A stretch of 64,000 nucleotides of DNA from an uncultured Mediterranea sp. GTDB taxonomy: Bacteria; Bacteroidota; Bacteroidia; Bacteroidales; Bacteroidaceae. The notes below the pieces were generated by a model. It saw only the letters and a list, made by a program, of their open reading frames with translations, had not been told where the DNA came from and ran no database searches. Shown here piece by piece: positions 1 through 64,000 of the stretch (the first letter of the stretch is position 1; each line of letters opens with the position of its first letter). A program made the translations under genes and the position numbers. The stretch spans positions 1-64,000 of the forward strand of contig CALZEQ010000004.1 of the NCBI GenBank assembly GCA_945641355.1, read 5' to 3'.

Positions 1-253
1 TTACAACATATTTTCTTTGCAGGTTGCCGCTATGGCGGTGTTCATATACCATATAGTATATATGCGTGCGCGCGAGGTGCGTACTTTTTCTTCAATTTAA
101 AATTAACAATTTAAAATTTAAAGTGGCACTATTGGCGGGGTGAGGGCGGAAAATATTCTGCCCCTACCTGCTGACAACGGGACGCGCCATGCCTGCAGAT
201 TGTAAAATATCTGGACAAACAAGAGGCGAAAAATATACAGCCAGGAGAGTGCT

Positions 254-319
254 ACATTCAGTCGTATCATGAAACACATTCAGTCGTATCATGAAATACA
301 TTCAGAATACGAATGAATG
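254..319. repeat. 22-nt-period tandem array (about 3 units)
   Basis: ACATTCAGTCGTATCATGAAAC / ACATTCAGTCGTATCATGAAAT / ACATTCAGAATACGAATGAATG; each unit has TTCA-N9-TGAA. Confidence 0.85.
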
Positions 320-445
320 TTGGGTATCCTAACTGCTTATTTACAATGAGTTACAAAAACGTTTTTTCGCGTTCGCAGCCAATTTTTCAATTTCAATAAT
401 TATTTACAGAACATGCAGAAAAAGTCCCTTATCCGCCGGCCTCAT

Positions 446-535
446 CGTAGGGGCAGACCTGTGCGTCTGCCCAACCCGCACGCAACGCGCCATCGCGAAC
501 GGAATTCAGGGCGGGCACACAGGTACGCCCCTACG
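446..535. repeat. REP/MITE-like intergenic palindromic element
   Basis: 9-bp terminal inverted repeats CGTAGGGGC (446-454) / GCCCCTACG (527-535); internal hairpin GGGCAGAC-N6-GTCTGCCC (451-472). Confidence 0.6.
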
Positions 536-800
536 TTTCCCCCACATTTCCCTTACCGTAGGAACAGGAAACGAACAGGATGCTAAGGGAATGGTAGGGA
601 GATATTTCATCTGGTTGAAGAAACACTGCCCTAAACAATACAATCCGACAAGACATAATGAAGAAACCGTGTTAAGCAATGCGATTTTCTGTATGAATTG
701 CATGATAAAATCCAAAATATCACTTATATTTGCTCTGTCTGTCGTAACCCGAAAGCCCGGATGGGATAGGTGGGTTCCAACCAAGTATATTTCATATATC

Positions 801-1301
801 ATGGGAAAACAAATCAAATTAATGGTTGGTGATATCACCAAGCTCAAAGTGGAGGCTATTGTTAATGCTGCTAACCGCTCTTTGTTGGGTGGGGGTGGCG
901 TAGATGGGGCTATTCATCGTGCTGCGGGTCGAGAATTACTGAAAGAATATGAGACTTTGGGAGGCTGTGAAACAGGACAAAGTAAGATAACAGGGGCGTA
1001 TAATTTGCCTTGCCAATATGTCATTCATACCGTAGGACCCATCTATTATCGTTATCATAAGGAAGAGGCAGCTGATTTGCTGGCTTCATGCTATCGCACT
1101 TCATTGGCCATTGCTCAAAAGAAAGGGATAAAAAGCATTGCTTTCCCATGCATTAGTTGTGGAGTGTATGGCTATCCAAAGATGGATGCGGCCAAGGTGG
1201 CTTTGGAGGCTATCAGAGAAAGTAACTATGAAGGAGCAGTCATTCTATGCTGTTTCTCTGAGGATGATGCGGACTATTACAGAAAATTCGGTGTGATGTA
1301 G
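801..1301 (+). CDS. Macrodomain protein (O-acetyl-ADP-ribose deacetylase-like)
   Basis: [43 protein letters not shown] is a classic macrodomain motif; start placed at the internal ATG at 801 rather than 591. Confidence 0.9.
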
Positions 1302-1325
1302 CAGGGGCGCGAAGGAGGCAACCGG

Positions 1326-1703
1326 CTACAGATGCAGTATCACATCTTTGCCGAAAGGAGCCAACGAGAGACCTGCCATCTTGAAGTGCTGGCGGGCAAA
1401 GGGGATACCGATGATGGTGACAAACAGCAGCACACCAAAGAAAAGATGCACCAGGCAGGCCCACAGACCGCCGAAAAGCAGCCACAGCAGGTTGAGCGGA
1501 ATGCGAATGCAACCGATGGGAGAATCGGTACTGCGCACCTCTGCCCCAAAAGGCCACAGACATAGCAAGCCAATCTTGAACGTCTGCAAGGCTACCGGTA
1601 TGCCGATAATGGTAACGGCCAGAGCCAGACTACCCGTAAAATACCCGATGGCGGCCTCCAGTCCGCCGAATACCCACCACAACAAATTTCCTAAAATCTT
1701 CAT
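1326..1703 (-). CDS. YccF-domain inner membrane protein
   Basis: MKILGNLLWWVFGGLEAAIGYFTGSLALAVTIIGIPVALQTFKIG with two repeated halves typical of YccF. Confidence 0.85.
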   Translation of the reverse strand: MKILGNLLWWVFGGLEAAIGYFTGSLALAVTIIGIPVALQTFKIGLLCLWPFGAEVRSTDSPIGCIRIPLNLLWLLFGGLWACLVHLFFGVLLFVTIIGIPFARQHFKMAGLSLAPFGKDVILHL

Positions 1704-1860
1704 CTCCGTATCTGTTTTGAACCGACCATACATCCGCCTGCCATGCATTGCAGCAGGCTTTTTGCTACAAATCTATGCAAAAATATCCGTTTTTCACCCA
1801 ATTTATTAAGAAAATTAAGATTTTTCCGTAAGTTTGCAACAACCTTAATAAATAGATGAA

Positions 1861-2769
1861 ATGAACCACGTACGTACAAACTCGGGCAAGGCCTGGTTGC
1901 TGGCTGCCCGACCCAAAACTTTGACAGGCGCCATCACCCCTGTGCTGGTAGGTTGTGCCCTGGCCTATTCCGACGGACAACTTCAATGGACACCTGCCGT
2001 GCTGTGCCTCCTCTTTGCCTGCCTGATGCAGGTGGCAGCCAACTTTATCAACGACTTGTTTGATTTTCTGAAAGGGAGCGACCGCGAAGACCGGTTGGGA
2101 CCTGAGCGTGCCTGCGCACAAGGCTGGATTACCCCGCAAGCCATGAAGGGCGGCATTGCCATCGTCCTGACTGCTGCCGGGCTGACAGGTTGCAGCCTGC
2201 TCTATCACAGTTGGCACCACCTGCCCTACCAAGGATGGGAACTGGTTGTCATCGGGGTGGGGTGCATGGCTTTCGCCTTTCTGTATACCACCATGCTCTC
2301 GTACCAGGGATGGGGCGACCTGCTGGTGCTGGTATTCTTCGGACTGGTACCTGTATGCGGAACCTACTATGTGCAGGCGTACACGCTGACCCTCAACGTG
2401 CTGCTTGCCGCCGCAGCCTGTGGACTGGCCATCGATGCCCTATTGGTGGTGAACAACTACCGCGACCGCCAGCAAGATGCCATCAGCGGCAAACGTACGC
2501 TGATAGTACGCTATGGCGAGCCGTTCGGCCGCTACCTATACCTCGGCACAGGTGTAGCCGCCTGGGGCCTCACCCTAAGCCTTACCCTTACCGGCAAGCT
2601 CTCGCCGGGTGAAGCATGGGTCCCCACCGCCTACCTGCTGCTGCACGTCCTGACCTGGCGCAAGATGGTGCGCATACGGAGTGGCAAAGAACTGAATGCC
2701 ATCTTGGGCGAGACCTCACGCAACATGTTGTACTTCGGACTGCTGCTGAGTGCGATATTGGTAAGCTGA
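1861..2769 (+). CDS. menA: 1,4-dihydroxy-2-naphthoate polyprenyltransferase
   Basis: UbiA-family motif NFINDLFDFLKGSDREDRLGPERA and NNYRDRQQDAISGKRTL. Confidence 0.9.
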   Translation: MNHVRTNSGKAWLLAARPKTLTGAITPVLVGCALAYSDGQLQWTPAVLCLLFACLMQVAANFINDLFDFLKGSDREDRLGPERACAQGWITPQAMKGGIAIVLTAAGLTGCSLLYHSWHHLPYQGWELVVIGVGCMAFAFLYTTMLSYQGWGDLLVLVFFGLVPVCGTYYVQAYTLTLNVLLAAAACGLAIDALLVVNNYRDRQQDAISGKRTLIVRYGEPFGRYLYLGTGVAAWGLTLSLTLTGKLSPGEAWVPTAYLLLHVLTWRKMVRIRSGKELNAILGETSRNMLYFGLLLSAILVS

Positions 2770-2945
2770 GGCAGATAGTTTCAGAGGATTCGCTTGCACA
2801 GACGCACAAAATCCACTATTTTTGTGGCGAGAAGCGACAAGCGTCAGGAGCCTTCCTCCGATGCAGACGCAACGAATCAATAACTTAACTCAAGTTTCAG
2901 ATTTACATAAACAGGTAGAAATGAACAAGAATAATAGTATAGTAT

Positions 2946-3251
2946 ATGGATAAGCTTGCAACCTTATGGATGTTCGTCCGCCGGCAGAAATACTGGATAA
3001 CGGTGGGAGTGTTTGCCGTCATCATCGGATTTCTGGACGAGAACAGCATGTTGAAACGGCTGAAGTACACCCAAGAGGAACACCAGTTGCGTTCAGAGAT
3101 AGAGAAGTACCGCAAGGAGTACGAAGAGAACACCCGACGGCTGAAGGAGCTGATGGTGGACTCGGATGCCATTGAGCGCATTGCCCGCGAGAAGTATCTG
3201 ATGAAGAAACCCAACGAAGACATCTTCGTCTTCAAAGACGACGTAGAATGA
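2946..3251 (+). CDS. FtsB/DivIC-like septum formation initiator
   Basis: Short single-TM coiled-coil protein ending IERIAREKYLMKKPNEDIFVFKDD. Confidence 0.85.
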   Translation: MDKLATLWMFVRRQKYWITVGVFAVIIGFLDENSMLKRLKYTQEEHQLRSEIEKYRKEYEENTRRLKELMVDSDAIERIAREKYLMKKPNEDIFVFKDDVE

Positions 3252-3592
3252 TGAAACGAGTGATACCCGCCCTCTTTATGGCCGGAGCGACCCTGCTCCT
3301 GATAGGTGCCGCCAGCTACATCACAGGCTGGACCCTGTCGCCCTACCTCTATACCATCGGTGCCACCATGGTGGCGCTGGCCCAAATCAACACCCCTACA
3401 GAAGGCACCTCGCCCACCCTGAAGCGGCTGCACCGGCAGCAGCTGTTCGGTGCCATCCTGCTGGTGCTGACAGGCTTCTTCATGCTCTTCACGCATGGCA
3501 ACGAATGGATCGTATCGCTGACCGTGGCCGCCATTCTGGAGCTGTATACAGCGATACGCATTCCGCAGGAAGAGCAGAAAGAGCAGGGATAA
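3248..3592 (+). CDS. Hypothetical small membrane protein
   Basis: ORF overlapping the upstream stop by 4 nt (ATGA), several hydrophobic segments. Confidence 0.75.
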   Translation: MMKRVIPALFMAGATLLLIGAASYITGWTLSPYLYTIGATMVALAQINTPTEGTSPTLKRLHRQQLFGAILLVLTGFFMLFTHGNEWIVSLTVAAILELYTAIRIPQEEQKEQG

Positions 3593-3613
3593 GAGAGAGC
3601 CGGAGGCTCTCCC

Positions 3614-4417
3614 CTATTCCGCTGCATCCTCCCTATCCACCACCACCTCGGCTGCCTCATCCAGCCTGATGTACAGTTGCGCCTTGTCCGACAGCGGCAT
3701 CCAGCGGACACGGCGGCACTCCCCCTTTGCTATCTGCACATTGTAGGCAGGAGCACTGGCAGAGAGATATTCCGTGTCGATGTGGAACGAGTCCGTCTTC
3801 ACGCGCCAGTTAGGTGTCTTGTCCAGATTGATGTGCAGACGCTGCGCTTCGCCGCTGTTCAGCGTCAGGCTATAGGTTTCTGCCTCCAACGCGCCGAAGC
3901 GGCATTGCTCCACCTGCACATGGCTGTTCACCTGCAGCGCAAGCGAGTCGCGCACCAGTCCGTTCAGACTGACTTGGATGCCGAACGACTCCGACTGGAT
4001 GCGGTCTACCGCCGACGGGATGCGCAGGCGCAGCGCAGGCAGCTGCAGCTGTTGCCGTCTGCCCCCCTTCACTTCTGCCAGAAGGGCATCCCAGTCGATG
4101 TCCAATGCAAGGCGCAGCGTGTCGCCCCTCACCTCCTGCCGCAGGTAGGGAGCCAGCTTGTCGGGCAGCTCCAGCACCGCCTCGTCGCCCTCGGCAGGCT
4201 CCACGCGCAGATGGAGGCGGTTGACCCAACGCGAGGGATTGCTGCGGACCAGCTGCACGACGCGGCCGGCGGGCAAGGTGAGCAATCTGGTCTCTCCCTC
4301 CAGGCAGCGTTCCCTTCCTACAGAATATCCCAGCGTAGAATAGTAGTAGACAAAGCCGCTGATAGCCACACAGCCGGCCAGCAGCATTCCCAATATGATA
4401 TAAGTAGTCCGTTTCAT
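3614..4417 (-). CDS. Hypothetical protein with N-terminal membrane anchor, in GntR/ABC operon
   Basis: N-terminal TM (IILGMLLAGCVAISGFVYYY), overlaps the 4414 ORF by 4 nt. Confidence 0.75.
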   Translation of the reverse strand: MKRTTYIILGMLLAGCVAISGFVYYYSTLGYSVGRERCLEGETRLLTLPAGRVVQLVRSNPSRWVNRLHLRVEPAEGDEAVLELPDKLAPYLRQEVRGDTLRLALDIDWDALLAEVKGGRRQQLQLPALRLRIPSAVDRIQSESFGIQVSLNGLVRDSLALQVNSHVQVEQCRFGALEAETYSLTLNSGEAQRLHINLDKTPNWRVKTDSFHIDTEYLSASAPAYNVQIAKGECRRVRWMPLSDKAQLYIRLDEAAEVVVDREDAAE

Positions 4418-4800
4418 TCGTTTTCCTCCTTTGTATGATGGTTTTGGATATAGGTACGATACATGTCGGCCAGCTCCTTGTCAGAGATGCCCAGCATATA
4501 AAGTTGCTTGAAGAGCGCAGCCGCCTCATCGTCCATGAAGTGCTGCTTGCGCAGCGAGAGAATCAGCCGGCGGGCTCCCCCGGCCACAAAGTAGCCGATG
4601 CCACGCTTGTTGTAGATGATGCCCTGGTTCTGCAGGTAGTCAAACGAGCGCATGGCCGTATTGGCGTTGACCTCCACCGTGGCGGCATATTCGCGTACCG
4701 AGGGGATGCGTTCCTCCTCGCGATAGCGCCCCAGCAGCACCTCATCGCAGATGCGGTCGGCTATCTGCAGATAGATGGGTTTGCTTTCCTTGAACTCCAT
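4414..4800 (-). CDS. GntR-family (YtrA-like) transcriptional regulator
   Basis: KPIYLQIADRICDEVLLGRYREEERIPSVREYAATVEVNANTAMRSFDYLQNQGIIYNKRGIGYFV winged helix; short C-terminal region. Confidence 0.92.
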   Translation of the reverse strand: MEFKESKPIYLQIADRICDEVLLGRYREEERIPSVREYAATVEVNANTAMRSFDYLQNQGIIYNKRGIGYFVAGGARRLILSLRKQHFMDDEAAALFKQLYMLGISDKELADMYRTYIQNHHTKEENE

Positions 4801-4803
4801 AGG

Positions 4804-5661
4804 CTACCAGCGTTGAATGATTTCAGACTCCTTGAAGCGGAAATAGGCAAGTGTCCACAGGACACAGGCACCCAAGGCCAGCAGCAGGGTAGAGAGGCGC
4901 ACCGCCCCCTCCTCGTCCAGCCCGAAGGGGGCGTCCACGTGGCAGAATCCGTCGGGGATGAAGAGCTCGGCACTGCACGCGCCCACCCCCACAAAGAGCA
5001 TGGCCACCAGCACCAGCGCAGTGGTTGTCTTGAGGAAGGCGTTCTTGGGCCAGAGCGTGCTGCCCAGCACATAGAGCGACTGGCAGAAGAAGTAGAACGA
5101 GACCGCCAGACGGAACTTGCCGACCTCCTGGAAAACCGCCCAGTGGCGGGCATCTTCGCCCAGAACAATGTTGGGCGGCACGGGGGCAATCACCTCCCTC
5201 AGCTGGGGATGGACGGCCGAGAAGAAGAGCACCCGCGTCCAGTCGGCCAGCTTGAAGGCTATCAGATAGAGCAGCAGGAAGGCAAACGTATAGATAATCC
5301 ATCGGGTGATGAACTTCTCGAACGAGGTGGCAGGCGTCATCAGCAGATTGATGCGTCCCGTCTTGTTCCGCATACCCTCCATCACAAACGAGGAACTCAG
5401 CAGGCCGGAGAGCATCAGGCCAATGAGCGTGAAGATAACAACAATCTGCCATTGAGGGTCTTCCGTCAGGTAATCGGGCACCTCGTCGGCATAGCGGTCG
5501 TACTCATAGGCACCGTTCCAAAGGAAGAGTACCGTCAGGACATCATACAGTAGTACAAAGCGCATGGCGTTGGTCTTCCAGTTCTCCACCATCTCCTTGC
5601 GGCACAGATCCGTGAAGCGGTGGATGCTAAACAACGTATCAGACAGACTGTTTTTCATCAT
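4804..5661 (-). CDS. ABC-2-like membrane protein (permease partner)
   Basis: Multi-TM protein between GntR and ABC ATPase genes, overlapping reading frames. Confidence 0.75.
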   Translation of the reverse strand: MMKNSLSDTLFSIHRFTDLCRKEMVENWKTNAMRFVLLYDVLTVLFLWNGAYEYDRYADEVPDYLTEDPQWQIVVIFTLIGLMLSGLLSSSFVMEGMRNKTGRINLLMTPATSFEKFITRWIIYTFAFLLLYLIAFKLADWTRVLFFSAVHPQLREVIAPVPPNIVLGEDARHWAVFQEVGKFRLAVSFYFFCQSLYVLGSTLWPKNAFLKTTTALVLVAMLFVGVGACSAELFIPDGFCHVDAPFGLDEEGAVRLSTLLLALGACVLWTLAYFRFKESEIIQRW

Positions 5662-6512
5662 TCTTCCTCCTCCTTTTTTGCGTGAAACAAGGCCGCCATA
5701 CGGTCGGGACAGGCCAGCGTGGCACCGAACAGCAGCTCCAGATTGAGCTCGGACTCCGCCTCCGAGTCGTTGGGCAGCATCATCAGATGGCCCTGCAGCG
5801 AGGGCAGCGTATAGACGGCCTCCCCGGCCAGCGCAGGGTCATCGCTCTCCACAAAGCGGAAGCGGCGGCAGATGTCGGCAGTAGAGGCATCGAGCAGCAC
5901 GCCGCGGTTGTCCATGACGATGACGTGGTCCAGAATGCGGTCGATGTCGCGCACCTGGTGGGTGGATATCAGGATGGTGCGGTCGTCGGACATGCCCGAG
6001 GCGATGAACCTGCGGAACTGGCTCTTGCTGGGGATGTCCAGTCCGTTGGTAGGCTCGTCCATCAGCAGCAGCGAGGTATGGGTAGCCAGTGCGAAGCACA
6101 TGAATACCTTCTTCTTCTGTCCCATGGAGAGGGCACCCAGATGGACGTCGATGTTCATGTCAAACAGGTGGAGGTAGGTCACCATATCCTCCTTGCTGAA
6201 GCGCGGATAGAAGGGGGCGTTCAGCTCGATGTAGCTCACCAGCGAGATGGCCGGCAGGTCGAACTCCTCGGGTACCAGAAACAGGTCGCACAGCGTCTGT
6301 GGCAGACGGCGGCGCACATCCACGCCCCGATAGAGCACCTGCCCGCGGGCAGGCACCAGCAGTCCGCTCATCAGATAGAGCAGCGTAGACTTGCCGGCTC
6401 CGTTCTTGCCCAGCAGGCCATACACCCGCCCCGGCTGCAACGAGAGCGAGAAACCGTCCAGCACCCGCTGCCTCCGATGATAGGCAAATGAAATCTCTTT
6501 TACTTGAATCAT
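5658..6512 (-). CDS. ABC transporter ATP-binding protein
   Basis: Walker A GLLGKNGAGKSTLL, signature LSMGQKKKV, Walker B LLLMDEPTNGLD. Confidence 0.95.
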   Translation of the reverse strand: MIQVKEISFAYHRRQRVLDGFSLSLQPGRVYGLLGKNGAGKSTLLYLMSGLLVPARGQVLYRGVDVRRRLPQTLCDLFLVPEEFDLPAISLVSYIELNAPFYPRFSKEDMVTYLHLFDMNIDVHLGALSMGQKKKVFMCFALATHTSLLLMDEPTNGLDIPSKSQFRRFIASGMSDDRTILISTHQVRDIDRILDHVIVMDNRGVLLDASTADICRRFRFVESDDPALAGEAVYTLPSLQGHLMMLPNDSEAESELNLELLFGATLACPDRMAALFHAKKEEEE

Positions 6513-6526
6513 ATTCTATATTATTA

Positions 6527-6548
6527 GTGTATTAGTTCAATAGTACAC
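6527..6548. promoter_or_regulatory. Putative GntR/YtrA operator upstream of the ABC/GntR operon
   Basis: GTGTATTA-GTTCAA-TAGTACAC near-perfect dyad, adjacent to a minus-strand TATATTTG -7 box (6558-6551). Confidence 0.6.
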
Positions 6549-6624
6549 TGCAAATATAGAGTAAATTTTTGAGAGGAGCCTCCACAATGGCGGAAATAAT
6601 GCAGAAAGTTAACACTATTTAACA

Positions 6625-6930
6625 CTACTGCAGTCGGAACACGATGGGCAGCGTGTACTTCACGGAGACGGCCTTTCCGTTCTGACACCCTGGTTTCCAG
6701 CGCGGTAGTGAGAGCAGCACCCGCACGGCCTCCTTGTCCATCAGTATCTGTAGGATGTCCGTCTCCGGAATCTTTATCTCGGACACCGAGTCGGGCGTAC
6801 GCACCATCACCGGTTCCTTCTTCACGAAGGTGGAGGTCAACATGAAGAAGGTGAGCAACAGCACTGTCACATCGCTCATCGCCGTCATGTCGATGAACGT
6901 GCTTTTCTTCTTTATCTTTTCTCTTCCCAT
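6625..6930 (-). pseudogene. ExbD N-terminus fused to TonB C-terminus (probable internal-deletion remnant)
   Basis: MGREKIKKKSTFIDMTAMSDVTVLLLTFFMLTSTF...PETDILQILMDK (ExbD) joined to EAVRVLLSLPRWKPGCQNGKAVSVKYTLPIVFRLQ (TonB C-terminal motif). Confidence 0.75.
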
Positions 6931-6942
6931 ACCCTTGCACGT

Positions 6943-7206
6943 TTAGGCGGACATCTGTCCGCTATGTTTGGCAGCAAACGTCTGCACGATGGAGAAACCT
7001 ATCTCGTCGAGGCTGTAGGTCAGCTTGTCTATCCGGTTGGTATAGTAGTTGTACGAAATGACCGCCAGCGCACCGGTCAGAATGCCGAATGCCGTATTGA
7101 TGAGCACCTCCGAGATGCCCTGCGACAGCGCCATCGAGTCGGCCGTACCGCCGGCCGATCGGATGCCCCGAAAGGCCCTCTTCTCTTTTTTCAGTTTAGT
7201 TCCCAT
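6943..7206 (-). pseudogene. Truncated ExbB/MotA/TolQ proton-channel protein (internal deletion)
   Basis: Short N-terminus MGTKLKKEKRAFRGIRS joined directly to the conserved ExbB C-terminal part GTADSMALSQGISEVLINTAFGILTGALAVISYNYYTNRIDKLTYSLDEIGFSIVQTFA. Confidence 0.7.
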
Positions 7207-7338
7207 AACGATACGTTTAGTTGATACACAATTCAGTTTGTTATTTGCTTGCAGCTGCTTTTACCTTACGAACAACCTTCCCCCTCCAAATGTTCGGCAG
7301 AAGCGTCCTCCGGCACGCACCTCGCAGCGACCGGCGGC

Positions 7339-7464
7339 GCATCTCGGAAAAACTTTTTCATGCAAGCATGAAAGTTCTTCTCTCAATTTTGATAAAAACC
7401 TCACGCTCGGAAGAACAAATAAATTTTCTCTTCGCTCGCTTACTCGGTTTTTTGCACTATCTTT
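7339..7464 (+). repeat. Promoter-bearing dispersed repeat, long form
   Basis: GCATCTCGGAAAAACTTTTTCATGCAAGCATGAAAGTTCTTCTCTCAATTTT...CTCGGTTTTTTGCACTATCTTT; shared with 7479, 21009 and 28738. Confidence 0.85.
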
Positions 7465-7478
7465 AAATAAGATAGGCT

Positions 7479-7546
7479 GCATCTCGGAAAAACTTTTTCA
7501 TGCAAGCATGAAAGTTCTTCTCTCAATTTGCACTATCTTTGCCCGC
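7479..7546 (+). repeat. Promoter-bearing dispersed repeat, short form upstream of trpS
   Basis: First about 50 nt nearly identical to 7339 copy, then TTTGCACTATCTTTG. Confidence 0.85.
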
Positions 7547-7608
7547 GAGTTGGCGGACAGCCCGCCCCGATATATACGAAGAAAAACAAATAAGATAATA
7601 AGAACGAT

Positions 7609-8703
7609 ATGGCAAAAGAAAAAATCATCCTGACGGGCGACCGCCCCACAGGACGCCTACACATCGGACACTTTGTAGGTTCATTGAGAAGAAGAGTCGA
7701 ACTGCAGAATGCCGGCGACTACAAGAAGATGTTTGTATTCATAGCCGACGCACAGGCGCTGACGGACAATATGGACAACCCCGAGAAGGTGCGCCAGAAC
7801 GTCATCGAGGTGGCGCTGGACTATCTGGCCTGCGGACTGAACCCCGCGAAGTGTACCATCTTCATCCAGTCGCAGATACCCGAACTGTGCGAGCTCAGCT
7901 TCTACTACATGGACCTGGTGACCGTGAGCCGCCTGCAACGCAACCCGACGGTGAAGACCGAGATTCAGATGCGCAACTTCGAGACCAGCATCCCTGTGGG
8001 CTTCTTCACCTACCCCATCAGCCAGGCGGCCGACATCACCGCCTTCAAGGCCACCACGGTGCCTGTGGGCGAGGACCAGGAGCCGATGCTGGAGCAGGCA
8101 CGCGAGATAGTGCGCCGCTTCAACAACATCTACGGCGAGACGCTGGTAGAGCCCGAGATACTGCTGCCCGACAACGCCGCCTGCCTGCGCCTGCCCGGCA
8201 CCGACGGCAAGGCCAAGATGAGCAAGAGCCTGGGCAACTGCATCTACCTGTCGGACACGGCCGACGAGGTGCAGAAGAAGATTCGCAGCATGTACACCGA
8301 CCCCGACCACTTGCGCGTGCAAGACCCCGGCAAGATTGAGGGCAACACCGTGTTCACCTACCTGGATGCCTTCTGCCGCCCCGAGCACTTCGGCCTCTAC
8401 CTGCCCGAATACCCCAACCTGGACGAACTGAAGGCGCACTACCGCCGCGGCGGACTGGGCGATGTGAAGGTGAAGAAGTTCCTGAATGCCATCATGGAGG
8501 AGACGCTGGAGCCCATCCGCACACGCCGCAAGGAGTTCGAGAAGGACATCCCCGCCATCTACGACATGCTGAAGCGTGGCTGTGCCGATGCCCGCGAGGC
8601 CGCTGCCGCCACGCTGGACGAGGTGCGCCGTGCCATGAAGATCAACTACTTTGACGATGCCGACCTGATAGCCGAGCAGGCCCAGCGTTTCCGTCAGGGC
8701 TAA
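7609..8703 (+). CDS. trpS: Tryptophanyl-tRNA synthetase
   Basis: [18 protein letters not shown] (HIGH) and [17 protein letters not shown] (KMSKS). Confidence 0.96.
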
Positions 8704-8730
8704 TCTGACTGTCTATCTTCATACAAAAAA

Positions 8731-8760
8731 ATGCGTTTCCGGGGCTGTACGGAAACGCAT
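8731..8760. terminator. Bidirectional intrinsic terminator
   Basis: ATGCGTTTCCG-N8-CGGAAACGCAT, flanked by A- and T-runs. Confidence 0.85.
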
Positions 8761-8773
8761 TTCTTTTTTTTCA

Positions 8774-8884
8774 TTATCGGCAGGCCGATACGCCCAGTGC
8801 GCCTGCCACCGCCGATGCCACGGCGATGACGATTTTCAGCAGCAGGTCCCAGCTGAAGCCTTTCTTCTTGGTAGTATTGTCCAT
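8774..8884 (-). CDS. Smalltalk-type micro-protein (36 aa)
   Basis: MDNTTKKKGFSWDLLLKIVIAVASAVAGALGVSACR, not in ORF track; matches the pattern of Bacteroidetes 'smalltalk' proteins. Confidence 0.7.
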   Translation of the reverse strand: MDNTTKKKGFSWDLLLKIVIAVASAVAGALGVSACR

Positions 8885-8927
8885 GTTGTTCAATTTAAAA
8901 TATAGGGGTGCAACATATTGCATTCCT

Positions 8928-8958
8928 ACTTGTCACTTGTAGCTTGTAACTCGTAACT
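8928..8958. repeat. Heptameric repeat array (R)CT(Y)GTA
   Basis: ACTTGTC ACTTGTA GCTTGTA ACTCGTA ACT. Confidence 0.75.
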
Positions 8959-8983
8959 GAAAAAGCACCATCGGAGCAGGCAT

Positions 8984-9025
8984 AAAAAAAGTACTGCCCG
9001 ATACCTTCACAGGCCGGGGCAGCAC
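8984..9025 (-). terminator. Intrinsic terminator of gdhA
   Basis: Minus strand GTGCTGCCC...GGGCAGTAC followed by TTTTTTT. Confidence 0.75.
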
Positions 9026-9102
9026 AAACCACAAATACAAATACAACTAAACAAAGTTTCTTATTTAAGTACCGCATGTCTGCGACATACGGTCAGTCAG
9101 CA

Positions 9103-10440
9103 TCAGATAATGCCCTGGCCCATCATGGCGTGAGCCACCTTCATGAAGCCGGCGATGTTGGCGCCCTTCACATAGTTGATGTAGCCGTCGGGCTCGGTGC
9201 CGTACTTCACGCACTGAGCGTGGATGCCGTGCATGATGGTGTGCAACTTCTCATCGACCTCGGCTGCGCTCCAACTCAGGTGCATGGCGTTCTGGCTCAT
9301 CTCCAGACCGCTGGTAGCTACACCACCTGCATTGACGGCCTTGCCGGGTGCATACATTATCTTGTTCTCGATGAAGAGGTCGATGGCTTCGGGCGTACAT
9401 CCCATGTTCGAGATTTCGCCTACGCAGGTTACCTGGTTGTCAATCAGATGACGGGCATCCTCGCCGTTCAGCTCGTTCTGCGTTGCACACGGCAGGGCAA
9501 TGTCTACCTTCACCTCCCAAGGACGCTTGCCGGCTACGAAGGTAGCGCCGGGGAACTCGTCGGCATACGGAGCCACGATGTCGTTGCCCGAAGCACGCAG
9601 TTCCAGCATATAGTCAATCTTCTCGCCGCTGATGCCGTCGGGGTCGTAGATGTAACCGTCGGGACCCGAGATGGTCACTACCTTGGCACCCAACTGGGTA
9701 GCCTTGGTCACGGCACCCCAAGCCACGTTGCCGAAGCCCGATACGGCCACCGTCTTGCCCTTGATGTCGATGCCCTTGGTCTGCAGCATCTGGTTGACGA
9801 AGTAGAGGCCGCCGAAGCCGGTTGCCTCGGGACGGATGAGCGAACCGCCAAACTCCAGGCCCTTGCCGGTGAAGGTGCCTGTAAACTCGCGGGTCAGCTT
9901 CTTATACATACCGAACATATAGCCCACTTCGCGACCGCCTACGCCGATATCGCCTGCGGGAACATCCATGTCGGGACCCAGATGACGCCACAACTCCAAG
10001 ATGAAAGCCTGGCAGAAGCGCATGATTTCAGCGTCGCTCTTGCCGCGCGGAGAGAAGTCGGAACCACCCTTGCCACCACCCATAGGCAGTGTAGTCAAGG
10101 CATTCTTGAAGGTCTGCTCAAAGCCCAGGAACTTCAGGATGGAGAGGTTCACGGATGCATGGAAACGAATACCGCCCTTGTAGGGGCCGATGGCATTGTT
10201 GAACTGAACGCGGTAACCCAAGTTGGTCTGTACCTCGCCCTTGTCGTCTACCCACGTCACACGGAAGGTGAAGATGCGATCAGGCTCCACCAGCCGTTCG
10301 ATAATCTTTGCTTTTTCGAACTCGGGATGTTGGTTGTAGATTCCCTCGATAGACAAAAGGACTTCTTTCACTGCCTGCAAATACTCGGATTCACCAGGAT
10401 GTTTTGCCTCTAAAGAGGCCATAATACGTTCGATATTCAT
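9103..10440 (-). CDS. gdhA: NADP-type glutamate dehydrogenase
   Basis: 445 aa; NAIGPYKGGIRFHASVNLSILKFLGFEQTFKNALTTLPMGGGKGGSDF. Confidence 0.96.
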   Translation of the reverse strand: MNIERIMASLEAKHPGESEYLQAVKEVLLSIEGIYNQHPEFEKAKIIERLVEPDRIFTFRVTWVDDKGEVQTNLGYRVQFNNAIGPYKGGIRFHASVNLSILKFLGFEQTFKNALTTLPMGGGKGGSDFSPRGKSDAEIMRFCQAFILELWRHLGPDMDVPAGDIGVGGREVGYMFGMYKKLTREFTGTFTGKGLEFGGSLIRPEATGFGGLYFVNQMLQTKGIDIKGKTVAVSGFGNVAWGAVTKATQLGAKVVTISGPDGYIYDPDGISGEKIDYMLELRASGNDIVAPYADEFPGATFVAGKRPWEVKVDIALPCATQNELNGEDARHLIDNQVTCVGEISNMGCTPEAIDLFIENKIMYAPGKAVNAGGVATSGLEMSQNAMHLSWSAAEVDEKLHTIMHGIHAQCVKYGTEPDGYINYVKGANIAGFMKVAHAMMGQGII

Positions 10441-10834
10441 AATATTACGTTGTTAAAGGTTTAAATCGCCTGTTTTAAGTTTACTAATCAAAATGTCACC
10501 AAACGACCCTGCAAATATAGGTATTCTTTTTATATCCACTGCATCGAAAGGCGAATATTTGATTAAATAATGATAAAATGTCAATAAAAGGTCCTCATCT
10601 GTCCATCCGGAGAGGTCATTTCCGCAGCCGGGCGGAGGGGACAACACCCGTTTTCCCGCCTCTAAGATAGGCATATTATTTAAAATGACAGCACGTTTTT
10701 GGCATTATTTTTCAGAATCGGAGCATTTCGGCTGTCGGAAGTGAAATTTTTCGGTGCCGTGCCGACCTATTATCGCGGATTTATCCGTAAGTTTGCATCC
10801 GTAAAAAAACGAATGAACAAATCGCGAGAATACC

Positions 10835-13807
10835 ATGCTCAGCAAGTTTAAATTGAACCAGCTCTACTTCAAGGACACGCAGTTCGCCAACCTGATGACG
10901 CGACGCATCTTCAACGTCCTGCTGATAGCCAACCCGTACGATGCCTTCATGCTGGAGGACGACGGGCGCATCGACGAAAAGATTTTCAACGAATACACCT
11001 CCCTCTCGCTGCGCTACCCACCCCGATTCACGCAGGTGTCCACCTGTGACGAAGCACTGGCCCAACTGGAGGCCTTGCCCTTTGACCTCATCATCTGCAT
11101 GCCCGGCACGGGCGACAACGAGGGGTTTGAAGTGGCCCGCACCATCAAGAGCCAATACCAGCAGATACCGATGGTGATACTGACCCCCTTCAGCCACGGC
11201 ATCACCCAACGCATCGTGGGCGAAGACCTCAGCCCCTTTGAGTACGTGTTCTGCTGGCTGGGCAACACCGACCTGCTGATGTCCATCATCAAGCTGATAG
11301 AGGACAAGATGAACCTGGAGCACGACGTCAACGAGGTGGGCGTGCAGCTCATCCTGCTGGTGGAGGACAGCATCCGCTTCTACTCCTCCATCCTGCCCAA
11401 CCTCTACAAGTTCGTGCTGAGGCAGAGCCAGGAATTCTCCACCGAAGCCCTGAACGCCCACCAGCGCACGCTGCGCATGAGGGGACGGCCCAAGATAGTG
11501 CTGGCACGCAACTACGAAGAGGCCATCGGCCTGTACGAGAAGTACAAGAACAACATACTGGGCGTCATCACCGACGTGCGCTTCCCCCGCACCGACCGCG
11601 GCGAGAAGGACGGACTGGCCGGCATCAAGCTGTGTGCCGCCATCCGCAAGGAGGACCCCTTCGTGCCCCTCATCATACAGAGCAGCGAGTCGGAGAACGT
11701 GGCCTACGCCGCCAAGTACGAGGCTGCCTTCATAGACAAGAACTCGAAGAAGATGGACGTGGACCTGCGACGCACCATCATGGAGAACTTCGGATTCGGC
11801 GACTTCATCTTCCGCAACCCCGACACGCTGGAGGAGATAGCCCGCGTGAAGAACCTGAAGGAGCTGCAGAACATCCTGTTCGCCATTCCGGCCGAATCGT
11901 TCCTGTACCACATCAGCCGCAACCACGTCAGCCGCTGGCTCTACTCGCGGGCCATGTTCCCCGTGGCCGAATTTCTGAAGCCCATCACCTGGAACAGCCT
12001 GCAGGATGTGGACGCACACCGCAAAATCATCTTCGAAGCCATCGTGAAGTACCGCAAGATGAAGAACCAGGGTGTGGTGGCCGTATTCAAGCGCGACCGC
12101 TTTGACCGCTACTCCAACTTTGCCCGCATCGGCGACGGCTCGCTGGGCGGCAAGGGGCGCGGTCTGGCCTTCATCGACAACCTGGTGAAGCGTCATCCCG
12201 AGTTCGAGGAGTTTGAGAACGCACGGGTGGCCATCCCCAAGACCATCGTGCTCTGTACCGACGTGTTTGACGAGTTCATGGACACCAACAACCTCTACCA
12301 GGTGGCCCTGTCGGACGCAGAGGACGACGTCATCCTGCGCTACTTCCTGAAGGCCAAGCTGCCCGACCGGCTGGTGGAGGACTTCTTCACCTTCTTCGAT
12401 GTGGTGAAGTCGCCCATTGCCATCCGCTCCAGCTCGCTGCTGGAAGACTCGCACTACCAGCCCTTCGCCGGCATATACAATACTTATATGATACCCTATC
12501 TGGACGACAAGTACGAAATGCTGCGTATGCTGTCCGATGCCATCAAGGGAGTGTACGCCTCGGTCTTCTTCCGCGACTCGAAGGCCTACATGCAAGCCAC
12601 CAGCAACGTCATCGACCAGGAGAAGATGGCCGTCATCCTGCAAGAGGTGGTGGGCAACTACTACGGCGACCGCTACTACCCCTCCATGGCCGGTGTGGCA
12701 CGCTCGCTCAACTACTACCCCATAGGCGACGAACGGGCCGAAGAGGGCATCGTGAACCTGGCGCTGGGTCTGGGCAAGTACATCGTGGACGGCGGACTGA
12801 CGCTACGCTTCTCGCCCTACCACCCCAACCAGGTGCTGCAGACCAGCGAGATGGAGATAGCTCTGCGCGAGACGCAGACGCGCTTCTACGCCCTGGACCT
12901 GCGCAACGCGGGCCACAACTTCTCCATCGACGACGGATTCAACCTGCTGAAGCTGCCTGTCAAGGAGGCCGAAAAAGACGGAGCCCTCAACTACATCGCC
13001 TCCACCTACGACCCCTACGACCAGATTATACGCGACGGCATCTACCCCGGCGGACGCAAGGTCATCACCTTTGCCAACATCCTGCAGCACGACGTCTTCC
13101 CCCTGCCGCGCATCCTGCAGCTGGCACTGAAGTACGGACAACAAGAGATGCGACGCCCCGTGGAGATAGAGTTTGCCGCTACGCTGAGCCGCGAGAAGGA
13201 CAAGACCGGCACCTTCTACCTGCTGCAGATACGCCCCATCGTGGACAGCAAGGAGATGCTGGACGAGGATCTCAGCCTCATCCCCGACGACCGGCTGCTG
13301 CTGCGCTCGAACAACTCGCTGGGACACGGCATCATGACCGACCTGTGCGACGTGGTATATGTGAAGACCGACCACTACAGTGCCTCGCACAATCAGGAGA
13401 TAGCCTGGGAGATAGAGAAACTGAACCAACAGTTCCTCAACGAAGGGAAAAACTACATACTGGTAGGACCCGGACGGTGGGGCAGCAGCGACACCTGGCT
13501 GGGCATCCCCGTGAAGTGGCCGCACATCAGCGCCGCCCGCGTCATTGTGGAGGCAGGACTCACCAACTACCGTGTTGACCCCAGCCAGGGGACGCACTTC
13601 TTCCAGAACCTCACCTCGTTCGGCGTAGGCTACTTCACCATCAATGCCTACATGAACGACGGACTGTACAACCAGGAGTTCCTCAACAGCCAGCCGGCCC
13701 TGCACGAGACGCAGTATCTGCGCCACATACACTTCGACACGCCGCTGACCGTCAAGATGGACGGGAAGAAGAAACAGGGCGTGGTGATGCTGCCCCAAAG
13801 CTTGTAG
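10835..13807 (+). CDS. Two receiver-like domains fused to a PEP synthase/PPDK-type ATP-grasp (PEP/pyruvate-binding) domain
   Basis: REC-like LILLVEDSIRF...GVITDVRFP; PPDK N-domain FARIGDGSLGGKGRGLAFIDNLV...SPIAIRSSSLLEDSHYQPFAGIY. Confidence 0.85.
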   Translation: MLSKFKLNQLYFKDTQFANLMTRRIFNVLLIANPYDAFMLEDDGRIDEKIFNEYTSLSLRYPPRFTQVSTCDEALAQLEALPFDLIICMPGTGDNEGFEVARTIKSQYQQIPMVILTPFSHGITQRIVGEDLSPFEYVFCWLGNTDLLMSIIKLIEDKMNLEHDVNEVGVQLILLVEDSIRFYSSILPNLYKFVLRQSQEFSTEALNAHQRTLRMRGRPKIVLARNYEEAIGLYEKYKNNILGVITDVRFPRTDRGEKDGLAGIKLCAAIRKEDPFVPLIIQSSESENVAYAAKYEAAFIDKNSKKMDVDLRRTIMENFGFGDFIFRNPDTLEEIARVKNLKELQNILFAIPAESFLYHISRNHVSRWLYSRAMFPVAEFLKPITWNSLQDVDAHRKIIFEAIVKYRKMKNQGVVAVFKRDRFDRYSNFARIGDGSLGGKGRGLAFIDNLVKRHPEFEEFENARVAIPKTIVLCTDVFDEFMDTNNLYQVALSDAEDDVILRYFLKAKLPDRLVEDFFTFFDVVKSPIAIRSSSLLEDSHYQPFAGIYNTYMIPYLDDKYEMLRMLSDAIKGVYASVFFRDSKAYMQATSNVIDQEKMAVILQEVVGNYYGDRYYPSMAGVARSLNYYPIGDERAEEGIVNLALGLGKYIVDGGLTLRFSPYHPNQVLQTSEMEIALRETQTRFYALDLRNAGHNFSIDDGFNLLKLPVKEAEKDGALNYIASTYDPYDQIIRDGIYPGGRKVITFANILQHDVFPLPRILQLALKYGQQEMRRPVEIEFAATLSREKDKTGTFYLLQIRPIVDSKEMLDEDLSLIPDDRLLLRSNNSLGHGIMTDLCDVVYVKTDHYSASHNQEIAWEIEKLNQQFLNEGKNYILVGPGRWGSSDTWLGIPVKWPHISAARVIVEAGLTNYRVDPSQGTHFFQNLTSFGVGYFTINAYMNDGLYNQEFLNSQPALHETQYLRHIHFDTPLTVKMDGKKKQGVVMLPQSL

Positions 13808-13942
13808 ACAGGCCGCGGAGCGCATACGCTATGGAGAATGCCGTGCGCATCAGGGACAAACGGAATAAAAATTTTCTGTTTTTTGCTTGCATTTCAAATA
13901 AAAGTATTACATTTGCCGCGTCATTTAAAGCAAAACGATAGT

Positions 13943-14029
13943 ATGAACTTATTTACTTACGCATATTACTTCTTTTTTTACTTTTACTTTAGCCAGAAAG
14001 TAGAGCGGGAGTTTGTATGTGTCAAGTGA
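13943..14029 (+). CDS. Phe/Tyr-rich leader peptide of attenuator
   Basis: MNLFTYAYYFFFYFYFSQKVEREFVCVK, 12 of 28 residues Phe/Tyr, followed by terminator and pheA. Confidence 0.88.
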   Translation: MNLFTYAYYFFFYFYFSQKVEREFVCVK

Positions 14030-14110
14030 GAGTGACGCTTAAGGACTGAATGAAGGACCAAGTAAAGATATGAATCCCGCTCCAACACCGGTTGGCGCGG
14101 GATTTTTTTT
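14003..14110 (+). promoter_or_regulatory. Transcription attenuator (antiterminator/terminator) of aromatic amino acid operon
   Basis: GAGCGGGA (14003-14010) can pair with TCCCGCTC (14075-14082), competing with terminator stem AATCCCGC (14073-14080)/GCGGGATT (14097-14104) plus T8. Confidence 0.82.
14073..14110 (+). terminator. Attenuator terminator hairpin
   Basis: AATCCCGC-T-CCAAC-ACCG-GTTGG-C-GCGGGATT then T-run. Confidence 0.88.
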
Positions 14111-14144
14111 AATATACCAACGAGATAAACAAAGAACTGAGGCA

Positions 14145-14993
14145 ATGAGAAAGATAGCCATACAAGGAACGCTGGGCTCGTACCACGACATCGCAGCTCA
14201 CAAGTACTTTGAAAACGAAGAGATTGAGCTGATATGCTGCGCCACCTTTGAAGAGGTGTTCGAGTCCATCCGCAGGGACAGCCAGACCATAGGCATGACC
14301 GCCATCGAGAATACCATAGCGGGCAGCCTGCTGCACAACTACGAACTGCTGAAACAGAGCAACGTGCAGATTGTAGGCGAACACAAGCTGCGCATCTCGC
14401 ACAGCATCTGCTGCCTGCCCGAGGAGGGATGGGACGACCTGACGGAGGTGAACTCGCACCCCATCGCCCTGATGCAGTGCCGCGAGTTCCTGAGCCAGCA
14501 CCCGCAGATGAAGGTGGTAGAGGCCGAGGACACAGCCCTAAGCGCGGAAATCATCCGACGCGGACACCTGAAGGGACACGCTGCCATCTGCTCGAAGGCG
14601 GCCGCCGAGCTGTATGGCATGAAGGTGCTGCAGGAAGGCATCGAGACGAACAAGCACAACTTCACCCGATTCCTGGTGGTGGCCGACCCCTGGCAGGTGG
14701 ACGAGCTGAACCGCCACCGCGGGCACGAGGTGAACAAGGCCAGTATGGTATTCACCCTGCCCCATACCGAAGGAAGCCTCTCGCAGGTTCTCTCCATCTT
14801 GTCGTTCTATCACATTAACCTGACCAAAATCCAGTCGCTCCCCATCATCGGACGCGAGTGGGAGTATCAGTTCTATGTAGATGTGGTGTTCGACAACGTG
14901 CTGAGATACAAGCAGTCTATCGCCGCCATTACCCCACTGACCAAAGAACTTAAAATATTAGGAGAATACGAAGATGGAAAATCAAGCATCTGA
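14145..14993 (+). CDS. pheA: Prephenate dehydratase with ACT domain
   Basis: IAIQGTLGSYHDIAAHKYF, IENTIAGSLLHNYELL, NKHNFTRFLVV, ACT region LSQVLSILSFYHINLTKIQSLPI. Confidence 0.93.
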   Translation: MRKIAIQGTLGSYHDIAAHKYFENEEIELICCATFEEVFESIRRDSQTIGMTAIENTIAGSLLHNYELLKQSNVQIVGEHKLRISHSICCLPEEGWDDLTEVNSHPIALMQCREFLSQHPQMKVVEAEDTALSAEIIRRGHLKGHAAICSKAAAELYGMKVLQEGIETNKHNFTRFLVVADPWQVDELNRHRGHEVNKASMVFTLPHTEGSLSQVLSILSFYHINLTKIQSLPIIGREWEYQFYVDVVFDNVLRYKQSIAAITPLTKELKILGEYEDGKSSI

Positions 14994-16197
14994 CCATAAC
15001 AAGCTGCTGACGGCCCATGCAGAAGGCATCCGGCCGGCCGACCGCCTGAGCGGTGTCAGCGAATACTACTTTTCACGCAAGCTGAAGGAGGTGGCACGCA
15101 TGAATGCCGAAGGCCGCGACGTCATCAGTCTGGGCATCGGAAGCCCCGACATGCCCCCTTCTGCCCCCACCATCGAGACGCTGTGCCGCGAGGCGCAAAA
15201 CCCCGACGGACACGGTTATATGCCCTACATCGGCATACCCGAACTGCGGCGGAGCTTTGCCACATGGTATCAGAAATGGTACGGCGTGACGTTGGACCCG
15301 AACTCGGAGATACAACCGTTGATAGGCTCGAAAGAGGGCATCCTGCACGTAACGCTGGCCTTTGTGAATCCTGGCGAGCAAGTGCTGGTGCCCAACCCCG
15401 GCTACCCCACCTACACCTCGCTGAGCACCCTGCTGGGAGCGGAGGTGGTACACTACAACCTGCGCGAGGAGCAAGGATGGATGCCCGATTTCGAGGAGCT
15501 GGAGCGGATGGACCTGAGCCGCGTGAAGCTGATGTGGACCAACTATCCCAACATGCCGACCGGCGCCAACGCCACCCCCGAGCTGTACGAACGGCTGGTG
15601 GCCTTTGCCCGACGCAAAGGCATCGTCATCGTCAACGACAACCCGTATAGCTTCATACTGAACGACCATCCGCTGAGCATCCTCAGCGTACCTGGTGCCA
15701 AGGAGTGCTGCATCGAGTTCAACTCCATGAGCAAGAGCCACAACATGCCGGGCTGGCGCATCGGTATGCTGGCCTCGAACGCCGACTTCATCCAATGGGT
15801 GCTGAAGGTGAAGAGCAACATTGACAGCGGCATGTTCCGCGCCATGCAGTTGGCCGCCGCCACCGCCTTGGATGCCGGAGAAGAGTGGTACGAAGGCAAC
15901 AACCGCAACTACCGCAACCGCCGGCGGCTGGCAGGGGAAATCATGCAGGCACTGGGCTGCACCTACGACGAGAAGCAGGTGGGCATGTTCCTGTGGGGAC
16001 GCATACCCGACTCGTATGCCGACGTGGAGGAGCTGACGGAACGAGTGCTGCACGAGGCCCGCGTCTTCATCACGCCTGGATTCATCTTCGGCAGCAACGG
16101 GAAGCGATACATCCGCATCTCCCTCTGCTGCAAAGACGCCAAGCTGGAAGAGGCCCTGCGCAGAATCAAGGAATTAGGACTGAACGGATGTGCCTGA
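14974..16197 (+). CDS. PLP-dependent aminotransferase (class I/II)
   Basis: ISLGIGSPDMPP, NYPNMPTGA, NSMSKSHNMPGWRIGM (PLP lysine region). Confidence 0.93.
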   Translation: MENQASDHNKLLTAHAEGIRPADRLSGVSEYYFSRKLKEVARMNAEGRDVISLGIGSPDMPPSAPTIETLCREAQNPDGHGYMPYIGIPELRRSFATWYQKWYGVTLDPNSEIQPLIGSKEGILHVTLAFVNPGEQVLVPNPGYPTYTSLSTLLGAEVVHYNLREEQGWMPDFEELERMDLSRVKLMWTNYPNMPTGANATPELYERLVAFARRKGIVIVNDNPYSFILNDHPLSILSVPGAKECCIEFNSMSKSHNMPGWRIGMLASNADFIQWVLKVKSNIDSGMFRAMQLAAATALDAGEEWYEGNNRNYRNRRRLAGEIMQALGCTYDEKQVGMFLWGRIPDSYADVEELTERVLHEARVFITPGFIFGSNGKRYIRISLCCKDAKLEEALRRIKELGLNGCA

Positions 16198-16243
16198 CTT
16201 TCAATTTTAAACTTTAAATATTAAATTATACATTATAGATTAT

Positions 16244-17311
16244 ATGGAACTTGAATTAGAACCCATCAGACTGGAAGGCGTACCCGAGCAACGCCCGTTG
16301 GTCATCTCCGGACCTTGCAGTGCAGAGACGGAAGAACAGGTGATGTGTACCGCCAAATCATTGGCAGAGAAAGGACTGAAAATATTCCGCGCCGGCATCT
16401 GGAAGCCGCGCACCAAGCCAGGAGGCTTCGAAGGCATCGGTGTAGAGGGACTCGCCTGGCTGAAACAGGTCAAGAAGGAGACCGGCATGTACGTGGCCAC
16501 CGAAGTGGCTACCGCCAAGCATGTGTACGAATGCCTGAAGGCTGGAGTAGACATCCTGTGGATAGGTGCCCGCACCACGGCCAACCCCTTTGCCGTACAA
16601 GAGGTGGCCGATGCTCTGAAGGGCATAGATATCCCCGTGCTGGTGAAGAACCCCGTCAACCCCGACCTGGAGTTGTGGATAGGTGCCATGGAGCGCATCA
16701 ACGGCGCAGGCATCAAACGGCTGGCTGCCATCCATCGCGGCTTCAGCAGCTACGACAAGAGCATCTACCGCAACCTGCCCCAATGGCACATCCCCATCGA
16801 GCTGCGCCGACGCATCCCCGCCCTGCCCATCATCTGCGACCCCAGCCACATCGGCGGCAAGCGCGAACTGGTAGCCCCCCTCTGCCAGCAGGCCATGGAC
16901 CTGGGTTTCGACGGCCTCATCATCGAAAGCCATTGCAACCCCGACTGTGCCTGGAGCGATGCCAAGCAGCAGGTGACACCCGATGTGCTGGACTACATAC
17001 TGAACCTGCTCGTCATCCGCTCGGAGAAGCAGACCACCGAGAACCTCGCCGAACTGCGCAAGCAGATTGACGAATGCGACAACGAACTGATTCAGATTCT
17101 CTCCAAGCGTATGCGCGTAGCCCGCGAGATTGGTACCTACAAGAAGGAACACAGCATGACCATCCTGCAGACAGGACGCTACAACGAGATTTTGGACAAG
17201 CGCGGCTCGCAAGGAGCCCTCTGCGGTATGGATGCCGAATTCATCAAGAAGGTGTTCGAATCCATCCACGAAGAGAGCGTGCGCCAGCAGATGGAAATTA
17301 TCAACAAGTAA
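16244..17311 (+). CDS. Bifunctional DAHP synthase / chorismate mutase type II
   Basis: VISGPCSAETEEQV...WKPRTKPGGFEG; C-terminal LAELRKQIDECDNELIQILSKRMRVAREIGTYKKEH. Confidence 0.93.
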   Translation: MELELEPIRLEGVPEQRPLVISGPCSAETEEQVMCTAKSLAEKGLKIFRAGIWKPRTKPGGFEGIGVEGLAWLKQVKKETGMYVATEVATAKHVYECLKAGVDILWIGARTTANPFAVQEVADALKGIDIPVLVKNPVNPDLELWIGAMERINGAGIKRLAAIHRGFSSYDKSIYRNLPQWHIPIELRRRIPALPIICDPSHIGGKRELVAPLCQQAMDLGFDGLIIESHCNPDCAWSDAKQQVTPDVLDYILNLLVIRSEKQTTENLAELRKQIDECDNELIQILSKRMRVAREIGTYKKEHSMTILQTGRYNEILDKRGSQGALCGMDAEFIKKVFESIHEESVRQQMEIINK

Positions 17312-17327
17312 GAGAAGAACGTACACC

Positions 17328-18101
17328 ATGCGCATACTGATATTAGGAGCCGGCAAAATGGGTTCCTTTTTCACAGACATATTGAGTTTCCAGCACGAGA
17401 CGGCCGTGTTCGACGTCAATCCGCACCAGCTGCGGTTCGTCTACAACACCTACCGCTACACCACGCTGGAAGAGATAAAGGAGTTTGAGCCGGAGCTGGT
17501 TATCAACGCCGTGACGGTGAAGTACACGCTGGAGGCTTTCCGCCAAGTGCTGCCCGTGCTGCCCAAGGACTGCATCATCAGCGACATCGCCTCCGTCAAG
17601 ACCGGGCTGAAACGTTTCTATGAGGAGAGCGGATTCCGCTACGTATCCACGCACCCCATGTTCGGCCCCACATTTGCCAGCCTGAACAACCTGAGCAGCG
17701 AGAATGCCATCATCATCAGCGAAGGCGACCACCTGGGAAAGGTCTTCTTCAAGGACCTCTACCAGTCGCTGAAACTCAACATCTTTGAGTACACCTTTGA
17801 CGAGCACGATGAAACGGTGGCCTACTCGCTCTCCATCCCCTTCGTCTCTACCTTTGTGTTTGCAGCCGTCATGAAGCATCAGGAAGCCCCCGGCACCACC
17901 TTCAAAAAGCACATGGCCATCGCCAAAGGGCTGCTGAACGAAGACGACTACCTGCTGCAGGAGATTCTGTTCAATCCGCGCACCCCCTCGCAAGTGGAGA
18001 ATATCCGCGTGGAGCTGAAGCAGCTGCTGGAAATCATCACCAACAAAGATGCGGAGGGAATGAAGAAATATCTGACCAAGATACGGGAAAAGATAAAATA
18101 A
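17328..18101 (+). CDS. tyrA: Prephenate dehydrogenase
   Basis: MRILILGAGKMGSFF; DCIISDIASVKTGL; STHPMFGP. Confidence 0.9.
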   Translation: MRILILGAGKMGSFFTDILSFQHETAVFDVNPHQLRFVYNTYRYTTLEEIKEFEPELVINAVTVKYTLEAFRQVLPVLPKDCIISDIASVKTGLKRFYEESGFRYVSTHPMFGPTFASLNNLSSENAIIISEGDHLGKVFFKDLYQSLKLNIFEYTFDEHDETVAYSLSIPFVSTFVFAAVMKHQEAPGTTFKKHMAIAKGLLNEDDYLLQEILFNPRTPSQVENIRVELKQLLEIITNKDAEGMKKYLTKIREKIK

Positions 18102-18140
18102 AATGCTTATTTTTGCACGATATCAAACATAACCCTTATC

Positions 18141-18674
18141 ATGGATACCATACAGATAAAAGACAAACAGTTTGCCGTCTCCATCAAGGAAGAGGACATC
18201 CTGAAGGAAGTAGCCCGCGTGGCTGACGAGATTAACCGCGACCTGGCAGGTAAGAACCCGCTGTTCCTAAGCGTGTTGAACGGTTCGTTCATGTTCACCG
18301 CCGACCTGATGAAACGCATCACCATCCCCTGCGAGATATCGTTCGTCAAGCTGGCCTCCTATCAAGGAGTGGCCTCCACGGGAGCCGTCAAGGAGGTGAT
18401 AGGCATCAACGAGGAGCTGGCCGGACGTACCATCGTCATCGTGGAAGACATCGTCGATACAGGCCTCACCATGCAACGCCTGCTGGAGACGCTGGGCACA
18501 CGCAACCCCAAGGAGATACACATCGCCACACTGCTGCTGAAGCCGGACAAGCTGAAGGTGGACCTGAACATTGAATACGTGGCCATGCGAATCCCCAACG
18601 ACTTCATCGTAGGATATGGACTGGACTATGACGGACTGGGACGCAACTACAAGGACATCTATACGGTAAAGTGA
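18141..18674 (+). CDS. hpt: Hypoxanthine phosphoribosyltransferase
   Basis: TIVIVEDIVDTGLTMQ PRPP loop. Confidence 0.95.
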   Translation: MDTIQIKDKQFAVSIKEEDILKEVARVADEINRDLAGKNPLFLSVLNGSFMFTADLMKRITIPCEISFVKLASYQGVASTGAVKEVIGINEELAGRTIVIVEDIVDTGLTMQRLLETLGTRNPKEIHIATLLLKPDKLKVDLNIEYVAMRIPNDFIVGYGLDYDGLGRNYKDIYTVK

Positions 18675-18733
18675 AAAGGAGATTTTAGAATCAGAAAGGA
18701 CAAATTAAAAAAATTAAATTCAAGATAAATCGT

Positions 18734-19306
18734 ATGCTTAACATTGTTATCTTCGGTGCTCCCGGCTCAGGCAAGGGAACACAAAGTGAAAGAATCGTTG
18801 CCAAGTATGGCATCAACCACATCTCCACGGGCGACGTGCTGCGTGCAGAGATCAAGAACGGTACCGAATTGGGAAAGACGGCCAAGAGCTACATCGACCA
18901 GGGCCAGTTGCTGCCCGACGCACTCATCATCGACATCCTGGCCAGCACGCTGGACGGATTCAAGGAAAGCAAAGGCGTCATCTTCGACGGTTTTCCGCGT
19001 ACCATCGCCCAGGCAGAGGCATTGAAGAAGATGCTGGCCGAACGCGGGCAGCAAGTGAGCGTCATGCTGGATCTGGACGTACCTGAAGAGGAGCTGATGA
19101 CACGCCTTATCAAGCGCGGACAGGAGAGCGGACGGGCCGACGACAACGAAGAGACCATCAAGAAACGCCTCGTCGTATACCACAGCCAGACCGCTCCGCT
19201 CATCGACTGGTATAAGGCTGAGGGACTCTATGCCCACATCCAAGGCTTGGGCGAGCTGGAGACCATCACCGCCGACATTTGCAAAGCCATCGACAGCGTT
19301 CAATAA
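18734..19306 (+). CDS. adk: Adenylate kinase
   Basis: NIVIFGAPGSGKGTQS; FDGFPRTIAQAEAL. Confidence 0.97.
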   Translation: MLNIVIFGAPGSGKGTQSERIVAKYGINHISTGDVLRAEIKNGTELGKTAKSYIDQGQLLPDALIIDILASTLDGFKESKGVIFDGFPRTIAQAEALKKMLAERGQQVSVMLDLDVPEEELMTRLIKRGQESGRADDNEETIKKRLVVYHSQTAPLIDWYKAEGLYAHIQGLGELETITADICKAIDSVQ

Positions 19307-19372
19307 ACAGCTACAGAGAGCCCCGTACACGCTGCTCCGGCTACCAGCAGGCGGCATGTACGAGACATACCC

Positions 19373-19425
19373 AATGGCACACAGGTGAGACGGATGCAGC
19401 CTTCATCTGTGTGTCATTCTATTTT
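19373..19425 (+). terminator. Intrinsic terminator after adk
   Basis: AATGGCACACAG...CTGTGTGTCATT then CTATTTTT. Confidence 0.7.
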
Positions 19426-19451
19426 TAACACTTAATCCGATACTTCCCTTT

Positions 19452-20993
19452 ATGAGCACCCCTAAACACCCCAAAGGTCTTTACCTGATTTTTGCCACCA
19501 GCACGGCCGAACGTTTCAGCTACTACGGCATGCGTGCCATCTTCATCCTGTTTCTGACCCATGCCCTTCTTCTTGACAAAGAGACGGCAGCCTCCATCTA
19601 CGGAAGCTACACCGGTCTGGTCTATCTGACCCCCCTCATCGGCGGATACATCGCCGACAAGTACTGGGGCATCCGCCGCTCCATCTTCTGGGGAGCCATC
19701 CTGATGTCCATAGGTCAGTTTCTGATGTTCTTCAGTGCCTCCACGCTGGATCAGGTAGAGCTGTCGCACATGCTGATGTATGGCGGTCTGGCGTTCCTCA
19801 TCTTGGGCAACGGATTCTTCAAGCCCACCGTCTCATCGCTGGTAGGACAACTCTACGTGCCTGGCGACCAGCGGCTGGACTCGGCCTATACCATATTCTA
19901 TATGGGCGTCAACGTCGGATCCTTTCTGGCTCCCATCGTCTGCGGCCTCTTTGGCGAGACGGGCAACCCCGAGGACTTCAAATGGGGATTCCTGATTGCC
20001 GCCCTCTTCACCGTACTGACCGTCGTGCTCTTCGAGACACAGAAGAACAAGTACCTCATCGGTCCCTCTGGCGAACCGTTAGGTGTATTGCCCGATGCCC
20101 TGCGGAAACAACCGGCTGCAGAAGCCGCTCCTGCACCCACCGCTAAAACACCCAAAAAGGGACAGACAAAGAAATACATCTTCTTGGGAATCATGACCCT
20201 CTTCCTGCTGGTAGCCTTCAATCTGCTCTTTGGCAACGACTGGGTCAGCATAGGCATCTTCACCGCCTGCATCGTCATTCCGGTCAGCATCTTCATGGAC
20301 GACTCACTCACCAAGATTGAACGCGAGCGGATTCTGGTCATCTACATCATCGCCTTCTTCGTCATCTTTTTCTGGGCTGCCTACGAGCAGGCAGGTGCTT
20401 CGCTTACCCTTTTCGCTTCCGAGCAGACCGACCGCCACATCTTCGGATGGGAGATGCCGGCCTCTTGGTTCCAATCGCTCAATCCCACAATGATTGTCAT
20501 TCTGGCCACCCTCATGCCTGCCGTATGGAATGCCCTGAACAAACGCGGCAAGGAGCCTTCCTCTCCCACCAAGCAAGCCATCGGTCTGCTGCTGCTCTCG
20601 CTGGGCTATCTCTTCATCAGCTTTGGCGTGAAAGATGTAGAGCCGGGCATCAAGGTGAGCATGCTGTGGCTGGTAGGCCTCTATTTCATCCACACATTGG
20701 GCGAACTGGCTTTGTCCCCCATCGGTCTGTCCATGGTCAACAAGCTGACTCCCATCCGTTTTGCCTCGCTAATGATGGGCGTATGGTACATGTCCATCGG
20801 TACGGCCAACAAGTTTGCCGGCATGTTGGGCGGACTCTATCCCGAGCCGGGCAAGGTAAAATCGCTCTTCGGCTACCACATCGAGACGATGCACGACTTC
20901 TTCATGGTGTTTGTCGTCATGTCGGCCGTTGCTTCGCTCATCCTGTTCCTGCTCAGCAAGAAGCTGCAGAAGATGATGCACGGCGTGGTTTGA
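19452..20993 (+). CDS. POT/PTR family peptide:proton symporter
   Basis: FATSTAERFSYYGMRAIFILFL; GGYIADKYWGIRRSI; multi-TM. Confidence 0.92.
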   Translation: MSTPKHPKGLYLIFATSTAERFSYYGMRAIFILFLTHALLLDKETAASIYGSYTGLVYLTPLIGGYIADKYWGIRRSIFWGAILMSIGQFLMFFSASTLDQVELSHMLMYGGLAFLILGNGFFKPTVSSLVGQLYVPGDQRLDSAYTIFYMGVNVGSFLAPIVCGLFGETGNPEDFKWGFLIAALFTVLTVVLFETQKNKYLIGPSGEPLGVLPDALRKQPAAEAAPAPTAKTPKKGQTKKYIFLGIMTLFLLVAFNLLFGNDWVSIGIFTACIVIPVSIFMDDSLTKIERERILVIYIIAFFVIFFWAAYEQAGASLTLFASEQTDRHIFGWEMPASWFQSLNPTMIVILATLMPAVWNALNKRGKEPSSPTKQAIGLLLLSLGYLFISFGVKDVEPGIKVSMLWLVGLYFIHTLGELALSPIGLSMVNKLTPIRFASLMMGVWYMSIGTANKFAGMLGGLYPEPGKVKSLFGYHIETMHDFFMVFVVMSAVASLILFLLSKKLQKMMHGVV

Positions 20994-21008
20994 TATTTAT
21001 CTAAACAT

Positions 21009-21065
21009 CACTTTTTCATGCGAGCATGAAAGTTCTTCGCTCTATTTGCACTATCTTTGTCCCGC
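21009..21065 (+). repeat. Promoter-bearing dispersed repeat, short form upstream of obgE
   Basis: ACTTTTTCATGCGAGCATGAAAGTTCTTCGCTCTATTTGCACTATCTTTG, near-identical to 7479 copy. Confidence 0.85.
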
Positions 21066-21099
21066 AAATAGCAATTGTATATAGCGAAGCGTTAATATT

Positions 21100-22275
21100 A
21101 TGGCAGAATCGAATTTTGTAGACTATGTGAAGATATATTGCCGTTCAGGAAAGGGCGGCAGAGGTTCCACACACATGCGCCGCGCCAAGTATTGCCCCAA
21201 CGGAGGCCCCGACGGAGGCGATGGCGGACGGGGCGGACACGTCATCCTACGCGGAAACCGCAACTACTGGACTCTGTTGCACCTGCGATATGACCGCCAC
21301 ATACTGGCCGGACATGGCGAAAGCGGTTCCAAAAACCGCAGCTTCGGCAAGGATGGAGCCGACAAGGTGATAGAGGTGCCGTGCGGAACGGTGGTCTACA
21401 ACGCCGAAACGGGTGAATACATCTGCGATGTCACCGAACACGAGCAGGAGGTCATCCTGCTGAAAGGCGGACGGGGCGGCTTGGGCAACTGGCACTTCAA
21501 GACGGCCACCCGACAGGCACCCCGCTTTGCCCAGCCGGGTGAGCCGATGCAGGAGATGACTGTCATCATGGAGCTGAAACTACTGGCCGACGTAGGTCTG
21601 GTGGGATTCCCCAATGCCGGCAAGTCGACACTGCTCTCTGCCGTATCGTCTGCCAAGCCAAAGATAGCCAACTATCCCTTCACCACCATGGAGCCCAATC
21701 TGGGCATCGTGTCGTACAGGGAGGGGAAGTCGTTCGTCATGGCCGACATACCCGGCATCATCGAGGGAGCCAGCGAAGGACGCGGACTGGGTTTGCGCTT
21801 CCTGCGCCACATCGAACGCAACTCGCTGCTACTCTTCATGGTTCCTGCCGACAGCGACGACATCCGCCGCGAATATGAGATTCTGCTGAACGAACTGCGA
21901 AACTTCAACCCCGAGATGCTGGACAAACAACGGGTGCTGGCCGTCACCAAATGCGACATGCTGGACCAGAAGCTGATGGACGAGATAGAGCCGACACTGC
22001 CCGAAGGCATCCCCCACGTGTTCATCTCGGCCATCTCCGGACTGGGCATCAACGTGCTGAAGGACATCCTTTGGGAAGAGTTGAACAAGGAGAGCAACAA
22101 GCTGACCGGCCACATCGAAAGCATCGCGCACCGAGCCAAGGACCTGAGCCACTTGCAGGCAGAGCTGCAGGAGGAGGGCGAAGACGAAGAGTTGAGCTAC
22201 GAATACATCGACGAGGATGAGGAGGAGATAGAAGAACTGGAAGACTTCGAATACGAAGAGGATGAGGAGGAGTAA
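21100..22275 (+). CDS. obgE: GTPase Obg/CgtA
   Basis: [53 protein letters not shown]; acidic C-terminus. Confidence 0.97.
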
Positions 22276-22401
22276 TCCTTCGGACGGGAGCCGCAAGCGG
22301 GCAGGAAAGGGTGCGGACAGCGCACGAAATACCTAAAAATGGGGATTGCATAGTTCGACAGAATCACCTTATTTTGCAGTCGGAAAAAAGCATAAACAGC
22401 C

Positions 22402-23367
22402 ATGGACAATCCGCATAAATACCGGGCTACCGACAAGATGAGCGACCTCATCTGCGACAACTACGCCCTACTGATGGTGATGAGCCGCTTCGGCCTCTCG
22501 CTGGGCTTTGGCGAGAAGACGGTGGGAGAGACCTGCCAAAGTCAGGGTGTGGACTGCCACACCTTTCTGGCCGTAGCCAACTTCCTGAACAGCGGGAACA
22601 AGCAACAGAAAAACGACTTCTCCGTAGCCGCCCTGATGGAGTACCTAAAACGGGCGCACACCTACTTCCTCGACTTCAACCTGCCGGCCATCCGCCGCAA
22701 ACTGATAGAAGCCATCGACTGTTCGGGCGCAGACGATGTGGCCATCCTCATTCTGAAGTTCTACGATGCCTACGTACGCGAGGTACGCCGGCACATGGAG
22801 TACGAGAACAAGGAGGTATTCGGCTATGTGGAGAACCTGCTGCGCGGACACCTCGACGCACAATACCGCATCACCGTCTTTGCAGAGAAGCACAATCAGA
22901 TAGGCATCAAGCTGAAGGAGCTGAAGAACATCATCATCAAGTACTACCCCGAGAAGGAGAACGACCTGCTGAACGCCGTCCTGTTCGACATCTTCAACTG
23001 CGAGCAGGACCTCAACTCACACTGCTCGGTGGAAGACCACCTGTTCGTACCGGCTGTAGAGGCATTGGAAGAGCAGTTGGCACAACAGACCCAGAAGGAT
23101 GCCGCGGCAGACCAACCCAACGAAGAGGGGGCTGGTGGTGAGGGTACCGAGAACCTGAGCCAGCGCGAGCAGGAGGTCATCACCTGCGTAGCCAAAGGGA
23201 TGAGCAACAAGGAGATTGCCGACCGACTCTGCCTCTCGGTACATACCGTCATCACCCACCGGCGCAACATCGCCCGCAAACTGCAGATTCACTCGCCCGC
23301 CGGCCTCACCATCTACGCCATTGTCAACAAGCTGGTAGAGCTGAACGAAATCAAGGACCGACTGTAA
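22402..23367 (+). CDS. Hemerythrin/RIC-like domain fused to LuxR-type HTH
   Basis: HTYFLDFNLP, RRHMEYENKEVFGY, EKHNQI, SHCSVEDHLFVPAVE (hemerythrin-like ligands); C-terminal LSQREQEVITCVAKGMSNKEIADRLCLSVHTVITHRRNIARKL. Confidence 0.85.
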   Translation: MDNPHKYRATDKMSDLICDNYALLMVMSRFGLSLGFGEKTVGETCQSQGVDCHTFLAVANFLNSGNKQQKNDFSVAALMEYLKRAHTYFLDFNLPAIRRKLIEAIDCSGADDVAILILKFYDAYVREVRRHMEYENKEVFGYVENLLRGHLDAQYRITVFAEKHNQIGIKLKELKNIIIKYYPEKENDLLNAVLFDIFNCEQDLNSHCSVEDHLFVPAVEALEEQLAQQTQKDAAADQPNEEGAGGEGTENLSQREQEVITCVAKGMSNKEIADRLCLSVHTVITHRRNIARKLQIHSPAGLTIYAIVNKLVELNEIKDRL

Positions 23368-23457
23368 GGAAACGAAGCATAATAAAAGCCATGCAAAAAG
23401 TTGTAGATTTGAATCGTTTTGCATTACTTTGCAACATGATATCAGCAACCGATATTC

Positions 23458-25626
23458 ATGGAAGGCAAAACAAACATACGAAACTACCTCCTACCGATTC
23501 TGTTTGCGCTGCAAGCCGTTGGCTTGCCGATAATCTGTCATGCCCAAAACAATCCGTACAAGATTAAGGACGAGCTCTATGCCATCTATCGGGAGGGCGA
23601 AAAGAACCGTCTTCATCCACACCTCTTCGCACTGGTAGACAGCCTCTACCGCGAGGCCGTCCGGCTGGACGACAAGAAGGCCCAATGCCTGGCCTACACA
23701 CTGCCCATCAAACACTACTTCAGCAAGAATGACCCGGTCCATCTGGCAGAGGCCAAAGAGAAGCTGAAGGAGATAGCACGCAAGAACGGCTACCTGCAAT
23801 ACTACTACTATGGCTGGAACCAATACATCATCCTGCTGCAGAACCGGGGCATGCACATCTCTGCCTTGGACGAATGCGCCAAGATGCACAAACAGGCATT
23901 GGCGGACAACCACCCCTTCGGCATCTTCTCGTGCCTGCGCAACATGGGGCATCTGCAATCCTCGCGCAGCAACAGTTCGCAAGCATACAAGTACTACAAG
24001 CAGGCCTTGGACTATCTGCTGAAGCACATGCCGGAACAAGACCCGGCACAGCTCTACTATGTGCTGTCTGAATATCACCGCACCAAGACGCAGCAATTCG
24101 ACTCGGCCATGTATTATTGCGAACTGGGCATCCGCTCGGCCCGCACAGAGCAACCGCAGGCCATCTGCAAGATACAGAAGGCACTCAACCTGCACAGTGC
24201 CGACCGCCAGGAGGAGTTCAATGCTTACGTACCCGAAGCGCTGGAAGCCGCGCACAAAGCCGGCCTGCCCGACAACAACATCAACCTGATACTCCTGCGG
24301 ACACGCATCGCCATCAACGAAGGAGACCAGGCGAAGGCGTACCGCTACGTCAACATGCTGACCAATCAAGGAGACATCTGCAGGCAACTCTTCACCGTGG
24401 ACCGCGCCTTCGGCAACTACGAAAGTGCCATCCAGAACCTGGAACGCCACTTCAACATCTGCGATTCCGTGCGTTGCCAGCTGCAGAACAACGACATCGC
24501 CTACTTCAACGCCCAGTTTGGCAACGAGCAGCTGCTGCGCGAGAACACCAAACTGGATCTGCAGAACACCCAGCTGCAGCTGGAGCAGGTGCGACAGCAG
24601 CTGGCCATAGACCGACAAGAGGCGGAGAACCAGCAACTGATGCTGGACAAGCAGTCGCTGGAGCTGGAGCAGCTACGCACCGAGAGCGACCTGCAGAAGA
24701 GCATCGCCGCCCGGCAGCAAGCCGAACTGCAACGTCAGGAAAGCATCAACGCCGAGCACCAGAGCCGGGCACACTACCAACGTCTGATAGGCATCTGCAT
24801 CATCACCCTGCTGGCAGCCTCTGTCGCCTTCCTCATCTTCTACCAATACCGCCGACGGAAGAACCTGCTGCTGCTGCAACGGAAGAACGAGGAACTGACC
24901 AAGGCCAACGAGCGGGTGCACAAGGCCAACAAGATGAAGGACCTCTTCATCCAGAACATGAGCCACGAAATACGTACACCGCTCAACTCCATCGTGGGCT
25001 TCACCCAACTCATCACCGACCCCGGCATGCAGTTCTCCCCCGAGGAGACCCAAGAGTTCAGCCGGCTGATAACCAGCAACAGCGAGCTGCTCACCACCCT
25101 GGTGAACGACATCCTGAGCCTGGCCGAACTGGAGAGCAGTGACATACAGACGAAGCTGCAGCCATGCCGCTGCAACGACATCTGCCAGAAGGCCATCGCC
25201 ACCGTGAGCCACCGCCTGCCGCAAGGGGTAGTGCTACGCTTCACCACCGACGTGACCGACGACTATACCCTCTACAGCGACGAGAACCGCATCAGCCAGG
25301 TGCTGATAAACTACCTGACCAATGCCGAGAAGCATACCACCCAAGGTGAAATCCACCTGCACGTATCGCTGCAGGAACACCCCGGATACCTCACCTTTTC
25401 TGTAACCGATACCGGCTGCGGCATCCCCCCCGAAGCGGCCGACAAGGTATTCGACCGTTTCTTCAAGGTGGACAGCTTCCACCAGGGCACCGGCCTGGGC
25501 CTGAGCATCTGCCAGCTCATAGCCGAACGGATGCACGCCACCGTCAAGCTGGACACGGCCTACACCCAAGGAGCCCGCTTCCTCTTCATCCTCCCCCTGA
25601 CGGGCGATGAAGCCCATACAGCCTAA
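23458..25626 (+). CDS. TPR-containing sensor histidine kinase
   Basis: HisKA MSHEIRTPLNSIVGFTQL; HATPase SVTDTGCGIPPEAADKVFDRFFKVDSFHQGTGLGLSICQL; N-terminal helical repeats, one TM. Confidence 0.93.
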   Translation: MEGKTNIRNYLLPILFALQAVGLPIICHAQNNPYKIKDELYAIYREGEKNRLHPHLFALVDSLYREAVRLDDKKAQCLAYTLPIKHYFSKNDPVHLAEAKEKLKEIARKNGYLQYYYYGWNQYIILLQNRGMHISALDECAKMHKQALADNHPFGIFSCLRNMGHLQSSRSNSSQAYKYYKQALDYLLKHMPEQDPAQLYYVLSEYHRTKTQQFDSAMYYCELGIRSARTEQPQAICKIQKALNLHSADRQEEFNAYVPEALEAAHKAGLPDNNINLILLRTRIAINEGDQAKAYRYVNMLTNQGDICRQLFTVDRAFGNYESAIQNLERHFNICDSVRCQLQNNDIAYFNAQFGNEQLLRENTKLDLQNTQLQLEQVRQQLAIDRQEAENQQLMLDKQSLELEQLRTESDLQKSIAARQQAELQRQESINAEHQSRAHYQRLIGICIITLLAASVAFLIFYQYRRRKNLLLLQRKNEELTKANERVHKANKMKDLFIQNMSHEIRTPLNSIVGFTQLITDPGMQFSPEETQEFSRLITSNSELLTTLVNDILSLAELESSDIQTKLQPCRCNDICQKAIATVSHRLPQGVVLRFTTDVTDDYTLYSDENRISQVLINYLTNAEKHTTQGEIHLHVSLQEHPGYLTFSVTDTGCGIPPEAADKVFDRFFKVDSFHQGTGLGLSICQLIAERMHATVKLDTAYTQGARFLFILPLTGDEAHTA

Positions 25627-25710
25627 TCATCCCCTCCAAAGGCTATATTCATGGTACTGGTACGAAAAGGATATCAGCTTCGTATCGACATAGCACTTAG
25701 CAGGGTGGCC

Positions 25711-25776
25711 GACCTTGGTCAGCCAATCGACCGACCTTGGTCAGCCAATTGATTGACCTTGGTCGGGCGATTGACC
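25711..25776. repeat. 22-nt-period tandem array (3 units)
   Basis: GACCTTGGTCAGCCAATCGACC / GACCTTGGTCAGCCAATTGATT / GACCTTGGTCGGGCGATTGACC. Confidence 0.9.
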
Positions 25777-25821
25777 AACCGTCGTCCGGTCGATATAGAA
25801 GGTTAGCTTGCGGGGGATAAA

Positions 25822-25861
25822 AATCCCCGCTTCTCGATATCACATCGGGGGAGCGGGGATT
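25822..25861. terminator. Hairpin terminator after histidine kinase
   Basis: AATCCCCGC...GCGGGGATT. Confidence 0.65.
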
Positions 25862-26007
25862 CTGTGTTACTCTAACAAGTAAGTGGTTACGTAATTATGA
25901 CTAACTAATTCATTTCCTGTGTTTGACGGGGACAAAGGTAGGACATCCGCACGAAACGTGCAATCCCACGATTTAGGTATTTTCATCCCGTCGGAGGCAA
26001 TCCGTAC

Positions 26008-26793
26008 CTACTGATAACTGTGCATGCCGCCCAGCAAGCAGTTCACTCCGAAGCGGGTCATCAATACAGTGAGAAAGGCCAGCGCCATGTAGAGATGGAA
26101 ACAGCGGGGACGACGCAGGCAAGGCAATGCCTCTACATGGAACGCTGCGCCATAGACCAGCAACGTCACCAATGCCCACACTTCCTTGGGATCCCAGGCC
26201 CAATAGCGTCCCCAAGCCTCGTTGGCCCAGACGGCTCCCAGGAAGATGCCTGCAGCCAAGAAGAAGAGAGCCGGATAGAGCAGCAGACGGCTGAACAGCA
26301 TCAGACTAGCAGCGGCCCGGTGCCGGCACAGAGCCAGCAAAGCACTGAGCCAGGTGAAGGCCAGCAACGAATAGGCCATCATGATGGACGAGACGTGTGT
26401 GCTCAACCAGGGAGAAGCCAACACGGGTACCAACGGGGTAATCTGCGGATTCATCTCGCCCAGGTATGACACCAGCAGTACACAGCCGCTCAACAGGAAG
26501 CCGAAGGGACGCACAAAGGGAAACCGACGGCTCATCACGCAGGCCAGATGCAACAGCAGTACCGGCATCCTATGCCACACCTTCCTCTGCCACAAGGCAC
26601 AGAGCATCGTCACTCCCAACAGACCCCACAGCAGACAGAATCCTGTGGTATGATAGATGCATCGCTCCACCGTGGGGGTGCCGAGGCAACGTTCCACCAC
26701 CGTGGCCGCTGCCAACAGCCCTATCATACCTACCGTGAGCAGCAAGGCCAGACGCCGCACATCCACGATGAGGCAGAGGTTACAGAGGCGCAT
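26008..26793 (-). CDS. CcsA-type cytochrome c biogenesis protein carrying a truncated ResB-like N-terminus
   Basis: C-terminal WANEAWGRYWAWDPKEVWALVTLLVYGAAFH (WWD motif); N-terminal VVERCLGTPTVERCIYHTTGFCLLWGLL resembles ResB start but the ResB body is missing. Confidence 0.8.
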   Translation of the reverse strand: MRLCNLCLIVDVRRLALLLTVGMIGLLAAATVVERCLGTPTVERCIYHTTGFCLLWGLLGVTMLCALWQRKVWHRMPVLLLHLACVMSRRFPFVRPFGFLLSGCVLLVSYLGEMNPQITPLVPVLASPWLSTHVSSIMMAYSLLAFTWLSALLALCRHRAAASLMLFSRLLLYPALFFLAAGIFLGAVWANEAWGRYWAWDPKEVWALVTLLVYGAAFHVEALPCLRRPRCFHLYMALAFLTVLMTRFGVNCLLGGMHSYQ

Positions 26794-27922
26794 AGGCAGG
26801 CTGCTCTACCCGTTTGATGGCCATACACTCCATCTCCACCAGCCAGGCAGGCCGGCAGACCGGTGCCTGTACAAAGAGTTTGGGCGTGTGGGGGAACCAT
26901 TCGTCAAAGAGGCGTTTCACCACCAAGTAGTCGGCCCCGTCGCGCAGATATACCAGCATCTGCTGCACGTCGTCATAGCCACATCCCGCCTCCTGCAGCA
27001 ATGCCTCCACATTCTGCCACATCCTGCGGGTCTGCAGGCGTATGTCACCGGGATGCAGCACCTCTCCTTTGTTGTTGATGCTGGCTGTGCCTGAGATGAA
27101 GACGTGCCGACGGTCGCCGTACTCCACAGCTGTGCCCCGCTCGAAACTTACACCATATTCATATGTGGGATTCATCCACTCCCTCGCATAGAGGTAGCGT
27201 ATCTGCTCTGGTAACAGTCCTGCCACGGCGTATGTATCCAGCTGCACCGTCACCTTCGGGTCGGCATGGCGGCCTCCTATGCCGGTGCTGGCTATGAAGT
27301 GGGTCTGCGGGGTGAGTCCCTGCGTGACGAAGAGTTCGTTGCGTGCCTTCACCACGCCCGCATAGTTCACGTCCACATTCTGCACAAACAGCCACGTACG
27401 CAGGCAGTGGTCGGCCAGGCGGCATCCCTGCTGCGCCAGCTGCATCACATACTCGCCCAGCAGCAGCCGTGTCTGATACTCGGAATTGGCCGCCCGGTTA
27501 CAGGCTCCCCCGCCCCACAGGTGACGGTATGCCCCATGCTTCGCCTCAAAGAGTCCGCCCGGCAGCATACGGCTCTGCATATCCGTCTGCAGGTAGACCC
27601 ACAGCGCCACCTTGGTTCCACCCAATGGAGGTTGCTCCACCACCGAGAGTGCACACTCCGCCCCCTCGGCAGCCAAGGCCTGTACCCGGTCGGCCTGGTT
27701 GGCTGCATCGCTCAGGAAGTAACGTTTCATCACAGCCACGGCTCCGGCCAGCTGCTCGCGGCGCAGCTGTTCGTAGCCATCGGTCACAGCCTTCAGCTGT
27801 GTCTCGAAGGTAGCCTCCCGGTCGGTAGCCTGAATCATCAAGTGATATTCTGACACGCCCACTCCTCCTTCCAGAGAGGCCAACTGTGCCAGTGCATTGT
27901 TCAATGTATAAGTCTGCATCTG
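26780..27922 (-). CDS. Two-part Rid/YjgF-like family protein
   Basis: C-terminal RidA-like YGDRRHVFISGTASINNKGEVLHPGDIRLQTRRMWQNVEALLQEAGCGYDDVQQMLVYLRD. Confidence 0.7.
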   Translation of the reverse strand, partial: QMQTYTLNNALAQLASLEGGVGVSEYHLMIQATDREATFETQLKAVTDGYEQLRREQLAGAVAVMKRYFLSDAANQADRVQALAAEGAECALSVVEQPPLGGTKVALWVYLQTDMQSRMLPGGLFEAKHGAYRHLWGGGACNRAANSEYQTRLLLGEYVMQLAQQGCRLADHCLRTWLFVQNVDVNYAGVVKARNELFVTQGLTPQTHFIASTGIGGRHADPKVTVQLDTYAVAGLLPEQIRYLYAREWMNPTYEYGVSFERGTAVEYGDRRHVFISGTASINNKGEVLHPGDIRLQTRRMWQNVEALLQEAGCGYDDVQQMLVYLRDGADYLVVKRLFDEWFPHTPKLFVQAPVCRPAWLVEMECMAIKRVEQPAYAPL

Positions 27923-27943
27923 TTTCGTCAATATTCTATGTTC

Positions 27944-28687
27944 TTACTCCATTTCATCTTCTTCCTCTAACTGGTCCATCCAGTCGTCCAGCAACGTCAG
28001 CAGCGACGGCTTGGCCGAAAGGATGTCCCCGTGGTCGTGGCGGATCACTCCGTTGCGGTTGAGTACCGTATGGAGGAAACTCTCCTGTGCACGTCCGGGA
28101 GCTACCAGCAGCTGCGTACTGTCTGCCGCAGACCGTCTGCCCACCAGGGCGGCGTAGCTACGTCCTTCCGTCAGATAGAGTCCGGCAGCTGCCGATGTGC
28201 TTCGCCCGTGACACGCCACGCAATTCTCGTTGAACACCCACCGCTGTATGGTGCTGTACATCTCCACATCCACGGCTCCTGCATCCAGACAGAGGGTGTC
28301 GGCAACCGCTGCCGTTGCATCCATGCCACAGTAGCTCACAATGCGCTTGCGCAAGCGGTTCACCACACACAGTTCCAGCGTGGCCACCTCCTGACCGATG
28401 CCGGATAGGTAGAGGGTAATCTCCCGGCCGTCGGCCGCGGTCTGCGGCAGCACCTTCGAGAGGATGTCATAGTCGCTGTCTGCCCCAAAGCCGGCCACCA
28501 CCACACTGTACTTCTCCGGCCAGCTCTTCATGCCGCTGACGCGGGCGGTCAGCTTCAGCGTCGCACCCTCCTGCGGCCTTATCACGGTCTCCTCATGGAT
28601 GCGTCCGTCGTCACACCCGGCCAAAGAGAGCCATAGCGGGACAAAGATAATGCAAAAAACCGAACAAACGAGAGGAGAGAATCGCAT
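27944..28687 (-). CDS. Lipoprotein with cytochrome c-type heme site
   Basis: Lipobox LAGC; CVACHG heme-binding motif; start placed at internal ATG 28687. Confidence 0.8.
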   Translation of the reverse strand: MRFSPLVCSVFCIIFVPLWLSLAGCDDGRIHEETVIRPQEGATLKLTARVSGMKSWPEKYSVVVAGFGADSDYDILSKVLPQTAADGREITLYLSGIGQEVATLELCVVNRLRKRIVSYCGMDATAAVADTLCLDAGAVDVEMYSTIQRWVFNENCVACHGRSTSAAAGLYLTEGRSYAALVGRRSAADSTQLLVAPGRAQESFLHTVLNRNGVIRHDHGDILSAKPSLLTLLDDWMDQLEEEDEME

Positions 28688-28738
28688 TTGCTCTTCCCGG
28701 CGTGATGTTTTCACCCAAATCGCAAGGAGCACCTTCCT
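28636..28738 (-). repeat. Divergent long-form copy of the promoter-bearing repeat, overlapping a lipoprotein signal peptide
   Basis: Minus strand ...GTGAAAACATCACGCCGGGAAGAGCAAATGCGATTCTCTCCTCTCGTTTGTTCGGTTTTTTGCATTATCTTTG aligns with 7391-7464. Confidence 0.75.
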
Positions 28739-28797
28739 GCCTGCACGCAACGTCTGCCCAAGCCAAATCCCATTGCTAACCATTCGCCTCATAACCG

Positions 28798-29385
28798 TCA
28801 GAATGTATATTGCAACAGCAGGGTGGCCGCATGGGTAGCCAGCCCCAGGTTATCGTTGTCGCGGTCCAGCTGCGTGTCGTGTCCCTTACGGGCGATGTGC
28901 CGAAAAAGTGGATGGGTTCATGATGGGCATTGGTCAGTCCCACAGGCAGAATCAGATGGCCGGCCCGCACGTTGAAGACCGGATGAATCAGTCGGGTGAT
29001 GTGCAGCTGTTCCAATGCCACTTCACCGCCTTTCTCCATCTCCGTCTCATACTCTCCGTTTTCCGAGTTCTCCAGCTCGGTCTCCAACCCCACGCCGCCC
29101 GACTCAAATTCTATCTCCGCTCCCAGCAGCCAGCGGAAGGAGAACTTATAATCCCATGCCAACACGAACCGGGGTATGGCAATATCATTCCGATGCTTGC
29201 GCGAACTTCCGTAAGAGGTACCCGAAAACCGATTGCTATCATAATCCATAAAACGGCTCAGCATTTCACCGTAGCCGCCGAAACGCAATTGCGTAAACTC
29301 TTCCGCCTTTACCGGTTCGGTAGCCCGAAGGCTTCCGTAACAACAGAGGCAGACCGATGCCACTAATAACTTAAAATTGGTTCAT
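28798..29385 (-). pseudogene. Outer-membrane porin-like pseudogene
   Basis: ATG AAC CAA TTT TAA at 29385 becomes MNQFKLLVASVCLCCYGSLRATEP if one T is removed; C-terminal strand GHDTQLDRDNDNLGLATHAATLLLQYTF lies in a different frame from the N-terminal about 165 aa. Confidence 0.75.
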
Positions 29386-29830
29386 CAGGAATTTGAAGTG
29401 ATGGGCTTATGTGTGCAATTCCATTTTACGGTCAATATCTTCTTTCTGCCATTCTGATTAAGAGTATTTTTAGCTCTTATAGCTTGCAGCCCTAAAAGAG
29501 AGTTCTCTGCCAATGTGCATTTATAGTTTGTAGTATATAGCATTATTGATTACCAATGCCTTAGCAAAGGGTAAAAAGGGTATTATATTGATTTACAAAG
29601 CGATATGTCCATCACTCCAAATTTCGGAAGACCCTTAAAATTGTTCATTTTTACTCCTATTTTGGTCTGTGCAAAGGTAAATGGAGTGAAAAAATGGGAC
29701 AATACCTAAAAAAATGTATAATCACGCCGATGATTGAAGCGACATTCCATATTTGTAGGTAGAAGAGCGGATTTTTAAGAGAAATTCTGTAATTTTGCGG
29801 CCAACAACCAACAAAGATCAGACAAAGAGT

Positions 29831-32020
29831 ATGTCACAAATGAGATTTTATGCTTTACAGGAGCTGGCCAACCGCAGCCCGCTGGAAGTCAACACCCCGT
29901 CGAACAAACTGTCAGACTACTACGGGAGTCATGTGTTCGACAAGAAAAAGATGCAAGAGTACTTGCCGAAAGAGGCCTACAAGGCAGTGATGGATGCCAT
30001 AGAGAAAGGCACGCCTATCAACCGGGCAACGGCTGACCTGGTGGCCAACGGCATGAAGAACTGGGCGAAGTCGCTCAATGTCACACACTACACACACTGG
30101 TTCCAACCCTTGACTGACGGTACTGCAGAGAAGCACGACGGATTCATTGAGTTCGGTGAAGAAGGCGACGTAATAGAACGTTTCTCGGGCAAGCTGCTCA
30201 TCCAACAAGAGCCGGATGCTTCCAGCTTTCCCAACGGCGGCATCCGCAACACATTTGAAGCGCGTGGCTATACCGCCTGGGATGTCTCTTCACCGGCTTT
30301 TGTTGTAGATACTACACTTTGTATCCCTACTATCTTCATCTCGTATACAGGTGAAGCACTTGACTATAAGACTCCGTTGCTCAAGGCACTGGCCGCTGTA
30401 GACCGCGCCGCCACCGAGGTATGCCAGCTGTTTGACAAGAACATCAGCCGTGTATATGCCAACTTAGGATGGGAGCAGGAGTATTTTCTGGTAGATTTGG
30501 CACTCTACAACGCTCGTCCCGACCTCTGCCTGACAGGACGTACACTGATGGGGCATTCCTCTGCCAAGGACCAGCAATTGGAGGACCACTACTTCGGCTC
30601 CATCCCTCCACGTGTCACCGCCTTCATGAAAGAACTGGAGATAGAATGCCACAAATTGGGCATTCCCGTGAAAACCCGTCACAACGAGGTGGCACCCAAC
30701 CAGTTTGAACTGGCTCCCATCTTTGAGAATGTCAATCTGGCCAACGACCACAACCAGCTGGTAATGGATCTGATGAAGCGCATCGCCCGCAAACATAAGT
30801 TTGTCGTGCTGCTACACGAGAAACCCTACAGCGGCGTGAACGGTTCGGGCAAACACAACAACTGGTCACTTTGCACCGATACAGGCATCAACCTGTTTGC
30901 TCCGGGAAAGAATCCAAAGAGCAACATGCTCTTCCTCACCTTCTTAGTGAATGTACTGATGATGGTGTACAAGAATCAGGACCTGCTACGTGCTTCTATC
31001 ATGAGTGCTGGTAACAGCCACCGCTTGGGAGCTAACGAAGCTCCTCCAGCTATTCTCTCCATCTTTCTGGGCAAACAACTCTCATCCATACTTGACGAAA
31101 TAGCCAGACAGGTGAACAACAGCCACCTGACAGCCGAGGAGAAGCGAACCTTGCAACTGGGTATCGGACGCATTCCCGAGATTCTATTGGATACGACCGA
31201 TCGCAACCGGACCTCTCCTTTTGCCTTTACCGGCAATCGTTTTGAATTCCGTGCTGCTGGCTCTTCCGCCAACTGTGCCGCTGCCATGATTGCTATCAAT
31301 GCAGCCATGGCCAACCAATTGAATGAGTTCCGCATCTCTGTCGACAAACTGATGGAAGAGGGTGCGAGCAAGGAAGAGGCACTATTCCGCCTGCTACAGG
31401 AGACCATCATTGCCTCCGAACCCATCCGGTTTGAAGGCGACGGCTATTCGGCCGAATGGAAGGAAGAGGCAGCCCGACGTGGATTGACCAATATCTGCCA
31501 TGTACCGGAAGCCTTGATGCACTACATGGACAACCAGTCACGCAACGTATTGATTGGTGAACGCATCTTCAACGAGACAGAGCTGGCGTGCCGGCTCGAA
31601 GTGGAACTGGAAAAATACACCATGAAGATGCAGATAGAGAGCCGTGTACTGGGTGATTTGGCAATCAACCACATTGTTCCCACTGCCGTCATCTATCAAA
31701 ACCGATTGCTGGAGAATTTGCGAGGACTTAGGGAGACTTTCTCGACAGAAGAGTACGATTTGCTGAGTGCCGACCGCAAAGAGCTGATTCGGGAAATCTC
31801 CCATCGGGTAACAGCTATCAAGATGGAAGTGCGCGAGATGACCGCTGCCCGCAAAGTGGCCAACCACAAGGAGAGTTTCAAGGAAAAAGCCTTTGCCTAC
31901 GAGGAGAACGTCCGCCCCTACTTGGAAAGCATCCGCGAGCACATCGACCATTTGGAGATGGAGATTGACGATGAGATATGGCCGTTGCCCAAGTATAGGG
32001 AACTGCTGTTCACCAAATAA
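29831..32020 (+). CDS. glnN: Glutamine synthetase type III
   Basis: About 729 aa; RHNEVAPNQFELAPIFENVNLANDHNQ, LHEKPYSGVNGSGKHNNWSL. Confidence 0.95.
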   Translation: MSQMRFYALQELANRSPLEVNTPSNKLSDYYGSHVFDKKKMQEYLPKEAYKAVMDAIEKGTPINRATADLVANGMKNWAKSLNVTHYTHWFQPLTDGTAEKHDGFIEFGEEGDVIERFSGKLLIQQEPDASSFPNGGIRNTFEARGYTAWDVSSPAFVVDTTLCIPTIFISYTGEALDYKTPLLKALAAVDRAATEVCQLFDKNISRVYANLGWEQEYFLVDLALYNARPDLCLTGRTLMGHSSAKDQQLEDHYFGSIPPRVTAFMKELEIECHKLGIPVKTRHNEVAPNQFELAPIFENVNLANDHNQLVMDLMKRIARKHKFVVLLHEKPYSGVNGSGKHNNWSLCTDTGINLFAPGKNPKSNMLFLTFLVNVLMMVYKNQDLLRASIMSAGNSHRLGANEAPPAILSIFLGKQLSSILDEIARQVNNSHLTAEEKRTLQLGIGRIPEILLDTTDRNRTSPFAFTGNRFEFRAAGSSANCAAAMIAINAAMANQLNEFRISVDKLMEEGASKEEALFRLLQETIIASEPIRFEGDGYSAEWKEEAARRGLTNICHVPEALMHYMDNQSRNVLIGERIFNETELACRLEVELEKYTMKMQIESRVLGDLAINHIVPTAVIYQNRLLENLRGLRETFSTEEYDLLSADRKELIREISHRVTAIKMEVREMTAARKVANHKESFKEKAFAYEENVRPYLESIREHIDHLEMEIDDEIWPLPKYRELLFTK

Positions 32021-32070
32021 CAGACTGACGGGCGGCTATCATCATCCGCCTGTTTCGGAACAGAAAACAG

Positions 32071-32121
32071 AGGCACAGCACCTTTTACTCCCCCGTCTGA
32101 TGGGAAGCAGGTTCTGTGCCT
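32071..32121 (+). terminator. Hairpin terminator after glnN
   Basis: AGGCACAG...CTGTGCCT followed by GTTTTATTT. Confidence 0.65.
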
Positions 32122-32312
32122 GTTTTATTTACATTCCGTATTTTCTATGAAGCCCACTCTCCGCATCATCCGACAAATCAGCCATTATTTCTGCTTTTAT
32201 CACACACCAATTAACATTTTATAGGCAAAATATTCACATTTTTGCCGCAAACTTGCAATAAATCATTTTTTCTTCCTATTTTTGTGCTGTATAACACAGT
32301 TTTGCAGCAGTT

Positions 32313-33014
32313 ATGGTTAAAGTAAACTTATCCAACATAGAGGTTTCGGAGCTTATTGCCGACATGTGGCAACACCTGAATGAGGAACAGCGGGAATGCT
32401 TGTCCAACCACTTTATACTCCAGAACTACAAGAAGAATGAGATTATACATTGTGAGGGCGAGACCCCCACCCATCTGATGTGTCTGTTAAGTGGTAAGGT
32501 AAAAGTTTACAAGGATGGTGTAGGAGGACGCAGCCAGATTATCCGTATGATAAAGCCCGTAGAGTATTTCGGATATCGGGCCTACTTCTCCGGACAAGAC
32601 TATGTAACCGCTGCAGCTGCGTTTGAGCCATCCACCATCTGTCTCATCCCAATGACAACCATCGTCACCCTGCTGAAACAGAACAACGAGCTGGCCCTTT
32701 TCTTCATCAAATTGCTTTCGAATGACCTTGGAATGGCAGACGAACGCACCGTCAGCCTGACACAGAAACATATCCGTGGCCGATTGGCGGAATCACTGCT
32801 CTTCCTCAAAGAGAGCTATGGACTGGAGGAGGATGGTTCAACACTCAGTATCTACCTGTCGCGCGAGGATCTGGCCAACCTTTCAAACATGACGACATCA
32901 AATGCCATACGCACCCTTTCGCAGTTTGCAACGGAACACCTCATTGCCATTGACGGACGTAAAATCAAACTCATAGACGAGGAGAAGTTGAAAAAGATCA
33001 GTAAAATAGGATAA
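32313..33014 (+). CDS. Crp/Fnr family transcriptional regulator
   Basis: cNMP-binding-like N-domain (LLSGKVKVYKDGVGGRSQIIRMIKPVEYFG) and C-terminal HTH LSREDLANLSNMTTSNAIRTLSQF. Confidence 0.92.
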   Translation: MVKVNLSNIEVSELIADMWQHLNEEQRECLSNHFILQNYKKNEIIHCEGETPTHLMCLLSGKVKVYKDGVGGRSQIIRMIKPVEYFGYRAYFSGQDYVTAAAAFEPSTICLIPMTTIVTLLKQNNELALFFIKLLSNDLGMADERTVSLTQKHIRGRLAESLLFLKESYGLEEDGSTLSIYLSREDLANLSNMTTSNAIRTLSQFATEHLIAIDGRKIKLIDEEKLKKISKIG

Positions 33015-33032
33015 GAATTCAATAAATGAGTG

Positions 33033-33071
33033 TGCTATGCAAGTTTCAGACTTGCTGAAACTTGCATAGCA
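33033..33071. terminator. Bidirectional terminator between convergent crp-like and trxB
   Basis: TGCTATGCAAGTTTCA-N7-TGAAACTTGCATAGCA perfect 16-bp stem. Confidence 0.88.
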
Positions 33072-33078
33072 TCACTTT

Positions 33079-34026
33079 TTAAATCAGCCCCTTCGCAGAT
33101 AAGAATCGCTCGGCCTCGATAGCAGCCTTGCAGCCACTGGCAGCAGCGGTGATAGCCTGACGATAATGAGGATCGGCAACGTCACCTGCCGCAAAGACAC
33201 CGGGCACCCTTGTACGAGGCGTGCTACCTTCCGTCACAATATACCCTACTTCATCCGTCTCAACCCACGGTTTGAATACATCTGAATTTGGTTTGTGCCC
33301 GATAGCCAGAAAAAAGCCGTCGATAACCACGTCGTATCGTTCCTCATCAGCCTGTCCCATTCGTTTCACCAGATGGACACCTTCTACCCCATCTTCGCCA
33401 AACAAGCCGACAGCATTGTGTTCGAAGAGCACTTCAATCTTTTCATTGTTCATCACACGCTCTTGCATGATTTGCGAAGCACGCAAATAAGGCTTGCGTA
33501 CAATCAGATATACTTTGCGGGCAAGACCAGCCAGATAGACAGCTTCCTCGCAGGCCGTGTCTCCGCCACCTACCACAGCAACCACCTTTTTCCGATAGAA
33601 AAATCCGTCACAGGTAGCGCAAGCACTCACACCCATGCCTGCATATTTCTTCTCATCATCCAGTCCCAAGTATTTGGCCGTAGCTCCTGTGGCGATAATC
33701 AAAGTCTCGGTTTCAATCACCTTGCCATCATCCATGGTTACCTTGTAAGGAGCCTGTCCCAGGTCGGTAGCCGTCACAATGCCGTTGCGCATATCCGCTC
33801 CGAAACGTTCGGCTTGTTTGCGCAAGTCTTCCATCAGTTCCGGACCGGCAATGCCTTGCGGATAACCAGGAAAGTTCTCCACGTCAGTTGTGGTAGTCAG
33901 CTGCCCTCCGGGCTGCAAACCAGCATAAAGCACCGGCGAAAGATTGGCACGTCCGGCATAGATGGCCGCCGTATAGCCGGCGGGACCGGATCCGATAATC
34001 AGACATTTTACTTTTTCTGTTTCCAT
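33079..34026 (-). CDS. trxB: Thioredoxin-disulfide reductase
   Basis: IIGSGPAGYTAAIYAGRANLSPVLYAG; CATCDGFFYR; GVFAAGDVADPHYRQAITAAASGCKAA. Confidence 0.97.
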   Translation of the reverse strand: METEKVKCLIIGSGPAGYTAAIYAGRANLSPVLYAGLQPGGQLTTTTDVENFPGYPQGIAGPELMEDLRKQAERFGADMRNGIVTATDLGQAPYKVTMDDGKVIETETLIIATGATAKYLGLDDEKKYAGMGVSACATCDGFFYRKKVVAVVGGGDTACEEAVYLAGLARKVYLIVRKPYLRASQIMQERVMNNEKIEVLFEHNAVGLFGEDGVEGVHLVKRMGQADEERYDVVIDGFFLAIGHKPNSDVFKPWVETDEVGYIVTEGSTPRTRVPGVFAAGDVADPHYRQAITAAASGCKAAIEAERFLSAKGLI

Positions 34027-34070
34027 ATCATGTAGTTATTAGGATTTATAGTCAGTTGATAAGTTCTGTT

Positions 34071-34709
34071 TCATCGCAGGTCTACCACCTCGGCCATCGG
34101 ATACTCCTTCGGTTCGAAGCGGAAGTCCCCCTCGGTATAGGTCTGTCCGCCTTCAAACGAATCAATCACGATCAGTGCTGTTCCTCCTCCCCGTTGCGCC
34201 ATGCTGATACGGGCGGGGCGGCCATTCTCTTTCGAGACATATAGAATGATGCACTGCAGTTCCTGCTGTCGGTCTTCGGCCGTCAGCACCACCTTGTGAC
34301 ATCCGCTAAAGGCAGGATTGTCAACCTTTCCCAGCTTAAGTTTATACCCCTTGTTATAGAGAGAAAGCCAAGCGTAGGGATTGAGTGTCTGTAACTCTTC
34401 AGGCGAAGGTTCCGAAACGTTCACCTCTTCGCTGGAAGGCAGATAGGTCCACTGCGTATGTCCATCAAACCAAGTGATGATGCCCCCTGCCTCCAGACGG
34501 AACCGGTCTCCTTGTAGACGGATGCAACCGGTCTGCCGGTCACCATCAGATGTCTGCACGGTAAACAAAACCTTCACACCGCCCGCAGACCGAATGGCTT
34601 CAGCCGTACGGTCAAGTATCTCCCGGGCTGATTCCTGTTGTGCCCAAAGAGGCATACAGCTGACCCACAACAGAAGACAAAGCCACATCCAACATCCAAC
34701 CTTTTTCAT
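34071..34709 (-). CDS. LolA-like outer membrane lipoprotein carrier protein
   Basis: Signal peptide, ILDRTAEAIRSAGGVKVLFTVQ...WTYLPSSEEVNVSEP. Confidence 0.85.
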   Translation of the reverse strand: MKKVGCWMWLCLLLWVSCMPLWAQQESAREILDRTAEAIRSAGGVKVLFTVQTSDGDRQTGCIRLQGDRFRLEAGGIITWFDGHTQWTYLPSSEEVNVSEPSPEELQTLNPYAWLSLYNKGYKLKLGKVDNPAFSGCHKVVLTAEDRQQELQCIILYVSKENGRPARISMAQRGGGTALIVIDSFEGGQTYTEGDFRFEPKEYPMAEVVDLR

Positions 34710-34740
34710 ATCACGATTTATTGGGTGAATCTATTACTGT

Positions 34741-37266
34741 TTACGACTGCAAGTTGTTCAGCCGTTGTTCCAAATCCATTTCATCCACACAAAAGACTTC
34801 GCGCGGTTTACTACCCTGTGCAGGTCCCACGATACCAGCCTTCTCCAGCTGGTCCATCAGGCGTCCTGCCCGATTGTATCCGATAGAGAACTTGCGCTGT
34901 ATCAACGAGGTAGAACCTTGCTGATGTACTACAATCAAGCGGGCAGCTTCCTCAAAGAGCGGATCCAGATGTCCCATATCCACTTCCGACAGATCATTGC
35001 CCGAGTCATTGGGATCCACATATTCAGGCAGATAGAATGCGGTAGGATATCCCTGCTGGACGGCAATGTATTTGGTAATCTCCTCCACTTCGGGGGTATC
35101 GATAAAGGCACACTGCACACGTACCGGATCACCGCCTTGCGAAAAGAGCATATCGCCCCGACCAATCAATTGGTTGGCTCCCGGACGGTCGAGGATGGTG
35201 CGTGAGTCTATCATCTGCATGACACGGAATGCGATGCGGGCCGGAAAGTTCGCTTTGATAGTACCCGTAATGATGTTGGTGGTTGGACGCTGGGTAGCAA
35301 TGACCATGTGGATGCCCACGGCACGAGCCAACTGGGCGATACGGGCTATCGGCAACTCCACATCCTTGCCGGCCGTCATAATCAAGTCACCGAATTCATC
35401 GATAACCACCACAATGTACGGCATGAACTTGTGCCCTTTCTCCGGATTCAGGCGGCGTTCGATAAACTTCTGGTTATACTCCTTGACGTTACGAACATGG
35501 GCAGCTTTCAACAGATCATACCGCGTATCCATCTCCACACAAATCGAGTTCAATGTCTGCACCACCTTGGTCACATCGGTGATGACAGGTTCTGCCTCAT
35601 CCGGCAGTTTGGCCAGAAAATGGTTTTCAATCACCGAATAGATGCTGAACTCCACTTTCTTGGGATCGACCAGCACAAACTTCAGTTCCGATGGGTGTTT
35701 CTTATAGAGCAACGAAGTGATGATGGCATTCAGTCCCACAGACTTACCTTGTCCCGTAGCACCGGCCACCAGGATGTGGGGCATCTTGGCCAAATCCACC
35801 ATAAAGACTTCATTGGTGATGGTTTTACCTAAGGCAATAGGCAATTCGAAGGTTGATTCCTGAAATTTCTTACTACCGATAATGCTCTGCCCGGAGACAA
35901 TCTTCGGATTTGCATTGGGCACCTCTATACCGATGGTACCTTTACCCGGTATCGGTGCAATGATACGAATGCCCAGTGCGGCCAGATTCAAGGCAATGTC
36001 ATCCTCCAGTCCTTTCACTTTCGAGATACGGATGCCTTGCTCCAATGTGATTTCATAGAGCGTCACCGTAGGACCGACCGTCGCCTTAATGCTGCTCACC
36101 TCAATGCCAAAACTACGCAGAGTCGATACAATGCGATCCTTGTTGGCGGTCTGTTCAACCATATCAATGGAAGGAGCGTCATCGTCAAAATGCTTCATCA
36201 GATCAATGGTGGGGAAATGGTAGTTCTCCAAGTCAAGACGCGGATTGTATGGTTCCATATCCGGAGCCCTGTATTCATCTTCTTCGGCAGCCTCCACTTC
36301 AAAAGCAGGTTCCTGAGGGGCTGCCTCTTCCTCAAAAGGGGAAGAGGGCTCGGACTCCGGTGTATCGATGGTCATGGGCACCTCTACATCCTCTCTAACC
36401 TTACGCTTCGCCTGTTCATCTACTTCCAACATGATTTCCGTAGCCGATTTTTCTTCTTCCGCCTTCTCCTCTGTTGCTTCAAACGGCACGCTAGGCTCCG
36501 TTTCCACAGGAACGTCCTTCTTTCGTCCCTTTGCTGTCCATGAATCAGTAAACTCCTCGGGGACCTCCCCTTCTGCCACCTGAGGGGGCTCCGACGAAGA
36601 GGGCTTGTCCTTCGGCTTTCGCTTCATAAAGCTGAGTCGGAACACATCACGTAACCAATCAATGGTACGGGCACTGATATAGATAAAGAAACAGAGAGCC
36701 GTTGCCAGTAAGATAAGCCAAACGCCCGGTGCCCCTACCTGCGATGCCAGCCAGCGACTTACATTATATCCGTGCAAACCACCCAAATAGATAAAAGAGC
36801 CTTCGTATTGTGCCTGAAAGGCAAAGCCGAAAAAGATAGAGAACCAAATGAGCAACAATGAACAGGAGATAAACCAACGCCACAAGCGGATGGTCCGCAC
36901 CCGCATCAGTTTCAAACCAGCTACTGCCAAGAAAATCAGAATGAAGAATGAAGCGATACCAAAACAGTCGTTGATCAGGTAGCTGGCCAGCTGGGCTCCC
37001 CGACTGCCTGCATAGTTCTTCACGCCATTATCAGTAGCGGCCAACTCCTGCGCCGTACTACCATCAATGACACTTTGGTCGGCAGCTCCCGTTACGAAGA
37101 AGGAGGAGAAGGCCAGCAACAAATAGACTGCAAAGATGACCAATAGCAGTCCTACGATAAAGTGGAACGTTTCATTTCTGAAAGCCCCCGTCATCCGTTT
37201 TCCAATCCAAGGCTTACCGCCCTCTTTCTGCATATTTTTTCCCGTTGAACTATTTTTCTTTGACAT
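34741..37266 (-). CDS. ftsK: DNA translocase FtsK/SpoIIIE
   Basis: HILVAGATGQGKSVGLNAII, VVVIDEFGDLIMTAGKDVE, C-terminal gamma winged helix. Confidence 0.96.
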   Translation of the reverse strand: MSKKNSSTGKNMQKEGGKPWIGKRMTGAFRNETFHFIVGLLLVIFAVYLLLAFSSFFVTGAADQSVIDGSTAQELAATDNGVKNYAGSRGAQLASYLINDCFGIASFFILIFLAVAGLKLMRVRTIRLWRWFISCSLLLIWFSIFFGFAFQAQYEGSFIYLGGLHGYNVSRWLASQVGAPGVWLILLATALCFFIYISARTIDWLRDVFRLSFMKRKPKDKPSSSEPPQVAEGEVPEEFTDSWTAKGRKKDVPVETEPSVPFEATEEKAEEEKSATEIMLEVDEQAKRKVREDVEVPMTIDTPESEPSSPFEEEAAPQEPAFEVEAAEEDEYRAPDMEPYNPRLDLENYHFPTIDLMKHFDDDAPSIDMVEQTANKDRIVSTLRSFGIEVSSIKATVGPTVTLYEITLEQGIRISKVKGLEDDIALNLAALGIRIIAPIPGKGTIGIEVPNANPKIVSGQSIIGSKKFQESTFELPIALGKTITNEVFMVDLAKMPHILVAGATGQGKSVGLNAIITSLLYKKHPSELKFVLVDPKKVEFSIYSVIENHFLAKLPDEAEPVITDVTKVVQTLNSICVEMDTRYDLLKAAHVRNVKEYNQKFIERRLNPEKGHKFMPYIVVVIDEFGDLIMTAGKDVELPIARIAQLARAVGIHMVIATQRPTTNIITGTIKANFPARIAFRVMQMIDSRTILDRPGANQLIGRGDMLFSQGGDPVRVQCAFIDTPEVEEITKYIAVQQGYPTAFYLPEYVDPNDSGNDLSEVDMGHLDPLFEEAARLIVVHQQGSTSLIQRKFSIGYNRAGRLMDQLEKAGIVGPAQGSKPREVFCVDEMDLEQRLNNLQS

Positions 37267-37308
37267 AACCATATTTTGAAAAGTATCGGACGCAAAAGTA
37301 ATAAATTA

Positions 37309-37351
37309 AAATCACCCACGCAACAACGCGACGTTGCAACGTGGGTGATTT
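37309..37351. terminator. Hairpin terminator between GH2 gene and ftsK
   Basis: AAATCACCCACG...CGTGGGTGATTT. Confidence 0.75.
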
Positions 37352-37389
37352 GTTTTCACACAGAGTAGAATTCCCCTATCTCTGACCGG

Positions 37390-40530
<3,141 letters not shown>

Positions 40531-40756
40531 CTATTTACAGATGCAAATATAAACAAAGTTTGTTACAAGAAGGCGCTTCCCCCAGTTTATTTCTGTCAGG
40601 TATGCAAATTTATCGCATCATTTCATGCACACGCCTATACCCACTATTTTGCAGAATAAATCCACATCTTCACTCTCTTTGTTGGTATTTTTGGTATATT
40701 CTGTAAAAAGTCGTACATTTGACCACATGATTCAATTACAAACCTATGTACAATCA

Positions 40757-42994
40757 ATGAAAAAAATTATGATGTTCAAAAAGATGCTTGCCTGTCTGGT
40801 CTTCGCCTTTGCACTGCCAGGCATGGCACAACACATTCCTACCTTGGAGGAGGCTGCTTACGGTGGACTCATCCGTACGCAAGGTGGCAGTTACGTAAAT
40901 TGGTTGCCTGACGGCAATCACTATTCCAAAACCGAGCGGAGAGACGACGGCATGTATGAAGTGGCCTCGTACAGTGCCGCGAACGACGAACGCAGCGTAC
41001 TCATTACCGCTGAACAGTTAATCAATCCCGCTACCGGCAAGCAGTTGCGGGTACGCAGCTTCCAATTCGATGCCGCCGGCCGTCAGATATTGATCTATAC
41101 CAATACCCGTCGGGTGTGGCGTTACGACACACGCGGCGACTACTGGGTGCTCAACCTCTCCACAGGCCGCTTGCAACAGTTAGGTAAAGGATTGCCCGAA
41201 GCCACCCTGATGTTTGCCAAGTTCTCTCCGCAAGGCGATCGCGTAGCCTACGTCTGTCAAAACAACATTTATGTGGAAAACTTGTCGGATGGCCGCCGCA
41301 TTGCCGTCACTACCGACGGTACCGACGAAATTGTCAACGGCACCTTCGATTGGGTGTACGAGGAGGAGTTCGGCTGTCGTGACGGTTTCCGCTGGAGCCC
41401 CGACGGCAACAGCATAGCCTACTGGCAGAGCGACACGAAGGGTACCGGTTGGTTCCCCATCATCAACAATGTAGACTCTCTTTACCCAACCATCCAGCGT
41501 TTTCCCTATCCGAAGGCCGGCACACAGAACTCTGCAGTCAAGGTAGGCACGGTGTCGGCACAGGGAGGCATCACGACCTGGATAGAATTGCCCGGCGATG
41601 CCCGCGAACATTACATTCCCCGTATGGAGTACATCCCCGACAGCGACGAACTCTTTATCCAGCAGATGAACCGGGCACAAAACACCAATCGTGTATGGAT
41701 AGCCCGTACGGGTGAATCTACAGCCGAGAACATCTTCACTGATACCGACAAGGCTTGGTTGGAGACCAACGACCAAGTCAGTTGGTTAGAGGGGAACAAA
41801 TGGTTCACCTGGCAGAGCGAACGGAACGGATGGCGCCATCTGTATCGCGTAAGCCGCGACGGCAAGCAGATACTCCCCATTACACAAGGCGACTTCGATG
41901 TAGTCAGCGAAGAGGGCATGGACTTGAAGAAAGGATTGGTCTACTTCATCGCTTCGCCCGACAACTATACGCAACGTTACCTCTACCAAGCCCGCCTTTT
42001 CGGCAAGGGAGAGGTCAAACGCCTCAGCCCGGCCGACCAAAGCGGACAGCACCGTTACAGCATCTCACCCAACGGACGCTGGGCCATGCACACCTTCAGC
42101 AACGCGCAGACGCCACCCGTCATCGACCGCATCAGCCTGCCTGCCCACAAACGGGTAAAACTCATTACAGACAATGCGGAGGCTCTCCGGCAGTTCCAAG
42201 CCATGGGATTACAGCCCAAGGAGTTTGTCAAGGTACGCTCTGGCGAGTTACTGCTCGATGCGTTCATGATCAAGCCGGTGAATTTCGACCCCAACAAAAA
42301 ATACCCTGTCATCATCGATGTCTATGGCGAACCGGCCAGCGCTACCGTAGAAGATGTTTGGCAAGGCGGAAGTCCCTGGCACCAATACCTGGCCAACTTA
42401 GGATACATTGTAGTGAGCATCGAGAATCGAGGTGCCAATACACCGCGTGGACGCGAATGGCGTAAATGCATCTATGGCGAGGTTGGCACCTTTGCCAGCC
42501 AAGACCAGGCACGGGGCATCCAAGATCTGGCCCGTCAATATGCCTATATTGACCTGAACCGTATCGGCATCACCGGCTGGAGCGGCGGTGGCAGCCAGAC
42601 GCTAAACTGCATGTTCCGCTATCCCGACGTATTTCACACCGGCATTGCCGTAGCTTTCGTGGCCGACCAGCGGCTCTACGACACCATCTACCAGGAGCGC
42701 TACATGAACACGCCCCAGGCCAACCCCGACGGATATCGCAAAGGCTCTCCCATCTCCTACGTCGAAGGGCTGAAGGGCAACCTGCTCCTGATTCATGGGA
42801 CGGGTGACGACAACGTGCACTACCAGAGCTGCGAGCGGTTGGTCAACGAGTTGGTTCGCCTCGGGAAGATTTTCTCACAGATATCCTATCCCATGCGTTC
42901 GCACAGTATCAACGAGCGCGAAGGCACCACACTCCACCTGCGCAAGACGATGGCCGACTACTGGCTGAAACATCTGCCTGCGGGCGGACGATAG
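40757..42994 (+). CDS. Dipeptidyl peptidase IV-family S9 prolyl peptidase
   Basis: DPPIV N-terminal propeller; catalytic GITGWSGGGSQTLNCM; LIHGTGDDNVHYQ. Confidence 0.94.
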   Translation: MKKIMMFKKMLACLVFAFALPGMAQHIPTLEEAAYGGLIRTQGGSYVNWLPDGNHYSKTERRDDGMYEVASYSAANDERSVLITAEQLINPATGKQLRVRSFQFDAAGRQILIYTNTRRVWRYDTRGDYWVLNLSTGRLQQLGKGLPEATLMFAKFSPQGDRVAYVCQNNIYVENLSDGRRIAVTTDGTDEIVNGTFDWVYEEEFGCRDGFRWSPDGNSIAYWQSDTKGTGWFPIINNVDSLYPTIQRFPYPKAGTQNSAVKVGTVSAQGGITTWIELPGDAREHYIPRMEYIPDSDELFIQQMNRAQNTNRVWIARTGESTAENIFTDTDKAWLETNDQVSWLEGNKWFTWQSERNGWRHLYRVSRDGKQILPITQGDFDVVSEEGMDLKKGLVYFIASPDNYTQRYLYQARLFGKGEVKRLSPADQSGQHRYSISPNGRWAMHTFSNAQTPPVIDRISLPAHKRVKLITDNAEALRQFQAMGLQPKEFVKVRSGELLLDAFMIKPVNFDPNKKYPVIIDVYGEPASATVEDVWQGGSPWHQYLANLGYIVVSIENRGANTPRGREWRKCIYGEVGTFASQDQARGIQDLARQYAYIDLNRIGITGWSGGGSQTLNCMFRYPDVFHTGIAVAFVADQRLYDTIYQERYMNTPQANPDGYRKGSPISYVEGLKGNLLLIHGTGDDNVHYQSCERLVNELVRLGKIFSQISYPMRSHSINEREGTTLHLRKTMADYWLKHLPAGGR

Positions 42995-43012
42995 CTACGA
43001 ACTACAAGCTAC
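42992..43012 (-). repeat. Heptameric repeat array (R)CT(Y)GTA, minus orientation
   Basis: TAGCTAC GAACTAC AAGCTAC (reverse complement of GTAGCTTGTAGTTCGTAGCTA). Confidence 0.6.
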
Positions 43013-43120
43013 CAGTAGGTCTGCCCAGAACACCGTCCGCAGTGACACATTGCGTGCGTATTGGGCAGACATACAGGTCTTCCCTTTCAGGCAATGATGA
43101 CAACCTGCGTCGCACCCCCA

Positions 43121-43208
43121 TGCTTACACCATGCAAACCCTATGTTTACACCTCGTAAACATAGGGTTTGCAATACTTAAACGCCCTGTTTGGCAAGCAT
43201 AAACGCCG
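43121..43208. repeat. 22-nt-period array with dyad arms (4 units)
   Basis: TGCTTACACCATGCAAACCCTA / TGTTTACACCTCGTAAACATAG / GGTTTGCAATACTTAAACGCCC / TGTTTGGCAAGCATAAACGCCG; each has G(T/C)TT-N9-AAAC at the same offset. Confidence 0.8.
43133..43171. terminator. 17-bp perfect hairpin between convergent genes
   Basis: GCAAACCCTATGTTTAC-ACCTC-GTAAACATAGGGTTTGC; no strong U-tract, so terminator role uncertain. Confidence 0.45.
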
Positions 43209-43237
43209 TGCTTTACATATACGATTTAATTGGTTAT

Positions 43238-45838
43238 CTATTGCCGCAGCTGATACGTGCCGGCTTCATATTCCTGAGCCACGCTCTCTCCGGGCAACGT
43301 TACCGAAGCTGTAGCCCCCTGTGGTATGGTAAAGTTCCATATCCACTGGTCGCCTTCGTATCTCCATTCGCTTTTGATAAGTCCGGCAGCCGAATGATAG
43401 GCAGCCCGTACAAAGCCCAGCCGTCTGTCGGGGAACGGCTTCATCAGGATGTGGCGGAAGCCGGGTCGGGAAGTGTCGGCAGCGATGCCTGCCACACTTT
43501 TCCATATCCACTCACACACGCATCCATAGGCATAGTGATTGAAGCTGTTCATGCCGCTGGGTCCCATGCCGTACTCTTTCATGTAGCTGTTCCATCGTTC
43601 CCAGACAGTGGTAGCTCCGTTGTCCACCGAATAGAGCCAGCTGGGATTCCTGCGTTGCAGCAGCAATTCATAGGCAATGTCCTGCATACCGTTCTCCGTC
43701 AATGTGGCCATCAAGATAGAGGTTCCGAGGAAACCCGTCTGCAGGCAGTTGCCGTGATCGGCAAAGTTCTGACGCAACCGCTGTATCATACACTCTCGTG
43801 CCTCACCCTCCACCAACTTGTTCTTCAGTGCGAAGAGGGCCGGTGTCTGCATGGTGTCGAACAGCTGCTCCTTGAAGGTGCCGTCCGGATTCAGGAAACG
43901 TTCGTGCAGGTATTGCACGGCATTTGCTATCATGGCTTCGTATTTCTCCGTCGGACGACCGGTAGCCTGTGCCATGTCGCGCATGAGGCGTGCATCCATC
44001 AGCCAATAGCTGGCACCCAGGTAGTTCCAATAGGTGTATGCCTGAGGGGAAATCACCGTCCGTCCTGCGTTGTCTTGGATATAGATGCCCCCTCCACAGC
44101 TCTCTAACGGTTCGTAACTCAGCCAGTCGGCCCATTGGTAGTTACCGTTTTCACTGCTTAAGGCAGCATGGTCATAACAGGTCTCGTTGACATGATCGAT
44201 GAAGCGTTCCATGGCTTCCCAGTTCTCGTCGATGATGTCCGTGTCGGCAAACTGTTTCCATACAACCCAAGGTACTATCACACCGGCATCGGCCCAGCCC
44301 ACGCGCATCATCTCACTGGGAGAAGAGCCGTATTGTCCGAAAGGTGCCACGCCGGGGAATCCACCTGCAGAAGTCTGGGTATCACGCATATCACGCATCC
44401 ATTTGTGGAAGAAGAGGCGCGTATCGGCAAAGAAGGAACCGGTCTCTGCAAAGACTTGGGTATCGGCTGTCCAGCCCAAACGCTCGTTGCGTTGCGGGCA
44501 GTCGGTAGTGACAGAGAGGTAGTTGGAGCGTTGCCCCCACACTGTGTTCGAAATCAGTTGGTTGACTCCCGCATGACCCGTTTCCAAAGTGCCGGTCTCC
44601 ATCTGACGGGTGATGGAAGAAACCGGTATCGACTGAAGCGAACGGATGCGCACCTCGTCAGTAGCGGTGATGGAGACGTACCGATAGCCGAAGAAGGTAC
44701 ATTGGGGACGGTAAACAACGTATCCCTTGCTGTCGGCAAAAATGTAGCTGAGCTGCATACCGATGTCCGGAATGCGGAGATTACGCCGGTGGCAGCTGCC
44801 TTCGGGACCGTCCATACCACGTGCCTTTGCTCCGTTGCCATCGTTCAGCAGTTCGGCAGGCAAGCAAGTCAGCTTGGTATCAGCCGGGGCACTGAACTGA
44901 AACGAAGGAACGGCAGCACAGTTCTGACCGAAATCCACCACCAACGTTTCACCCGGCCGCACGACCAGCTCCTGACCAGACTGATACTCCCGGTCGACAA
45001 CCACCGTACCGTACGCCTCGTCGCTTTGGCCGGTCACCTCCTTCCATACGTATGCCTGTTGCGGATGCAGAGCCAGATCTTCGCGCAGATAGACCTCAGC
45101 CCCCTCCGAGGGAAGTATTTCGCCTTCAAACTCTCGATTCACCTCAGGGGTAGACAGCAACTGAGGCGTGTCATATCCCCGTGCGATGCGTGCATCGTAC
45201 TCCTCACCGTCAAAGATGGCGGCATGACGTACCGGGCCTGCCACACCGGCCTGCCAATCGGTACAGTTGGTACCATAACAACGGGTTGTACCATCGGCAA
45301 ACGTCAGGACAACCACACCACGGAAAGCCACTTTCTGTCCTACCATACCTTGGTGCCCACTGACTGTCACAATCTTGTCGGCCCACCAGCCGGGCGTGAC
45401 CTGTACGGCAAAGGTATTTTCGGCCTGCGGGTCAACGGCAAGTGCCTCCGTGACATCGTAAGTGAACGAACGTTTGGTTTTGGCATAATGGGTGAAGCCC
45501 GGCTTCAGAATCTCTTTCCCGACGGAGCGTCCGTTGACATAGAGCTGGTAGATGCCCAGACCGGTTGTGGTCCAGCGGGCATTCACCACTTTTTTTTCAT
45601 TCTTGAGTGTAGATACAAACCAGCTGGCTCCATCAGCTGCCCGTTCGTTGTCTCCTCCGATGATGCCGTCTACCACAGGTGCGTTGGCGGCAGAGATCCA
45701 TTGGGAGCAGCGCCATACGGTGTCGTTCATCGCTTCGGCACGCACCCCCACCACAGTTGATGGTGATGAACTGCATCCCGCCGTAACGGTTGCTACCAGA
45801 AGCAGTACCGATGCATAGTGAATCAGGTGTCTTTTCAT
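43238..45838 (-). CDS. Alpha-L-rhamnosidase (GH78-like)
   Basis: Lipoprotein signal; LYVNGRSVGKEILKPGFTHYAKTKRSFTYDVTEAL; SNTVWGQRSNYLSVTTDCPQRNERLGWTADTQVFAETG. Confidence 0.92.
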   Translation of the reverse strand: MKRHLIHYASVLLLVATVTAGCSSSPSTVVGVRAEAMNDTVWRCSQWISAANAPVVDGIIGGDNERAADGASWFVSTLKNEKKVVNARWTTTGLGIYQLYVNGRSVGKEILKPGFTHYAKTKRSFTYDVTEALAVDPQAENTFAVQVTPGWWADKIVTVSGHQGMVGQKVAFRGVVVLTFADGTTRCYGTNCTDWQAGVAGPVRHAAIFDGEEYDARIARGYDTPQLLSTPEVNREFEGEILPSEGAEVYLREDLALHPQQAYVWKEVTGQSDEAYGTVVVDREYQSGQELVVRPGETLVVDFGQNCAAVPSFQFSAPADTKLTCLPAELLNDGNGAKARGMDGPEGSCHRRNLRIPDIGMQLSYIFADSKGYVVYRPQCTFFGYRYVSITATDEVRIRSLQSIPVSSITRQMETGTLETGHAGVNQLISNTVWGQRSNYLSVTTDCPQRNERLGWTADTQVFAETGSFFADTRLFFHKWMRDMRDTQTSAGGFPGVAPFGQYGSSPSEMMRVGWADAGVIVPWVVWKQFADTDIIDENWEAMERFIDHVNETCYDHAALSSENGNYQWADWLSYEPLESCGGGIYIQDNAGRTVISPQAYTYWNYLGASYWLMDARLMRDMAQATGRPTEKYEAMIANAVQYLHERFLNPDGTFKEQLFDTMQTPALFALKNKLVEGEARECMIQRLRQNFADHGNCLQTGFLGTSILMATLTENGMQDIAYELLLQRRNPSWLYSVDNGATTVWERWNSYMKEYGMGPSGMNSFNHYAYGCVCEWIWKSVAGIAADTSRPGFRHILMKPFPDRRLGFVRAAYHSAAGLIKSEWRYEGDQWIWNFTIPQGATASVTLPGESVAQEYEAGTYQLRQ

Positions 45839-45880
45839 GGTGTTCGATTGTTTTTATTAAAGTATAGTACTCGTGAACTC

Positions 45881-46705
45881 TCAGAGGATAGCCTTCAGCT
45901 GCTCAGCCATCTGCGCCTGCACCTCTTGGGCAGCCCTACGTGAGGCTTCGGCAAAGCGTTCCGTCTTATCCACATAGATGATGCCCCGGCTGCTGTTGAC
46001 GATGAGTCCGCACTGGCTGTTCATTCCATACTTACAGACCTCTTCCAGCGAACCGCCTTGAGCTCCGATGCCGGGTACCAGCAGGAAGTGATTGGGCACA
46101 ATCTTGCGGATATCTTCAAAAGCACGTCCCTGTGTAGCACCTACCACATACATCATACGGTCGTCGCCTGCCCATTGCTGGCTCTTGCGCAGTACCTTCT
46201 CAAACAGGCGTTCGCCCTGCTCATCCGTCGTGAGCTGGAAGTCGTGACTGCCCTTGTTGCTGGTCAAAGCCAGCAGGATGACCCACTTGCCTTCGTAGGT
46301 AAGGAAGGGGGTGACGCTGTCTTCGCCCATATAGGGGGCTACCGTGACCGAGTCGATGTCCAATTCGTCAAAGAAAGTGCGTGCATACATGGCCGAGGTA
46401 TTGCCTATGTCGCCGCGTTTGGCATCTGCAATGATAAACTGGTCGGGGTACTGCTGCTTGATGTAGTTCACCGTCTTCTCGAAGGCCATCCATCCCTTCA
46501 CGCCCATGCTCTCGTAGAAAGCCAGATTGGGCTTATAGGCGATACACAGATCAGCAGTGGCATCGATGATTGCCTTATTAAATGCAAAGATAGGGTCTTC
46601 TTCCTTCAGCAGGTGCTCGGGAATCTTCTTGATGTCGGTGTCCAGACCTACGCAGAGAAAGCTCTGCTTTCTTTTTATGTTCTCAAATAAATCCTGTTTA
46701 TTCAT
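45881..46705 (-). CDS. pyrF: Orotidine 5'-phosphate decarboxylase
   Basis: [33 protein letters not shown]; 274 aa long-type. Confidence 0.95.
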
Positions 46706-46725
46706 ATCGTCAATGATTAAATGTT

Positions 46726-46774
46726 ACTCGTAACTCATAACTTGTAGCTGGTAGCTCGTAACTCGTAGCTACCT
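46726..46774. repeat. Heptameric repeat array (R)CT(Y)GTA, about 7 units
   Basis: ACTCGTA ACTCATA ACTTGTA GCTGGTA GCTCGTA ACTCGTA GCTACCT. Confidence 0.85.
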
Positions 46775-47885
46775 ACAATTCACTCTCTTTCAGCCGCTCG
46801 GCATTCTCGGCCACGATGAGGTGGTCGATACAGTCCTGTATTTCTCCGTCCATGAAGGCGGCTAGATTATAAATGGTGTAATTGATGCGGTGGTCGGTGA
46901 TGCGCCCCTGCGGGTAGTTGTAGGTGCGAATCTTAGCTGAACGATCGCCGGTAGACACCATGGTCTTGCGCTTGGAGGCGATGTCGTCGATGTACTTCTG
47001 GTGCTCCTTGTCGTAGATAAAGGTACGCAGGCGCGAGAGGGCGCGTTCCTTGTTCTTGGGCTGGTCGCGCGTCTCGGTACACTCTATCAGTATCTCCTCC
47101 ACCACGCCGGTATTGGGGTTCTTCCAGTTGTAGCGCAGGCGCACGCCCGACTCCACCTTGTTGACGTTCTGTCCGCCGGCACCTCCACTACGGAAGGTGT
47201 CCCACTTGATTTCGCCTTCGTTGATAACCACATCAAACTCTTCGGCCTCGGGCAGTACAGCCACCGAAGCGGCGGAAGTGTGTACACGTCCCTGTGTTTC
47301 GGTAGCCGGTACCCGCTGCACGCGATGTACGCCCGATTCGTATTTCAGGGTACCATACACATTGTCGCCCGTCACCGAGCAGATGATTTCCTTGAATCCA
47401 CCGGCAGCCCCCTCGTTGGCACTGGAAACTTCCAGATGCCAGCCTTTGATGTCGCAGTACTTGCTGTACATACGGAAGAGGTCGCCGGCAAAGATAGCGG
47501 CCTCATCCCCTCCCGTGCCGCCTCGTATTTCGAGGATGGCATTACGGCTGTCCTGCGGGTCGGCAGGGACGAGCAGCAGCTTGATTCTTTCTTCCAGTTC
47601 TGGCTGGCGTGTCTGACACACATCCAGTTCTTCACGTGCCATTTCGCGCATTTCAGGGTCGGTCTCATTGGCGATGATGTCCTTTGCCTCTTCGATGCCG
47701 CTGAGTACCTGCATGTACTCCTTTCGTGCTTCCATCAGGTCGCCCAGCTCCTTGTACTCTTTGGTAAGCTTGACGTAACGTTTCTGATCAGCGATTACGG
47801 CCGGGTCGGTAATCAAAGTAGACACCTCCTCAAAGCGGGCGACGAGGCTGTCCAGCTTTTCTAATATTGTATTGTTGTCTGCCAT
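46773..47885 (-). CDS. prfA: Peptide chain release factor 1
   Basis: RGTGGDEAAIFAGDLFRMY; FRSGGAGGQNVNKVESGVRL (GGQ). Confidence 0.96.
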   Translation of the reverse strand: MADNNTILEKLDSLVARFEEVSTLITDPAVIADQKRYVKLTKEYKELGDLMEARKEYMQVLSGIEEAKDIIANETDPEMREMAREELDVCQTRQPELEERIKLLLVPADPQDSRNAILEIRGGTGGDEAAIFAGDLFRMYSKYCDIKGWHLEVSSANEGAAGGFKEIICSVTGDNVYGTLKYESGVHRVQRVPATETQGRVHTSAASVAVLPEAEEFDVVINEGEIKWDTFRSGGAGGQNVNKVESGVRLRYNWKNPNTGVVEEILIECTETRDQPKNKERALSRLRTFIYDKEHQKYIDDIASKRKTMVSTGDRSAKIRTYNYPQGRITDHRINYTIYNLAAFMDGEIQDCIDHLIVAENAERLKESEL

Positions 47886-47890
47886 ATTTA

Positions 47891-48094
47891 TTATTCAGCC
47901 AATCTTCTAATCCATTTATATTTTAAAGTTGCCATCCGGTAGGTAATCACTACCCATCCCATCAGGGCAAGTATGCCGATGCCTTTGCGCAGGAAGTTTC
48001 TTTCTCCCCACGTGTCCATTAGGAAGGTGAACATGCCCAGCAGGCAGGACATGCCTATCAATACGCAGAGGCTGACGATGAATTTCTTCTTCAT
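47891..48094 (-). CDS. Small two-TM membrane protein
   Basis: 67 aa MKKKFIVSLCVLIG...GWVVITYRMATLKYKWIRRLAE; paralogous to 48149 ORF. Confidence 0.7.
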   Translation of the reverse strand: MKKKFIVSLCVLIGMSCLLGMFTFLMDTWGERNFLRKGIGILALMGWVVITYRMATLKYKWIRRLAE

Positions 48095-48148
48095 GTCTAA
48101 TGAATAGGGTTATAGTGTATTCTCCTTCTCCATCATAGATCTTTCAGA

Positions 48149-48352
48149 TTACTTGCAAAGATAATTGGCCCAACGGTACTGGCGGGTCACGATGTTGAAC
48201 GTAATGACCAGCCAACCGATGGAACCGAGCATGAACATGATGTCGCGCAACGAGAAGCGACGGGCCTCAATCAGCAGCCACGACTCATAGCCCATATAGA
48301 CCGCGATACATACACTGGCCATGCAGCACAGAAAATAGATAAGTTTACGCAT
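48149..48352 (-). CDS. Small two-TM membrane protein (paralog)
   Basis: 67 aa MRKLIYFLCCMASVC...GWLVITFNIVTRQYRWANYLCK; start corrected to 48352. Confidence 0.7.
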   Translation of the reverse strand: MRKLIYFLCCMASVCIAVYMGYESWLLIEARRFSLRDIMFMLGSIGWLVITFNIVTRQYRWANYLCK

Positions 48353-48380
48353 ACTTGTAACTTGTAGCTCGTAGCTATAG
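48353..48380. repeat. Heptameric repeat array (R)CT(Y)GTA
   Basis: ACTTGTA ACTTGTA GCTCGTA GCTATAG, immediately upstream of the 48352 start codon. Confidence 0.75.
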
Positions 48381-48410
48381 AGCGGAAGATTTTCCGCCCC
48401 TACCGATAGC

Positions 48411-49580
48411 TCAATACACAAACTCCCCGAACTCACTCTTGATGACCAGCTCCTTCTTGTCGCTCTCCTCGATGCGACCGATGACCTGCGCGTCGATGTT
48501 GAAGATCTTCGAGATGGCAATCACCTCTTCGGCATGTTCGGGCGACAAATAGACTTCCAGGCGATGGCCCATGTTGAACACTTTGTACATCTCTGCCCAA
48601 TCTGTATCGCTCTGCTCCTTGATGGTGCGGAACAGGGGCGGTACGGGGAAAAGGTTGTCCTTGATGACACGGCAGTTGTCGCCTACAAAGTGCAGCACCT
48701 TGGTCTGTGCGCCACCGGAGCAATGCACCATGCCATGAATCTGCGGACGCAGGGCATCGAGCAGTTTCTTGACCACCGGGGCATAGGTGCGGGTAGGCGA
48801 CAGCACCAGCTTGCCTGCATCCAGCGGACTGCCCTCTACGGGATCGGTCAGCTTCAGTCCACCGCTGTACACCAGTTCATCGGGCACGGCCTTATCGAAA
48901 CTCTCCGGATACTTCTCGGCCAGGTACTTGGCAAACACATCGTGGCGGGCCGAGGTCAGTCCGTTGCTGCCCATGCCGCCGTTGTACTCTTTCTCGTAGG
49001 TAGCCTGTCCGTAGGATGCGAGGCCTACGATGACATCGCCCGGACGGATGTTGGCATTGTTGATGACATCACTGCGCTTCATGCGGCAGGTCACTGTACT
49101 GTCCACAATGATGGTGCGTACCAGGTCGCCCACGTCGGCCGTCTCGCCGCCGGTGGCATATACGCCTACGCCCATCTCACGCAGTTCGGCCAGCAGTTCG
49201 TCCGTACCGTTGATGATGGCGGAAATCACCTCTCCCGGCACCAGCAGTTTGTTGCGTCCGATGGTGGAAGAGACCAGGATATTGTCCACGGCTCCCACAC
49301 AAAGCAGGTCATCAATGTTCATGATGAGTGCATCTTGTGCGATGCCTTTCCATACGCTCAGGTCGCCCGTCTCCTTCCAATACATATAGGCCAGGCTCGA
49401 TTTGGTGCCTGCGCCGTCGGCGTGCATGATGTTGCAATACTCGGGGTCACCTCCCAGAATGTCGGGAATGATTTTGCAGAAGGCTTGCGGGAAAATGCCT
49501 TTGTCGATGTTCTTGATGGCGTTGTGCACATCCTCTTTCGATGCGCTTACACCACGCATCATGTATCGTTGGTTACTCAT
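48411..49580 (-). CDS. purM: Phosphoribosylformylglycinamidine cyclo-ligase-like (AIR synthase)
   Basis: ADGAGTKSSLAYMYWKETGDLSVWKGIAQDALIMNIDDLLCVGA; GGETADVGDLVRT. Confidence 0.88.
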   Translation of the reverse strand: MSNQRYMMRGVSASKEDVHNAIKNIDKGIFPQAFCKIIPDILGGDPEYCNIMHADGAGTKSSLAYMYWKETGDLSVWKGIAQDALIMNIDDLLCVGAVDNILVSSTIGRNKLLVPGEVISAIINGTDELLAELREMGVGVYATGGETADVGDLVRTIIVDSTVTCRMKRSDVINNANIRPGDVIVGLASYGQATYEKEYNGGMGSNGLTSARHDVFAKYLAEKYPESFDKAVPDELVYSGGLKLTDPVEGSPLDAGKLVLSPTRTYAPVVKKLLDALRPQIHGMVHCSGGAQTKVLHFVGDNCRVIKDNLFPVPPLFRTIKEQSDTDWAEMYKVFNMGHRLEVYLSPEHAEEVIAISKIFNIDAQVIGRIEESDKKELVIKSEFGEFVY

Positions 49581-49814
49581 GAGTTGAAAGTTTATATTCC
49601 ATTGATTCCGCAAATATACAGCTATTTTTTCAGATTCCCGTACACCGTATTTATTTATTTCAATTTGATTGGTTGTCCGAAAGCTACTGTGACGGACGCA
49701 AAGCGAACGATGAACGACCCGGCAGCAGACAAGTGCTGCACATTTACGCTATCTATTATTTTCGCCGAAGTCCATCCGGAACTTGGTTCAGCCCTATCCT
49801 TAGGTTGAACGGTA

Positions 49815-49858
49815 ACTAAGTATACGACTGAAACAAACTAAGAACAGGACTGAAAGGA
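49815..49858. repeat. 22-nt-spaced direct repeat (2 units)
   Basis: ACTAAGTATACGACTGAAACAA / ACTAAGAACAGGACTGAAAGGA. Confidence 0.55.
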
Positions 49859-49963
49859 CATCTGCCTACAAGCGCTCTCGTCCGGCGAAGGAGGGGAAGG
49901 CACTCGCAGTACCTTCCCGGGGAGATGAAAAGAGGAGCCGACAGGTTGAAAAAAGATTCAAAA

Positions 49964-50000
49964 CGGTGCGACAATTGTCCCATGACACAATTTTACACCG
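49964..50000. promoter_or_regulatory. Nested dyad upstream of susC, candidate operator
   Basis: CGGTG-N4-AATTGT-N8-ACAATT-N3-CACCG. Confidence 0.5.
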
Positions 50001-50140
50001 ATTATAAACTATTTTAACAGGAGGTAGAAAGCTGTAAATGAACATGTTTAAACTTCGGAATCGAGCCCCGGAAGGCTGCTGTCGGCCGGGCGCGAAGTGA
50101 GATTTTAATAACTAACTTTTTTAATCTTAATTTATTTACG

Positions 50141-53100
50141 ATGAAGATACGAAAGATCTTTAATTGTATGGACAGACTGAGAGGCTCTGTAGCCTTTGTC
50201 GTCAGTTTGTTGCTTTGCCTCAATGCGCAACTGCTCTTTGCGCAAGGTATTCATGTAAAAGGTGTGGTAAACGATGCACTTGGCCCGGTGATTGGTGCCA
50301 GTGTCGTTGAAAAAGGCAACACAGGTAACGGTACCATTACCGACATTGACGGTAATTTCTCGCTTCAGGTACCTGCCAATGCCACCATCGTGATTAGTTT
50401 CATTGGTTATAAGACGCAAGAGATTCCTGTGAACGGGCAGAAATCGCTTACCGTACAACTGGTTGAAGACAGCGAAATGCTGGAAGAGGTAGTGGTTGTA
50501 GGTTACGGTACGATGCGTAAGAAGGACCTGACCGGTTCGGTTGTACAAATCAATCCGGACAAGATTGCCGACCAGAATCCCGGTTCTGTACAAGACCTGT
50601 TGCGTGGTACGCCCGGTCTGCAGATCGGTTTCGATTCATCGGCCAAGGGCAGCGGTGCTTCCATCCAGCTGCGCGGTCAGAACTCTCTGTATACCGAAGG
50701 CAGTCATAACTCTCCGCTCATCATCCTCGACGGTATGGCCTTCAACGGCGAACTCTCTGAAATCAACCCCGATGACATCGGTCAGATTGACGTGCTGAAA
50801 GATGCCTCTTCGGCTGCCATCTACGGTGCCAAGGCTGCCAGCGGTGTGCTGATCATCACGACCAAGAAGGGTAAGGAAGGCAAGCCGACCATCAACGTCA
50901 GCGCCAATTTGGCTGCCAACACCAAATCTGCTTACCGCGACGTGTTCAGCCCGTCAGAGTACATGACCTACCGCGAAGACTGGTTCAAGGCTACGACATA
51001 CGGCTACGATGCCAACGGCAATTGGGGATATTACGGTGTAGAGAGCGGTGTTCCTGCCGGCTACTACGACCACTACAGCAACCTGTCGAAATATGGCATC
51101 ACCAGCGACCAGTGAGCCAGCACAGGCGCCAAGACGCTGGCTGCCGGTGAAAGCCTCGAATCGCTGTACGCATGTCGTATGGGTCTGGATGCCGATGCCG
51201 CTCTGGTAATGGCGAACTACCTGGCCGGACGTACCTATAACTGGGAAGACGCTACGTTCCGCACGGGCTTCAACCAAGACTACAACGCCAGCATTTCGGG
51301 TGCTACCGACAAGGTGAACTACTACCTGAGTTTCGGCTACCTGAGAAACCAAGGCGCCATCCAAGGCGATGACTATCATGCTTTCCGTTCGAACATGAAG
51401 CTGAATGCCAAGATTGCCGACTGGCTGGAGGTAGGTGCCAACATCAACTTCCAGGACCGCAGCGATGAGTCCAACCCCGTTCCACTGGGCAGCAACTACT
51501 GGGACAACAACCAGCTGCGCGAATCGCCCTACGAACTGCGTTATGATGAGGATGGCAACGAACTGCAATATCCGCGTAGCGGCAACCCCACCAATGGCGG
51601 TTACAACTACCACTTCAACGTGCAGTACGAGGATCTGGAGAAGGGTTACACCACATTGAATACCATCTTCAACGCCAAGGTGACGCTGCCTTTGGGCATC
51701 ACTTATCAGTTCAACATCGCTCCGCGCTTCCAGTGGTTCTACGACCGCTACTTCATGTCGTCCGAACTGCCGGGTAGCGTAGCCTCCCAACGCGGTGTCA
51801 ACCGCAACAGTTCGAAGACGTTTGACTGGTCGCTCAACAACACCCTGACCTGGGAGAAGTTCTTCGACAAGCACCACTTCACCGTGACGCTGGTACAAGA
51901 GGCCGAGGAGAACCGCTACTGGTACGACCAAATCTATGCCCGCAACATCACGCCGACCGATGCCCTAGGCTTCCACTACGTCAGCGGTGCCACAATGAGC
52001 CAGAGTTCTATCTACACCAGTGACACGCACGATACAGCGGCTGCCTACCTGGGCCGTGTATTCTATGGCTACAACGACCGCTATATGCTGACGGCTACGG
52101 TACGCCGCGACGGTTACTCCGCCTTCGGTTCCAACAACCCGTGGGCTACCTTCTGGTCACTCGGCGGCAGCTGGGTATTCTCGGAAGAGAAGTTTGTAGA
52201 TCTGCCCTGGCTGAACACCGGTAAACTGCGTGTATCGTACGGTACGAACGGTAACCGCTCACTGGCCAATACCTACCTGGCCCTCTCCGACCTGACCGAT
52301 GGCGGTGTAATGGGATATTACGCCAACGGTACACCGGTCGTCATCCAGGCTCTGCAGATCAACCGTCTGGGCAACCCCAACCTGGAGTGGGAAAAGACAA
52401 CTGCCTACAACGTAGGTCTGGACTTCGCCGTCCTTGACTATCGCCTGACCGGTAGCGTGGAATGGTACTTCAAGAAAACGCACGATATGATCATGAACCA
52501 GCGTCTGCCTAACTTCACCGGATTCAGCAGCATCACCACCAACCTGGGTGAGGTGACCAACTCCGGTATCGAAATCACGTTGAACTCACGCAACATCGAC
52601 CGTCCCAACTTTACGTGGAACACCACATTGGGCTTCTCATACAACAAGAACCGTATCAATCACCTCTACTATGAGTACGACGAGAACGGCAAGGAAATCA
52701 ACGATACCGACAACGGATGGTACATAGGCCACCCCGTAGGTGAAATTTGGTATTGGGAGACCGACGGCATCTGGCAGCTGGACGAAGCAGCCGAGGCTGC
52801 CAAGGTGAACCAGAAGCCGGGTGACCCGAAGGTAATCAACCACTATACGGCCGACGACAAGGCTGACGGCACACCCGTCTACAACGACAACGACAAGGTC
52901 TATCTGGGCACTACCAATCCTCCCATCTACTGGAACATGCGCCACGATTTCACCTTCTTCAAGAACTGGACATTCGCCTTCTCCATGTACTCATACATGG
53001 GTCACAAGAGCCTTTCCAGCGATTATCTGAACGGCGACAACTCGGGTTCGATGTTCACCAACACATGCAACACCTACAAGAAAGAGTATTGGACACCCGA

Positions 53101-53377
53101 CAATCCGACCAATGACTATGCCCGCCTGAACGCAGTAGGCCCCAGCGGCTGTACCGGTGTAATGAAGCTCTACAACCGCAGCTTCGTCCGCCTGGACAAC
53201 ATCACCATCGGCTACACACTGCCCAAGAAGCTGACACAGAAGTTCATGATCGACCGTGTTCACCTCACAGCAGGTATCAACAACGTACTTACCATCGACA
53301 GTTGGGAATATGGCGACCCCGAAACAGGTGGCTTTGCCAACCGTCAGTTCCAATTTGGTATCAATGTCACACTCTAA
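50141..53377 (+). pseudogene. SusC/RagA-family TonB-dependent receptor interrupted by in-frame TGA at 51113-51115
   Basis: CarboxypepD_reg (IHVKGVVNDALGPVIGASVVEKG), TonB box/plug region (VVVVGYGTMRKKDLTGSV), barrel to LTIDSWEYGDPETGGFANRQFQFGINVTL; both ORFs share the same frame. Confidence 0.9.
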
Positions 53378-53392
53378 AAACGTAAATTCACT

Positions 53393-55411
53393 ATGAAACA
53401 GTATATACACATTTTGTATAGAGGCAGTGTCGTGATGGCCGCTGCAGCTGCAATGACGGCCTGCTCCGACTCTTTCCTCAAGCAGGACCCGCTCTCTTTC
53501 TACGAACCTACCACCACCTACTCCACCGAAGCCGGTCTGCAGTCGGCACTGACCATGTGCGACAAGCAGCTGAAGACCTACATCCTCGACGGAAACTGGA
53601 ACAACGTAGGTCTGGCCACCAACTACTATCTGTCTGACGTGGGTATGTATGCCAAGACGGATATGGGTGGCGGTTTCCAGGACAACTTCGATGCAAAGCT
53701 TACTCCCACATCGGGTATGGCTTCCGGAGGTGACGGCAACTACATGCAACGCTTCTGGGATCAGGGCTTCAGTGCCGTCAAGTATGCCAACTCCGTACTC
53801 TCCTATCTGGATCAGGTAGAGGGGCTGAGCGATGAAATCCGCAATGCCTACAAGGGACGTGCCTATTTCCACAGAGCCTATGCATACTACAACCTGACAC
53901 TACAGTTCGGTGACATTCCTCTGATCACCAAACTGATGACCGTACCCAAGCAGGACTACACATCGACCAGCAAGGAGGCCATCTTCCAGATGCTGGTACA
54001 CGACCTGGAGTTTGCAGCCCAATACGTTCCCTCCCAGCGAGACATGACCTATCTGGGCATGGTGAACCAGGAGGCTTGCATGCACCTGCTCATCAAGTGC
54101 TACCTGGTGACAGGCGACTATGCCAAGGCTGAATCCGTAGCTACCGATCTGATCAACAACCACGGTCTGAAACTGATGACCGAGCCCTTCGGTACCTGGC
54201 AGCCCTCGGGCAACGAACAGACCTGGAAGGTAACCCGTAACGTTGTATGGGACTTGCACCGCACCATCAACGTATGCAATGCCGAAAACAAGGAGCTGAT
54301 TATGCCTATCATCAACTCCAACGACCAGAACTTCACCTGCTACAACATCATGCGCGCCAACTTTGCACACTGGAGCAACAGCGTGATCCGCGACCCTCAC
54401 GGTCTGGGAGGCCCCGGTTCCAACTATGCCCGCAACAGTGCCGACTACGATCCAGAACTTGACTGGGTACGTGTAGCCGGCCGTGGCATCGGCCTGAACC
54501 GTACCTCGTACCACTACAACAAGACCATTTGGTCATACGACGGCGAAACCGACTGGCAAGACCTCCGTTACAACCGCGAGGTGGGCAACTGGATGGAGAT
54601 GGAAGACTTTAAGTACAATAACCCGGCCTCAGACTTCTATGGCCAGAACTACCGTCTCTATGCCGACGAAGACTACATCAAGGATGGACAGGTGGTTGTA
54701 CGCAAGGGCGATATCCTCTGCTCCGACACCATCCGCAGCTGGTATCCTACTCCACTCTACCAGCTCTACATCCTCGATGCCGTAGCCGAAGCCGACCTGA
54801 GTGCCAACCAGTTCCAGGGTGCCCAAGGCGTGGGTTGCAACGGCGACATGTATCTGTTCCGTCTGGCAGAGACCTACCTGCTTCGCGCCGAAGCCCGCTT
54901 CTACCAAGGCAAGAGTGCTGAAGCTGCCGAAGATGTCAACGCCATCCGTCGTCGTGCCAACGCCAAGAAGATGTATACCACAGTCACCATCGGCGACATC
55001 ATGGACGAACGTGCCCGCGAACTTTATATGGAAGAGTTCCGTCAGGCCGAAATGGTCCGCGTCTCCTGGTGTCTGGCCAAGAGCGGCAAGCCCGACGAAT
55101 GGGGCAACACCTACGACCTCAACACATGGGACAAGCAGGAAGGTACTGACTTGAGCGGTGGCAGCTACTGGTACAAGCGTTGTACAACTTACAACGTATT
55201 CAACCAGGATTATGGCCGCGGTGCACAAGGTAGCCAAACTTTCGAATACAAGATCAACAAGCATAACCTTTTCTGGCCGGTTCCTAATTCTGCCATCACA
55301 GCCAACAACAAGGCTGAGCTGCGTCAGAACTATGGATACGACGGCTACAGCGACAACATTCCGATGTGGACTAACTGGGAAGATGCTGTTGCAGACGAAG
55401 ACAAGTACTAA
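53393..55411 (+). CDS. SusD/RagB-family glycan-binding lipoprotein
   Basis: Lipobox MTACSDSFL, SusD repeats, immediately downstream of susC. Confidence 0.93.
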   Translation: MKQYIHILYRGSVVMAAAAAMTACSDSFLKQDPLSFYEPTTTYSTEAGLQSALTMCDKQLKTYILDGNWNNVGLATNYYLSDVGMYAKTDMGGGFQDNFDAKLTPTSGMASGGDGNYMQRFWDQGFSAVKYANSVLSYLDQVEGLSDEIRNAYKGRAYFHRAYAYYNLTLQFGDIPLITKLMTVPKQDYTSTSKEAIFQMLVHDLEFAAQYVPSQRDMTYLGMVNQEACMHLLIKCYLVTGDYAKAESVATDLINNHGLKLMTEPFGTWQPSGNEQTWKVTRNVVWDLHRTINVCNAENKELIMPIINSNDQNFTCYNIMRANFAHWSNSVIRDPHGLGGPGSNYARNSADYDPELDWVRVAGRGIGLNRTSYHYNKTIWSYDGETDWQDLRYNREVGNWMEMEDFKYNNPASDFYGQNYRLYADEDYIKDGQVVVRKGDILCSDTIRSWYPTPLYQLYILDAVAEADLSANQFQGAQGVGCNGDMYLFRLAETYLLRAEARFYQGKSAEAAEDVNAIRRRANAKKMYTTVTIGDIMDERARELYMEEFRQAEMVRVSWCLAKSGKPDEWGNTYDLNTWDKQEGTDLSGGSYWYKRCTTYNVFNQDYGRGAQGSQTFEYKINKHNLFWPVPNSAITANNKAELRQNYGYDGYSDNIPMWTNWEDAVADEDKY

Positions 55412-55448
55412 TTGAGGTGTTAGTTTAAGGTAAAAGGATGAGTAATGA

Positions 55449-55481
55449 GGGCAGTCCGGCCGGCGGGTCGGGCTGCCTTTT
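55449..55481 (+). terminator. Intrinsic terminator after susCD
   Basis: GGCAGTCCGGCC-GGC-GGGTCGGGCTGCC followed by TTTTT. Confidence 0.75.
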
Positions 55482-55593
55482 TCGTTATTTCTCGCTGATT
55501 TGAACGATTTGTGTACCATTTTGAGCTAATTATTATAATGGAATGGAAGAGAAAACTGTACCTTTGCATCAAGAGAAAACAAATCTGATTGCC

Positions 55594-57612
55594 ATGAACA
55601 AAATCATTCTATGCTTAGGGCTGCTGCTGGGCACGCTGCCCGCTCTGTCTGCCCGTCCTTTGTGTCCGCCGGACGACGAGGGACAAGGCAATATCTTCGT
55701 GTTGCAAAATCCCGATTACAAACGCAGTCCCTACACCGGCATGACCCGACGCCACTGGATAGAGGCCGCGGAATATTTGCTGAAGGGTGCCTTCGGATAC
55801 ATCCATGCGCTGGACGACCAGATGGACTTTCCCAAACAGCTGGACAAGACCTATCCGCACAATGAGAACGAGGCATCCGTCGCCAGGCTGGAAGGGCTGG
55901 CACGTACACTCTTTGTGGCAGCCCCACTGCTGCGCGAAAACCCAGACCTGACCCTGAATGGCATCCGCGTGGCCGACTATTACCGCCACCAGCTGGTAAG
56001 CCTATCCAATCCGAAGAGCCGTAGCTACATTCCCCATCGTACAGGCGGCCCCAGCCAGACGTTGCTGGAGCTGGGTTCGCTGGCCATCTCACTGAAGGCT
56101 GCACAACCGGTACTATGGGATGTATTGACACCCCTGCAACGCGACGAACTGGCTGCTACGATGCTGAGCTACGGAGACGGGCCTACCATCGGCTCCAACT
56201 GGATGTTTTTCAATGTCTTCATCCTGAGCTTTCTGAAGGACCAAGGATATGAAGTGAACGAGAACTACCTGCGAGAGAACCTGACCAAACTGCTGGACCG
56301 CTATCGGGGCGAAGGATGGTACAACGACGCTCCAGCTTACGATTATTACAGCATGTGGGCCTATCAGACCTATGGTCCGCTTTGGGCAGAGCTGTTCGGC
56401 AAGAAGCAGTTTCCCGACCTGGCAGCCCGTTTCTTGCAGAACCAACACGACCTGGTGGACAACTATCCCTATATGTTCAACCGGGACGGACAGATGAACA
56501 TGTGGGGACGCAGCATCTGCTACCGCTTTGCCTGTGTGTCGCCCCTCCCTTTCCTGGAGTACGACTCAAGCGGAAAGGTCAATTACGGATGGATGCGTCG
56601 CATCGCCTCCAGTTCCCTGTTGCAGTTTATCGAACGGCCCGACTTCCTGATGGACGGTGTGCCTACCATGGGCTACTACGGTCCCTTCGCTCCGGCTGTT
56701 CAAATCTATAGCTGTCGCGGCAGCGTCTACTGGTGTGGGAAAGCCTTTTTGGGATTGCTTCTACCTGAAGAATCGGCCTACTGGAGTGCCGTAGAGAACA
56801 ACGGCCCCTGGGAAAAAGAGTTGAAGACCGGGACGGTCTATCACAAGTTCCAGCCGGCAACCAATCTGTTGATTACCGACTATCCCAACTGTGGTGGAGC
56901 GGAAATGCGCTCCTGGTGTCACGAGAAGGTGGCCGACGACTGGCAGAAGTTCCGCAGTTCAGAAAATTACAACAAGCTGGCCTACCATACTGAATTTCCC
57001 TGGATGGCAGATGGTCCTTCGGGAGAGATCTCCATGAACTATGGTACCTTGAACGCACAAGGCCGGTGGGAGGTGCTGCGCCTCTATACGTTCCGCAGCT
57101 TTGAACAGGGCATCTATCGGCGCGATGCTGTATTGGAAAGCGACAGCGAGGTAAGGTATCAACTGGCCGACATCTGTCTGCCCGACGGTGTGTTGCGGAT
57201 AGACAAGGTGAGCGTGCCTCGCGCTACCGACATCCGTCTGGGCAGTTATTCCCTCCCTTTGCAGGGACGCCCCTTTGCCGAAAGCGAATGCAACAACCGG
57301 AACGGACGCCTGCTTGACAATGGCGACTATCAACTGGCCCTATTGCCACTGGCCGGTTGGGAACAATGCTACTCACTACAGCCGAAGGGACTGCATCCTG
57401 CTACCGACGAGTGTGCCTTGCTGCAATGCTCCGCCCACGTGGAGAACTGCCGCATCTTCGTCACCCTGCAGCTCTGGAAAAAGATGAAACGAGGCAAAGG
57501 TTTCACAAAGAAAGAGCTGAACCCAGTCAAGTCACTTACGATTTCACCCGACCAGAAGACGGTGACCGTCGTACTGGCTGACAACGAAACGAAGAGCGTC
57601 ACATTCGAATGA
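55594..57612 (+). CDS. DUF2264 family protein
   Basis: [29 protein letters not shown]...[23 protein letters not shown]; signal peptide; start at 55594. Confidence 0.85.
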
Positions 57613-57668
57613 CATTCGAACGGCATCCGAACCGATTAACGAACGAATTAACCTACAAAGAGACTCAC

Positions 57669-60644
57669 ATGATACGCAAGAAGACCCTATGGACGATGTG
57701 GCTATGTTGCCTCCTTCCGCTCTATGTACAATGCCAGACGGCGCAGCCCCACCCCACCCCTATTGCCGACGAGGGGGCCTGGTGCTGGTTTGCCGACCCT
57801 CGTGCCCTACACCACGAGAGCCGGGACGGACGCATCAACAAAAGTTACGTCGGCTACATCGACCGGCACGGCAACATCAAGGCCATGCAGTATGATTTCC
57901 GCACCGGTCAACAGGAGGAGATACTGATCCGCTCCTACTTCCAGCCTGATGACCACAACAATCCCACCTTTCTGGTGCTGCCCGACGAACGGGTCATGGT
58001 ATTCTATTCCCGCCACACCGACGAGCCTTGCTTCTACTACCGCATCACCCGTCTGCCGGGCGACCTGACCACACTGGGTAAAGAGCAGGTGATTGCAACC
58101 GAGAACAACACCACCTACCCTTCGCCCTTCCTGCTGTCAGACGACCCCACACACATCTACCTTTGCTGGCGTGGCATCGGCTGGCATCCCACCATCGCCC
58201 GTCTCACGCTACCCGATGCCGATGACCGCGTGCAGGTGGATTGGGGACCCTTCCAATTGGTACAGTCCACAGGCGCACGTCCCTATGCCAAGTACGTATC
58301 CAACGGTAAAGATAAGATATACCTGTCCTACACCACAGGACATCCGGACAATGAATATCCCAACTTCCTCTACCTAAATGTAGTAGATATCCGTCGCGGT
58401 TGTCTCACCGACATCCGAGGCAACGTTCTGTCCACCATTGCCGACGGTCCGTTGGCCGTCGACAAACGGGCCGACTACGGCGAACGCTTCCCTTGGGCAC
58501 TGGTCGATGCCTCTACCGAGCGCGATTGGGTGTGGCAGGTGGCTTTGGACGGCGAAGAGCATCCTGTCATCGCCATGACTCGCATCAGCGAAGACAAAGC
58601 CTCGCACGACTACTACTATGCCCGTTGGACAGGCAACGAATGGAAGAAGAGTTGGGTGGCCCATGGCGGCGGACATTTCCACCGCACCACCGGTCTGGAG
58701 CTATGCTACAGCGGAGGTATGGCGATTGATCCGGCCGATGTACATCAAATCTATGCCTCCGTTCCCGTAGAGGGACGCTATGGCAAGGTGTACGAGATTG
58801 TAAAATACACATTGGATGATGAAGGTCGGGTGACATCGACCGAACCCCTCACCACCCATTCCACCAAAGACAACGCCCGTCCCTTTGTATTGCCCGGCTC
58901 GGAGGGAACTCCCCTTCGGGTAGTCTGGATGCAAGGCGACTATTACGATTGGATAGTAAGCCGCGACCATCCCTTGGGATACAACACCGGCATCTATTCC
59001 GACTTTGTTGGTTTCGCTGACTCCACACCGACGTTAAACTACTCAGATGAGACGCTCGCCTTCCATCCCGACCGACCCTTTGCCATTGAGTTGACCCTGA
59101 CTCCTGATACGGCCAACTACGGAGGATGCCTGCTTCAACTGGGCGATCTGAGCTACCATCTGGATGCCCAAACTTTGAAGCCGGAAGTACGTTATCAAGG
59201 ACAGCGCTTCGTCAGTACCAATGTGCTGGGGACAGCCGATAGTTGGCAACAGCAGCCACGAGGCACCAACGGCGACTGGTATGCGCCTCAACGCTTCACC
59301 CGTTTCCGCTTGAAACTGGTCTATGCTGACGGCCAACTCTCCACCTACATCAACGATGCACTGGACCAGCGAATCACATTGGTGGAAGCTGCCCCTCTGT
59401 CCGAGGCCAAGTGGCCCACCTGTCTGGTAGAAGCCGGCAAAGGGTATAGCCAGACATCGGTCAACACCACCGTCTTCCGAAACAGTTCACTGCTGACACG
59501 GGGCAAATGGCAGTACATCGCTTATTACGATGCCGAAGGCTATCTGACACTGGGCAAACGCAAACTGGATCACAACGAATGGATCCTGCACCGCACCCAA
59601 TACCTTGGTAACGTGAAGGATGCCCACAACGTCATCAGCATGATGATGGACGGCGAAGGCTATCTGCATCTTTCGTTCGACCACCACGGCCATCCGCTCA
59701 ACTACTGCCGCAGCCTGAAGCCCTACTCGCTGGAGCTGGGCGACAAACAACCGATGACGGGAGTGGACGAAGGCAACGTGACCTATCCTGAATTTTACCT
59801 GCTGGCCGGAGGCGACCTGCTCTTCGCCTACCGTTCCGGATCGTCAGGCAGAGGCAATCTGGTACTGAACCGTTATAGCTTGAAAGAGCACAAATGGGTG
59901 CGGGTACAAGATGTGCTGATAGACGGCGAAGAGAAGCGCAACGCCTACTGGCAACTCTATGTAGACGAGCGGGGTACCATCCATCTGTCGTGGGTGTGGC
60001 GTGAAACGTGGATGGTAGAGACCAACCACGACATTTGCTATGCCTGCTCTTACGACAACGGTGTGACCTGGCAAAAGAGCAACGGGGAAGTATATGAACT
60101 ACCCATCAAAGCCTCCAACGCCGAATATGCCTGCCGCATTCCGCAGAATTCCGAACTAATCAACCAGACCAGCATGAGTGCGGATGCCGAAGGACATCCC
60201 TACATCGCCACCTACTGGAGAAGCAGAGAGAGTGACGTGCCCCAATATCGTCTGGTATGGTTTGACGGCCGTTCTTGGAAACAGCGCCAGGTATCGCAAC
60301 GCACCACCCCCTTCTCGCTGAAGGGAGGCGGCACCAAGATGATACCTATTGCCCGCCCGCGCATCGTGATCGATGGCAAAGAGGCCTTCTACATCTTCCG
60401 CGACGAAGAGCGTGGCAGTAAGGTATCGATGATACACACCGACGATGTAGACAGAGGGGTATGGACACTCTCCGACCTGACCGATTTTGCGGTCGATGCC
60501 TGGGAGCCTTCGCACGACACCGAACTGTGGAAAGGCCAGAAACGTCTGCACATCTTTGTGCAACACACCAAGCAGGGCGACGGCGAGCGTACCATAGCCT
60601 TCGAAGCACAACCGGTCTATGTGCTGGAAGTACTTTCACGATAA
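57669..60644 (+). CDS. Double BNR_4-type beta-propeller protein with central LamG-like region (candidate polysaccharide lyase)
   Basis: N-half WCWFADPRALHHESRDGRINKSYVGYID; C-half DAHNVISMMMDGEGYLHLSFDHHGHPLNYCRS...TYPEFYLLAGGDLLFAYRSG. Confidence 0.75.
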   Translation: MIRKKTLWTMWLCCLLPLYVQCQTAQPHPTPIADEGAWCWFADPRALHHESRDGRINKSYVGYIDRHGNIKAMQYDFRTGQQEEILIRSYFQPDDHNNPTFLVLPDERVMVFYSRHTDEPCFYYRITRLPGDLTTLGKEQVIATENNTTYPSPFLLSDDPTHIYLCWRGIGWHPTIARLTLPDADDRVQVDWGPFQLVQSTGARPYAKYVSNGKDKIYLSYTTGHPDNEYPNFLYLNVVDIRRGCLTDIRGNVLSTIADGPLAVDKRADYGERFPWALVDASTERDWVWQVALDGEEHPVIAMTRISEDKASHDYYYARWTGNEWKKSWVAHGGGHFHRTTGLELCYSGGMAIDPADVHQIYASVPVEGRYGKVYEIVKYTLDDEGRVTSTEPLTTHSTKDNARPFVLPGSEGTPLRVVWMQGDYYDWIVSRDHPLGYNTGIYSDFVGFADSTPTLNYSDETLAFHPDRPFAIELTLTPDTANYGGCLLQLGDLSYHLDAQTLKPEVRYQGQRFVSTNVLGTADSWQQQPRGTNGDWYAPQRFTRFRLKLVYADGQLSTYINDALDQRITLVEAAPLSEAKWPTCLVEAGKGYSQTSVNTTVFRNSSLLTRGKWQYIAYYDAEGYLTLGKRKLDHNEWILHRTQYLGNVKDAHNVISMMMDGEGYLHLSFDHHGHPLNYCRSLKPYSLELGDKQPMTGVDEGNVTYPEFYLLAGGDLLFAYRSGSSGRGNLVLNRYSLKEHKWVRVQDVLIDGEEKRNAYWQLYVDERGTIHLSWVWRETWMVETNHDICYACSYDNGVTWQKSNGEVYELPIKASNAEYACRIPQNSELINQTSMSADAEGHPYIATYWRSRESDVPQYRLVWFDGRSWKQRQVSQRTTPFSLKGGGTKMIPIARPRIVIDGKEAFYIFRDEERGSKVSMIHTDDVDRGVWTLSDLTDFAVDAWEPSHDTELWKGQKRLHIFVQHTKQGDGERTIAFEAQPVYVLEVLSR

Positions 60645-60683
60645 GGCGCAAGTTAAGAAAACCAACAAGACAAAAAAAACGAT

Positions 60684-61823
60684 ATGAAAATCAAGAACTT
60701 ACTTATTCCTTTGATGGGAACCTGCCTGCTGTCATGCGGCTCGAAGCAACAGCCAGCCAAGCAGCAGCAAGAAACGGACCAAGTGGTGGAGATTATCCAC
60801 CAAGTAAACAGACATTGGCAAGAGACGCATCCCCAACACGAGCGTTCTTTCTGGGACAATGCCGCCTACCATACCGGTAACATGGAGGCCTTCTTCCTGA
60901 CGGGCGACAGTGCCTACTACAACTACTCGTTGGCCTGGGCAGAACACAACGAGTGGAAAGGAGCCAAGAGCGACAACAAAGAGGAGTGGAAATACAGTTA
61001 CGGCGAAAGTGACGAATACGTGCTCTTCGGCGACTACCAAATCTGTTTCCAGACCTACTGCGACCTCTATACGCTGGCACCTGACTCACAGAAGATTGCC
61101 CGTGCCCGCGAGGTGATGGAATATGAGATGAGTACCGAAGCCAACGACTACTGGTGGTGGGCCGACGGACTCTATATGGTGATGCCGGTCATGACCAAAC
61201 TCTACAAACTGACACAAAACCCTCTCTACCTGGAGAAACTGTACGAATATTGGTCGTATGCCAACAGCATCATGTACGACGAGGAGAGCGGCCTCTACTT
61301 CCGCGATGCCAAGTACGTCTATCCCAAGCATGAGAGCGTGAACGGGAAGAAGGACTTCTGGGCACGGGGCGACGGATGGGTGCTGGCAGCCTTTGCCAAG
61401 GTGCTGAAAGACCTTCCGGCCGATGATGCCCATCGTGCCGAATACCTGGCCTATTATCGGAAACAGGCAGCAGCCATAGCCGCCTGCCAACAGCCCGACG
61501 GCTACTGGACACGCAGCTTGCTGGATCCGGAACATGCACCCGGCCCCGAGACAAGTGGTACGGCCTTCTTCACCTACGGCCTGCTGTGGGGAATGAACAA
61601 CGGTCTGCTGGACAAGGCGACCTACGAGCCGGTGGTACGCAAAGCATGGAACTATCTGACTACCGTAGCGCTGCAACCCGACGGACGGGTGGGTTATGTA
61701 CAGCCCATCGGCGAAAAGGCCATTCCCGGTCAGGTGGTGGATGTCAACTCTACAGCCAACTTTGGTGTAGGTGCCTTCCTGCTGGCCGCCTGCGAGATGG
61801 CCCGTTTCCTGCAAGCCGACTAA
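60684..61823 (+). CDS. GH105-type unsaturated glycuronyl hydrolase
   Basis: Lipoprotein signal; DYWWWADGLYMVMPVMTKLYKLT; FWARGDGWVLAAFAKVL; ETSGTAFFTYGLLWGMNNG. Confidence 0.9.
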   Translation: MKIKNLLIPLMGTCLLSCGSKQQPAKQQQETDQVVEIIHQVNRHWQETHPQHERSFWDNAAYHTGNMEAFFLTGDSAYYNYSLAWAEHNEWKGAKSDNKEEWKYSYGESDEYVLFGDYQICFQTYCDLYTLAPDSQKIARAREVMEYEMSTEANDYWWWADGLYMVMPVMTKLYKLTQNPLYLEKLYEYWSYANSIMYDEESGLYFRDAKYVYPKHESVNGKKDFWARGDGWVLAAFAKVLKDLPADDAHRAEYLAYYRKQAAAIAACQQPDGYWTRSLLDPEHAPGPETSGTAFFTYGLLWGMNNGLLDKATYEPVVRKAWNYLTTVALQPDGRVGYVQPIGEKAIPGQVVDVNSTANFGVGAFLLAACEMARFLQAD

Positions 61824-61944
61824 GCGCAGCCGTTTGAACAGAATGATTGAAAACGGAGGAACAGAAGAGATTAAATTGCATTCTTACCTCCGTTTTCATT
61901 TTTTTTTATTACTTTTGTGCCACTAACCCTATAAATTAGTTTTT

Positions 61945-64000
61945 ATGATTACCAGAAACACAAAATCGACTTATGCTTGGTGGATTCTGCTGCTTTGTGC
62001 AGGATTTGCCTCTTCCATGTCAGCTCAGTCTGCGAGCAACCGCGAAAAAGATTACGTAGCCTATCTATTTACCTATTTCACAGGCAATCACATCAGCCAG
62101 GAGGCTGTATGCTATGCCGTCAGTCAGGATGGCTATCACTTTACCGCACTGAACAATAACCGTCCCGTCATCGATTCCAAGGTCATCAGTTCCACTGGTG
62201 GCGTGCGCGACCCCCATATCCTGCGTTGCGAAGACGGGAAGACATTCTATATGGTACTCACCGACATGGCATCCTGCAACGGATGGGATTCCAACCGGGC
62301 CATGGTACTGCTCAAATCAACCGACCTGATTCATTGGACGCACTCCGTCATCAATATGCAGAAGCGTTATGCAGGACAGGAGAACCTGAAGCGCGTATGG
62401 GCACCGCAAACCATCTTCGACCCCCAAGAGGGCAAATACATGGTCTATTGGTCTATGAAGCACGGTGATGGAGTGGATATCATCTACTATGCATACGCCA
62501 ACCGTGAGTTCACCGATTTGATAGGCGAGCCGAAACCGCTTTTCCTGCCTACCGATGGCAAATCGTGCATCGACGGCGACATTGTCTATAAGGACGGACT
62601 CTTCCATCTCTTCTACAAGACCGAAGGCCATGGCAACGGCATCAAGGTGGCGACAACCGAAAGCCTCACTTCGGGTAAATGGACCGAATATCCCGACTAC
62701 AAGCAACAGACCACAGATGCAGTAGAGGGAGCCGGCACCTTCAAGCTGATTGGAGAGGACAAATACATCCTGATGTACGATGTCTATACCAAAGGACGCT
62801 ACGAATTTACCGAGACAACCGACCTGCAGCACTTCAAGGCTGTAAACAATGAGGTGACGATGGATTTCCATCCGCGCCACGGCACGGTCATCCCCATCAC
62901 CCGAAAAGAGCTGGAACGCATCACGGCCAAATGGGGTACCAGACCATCTGCCGACCGGAGCGCATCCGTACAGAGCCCTGACGGGAAGCTGAAGGTCACT
63001 GTCAACTGCCATGCCGGTACGCCCACCTACAGTGTTGCCTACAATGGCAAGACGATGCTGCAAGATTCCCCGCTGGGATTGGAAGCCAACTGGGGAGACT
63101 TTACGCAGGATTTGAACCTGACCGACGAGCGTCGGAGCGAAATCAACCGCAACTACAGTCAAGATCGCATCAAGACCTCACAGATAGCCTATCATGCCAA
63201 CGAACTGATATGCTCGTTCGAGAATCCGCTGCGTCAACAGATGCAGGTGACCTTCCGTGTCAGCAACAACGACGTAGCCTTCTGCTACACCCTGCCCAAG
63301 ACAGGTGAAACCGGCAGCGTACGTGTCATGTCCGAAGCCACAGGTTTCCGCTTTCCTGAAGGCACCACCACCTTCCTCTGTCCGCAGAGCGATGCAATGA
63401 TAGGCTGGAAGCGTACCAAGCCCAGCTACGAAGAGGAGTATCATGCCGACGCTCCTATGACCGACCGTTCGCTCTTCGGCCACGGCTACACCTTCCCCTG
63501 CCTCTTCCGTATAGGTGAGGATGGCTGGGTGCTGGTCAGCGAAACGGGAGTGGACAGCCGCTACTGCGGTTCGCACCTGAGCGACTATCAGGAAGGACTC
63601 TATCGCATTGCTTTCCCGATGGCGGAAGAGAACAACGGAAACGGAACCGTCGAACCGGCCTTTGCCCTACCCGGAAGCACGCCATGGCGCACGCTGACCG
63701 TGGGCGAGACACTGAAACCCATGGTAGAGACAACCGTTCCTTGGGACGTAGTAGAGCCCCGTTATACTACCCGGAACGAATACAAGATGGGACGTGGCAC
63801 CTGGAGCTGGATTCTCTGGCAAGATGGCAGCATCAACTACGACGACCAGGTACGCTACATCGACCTGGCTGCCGCCATGGGCTATGAATATGTGCTGATT
63901 GACAACTGGTGGGACACCAACATCGGACACGAACGGATGGCCGACCTGATTCGCCATGCACAGAGCAAGGGCGTGGACGTATTCCTGTGGTACAGTTCCA
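61945..64000 (+). CDS. GH43-like propeller fused to GH97 (partial, runs off window end)
   Basis: Not in ORF track; open frame from ATG 61945 to 64000. N-part GGVRDPHILRCEDGKTFYMVLTDM (GH43-like); C-part SPDGKLKVTVNCHAGTPTYSVAYNGKTMLQDSPLGLEAN...YVLIDNWWDT (GH97). Confidence 0.85.
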   Translation, partial: MITRNTKSTYAWWILLLCAGFASSMSAQSASNREKDYVAYLFTYFTGNHISQEAVCYAVSQDGYHFTALNNNRPVIDSKVISSTGGVRDPHILRCEDGKTFYMVLTDMASCNGWDSNRAMVLLKSTDLIHWTHSVINMQKRYAGQENLKRVWAPQTIFDPQEGKYMVYWSMKHGDGVDIIYYAYANREFTDLIGEPKPLFLPTDGKSCIDGDIVYKDGLFHLFYKTEGHGNGIKVATTESLTSGKWTEYPDYKQQTTDAVEGAGTFKLIGEDKYILMYDVYTKGRYEFTETTDLQHFKAVNNEVTMDFHPRHGTVIPITRKELERITAKWGTRPSADRSASVQSPDGKLKVTVNCHAGTPTYSVAYNGKTMLQDSPLGLEANWGDFTQDLNLTDERRSEINRNYSQDRIKTSQIAYHANELICSFENPLRQQMQVTFRVSNNDVAFCYTLPKTGETGSVRVMSEATGFRFPEGTTTFLCPQSDAMIGWKRTKPSYEEEYHADAPMTDRSLFGHGYTFPCLFRIGEDGWVLVSETGVDSRYCGSHLSDYQEGLYRIAFPMAEENNGNGTVEPAFALPGSTPWRTLTVGETLKPMVETTVPWDVVEPRYTTRNEYKMGRGTWSWILWQDGSINYDDQVRYIDLAAAMGYEYVLIDNWWDTNIGHERMADLIRHAQSKGVDVFLWYSS

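Follow-up and report, generated by a model that had tools for sequence, protein, structure and literature searches.

A diverged copy of a dispersed promoter repeat has probably been turned into the start codon and the N-terminal half of a lipoprotein signal peptide in an uncultured Mediterranea sp. The gene is located in a 64,000-nt stretch of DNA (the window), to which all positions refer. The earlier note had described a minus-strand copy of the trpS-upstream repeat at 28738-28636, and the presence of this repeat in the lipoprotein gene was confirmed. The copy showed 75% identity over 104 nt to the trpS-upstream copy (7361-7464) and 77% identity over 104 nt to the family consensus, which was built from the other copies (E=8.8e-16 in a search of one 3.3-Mb genome). 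Its boundaries had to be moved to 28745-28642. Upstream of 28745, zero homology to the rest of the repeat was detected (shuffle p=1.0), which ruled out an extension in the 5′ direction. The copy runs in frame into the lipoprotein gene, and translation reproduced the peptides that had been quoted, namely MRFSPLVCSVFCIIFVPLWLSLAGCDD from the ATG at 28687, KVLLAIWVKTSRREEQ immediately 5′ of it and KVLLSILIKTSRSEEQ from the consensus and the trpS copy. Likewise, the -7-type box TATCTTTG at the 3′ end of the repeat had been placed correctly within the reading frame. Chance similarity or an assembly error is a very improbable source of these matches. The genome is a draft of 95 contigs and the neighbouring gene fusion is odd, but the E-value was obtained against a consensus derived from other copies, and the copy itself is diverged, hence no collapsed duplicate, and is embedded in a continuous open frame.

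Table 1. Positions of repeat copies, genes and gene remnants in the window
Feature	Position	Strand	Remarks
trpS-upstream repeat copy	7339..7464	+	98% to consensus; trpS starts at 7609
Second, partial module after the trpS-upstream copy	7467-7529	+	TATCTTTG at 7534-7541
Third, short repeat copy upstream of obgE-like gene	21010..21047	+	TATCTTTG at 21052-21059
Cytochrome c assembly gene (PF01578, ResB-CcsA-type) with internal in-frame deletion	26008..26793	-	residues 1-50 and 441-653 of the 656-aa ortholog left
Next operon gene, Rid/YjgF-like C-terminal domain (PF01042)	26780..27919	-	71% identity to G074
Lipoprotein gene, 247 aa from ATG 28687	27944..28687	-	61.5% identity to closest ortholog (G074)
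CVACH, haem-attachment-type CxxCH motif of the lipoprotein	28208..28222	-	CVGCH in ortholog
Lipoprotein signal peptide MRFSPLVCSVFCIIFVPLWLSLAG, 24 residues (predicted)	28616..28687	-	followed by Cys 28615-28613
Diverged copy of the dispersed promoter repeat	28642..28745	-	consensus positions 36-140 of 140
-7-type promoter box TATCTTTG at the 3′ end of the repeat, within coding sequence	28642..28649	-	
Alternative longer N-terminus from ATG 28792 (MRRMVSNGIWLGQTL...)	28746..28792	-	not repeat-derived
Chimeric open frame, part of a different protein, apparently porin-like (by eye), leading out of frame into the porin remnant	28776..29363	-	
Remnant of the porin-like gene that is the upstream neighbour of the lipoprotein gene in relatives	28801..28908	-	C-terminal 36 of 404 residues, 75% identity, ending in LLLQYTF and stop

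The repeat family is composed of two modules, each ending in a TTTGCACTATCTTTG-type stretch. A 140-nt consensus gave 51 matches in the genome with modules of 64-140 nt; in being short, non-coding and scattered in numerous copies, the repeat is like a MITE. We inspected 39 sites other than the lipoprotein gene, the 39th being cut by a contig end. At all 38 sites with enough flank, a co-directional gene followed just 3′ of the repeat, usually within ~180 nt, an arrangement with a chance of ~4e-12 under random orientation. The TAnnTTTG box closed the repeat at nearly all of these other sites and was placed upstream of the gene or RNA start. No other copy with the box clearly inside a gene was found among the 39 sites, leaving the window copy as the only one whose box lies clearly within coding sequence. 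The genes 3′ of the repeat include trpS, which was identified by search, and tyrS-, obgE-, ychF-, ruvB-, recR-, tilS-, truA-, miaB-, fabI- and pcnB-like genes assigned by eye without a search. One copy (L134:1501-1998) precedes the RNase P RNA gene, of which it appears to be the promoter, and the Rfam match to this RNA begins 11 nt past the TATCTTTG box.

Bacteroides primary sigma factor promoters carry a -7 element TAnnTTTG and a -33 element TTTG, the latter not found in Flavobacterium johnsoniae (PMC7366714). The 3′ end of the repeat resembles such promoters in its perfect TAnnTTTG at the expected place before genes. In contrast, an exact TTTG-N18-22-TAnnTTTG arrangement was absent at the repeat copies within the window, which thus differ in lacking an exact -33 TTTG at the usual spacing. 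Repeat matches were detected in 36 of 160 genus genomes. Among the copies in relatives, some stand before the same genes, namely a ychF-like gene and a lipoprotein gene whose ATG lies 5 nt past the box, and others before different genes. The placement upstream of genes, the fit to the -7 element and the copies in relatives make a dispersed promoter the most likely identity of the repeat. An Rfam search of the repeat region returned no match above gathering, and no description of the repeat sequence was found in the papers searched.

Several copies showed further peculiarities. At L126, L136, L145 and L132 as well as at L180-L182, L194 and L199 of relatives, an ATG lies just 4-6 nt after the TATCTTTG-type box, a spacing that would yield leaderless or nearly leaderless mRNAs. 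Comparison of L145 with L180-L182 showed that the distance between box and ATG is kept across species. At L126 and L218 the frame is open through the repeat into the 3′ gene, with a plausible start after the box in each. The frame at L126:1501-1640 reads MKVLLSILIKTSRSGEQINFLSSRLLGFLHYLCC-MKREIIIWILP, and together with the L218 frame around 1572 it may represent further repeat-derived coding sequence. At L216 an open frame likewise spans the repeat, with a plausible start beyond the box. The family may extend beyond Bacteroides; a stretch of a Prevotella MAG near the Rid-like gene (L097:5478-5550) showed a 72% match to the second module.

How the repeat might spread was addressed by inspection of its ends and flanks. 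In the consensus fold, AAGATAG..TGCA pairs with TGCACTATCTT, an end-to-end pairing that is suggestive at a fold z of only -1.55. A regular target-site duplication was not seen by eye in the flanks of about 30 copies. An association with REP-type Y1 transposases, as a candidate mobilising function, was considered and not supported: two Y1-transposase (PF01797) genes are present in the genome, and no repeat adjoins either of them.

The lipoprotein has no Pfam or NCBIfam family match. Its N-terminus reads MRFSPLVCSVFCIIFVPLWLSLAGCDDGRIHEE... on the minus strand, and the predicted signal peptide displays type II features, with a charged n-region (MR...), a hydrophobic core of 3.14 and the sequence L-A-G-C, scored by the lipobox pattern [LVI][ASTVI][GAS]C. 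Codons 1-15 (28687-28643) and the first base of codon 16 are repeat-derived. PLWLSLAG and the Cys are native, so that neither the lipobox nor the last part of the hydrophobic core derives from the repeat. The proposal that the repeat donated the signal peptide therefore holds for the N-terminal half (residues 1-15 of 24) and not for the whole.

At related loci the lipoprotein does not share this signal peptide. In G074, the genome with the closest ortholog, the operon order is porin-like protein, lipoprotein, Rid-like protein and ResB-CcsA-type protein, and the lipoprotein begins with MKKLILILALLVTMFASCDDGR 32 nt past the porin stop. The sequence ahead of the C-[DE]-[DEN]-[GR] motif was compared at 45 related loci, some of them close relatives of one another. 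In 43 it is an ordinary signal peptide with an ATG start, for example MKKLILILALLVTMFASCDDGR, and in the other two no ATG was found in range. The ortholog signal peptides measure about 16-27 residues. None of the 45 loci encodes a signal peptide resembling that of the window, and the repeat was absent at the signal-peptide site in every one, so that the orthologs do have an unrelated signal peptide, as the proposed donation would predict. The window leader fits among them in its properties: its core value compares with an ortholog mean of 2.73 (sd 0.39; range 1.77-3.37), and its 24 residues are inside the ortholog length range of 17-27.

The reading frame is also open in the 5′ direction to an ATG at 28792, and the start codon is not fixed by sequence alone; translation could instead begin there. 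This start would be the ancestral one (MRRMVSNGIWLG...) if the repeat had been inserted in frame into an old signal peptide, thereby interrupting it and creating a 59-residue leader. The frame is indeed open from 28792 through the repeat, and the sequence 5′ of the repeat is not repeat-derived. Nevertheless, we regard such an insertion as improbable, since a leader of 59 residues, charged in its middle part (KTSRREEQ), is far outside the ortholog range, whereas ATG 28687 gives 24 residues. Between the -7 box and the Cys there is no in-frame start except one TTG, which would leave no signal peptide.

Conversion of the promoter repeat into a start and partial signal peptide would have required several local changes, and the donation stands only with these. 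In the frame of the lipobox the consensus reads AAA TAA ATT TTC TCT CCT CTC GCT TAC TCG GTT TTT TGC ACT ATC TTT with one stop (TAA) and zero starts. The window copy reads CAA ATG CGA TTC TCT CCT CTC GTT TGT TCG GTT TTT TGC ATT ATC TTT; one base was deleted, the stop was lost and the ATG gained occupies its former position. Three hydrophobic substitutions (A>V, Y>C and T>I) converted FSPLAYSVFCTIF to FSPLVCSVFCIIF, each making the residue more hydrophobic. Random substitution of an equal number matched this gain in 0.2-0.4% of trials (simulated p 0.002-0.004) in a test picked post hoc with the sequence already seen. The T>I change (ACT>ATT) is present in three intergenic copies as well. In total, the window copy differs from the majority consensus at 22 positions, compared with 3-13 in the other aligned copies. 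Its AT>GC to GC>AT ratio was 15:5 versus 58:62 in the other copies (Fisher p=0.03), demonstrating a drift to higher G+C that the sister copies do not share. The codon-position bias of the window copy is weak when taken alone (p=0.11). The differences are unevenly distributed, with one in the last 21 nt and 21 in the remainder; retained promoter use and coding both fit the better conservation of this promoter core.

The locus is clearly rearranged. The chimeric frame upstream of the gene gave no family match and is a probable pseudogene, and about 390 internal residues are gone from the ResB-CcsA-type gene. A second PF01578 gene was found at G000:C9:17294-17878. With a porin remnant on one side and a shortened CcsA-type gene on the other, the locus may be decaying. 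This raises the question whether the repeat simply still acts as a promoter that serves the Rid-like and CcsA-like genes of a decaying operon, with the lipoprotein untranslated or cytosolic and the signal-like reading being a by-product of T-rich promoter DNA. The intact TATCTTTG box and 21-nt core, the placement of every other copy as a promoter and the deleted or fused upstream genes together with the shortened CcsA-type gene would agree with such a role. Moreover, each of the three sense frames of the T-rich repeat strand encodes hydrophobic stretches. This explanation is a serious rival. We nevertheless consider it rather unlikely, because the stop was lost, an ATG was gained where needed and hydrophobicity was raised, and because the G+C rise sets the window copy apart from the others. 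The mature lipoprotein also speaks against it: the CxxCH motif is kept and the protein is nearer to that of G074 than any other ortholog is, whereas this does not apply to the downstream Rid-like gene, which is the relatively faster-changing one. In the mature part, pN and pS against G074 were 0.26 and 0.81; dS was saturated, and hence no dN/dS ratio is given. With the mature part conserved and the Rid-like gene relatively more diverged, a plain decay of the lipoprotein gene was likewise disfavoured.

Given where -7 boxes lie relative to transcription starts, the embedded box would be expected to initiate a transcript near 28638, past the ATG at 28687. Such a transcript cannot encode the signal peptide, and the mRNA of an expressed lipoprotein must therefore begin upstream of 28687. 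A further box, TACCTTTG, is located at 29672-29679 on the minus strand and could drive a longer transcript. The embedded box may additionally serve the two downstream genes.

Altogether, the exaptation of a promoter repeat is our preferred reading, and the earlier interpretation of a donated signal peptide appears to be supported with the refinements described. In this reading the repeat is a dispersed promoter, a short and imperfectly palindromic element with the -7 box GCACTATCTTTG at its end, which the lineage carries ahead of dozens of genes, mostly housekeeping ones. Insertion or recombination may have brought one copy into the 5′ end of the gene for an envelope lipoprotein at a time when the upstream operon partners of this gene were being lost, displacing the original start and the first part of the signal peptide. 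This copy would then have evolved as coding DNA by loss of the in-frame stop, emergence of the ATG and accumulation of hydrophobic residues, so that the T-rich strand would now encode the n-region and most of the h-region before the native lipobox. We infer this order of events, the selection of the changes and the production and export of the protein from ATG 28687; the new signal peptide is known from one genome of the species.

Rickettsia palindromic elements (RPE) are repeats of about 150 bp that occur in frame inside protein-coding genes (PMC10969869), and the window copy resembles them as a short repeat in frame within such a gene. The genes into which RPEs have fused are many and unrelated, and this source does not describe RPEs as promoters (PMC10969869). 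In contrast, the element described here is a putative promoter repeat that would contribute, at the extreme N-terminus, both the initiation codon and a portion of the signal peptide, while its other copies checked lie upstream of genes. Promoter-bearing MITEs include the Correia elements of Neisseria, mostly situated immediately upstream of genes, and BrickBuilt of Porphyromonas (PMC10969869). In-frame repeats in genes and promoter-bearing small repeats are thus each already known (PMC10969869). Compared by description and not by sequence, Correia elements and BrickBuilt share with the present repeat the small size, the dispersal and the promoter sequences; the present repeat differs by having no demonstrated target-site duplications or mobilising transposase. 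Homologous promoter regions before unrelated genes in one genome have reportedly been termed mobile promoters, or promoter propagation, by Matus-Garcia, Nijveen and van Passel (2012 and 2014), and the repeat family resembles these in its arrangement. Their concept is said to concern regulation and not the donation of coding sequence. To our knowledge, and within the part of the literature searched, an exported protein whose start and leader stem from a promoter repeat is a new combination.

A more speculative and rather doubtful extension is that such a promoter repeat may be recruited in two capacities. With its T-rich strand pre-adapted for a hydrophobic leader, a promoter arriving at the start of a gene could turn into a signal peptide, and one stretch would provide a start codon, a leader and possibly a live internal promoter, which would make the family a recurring source of new export signals. 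The lipoprotein gene offers a readable case of regulatory DNA that probably became a protein-targeting sequence, with the state before (consensus), the native state (orthologs) and the state after all at hand. Furthermore, it draws attention to a family of putative promoters that closely resemble one another and precede dozens of genes, mostly housekeeping ones, in gut bacteria of the Bacteroides type.
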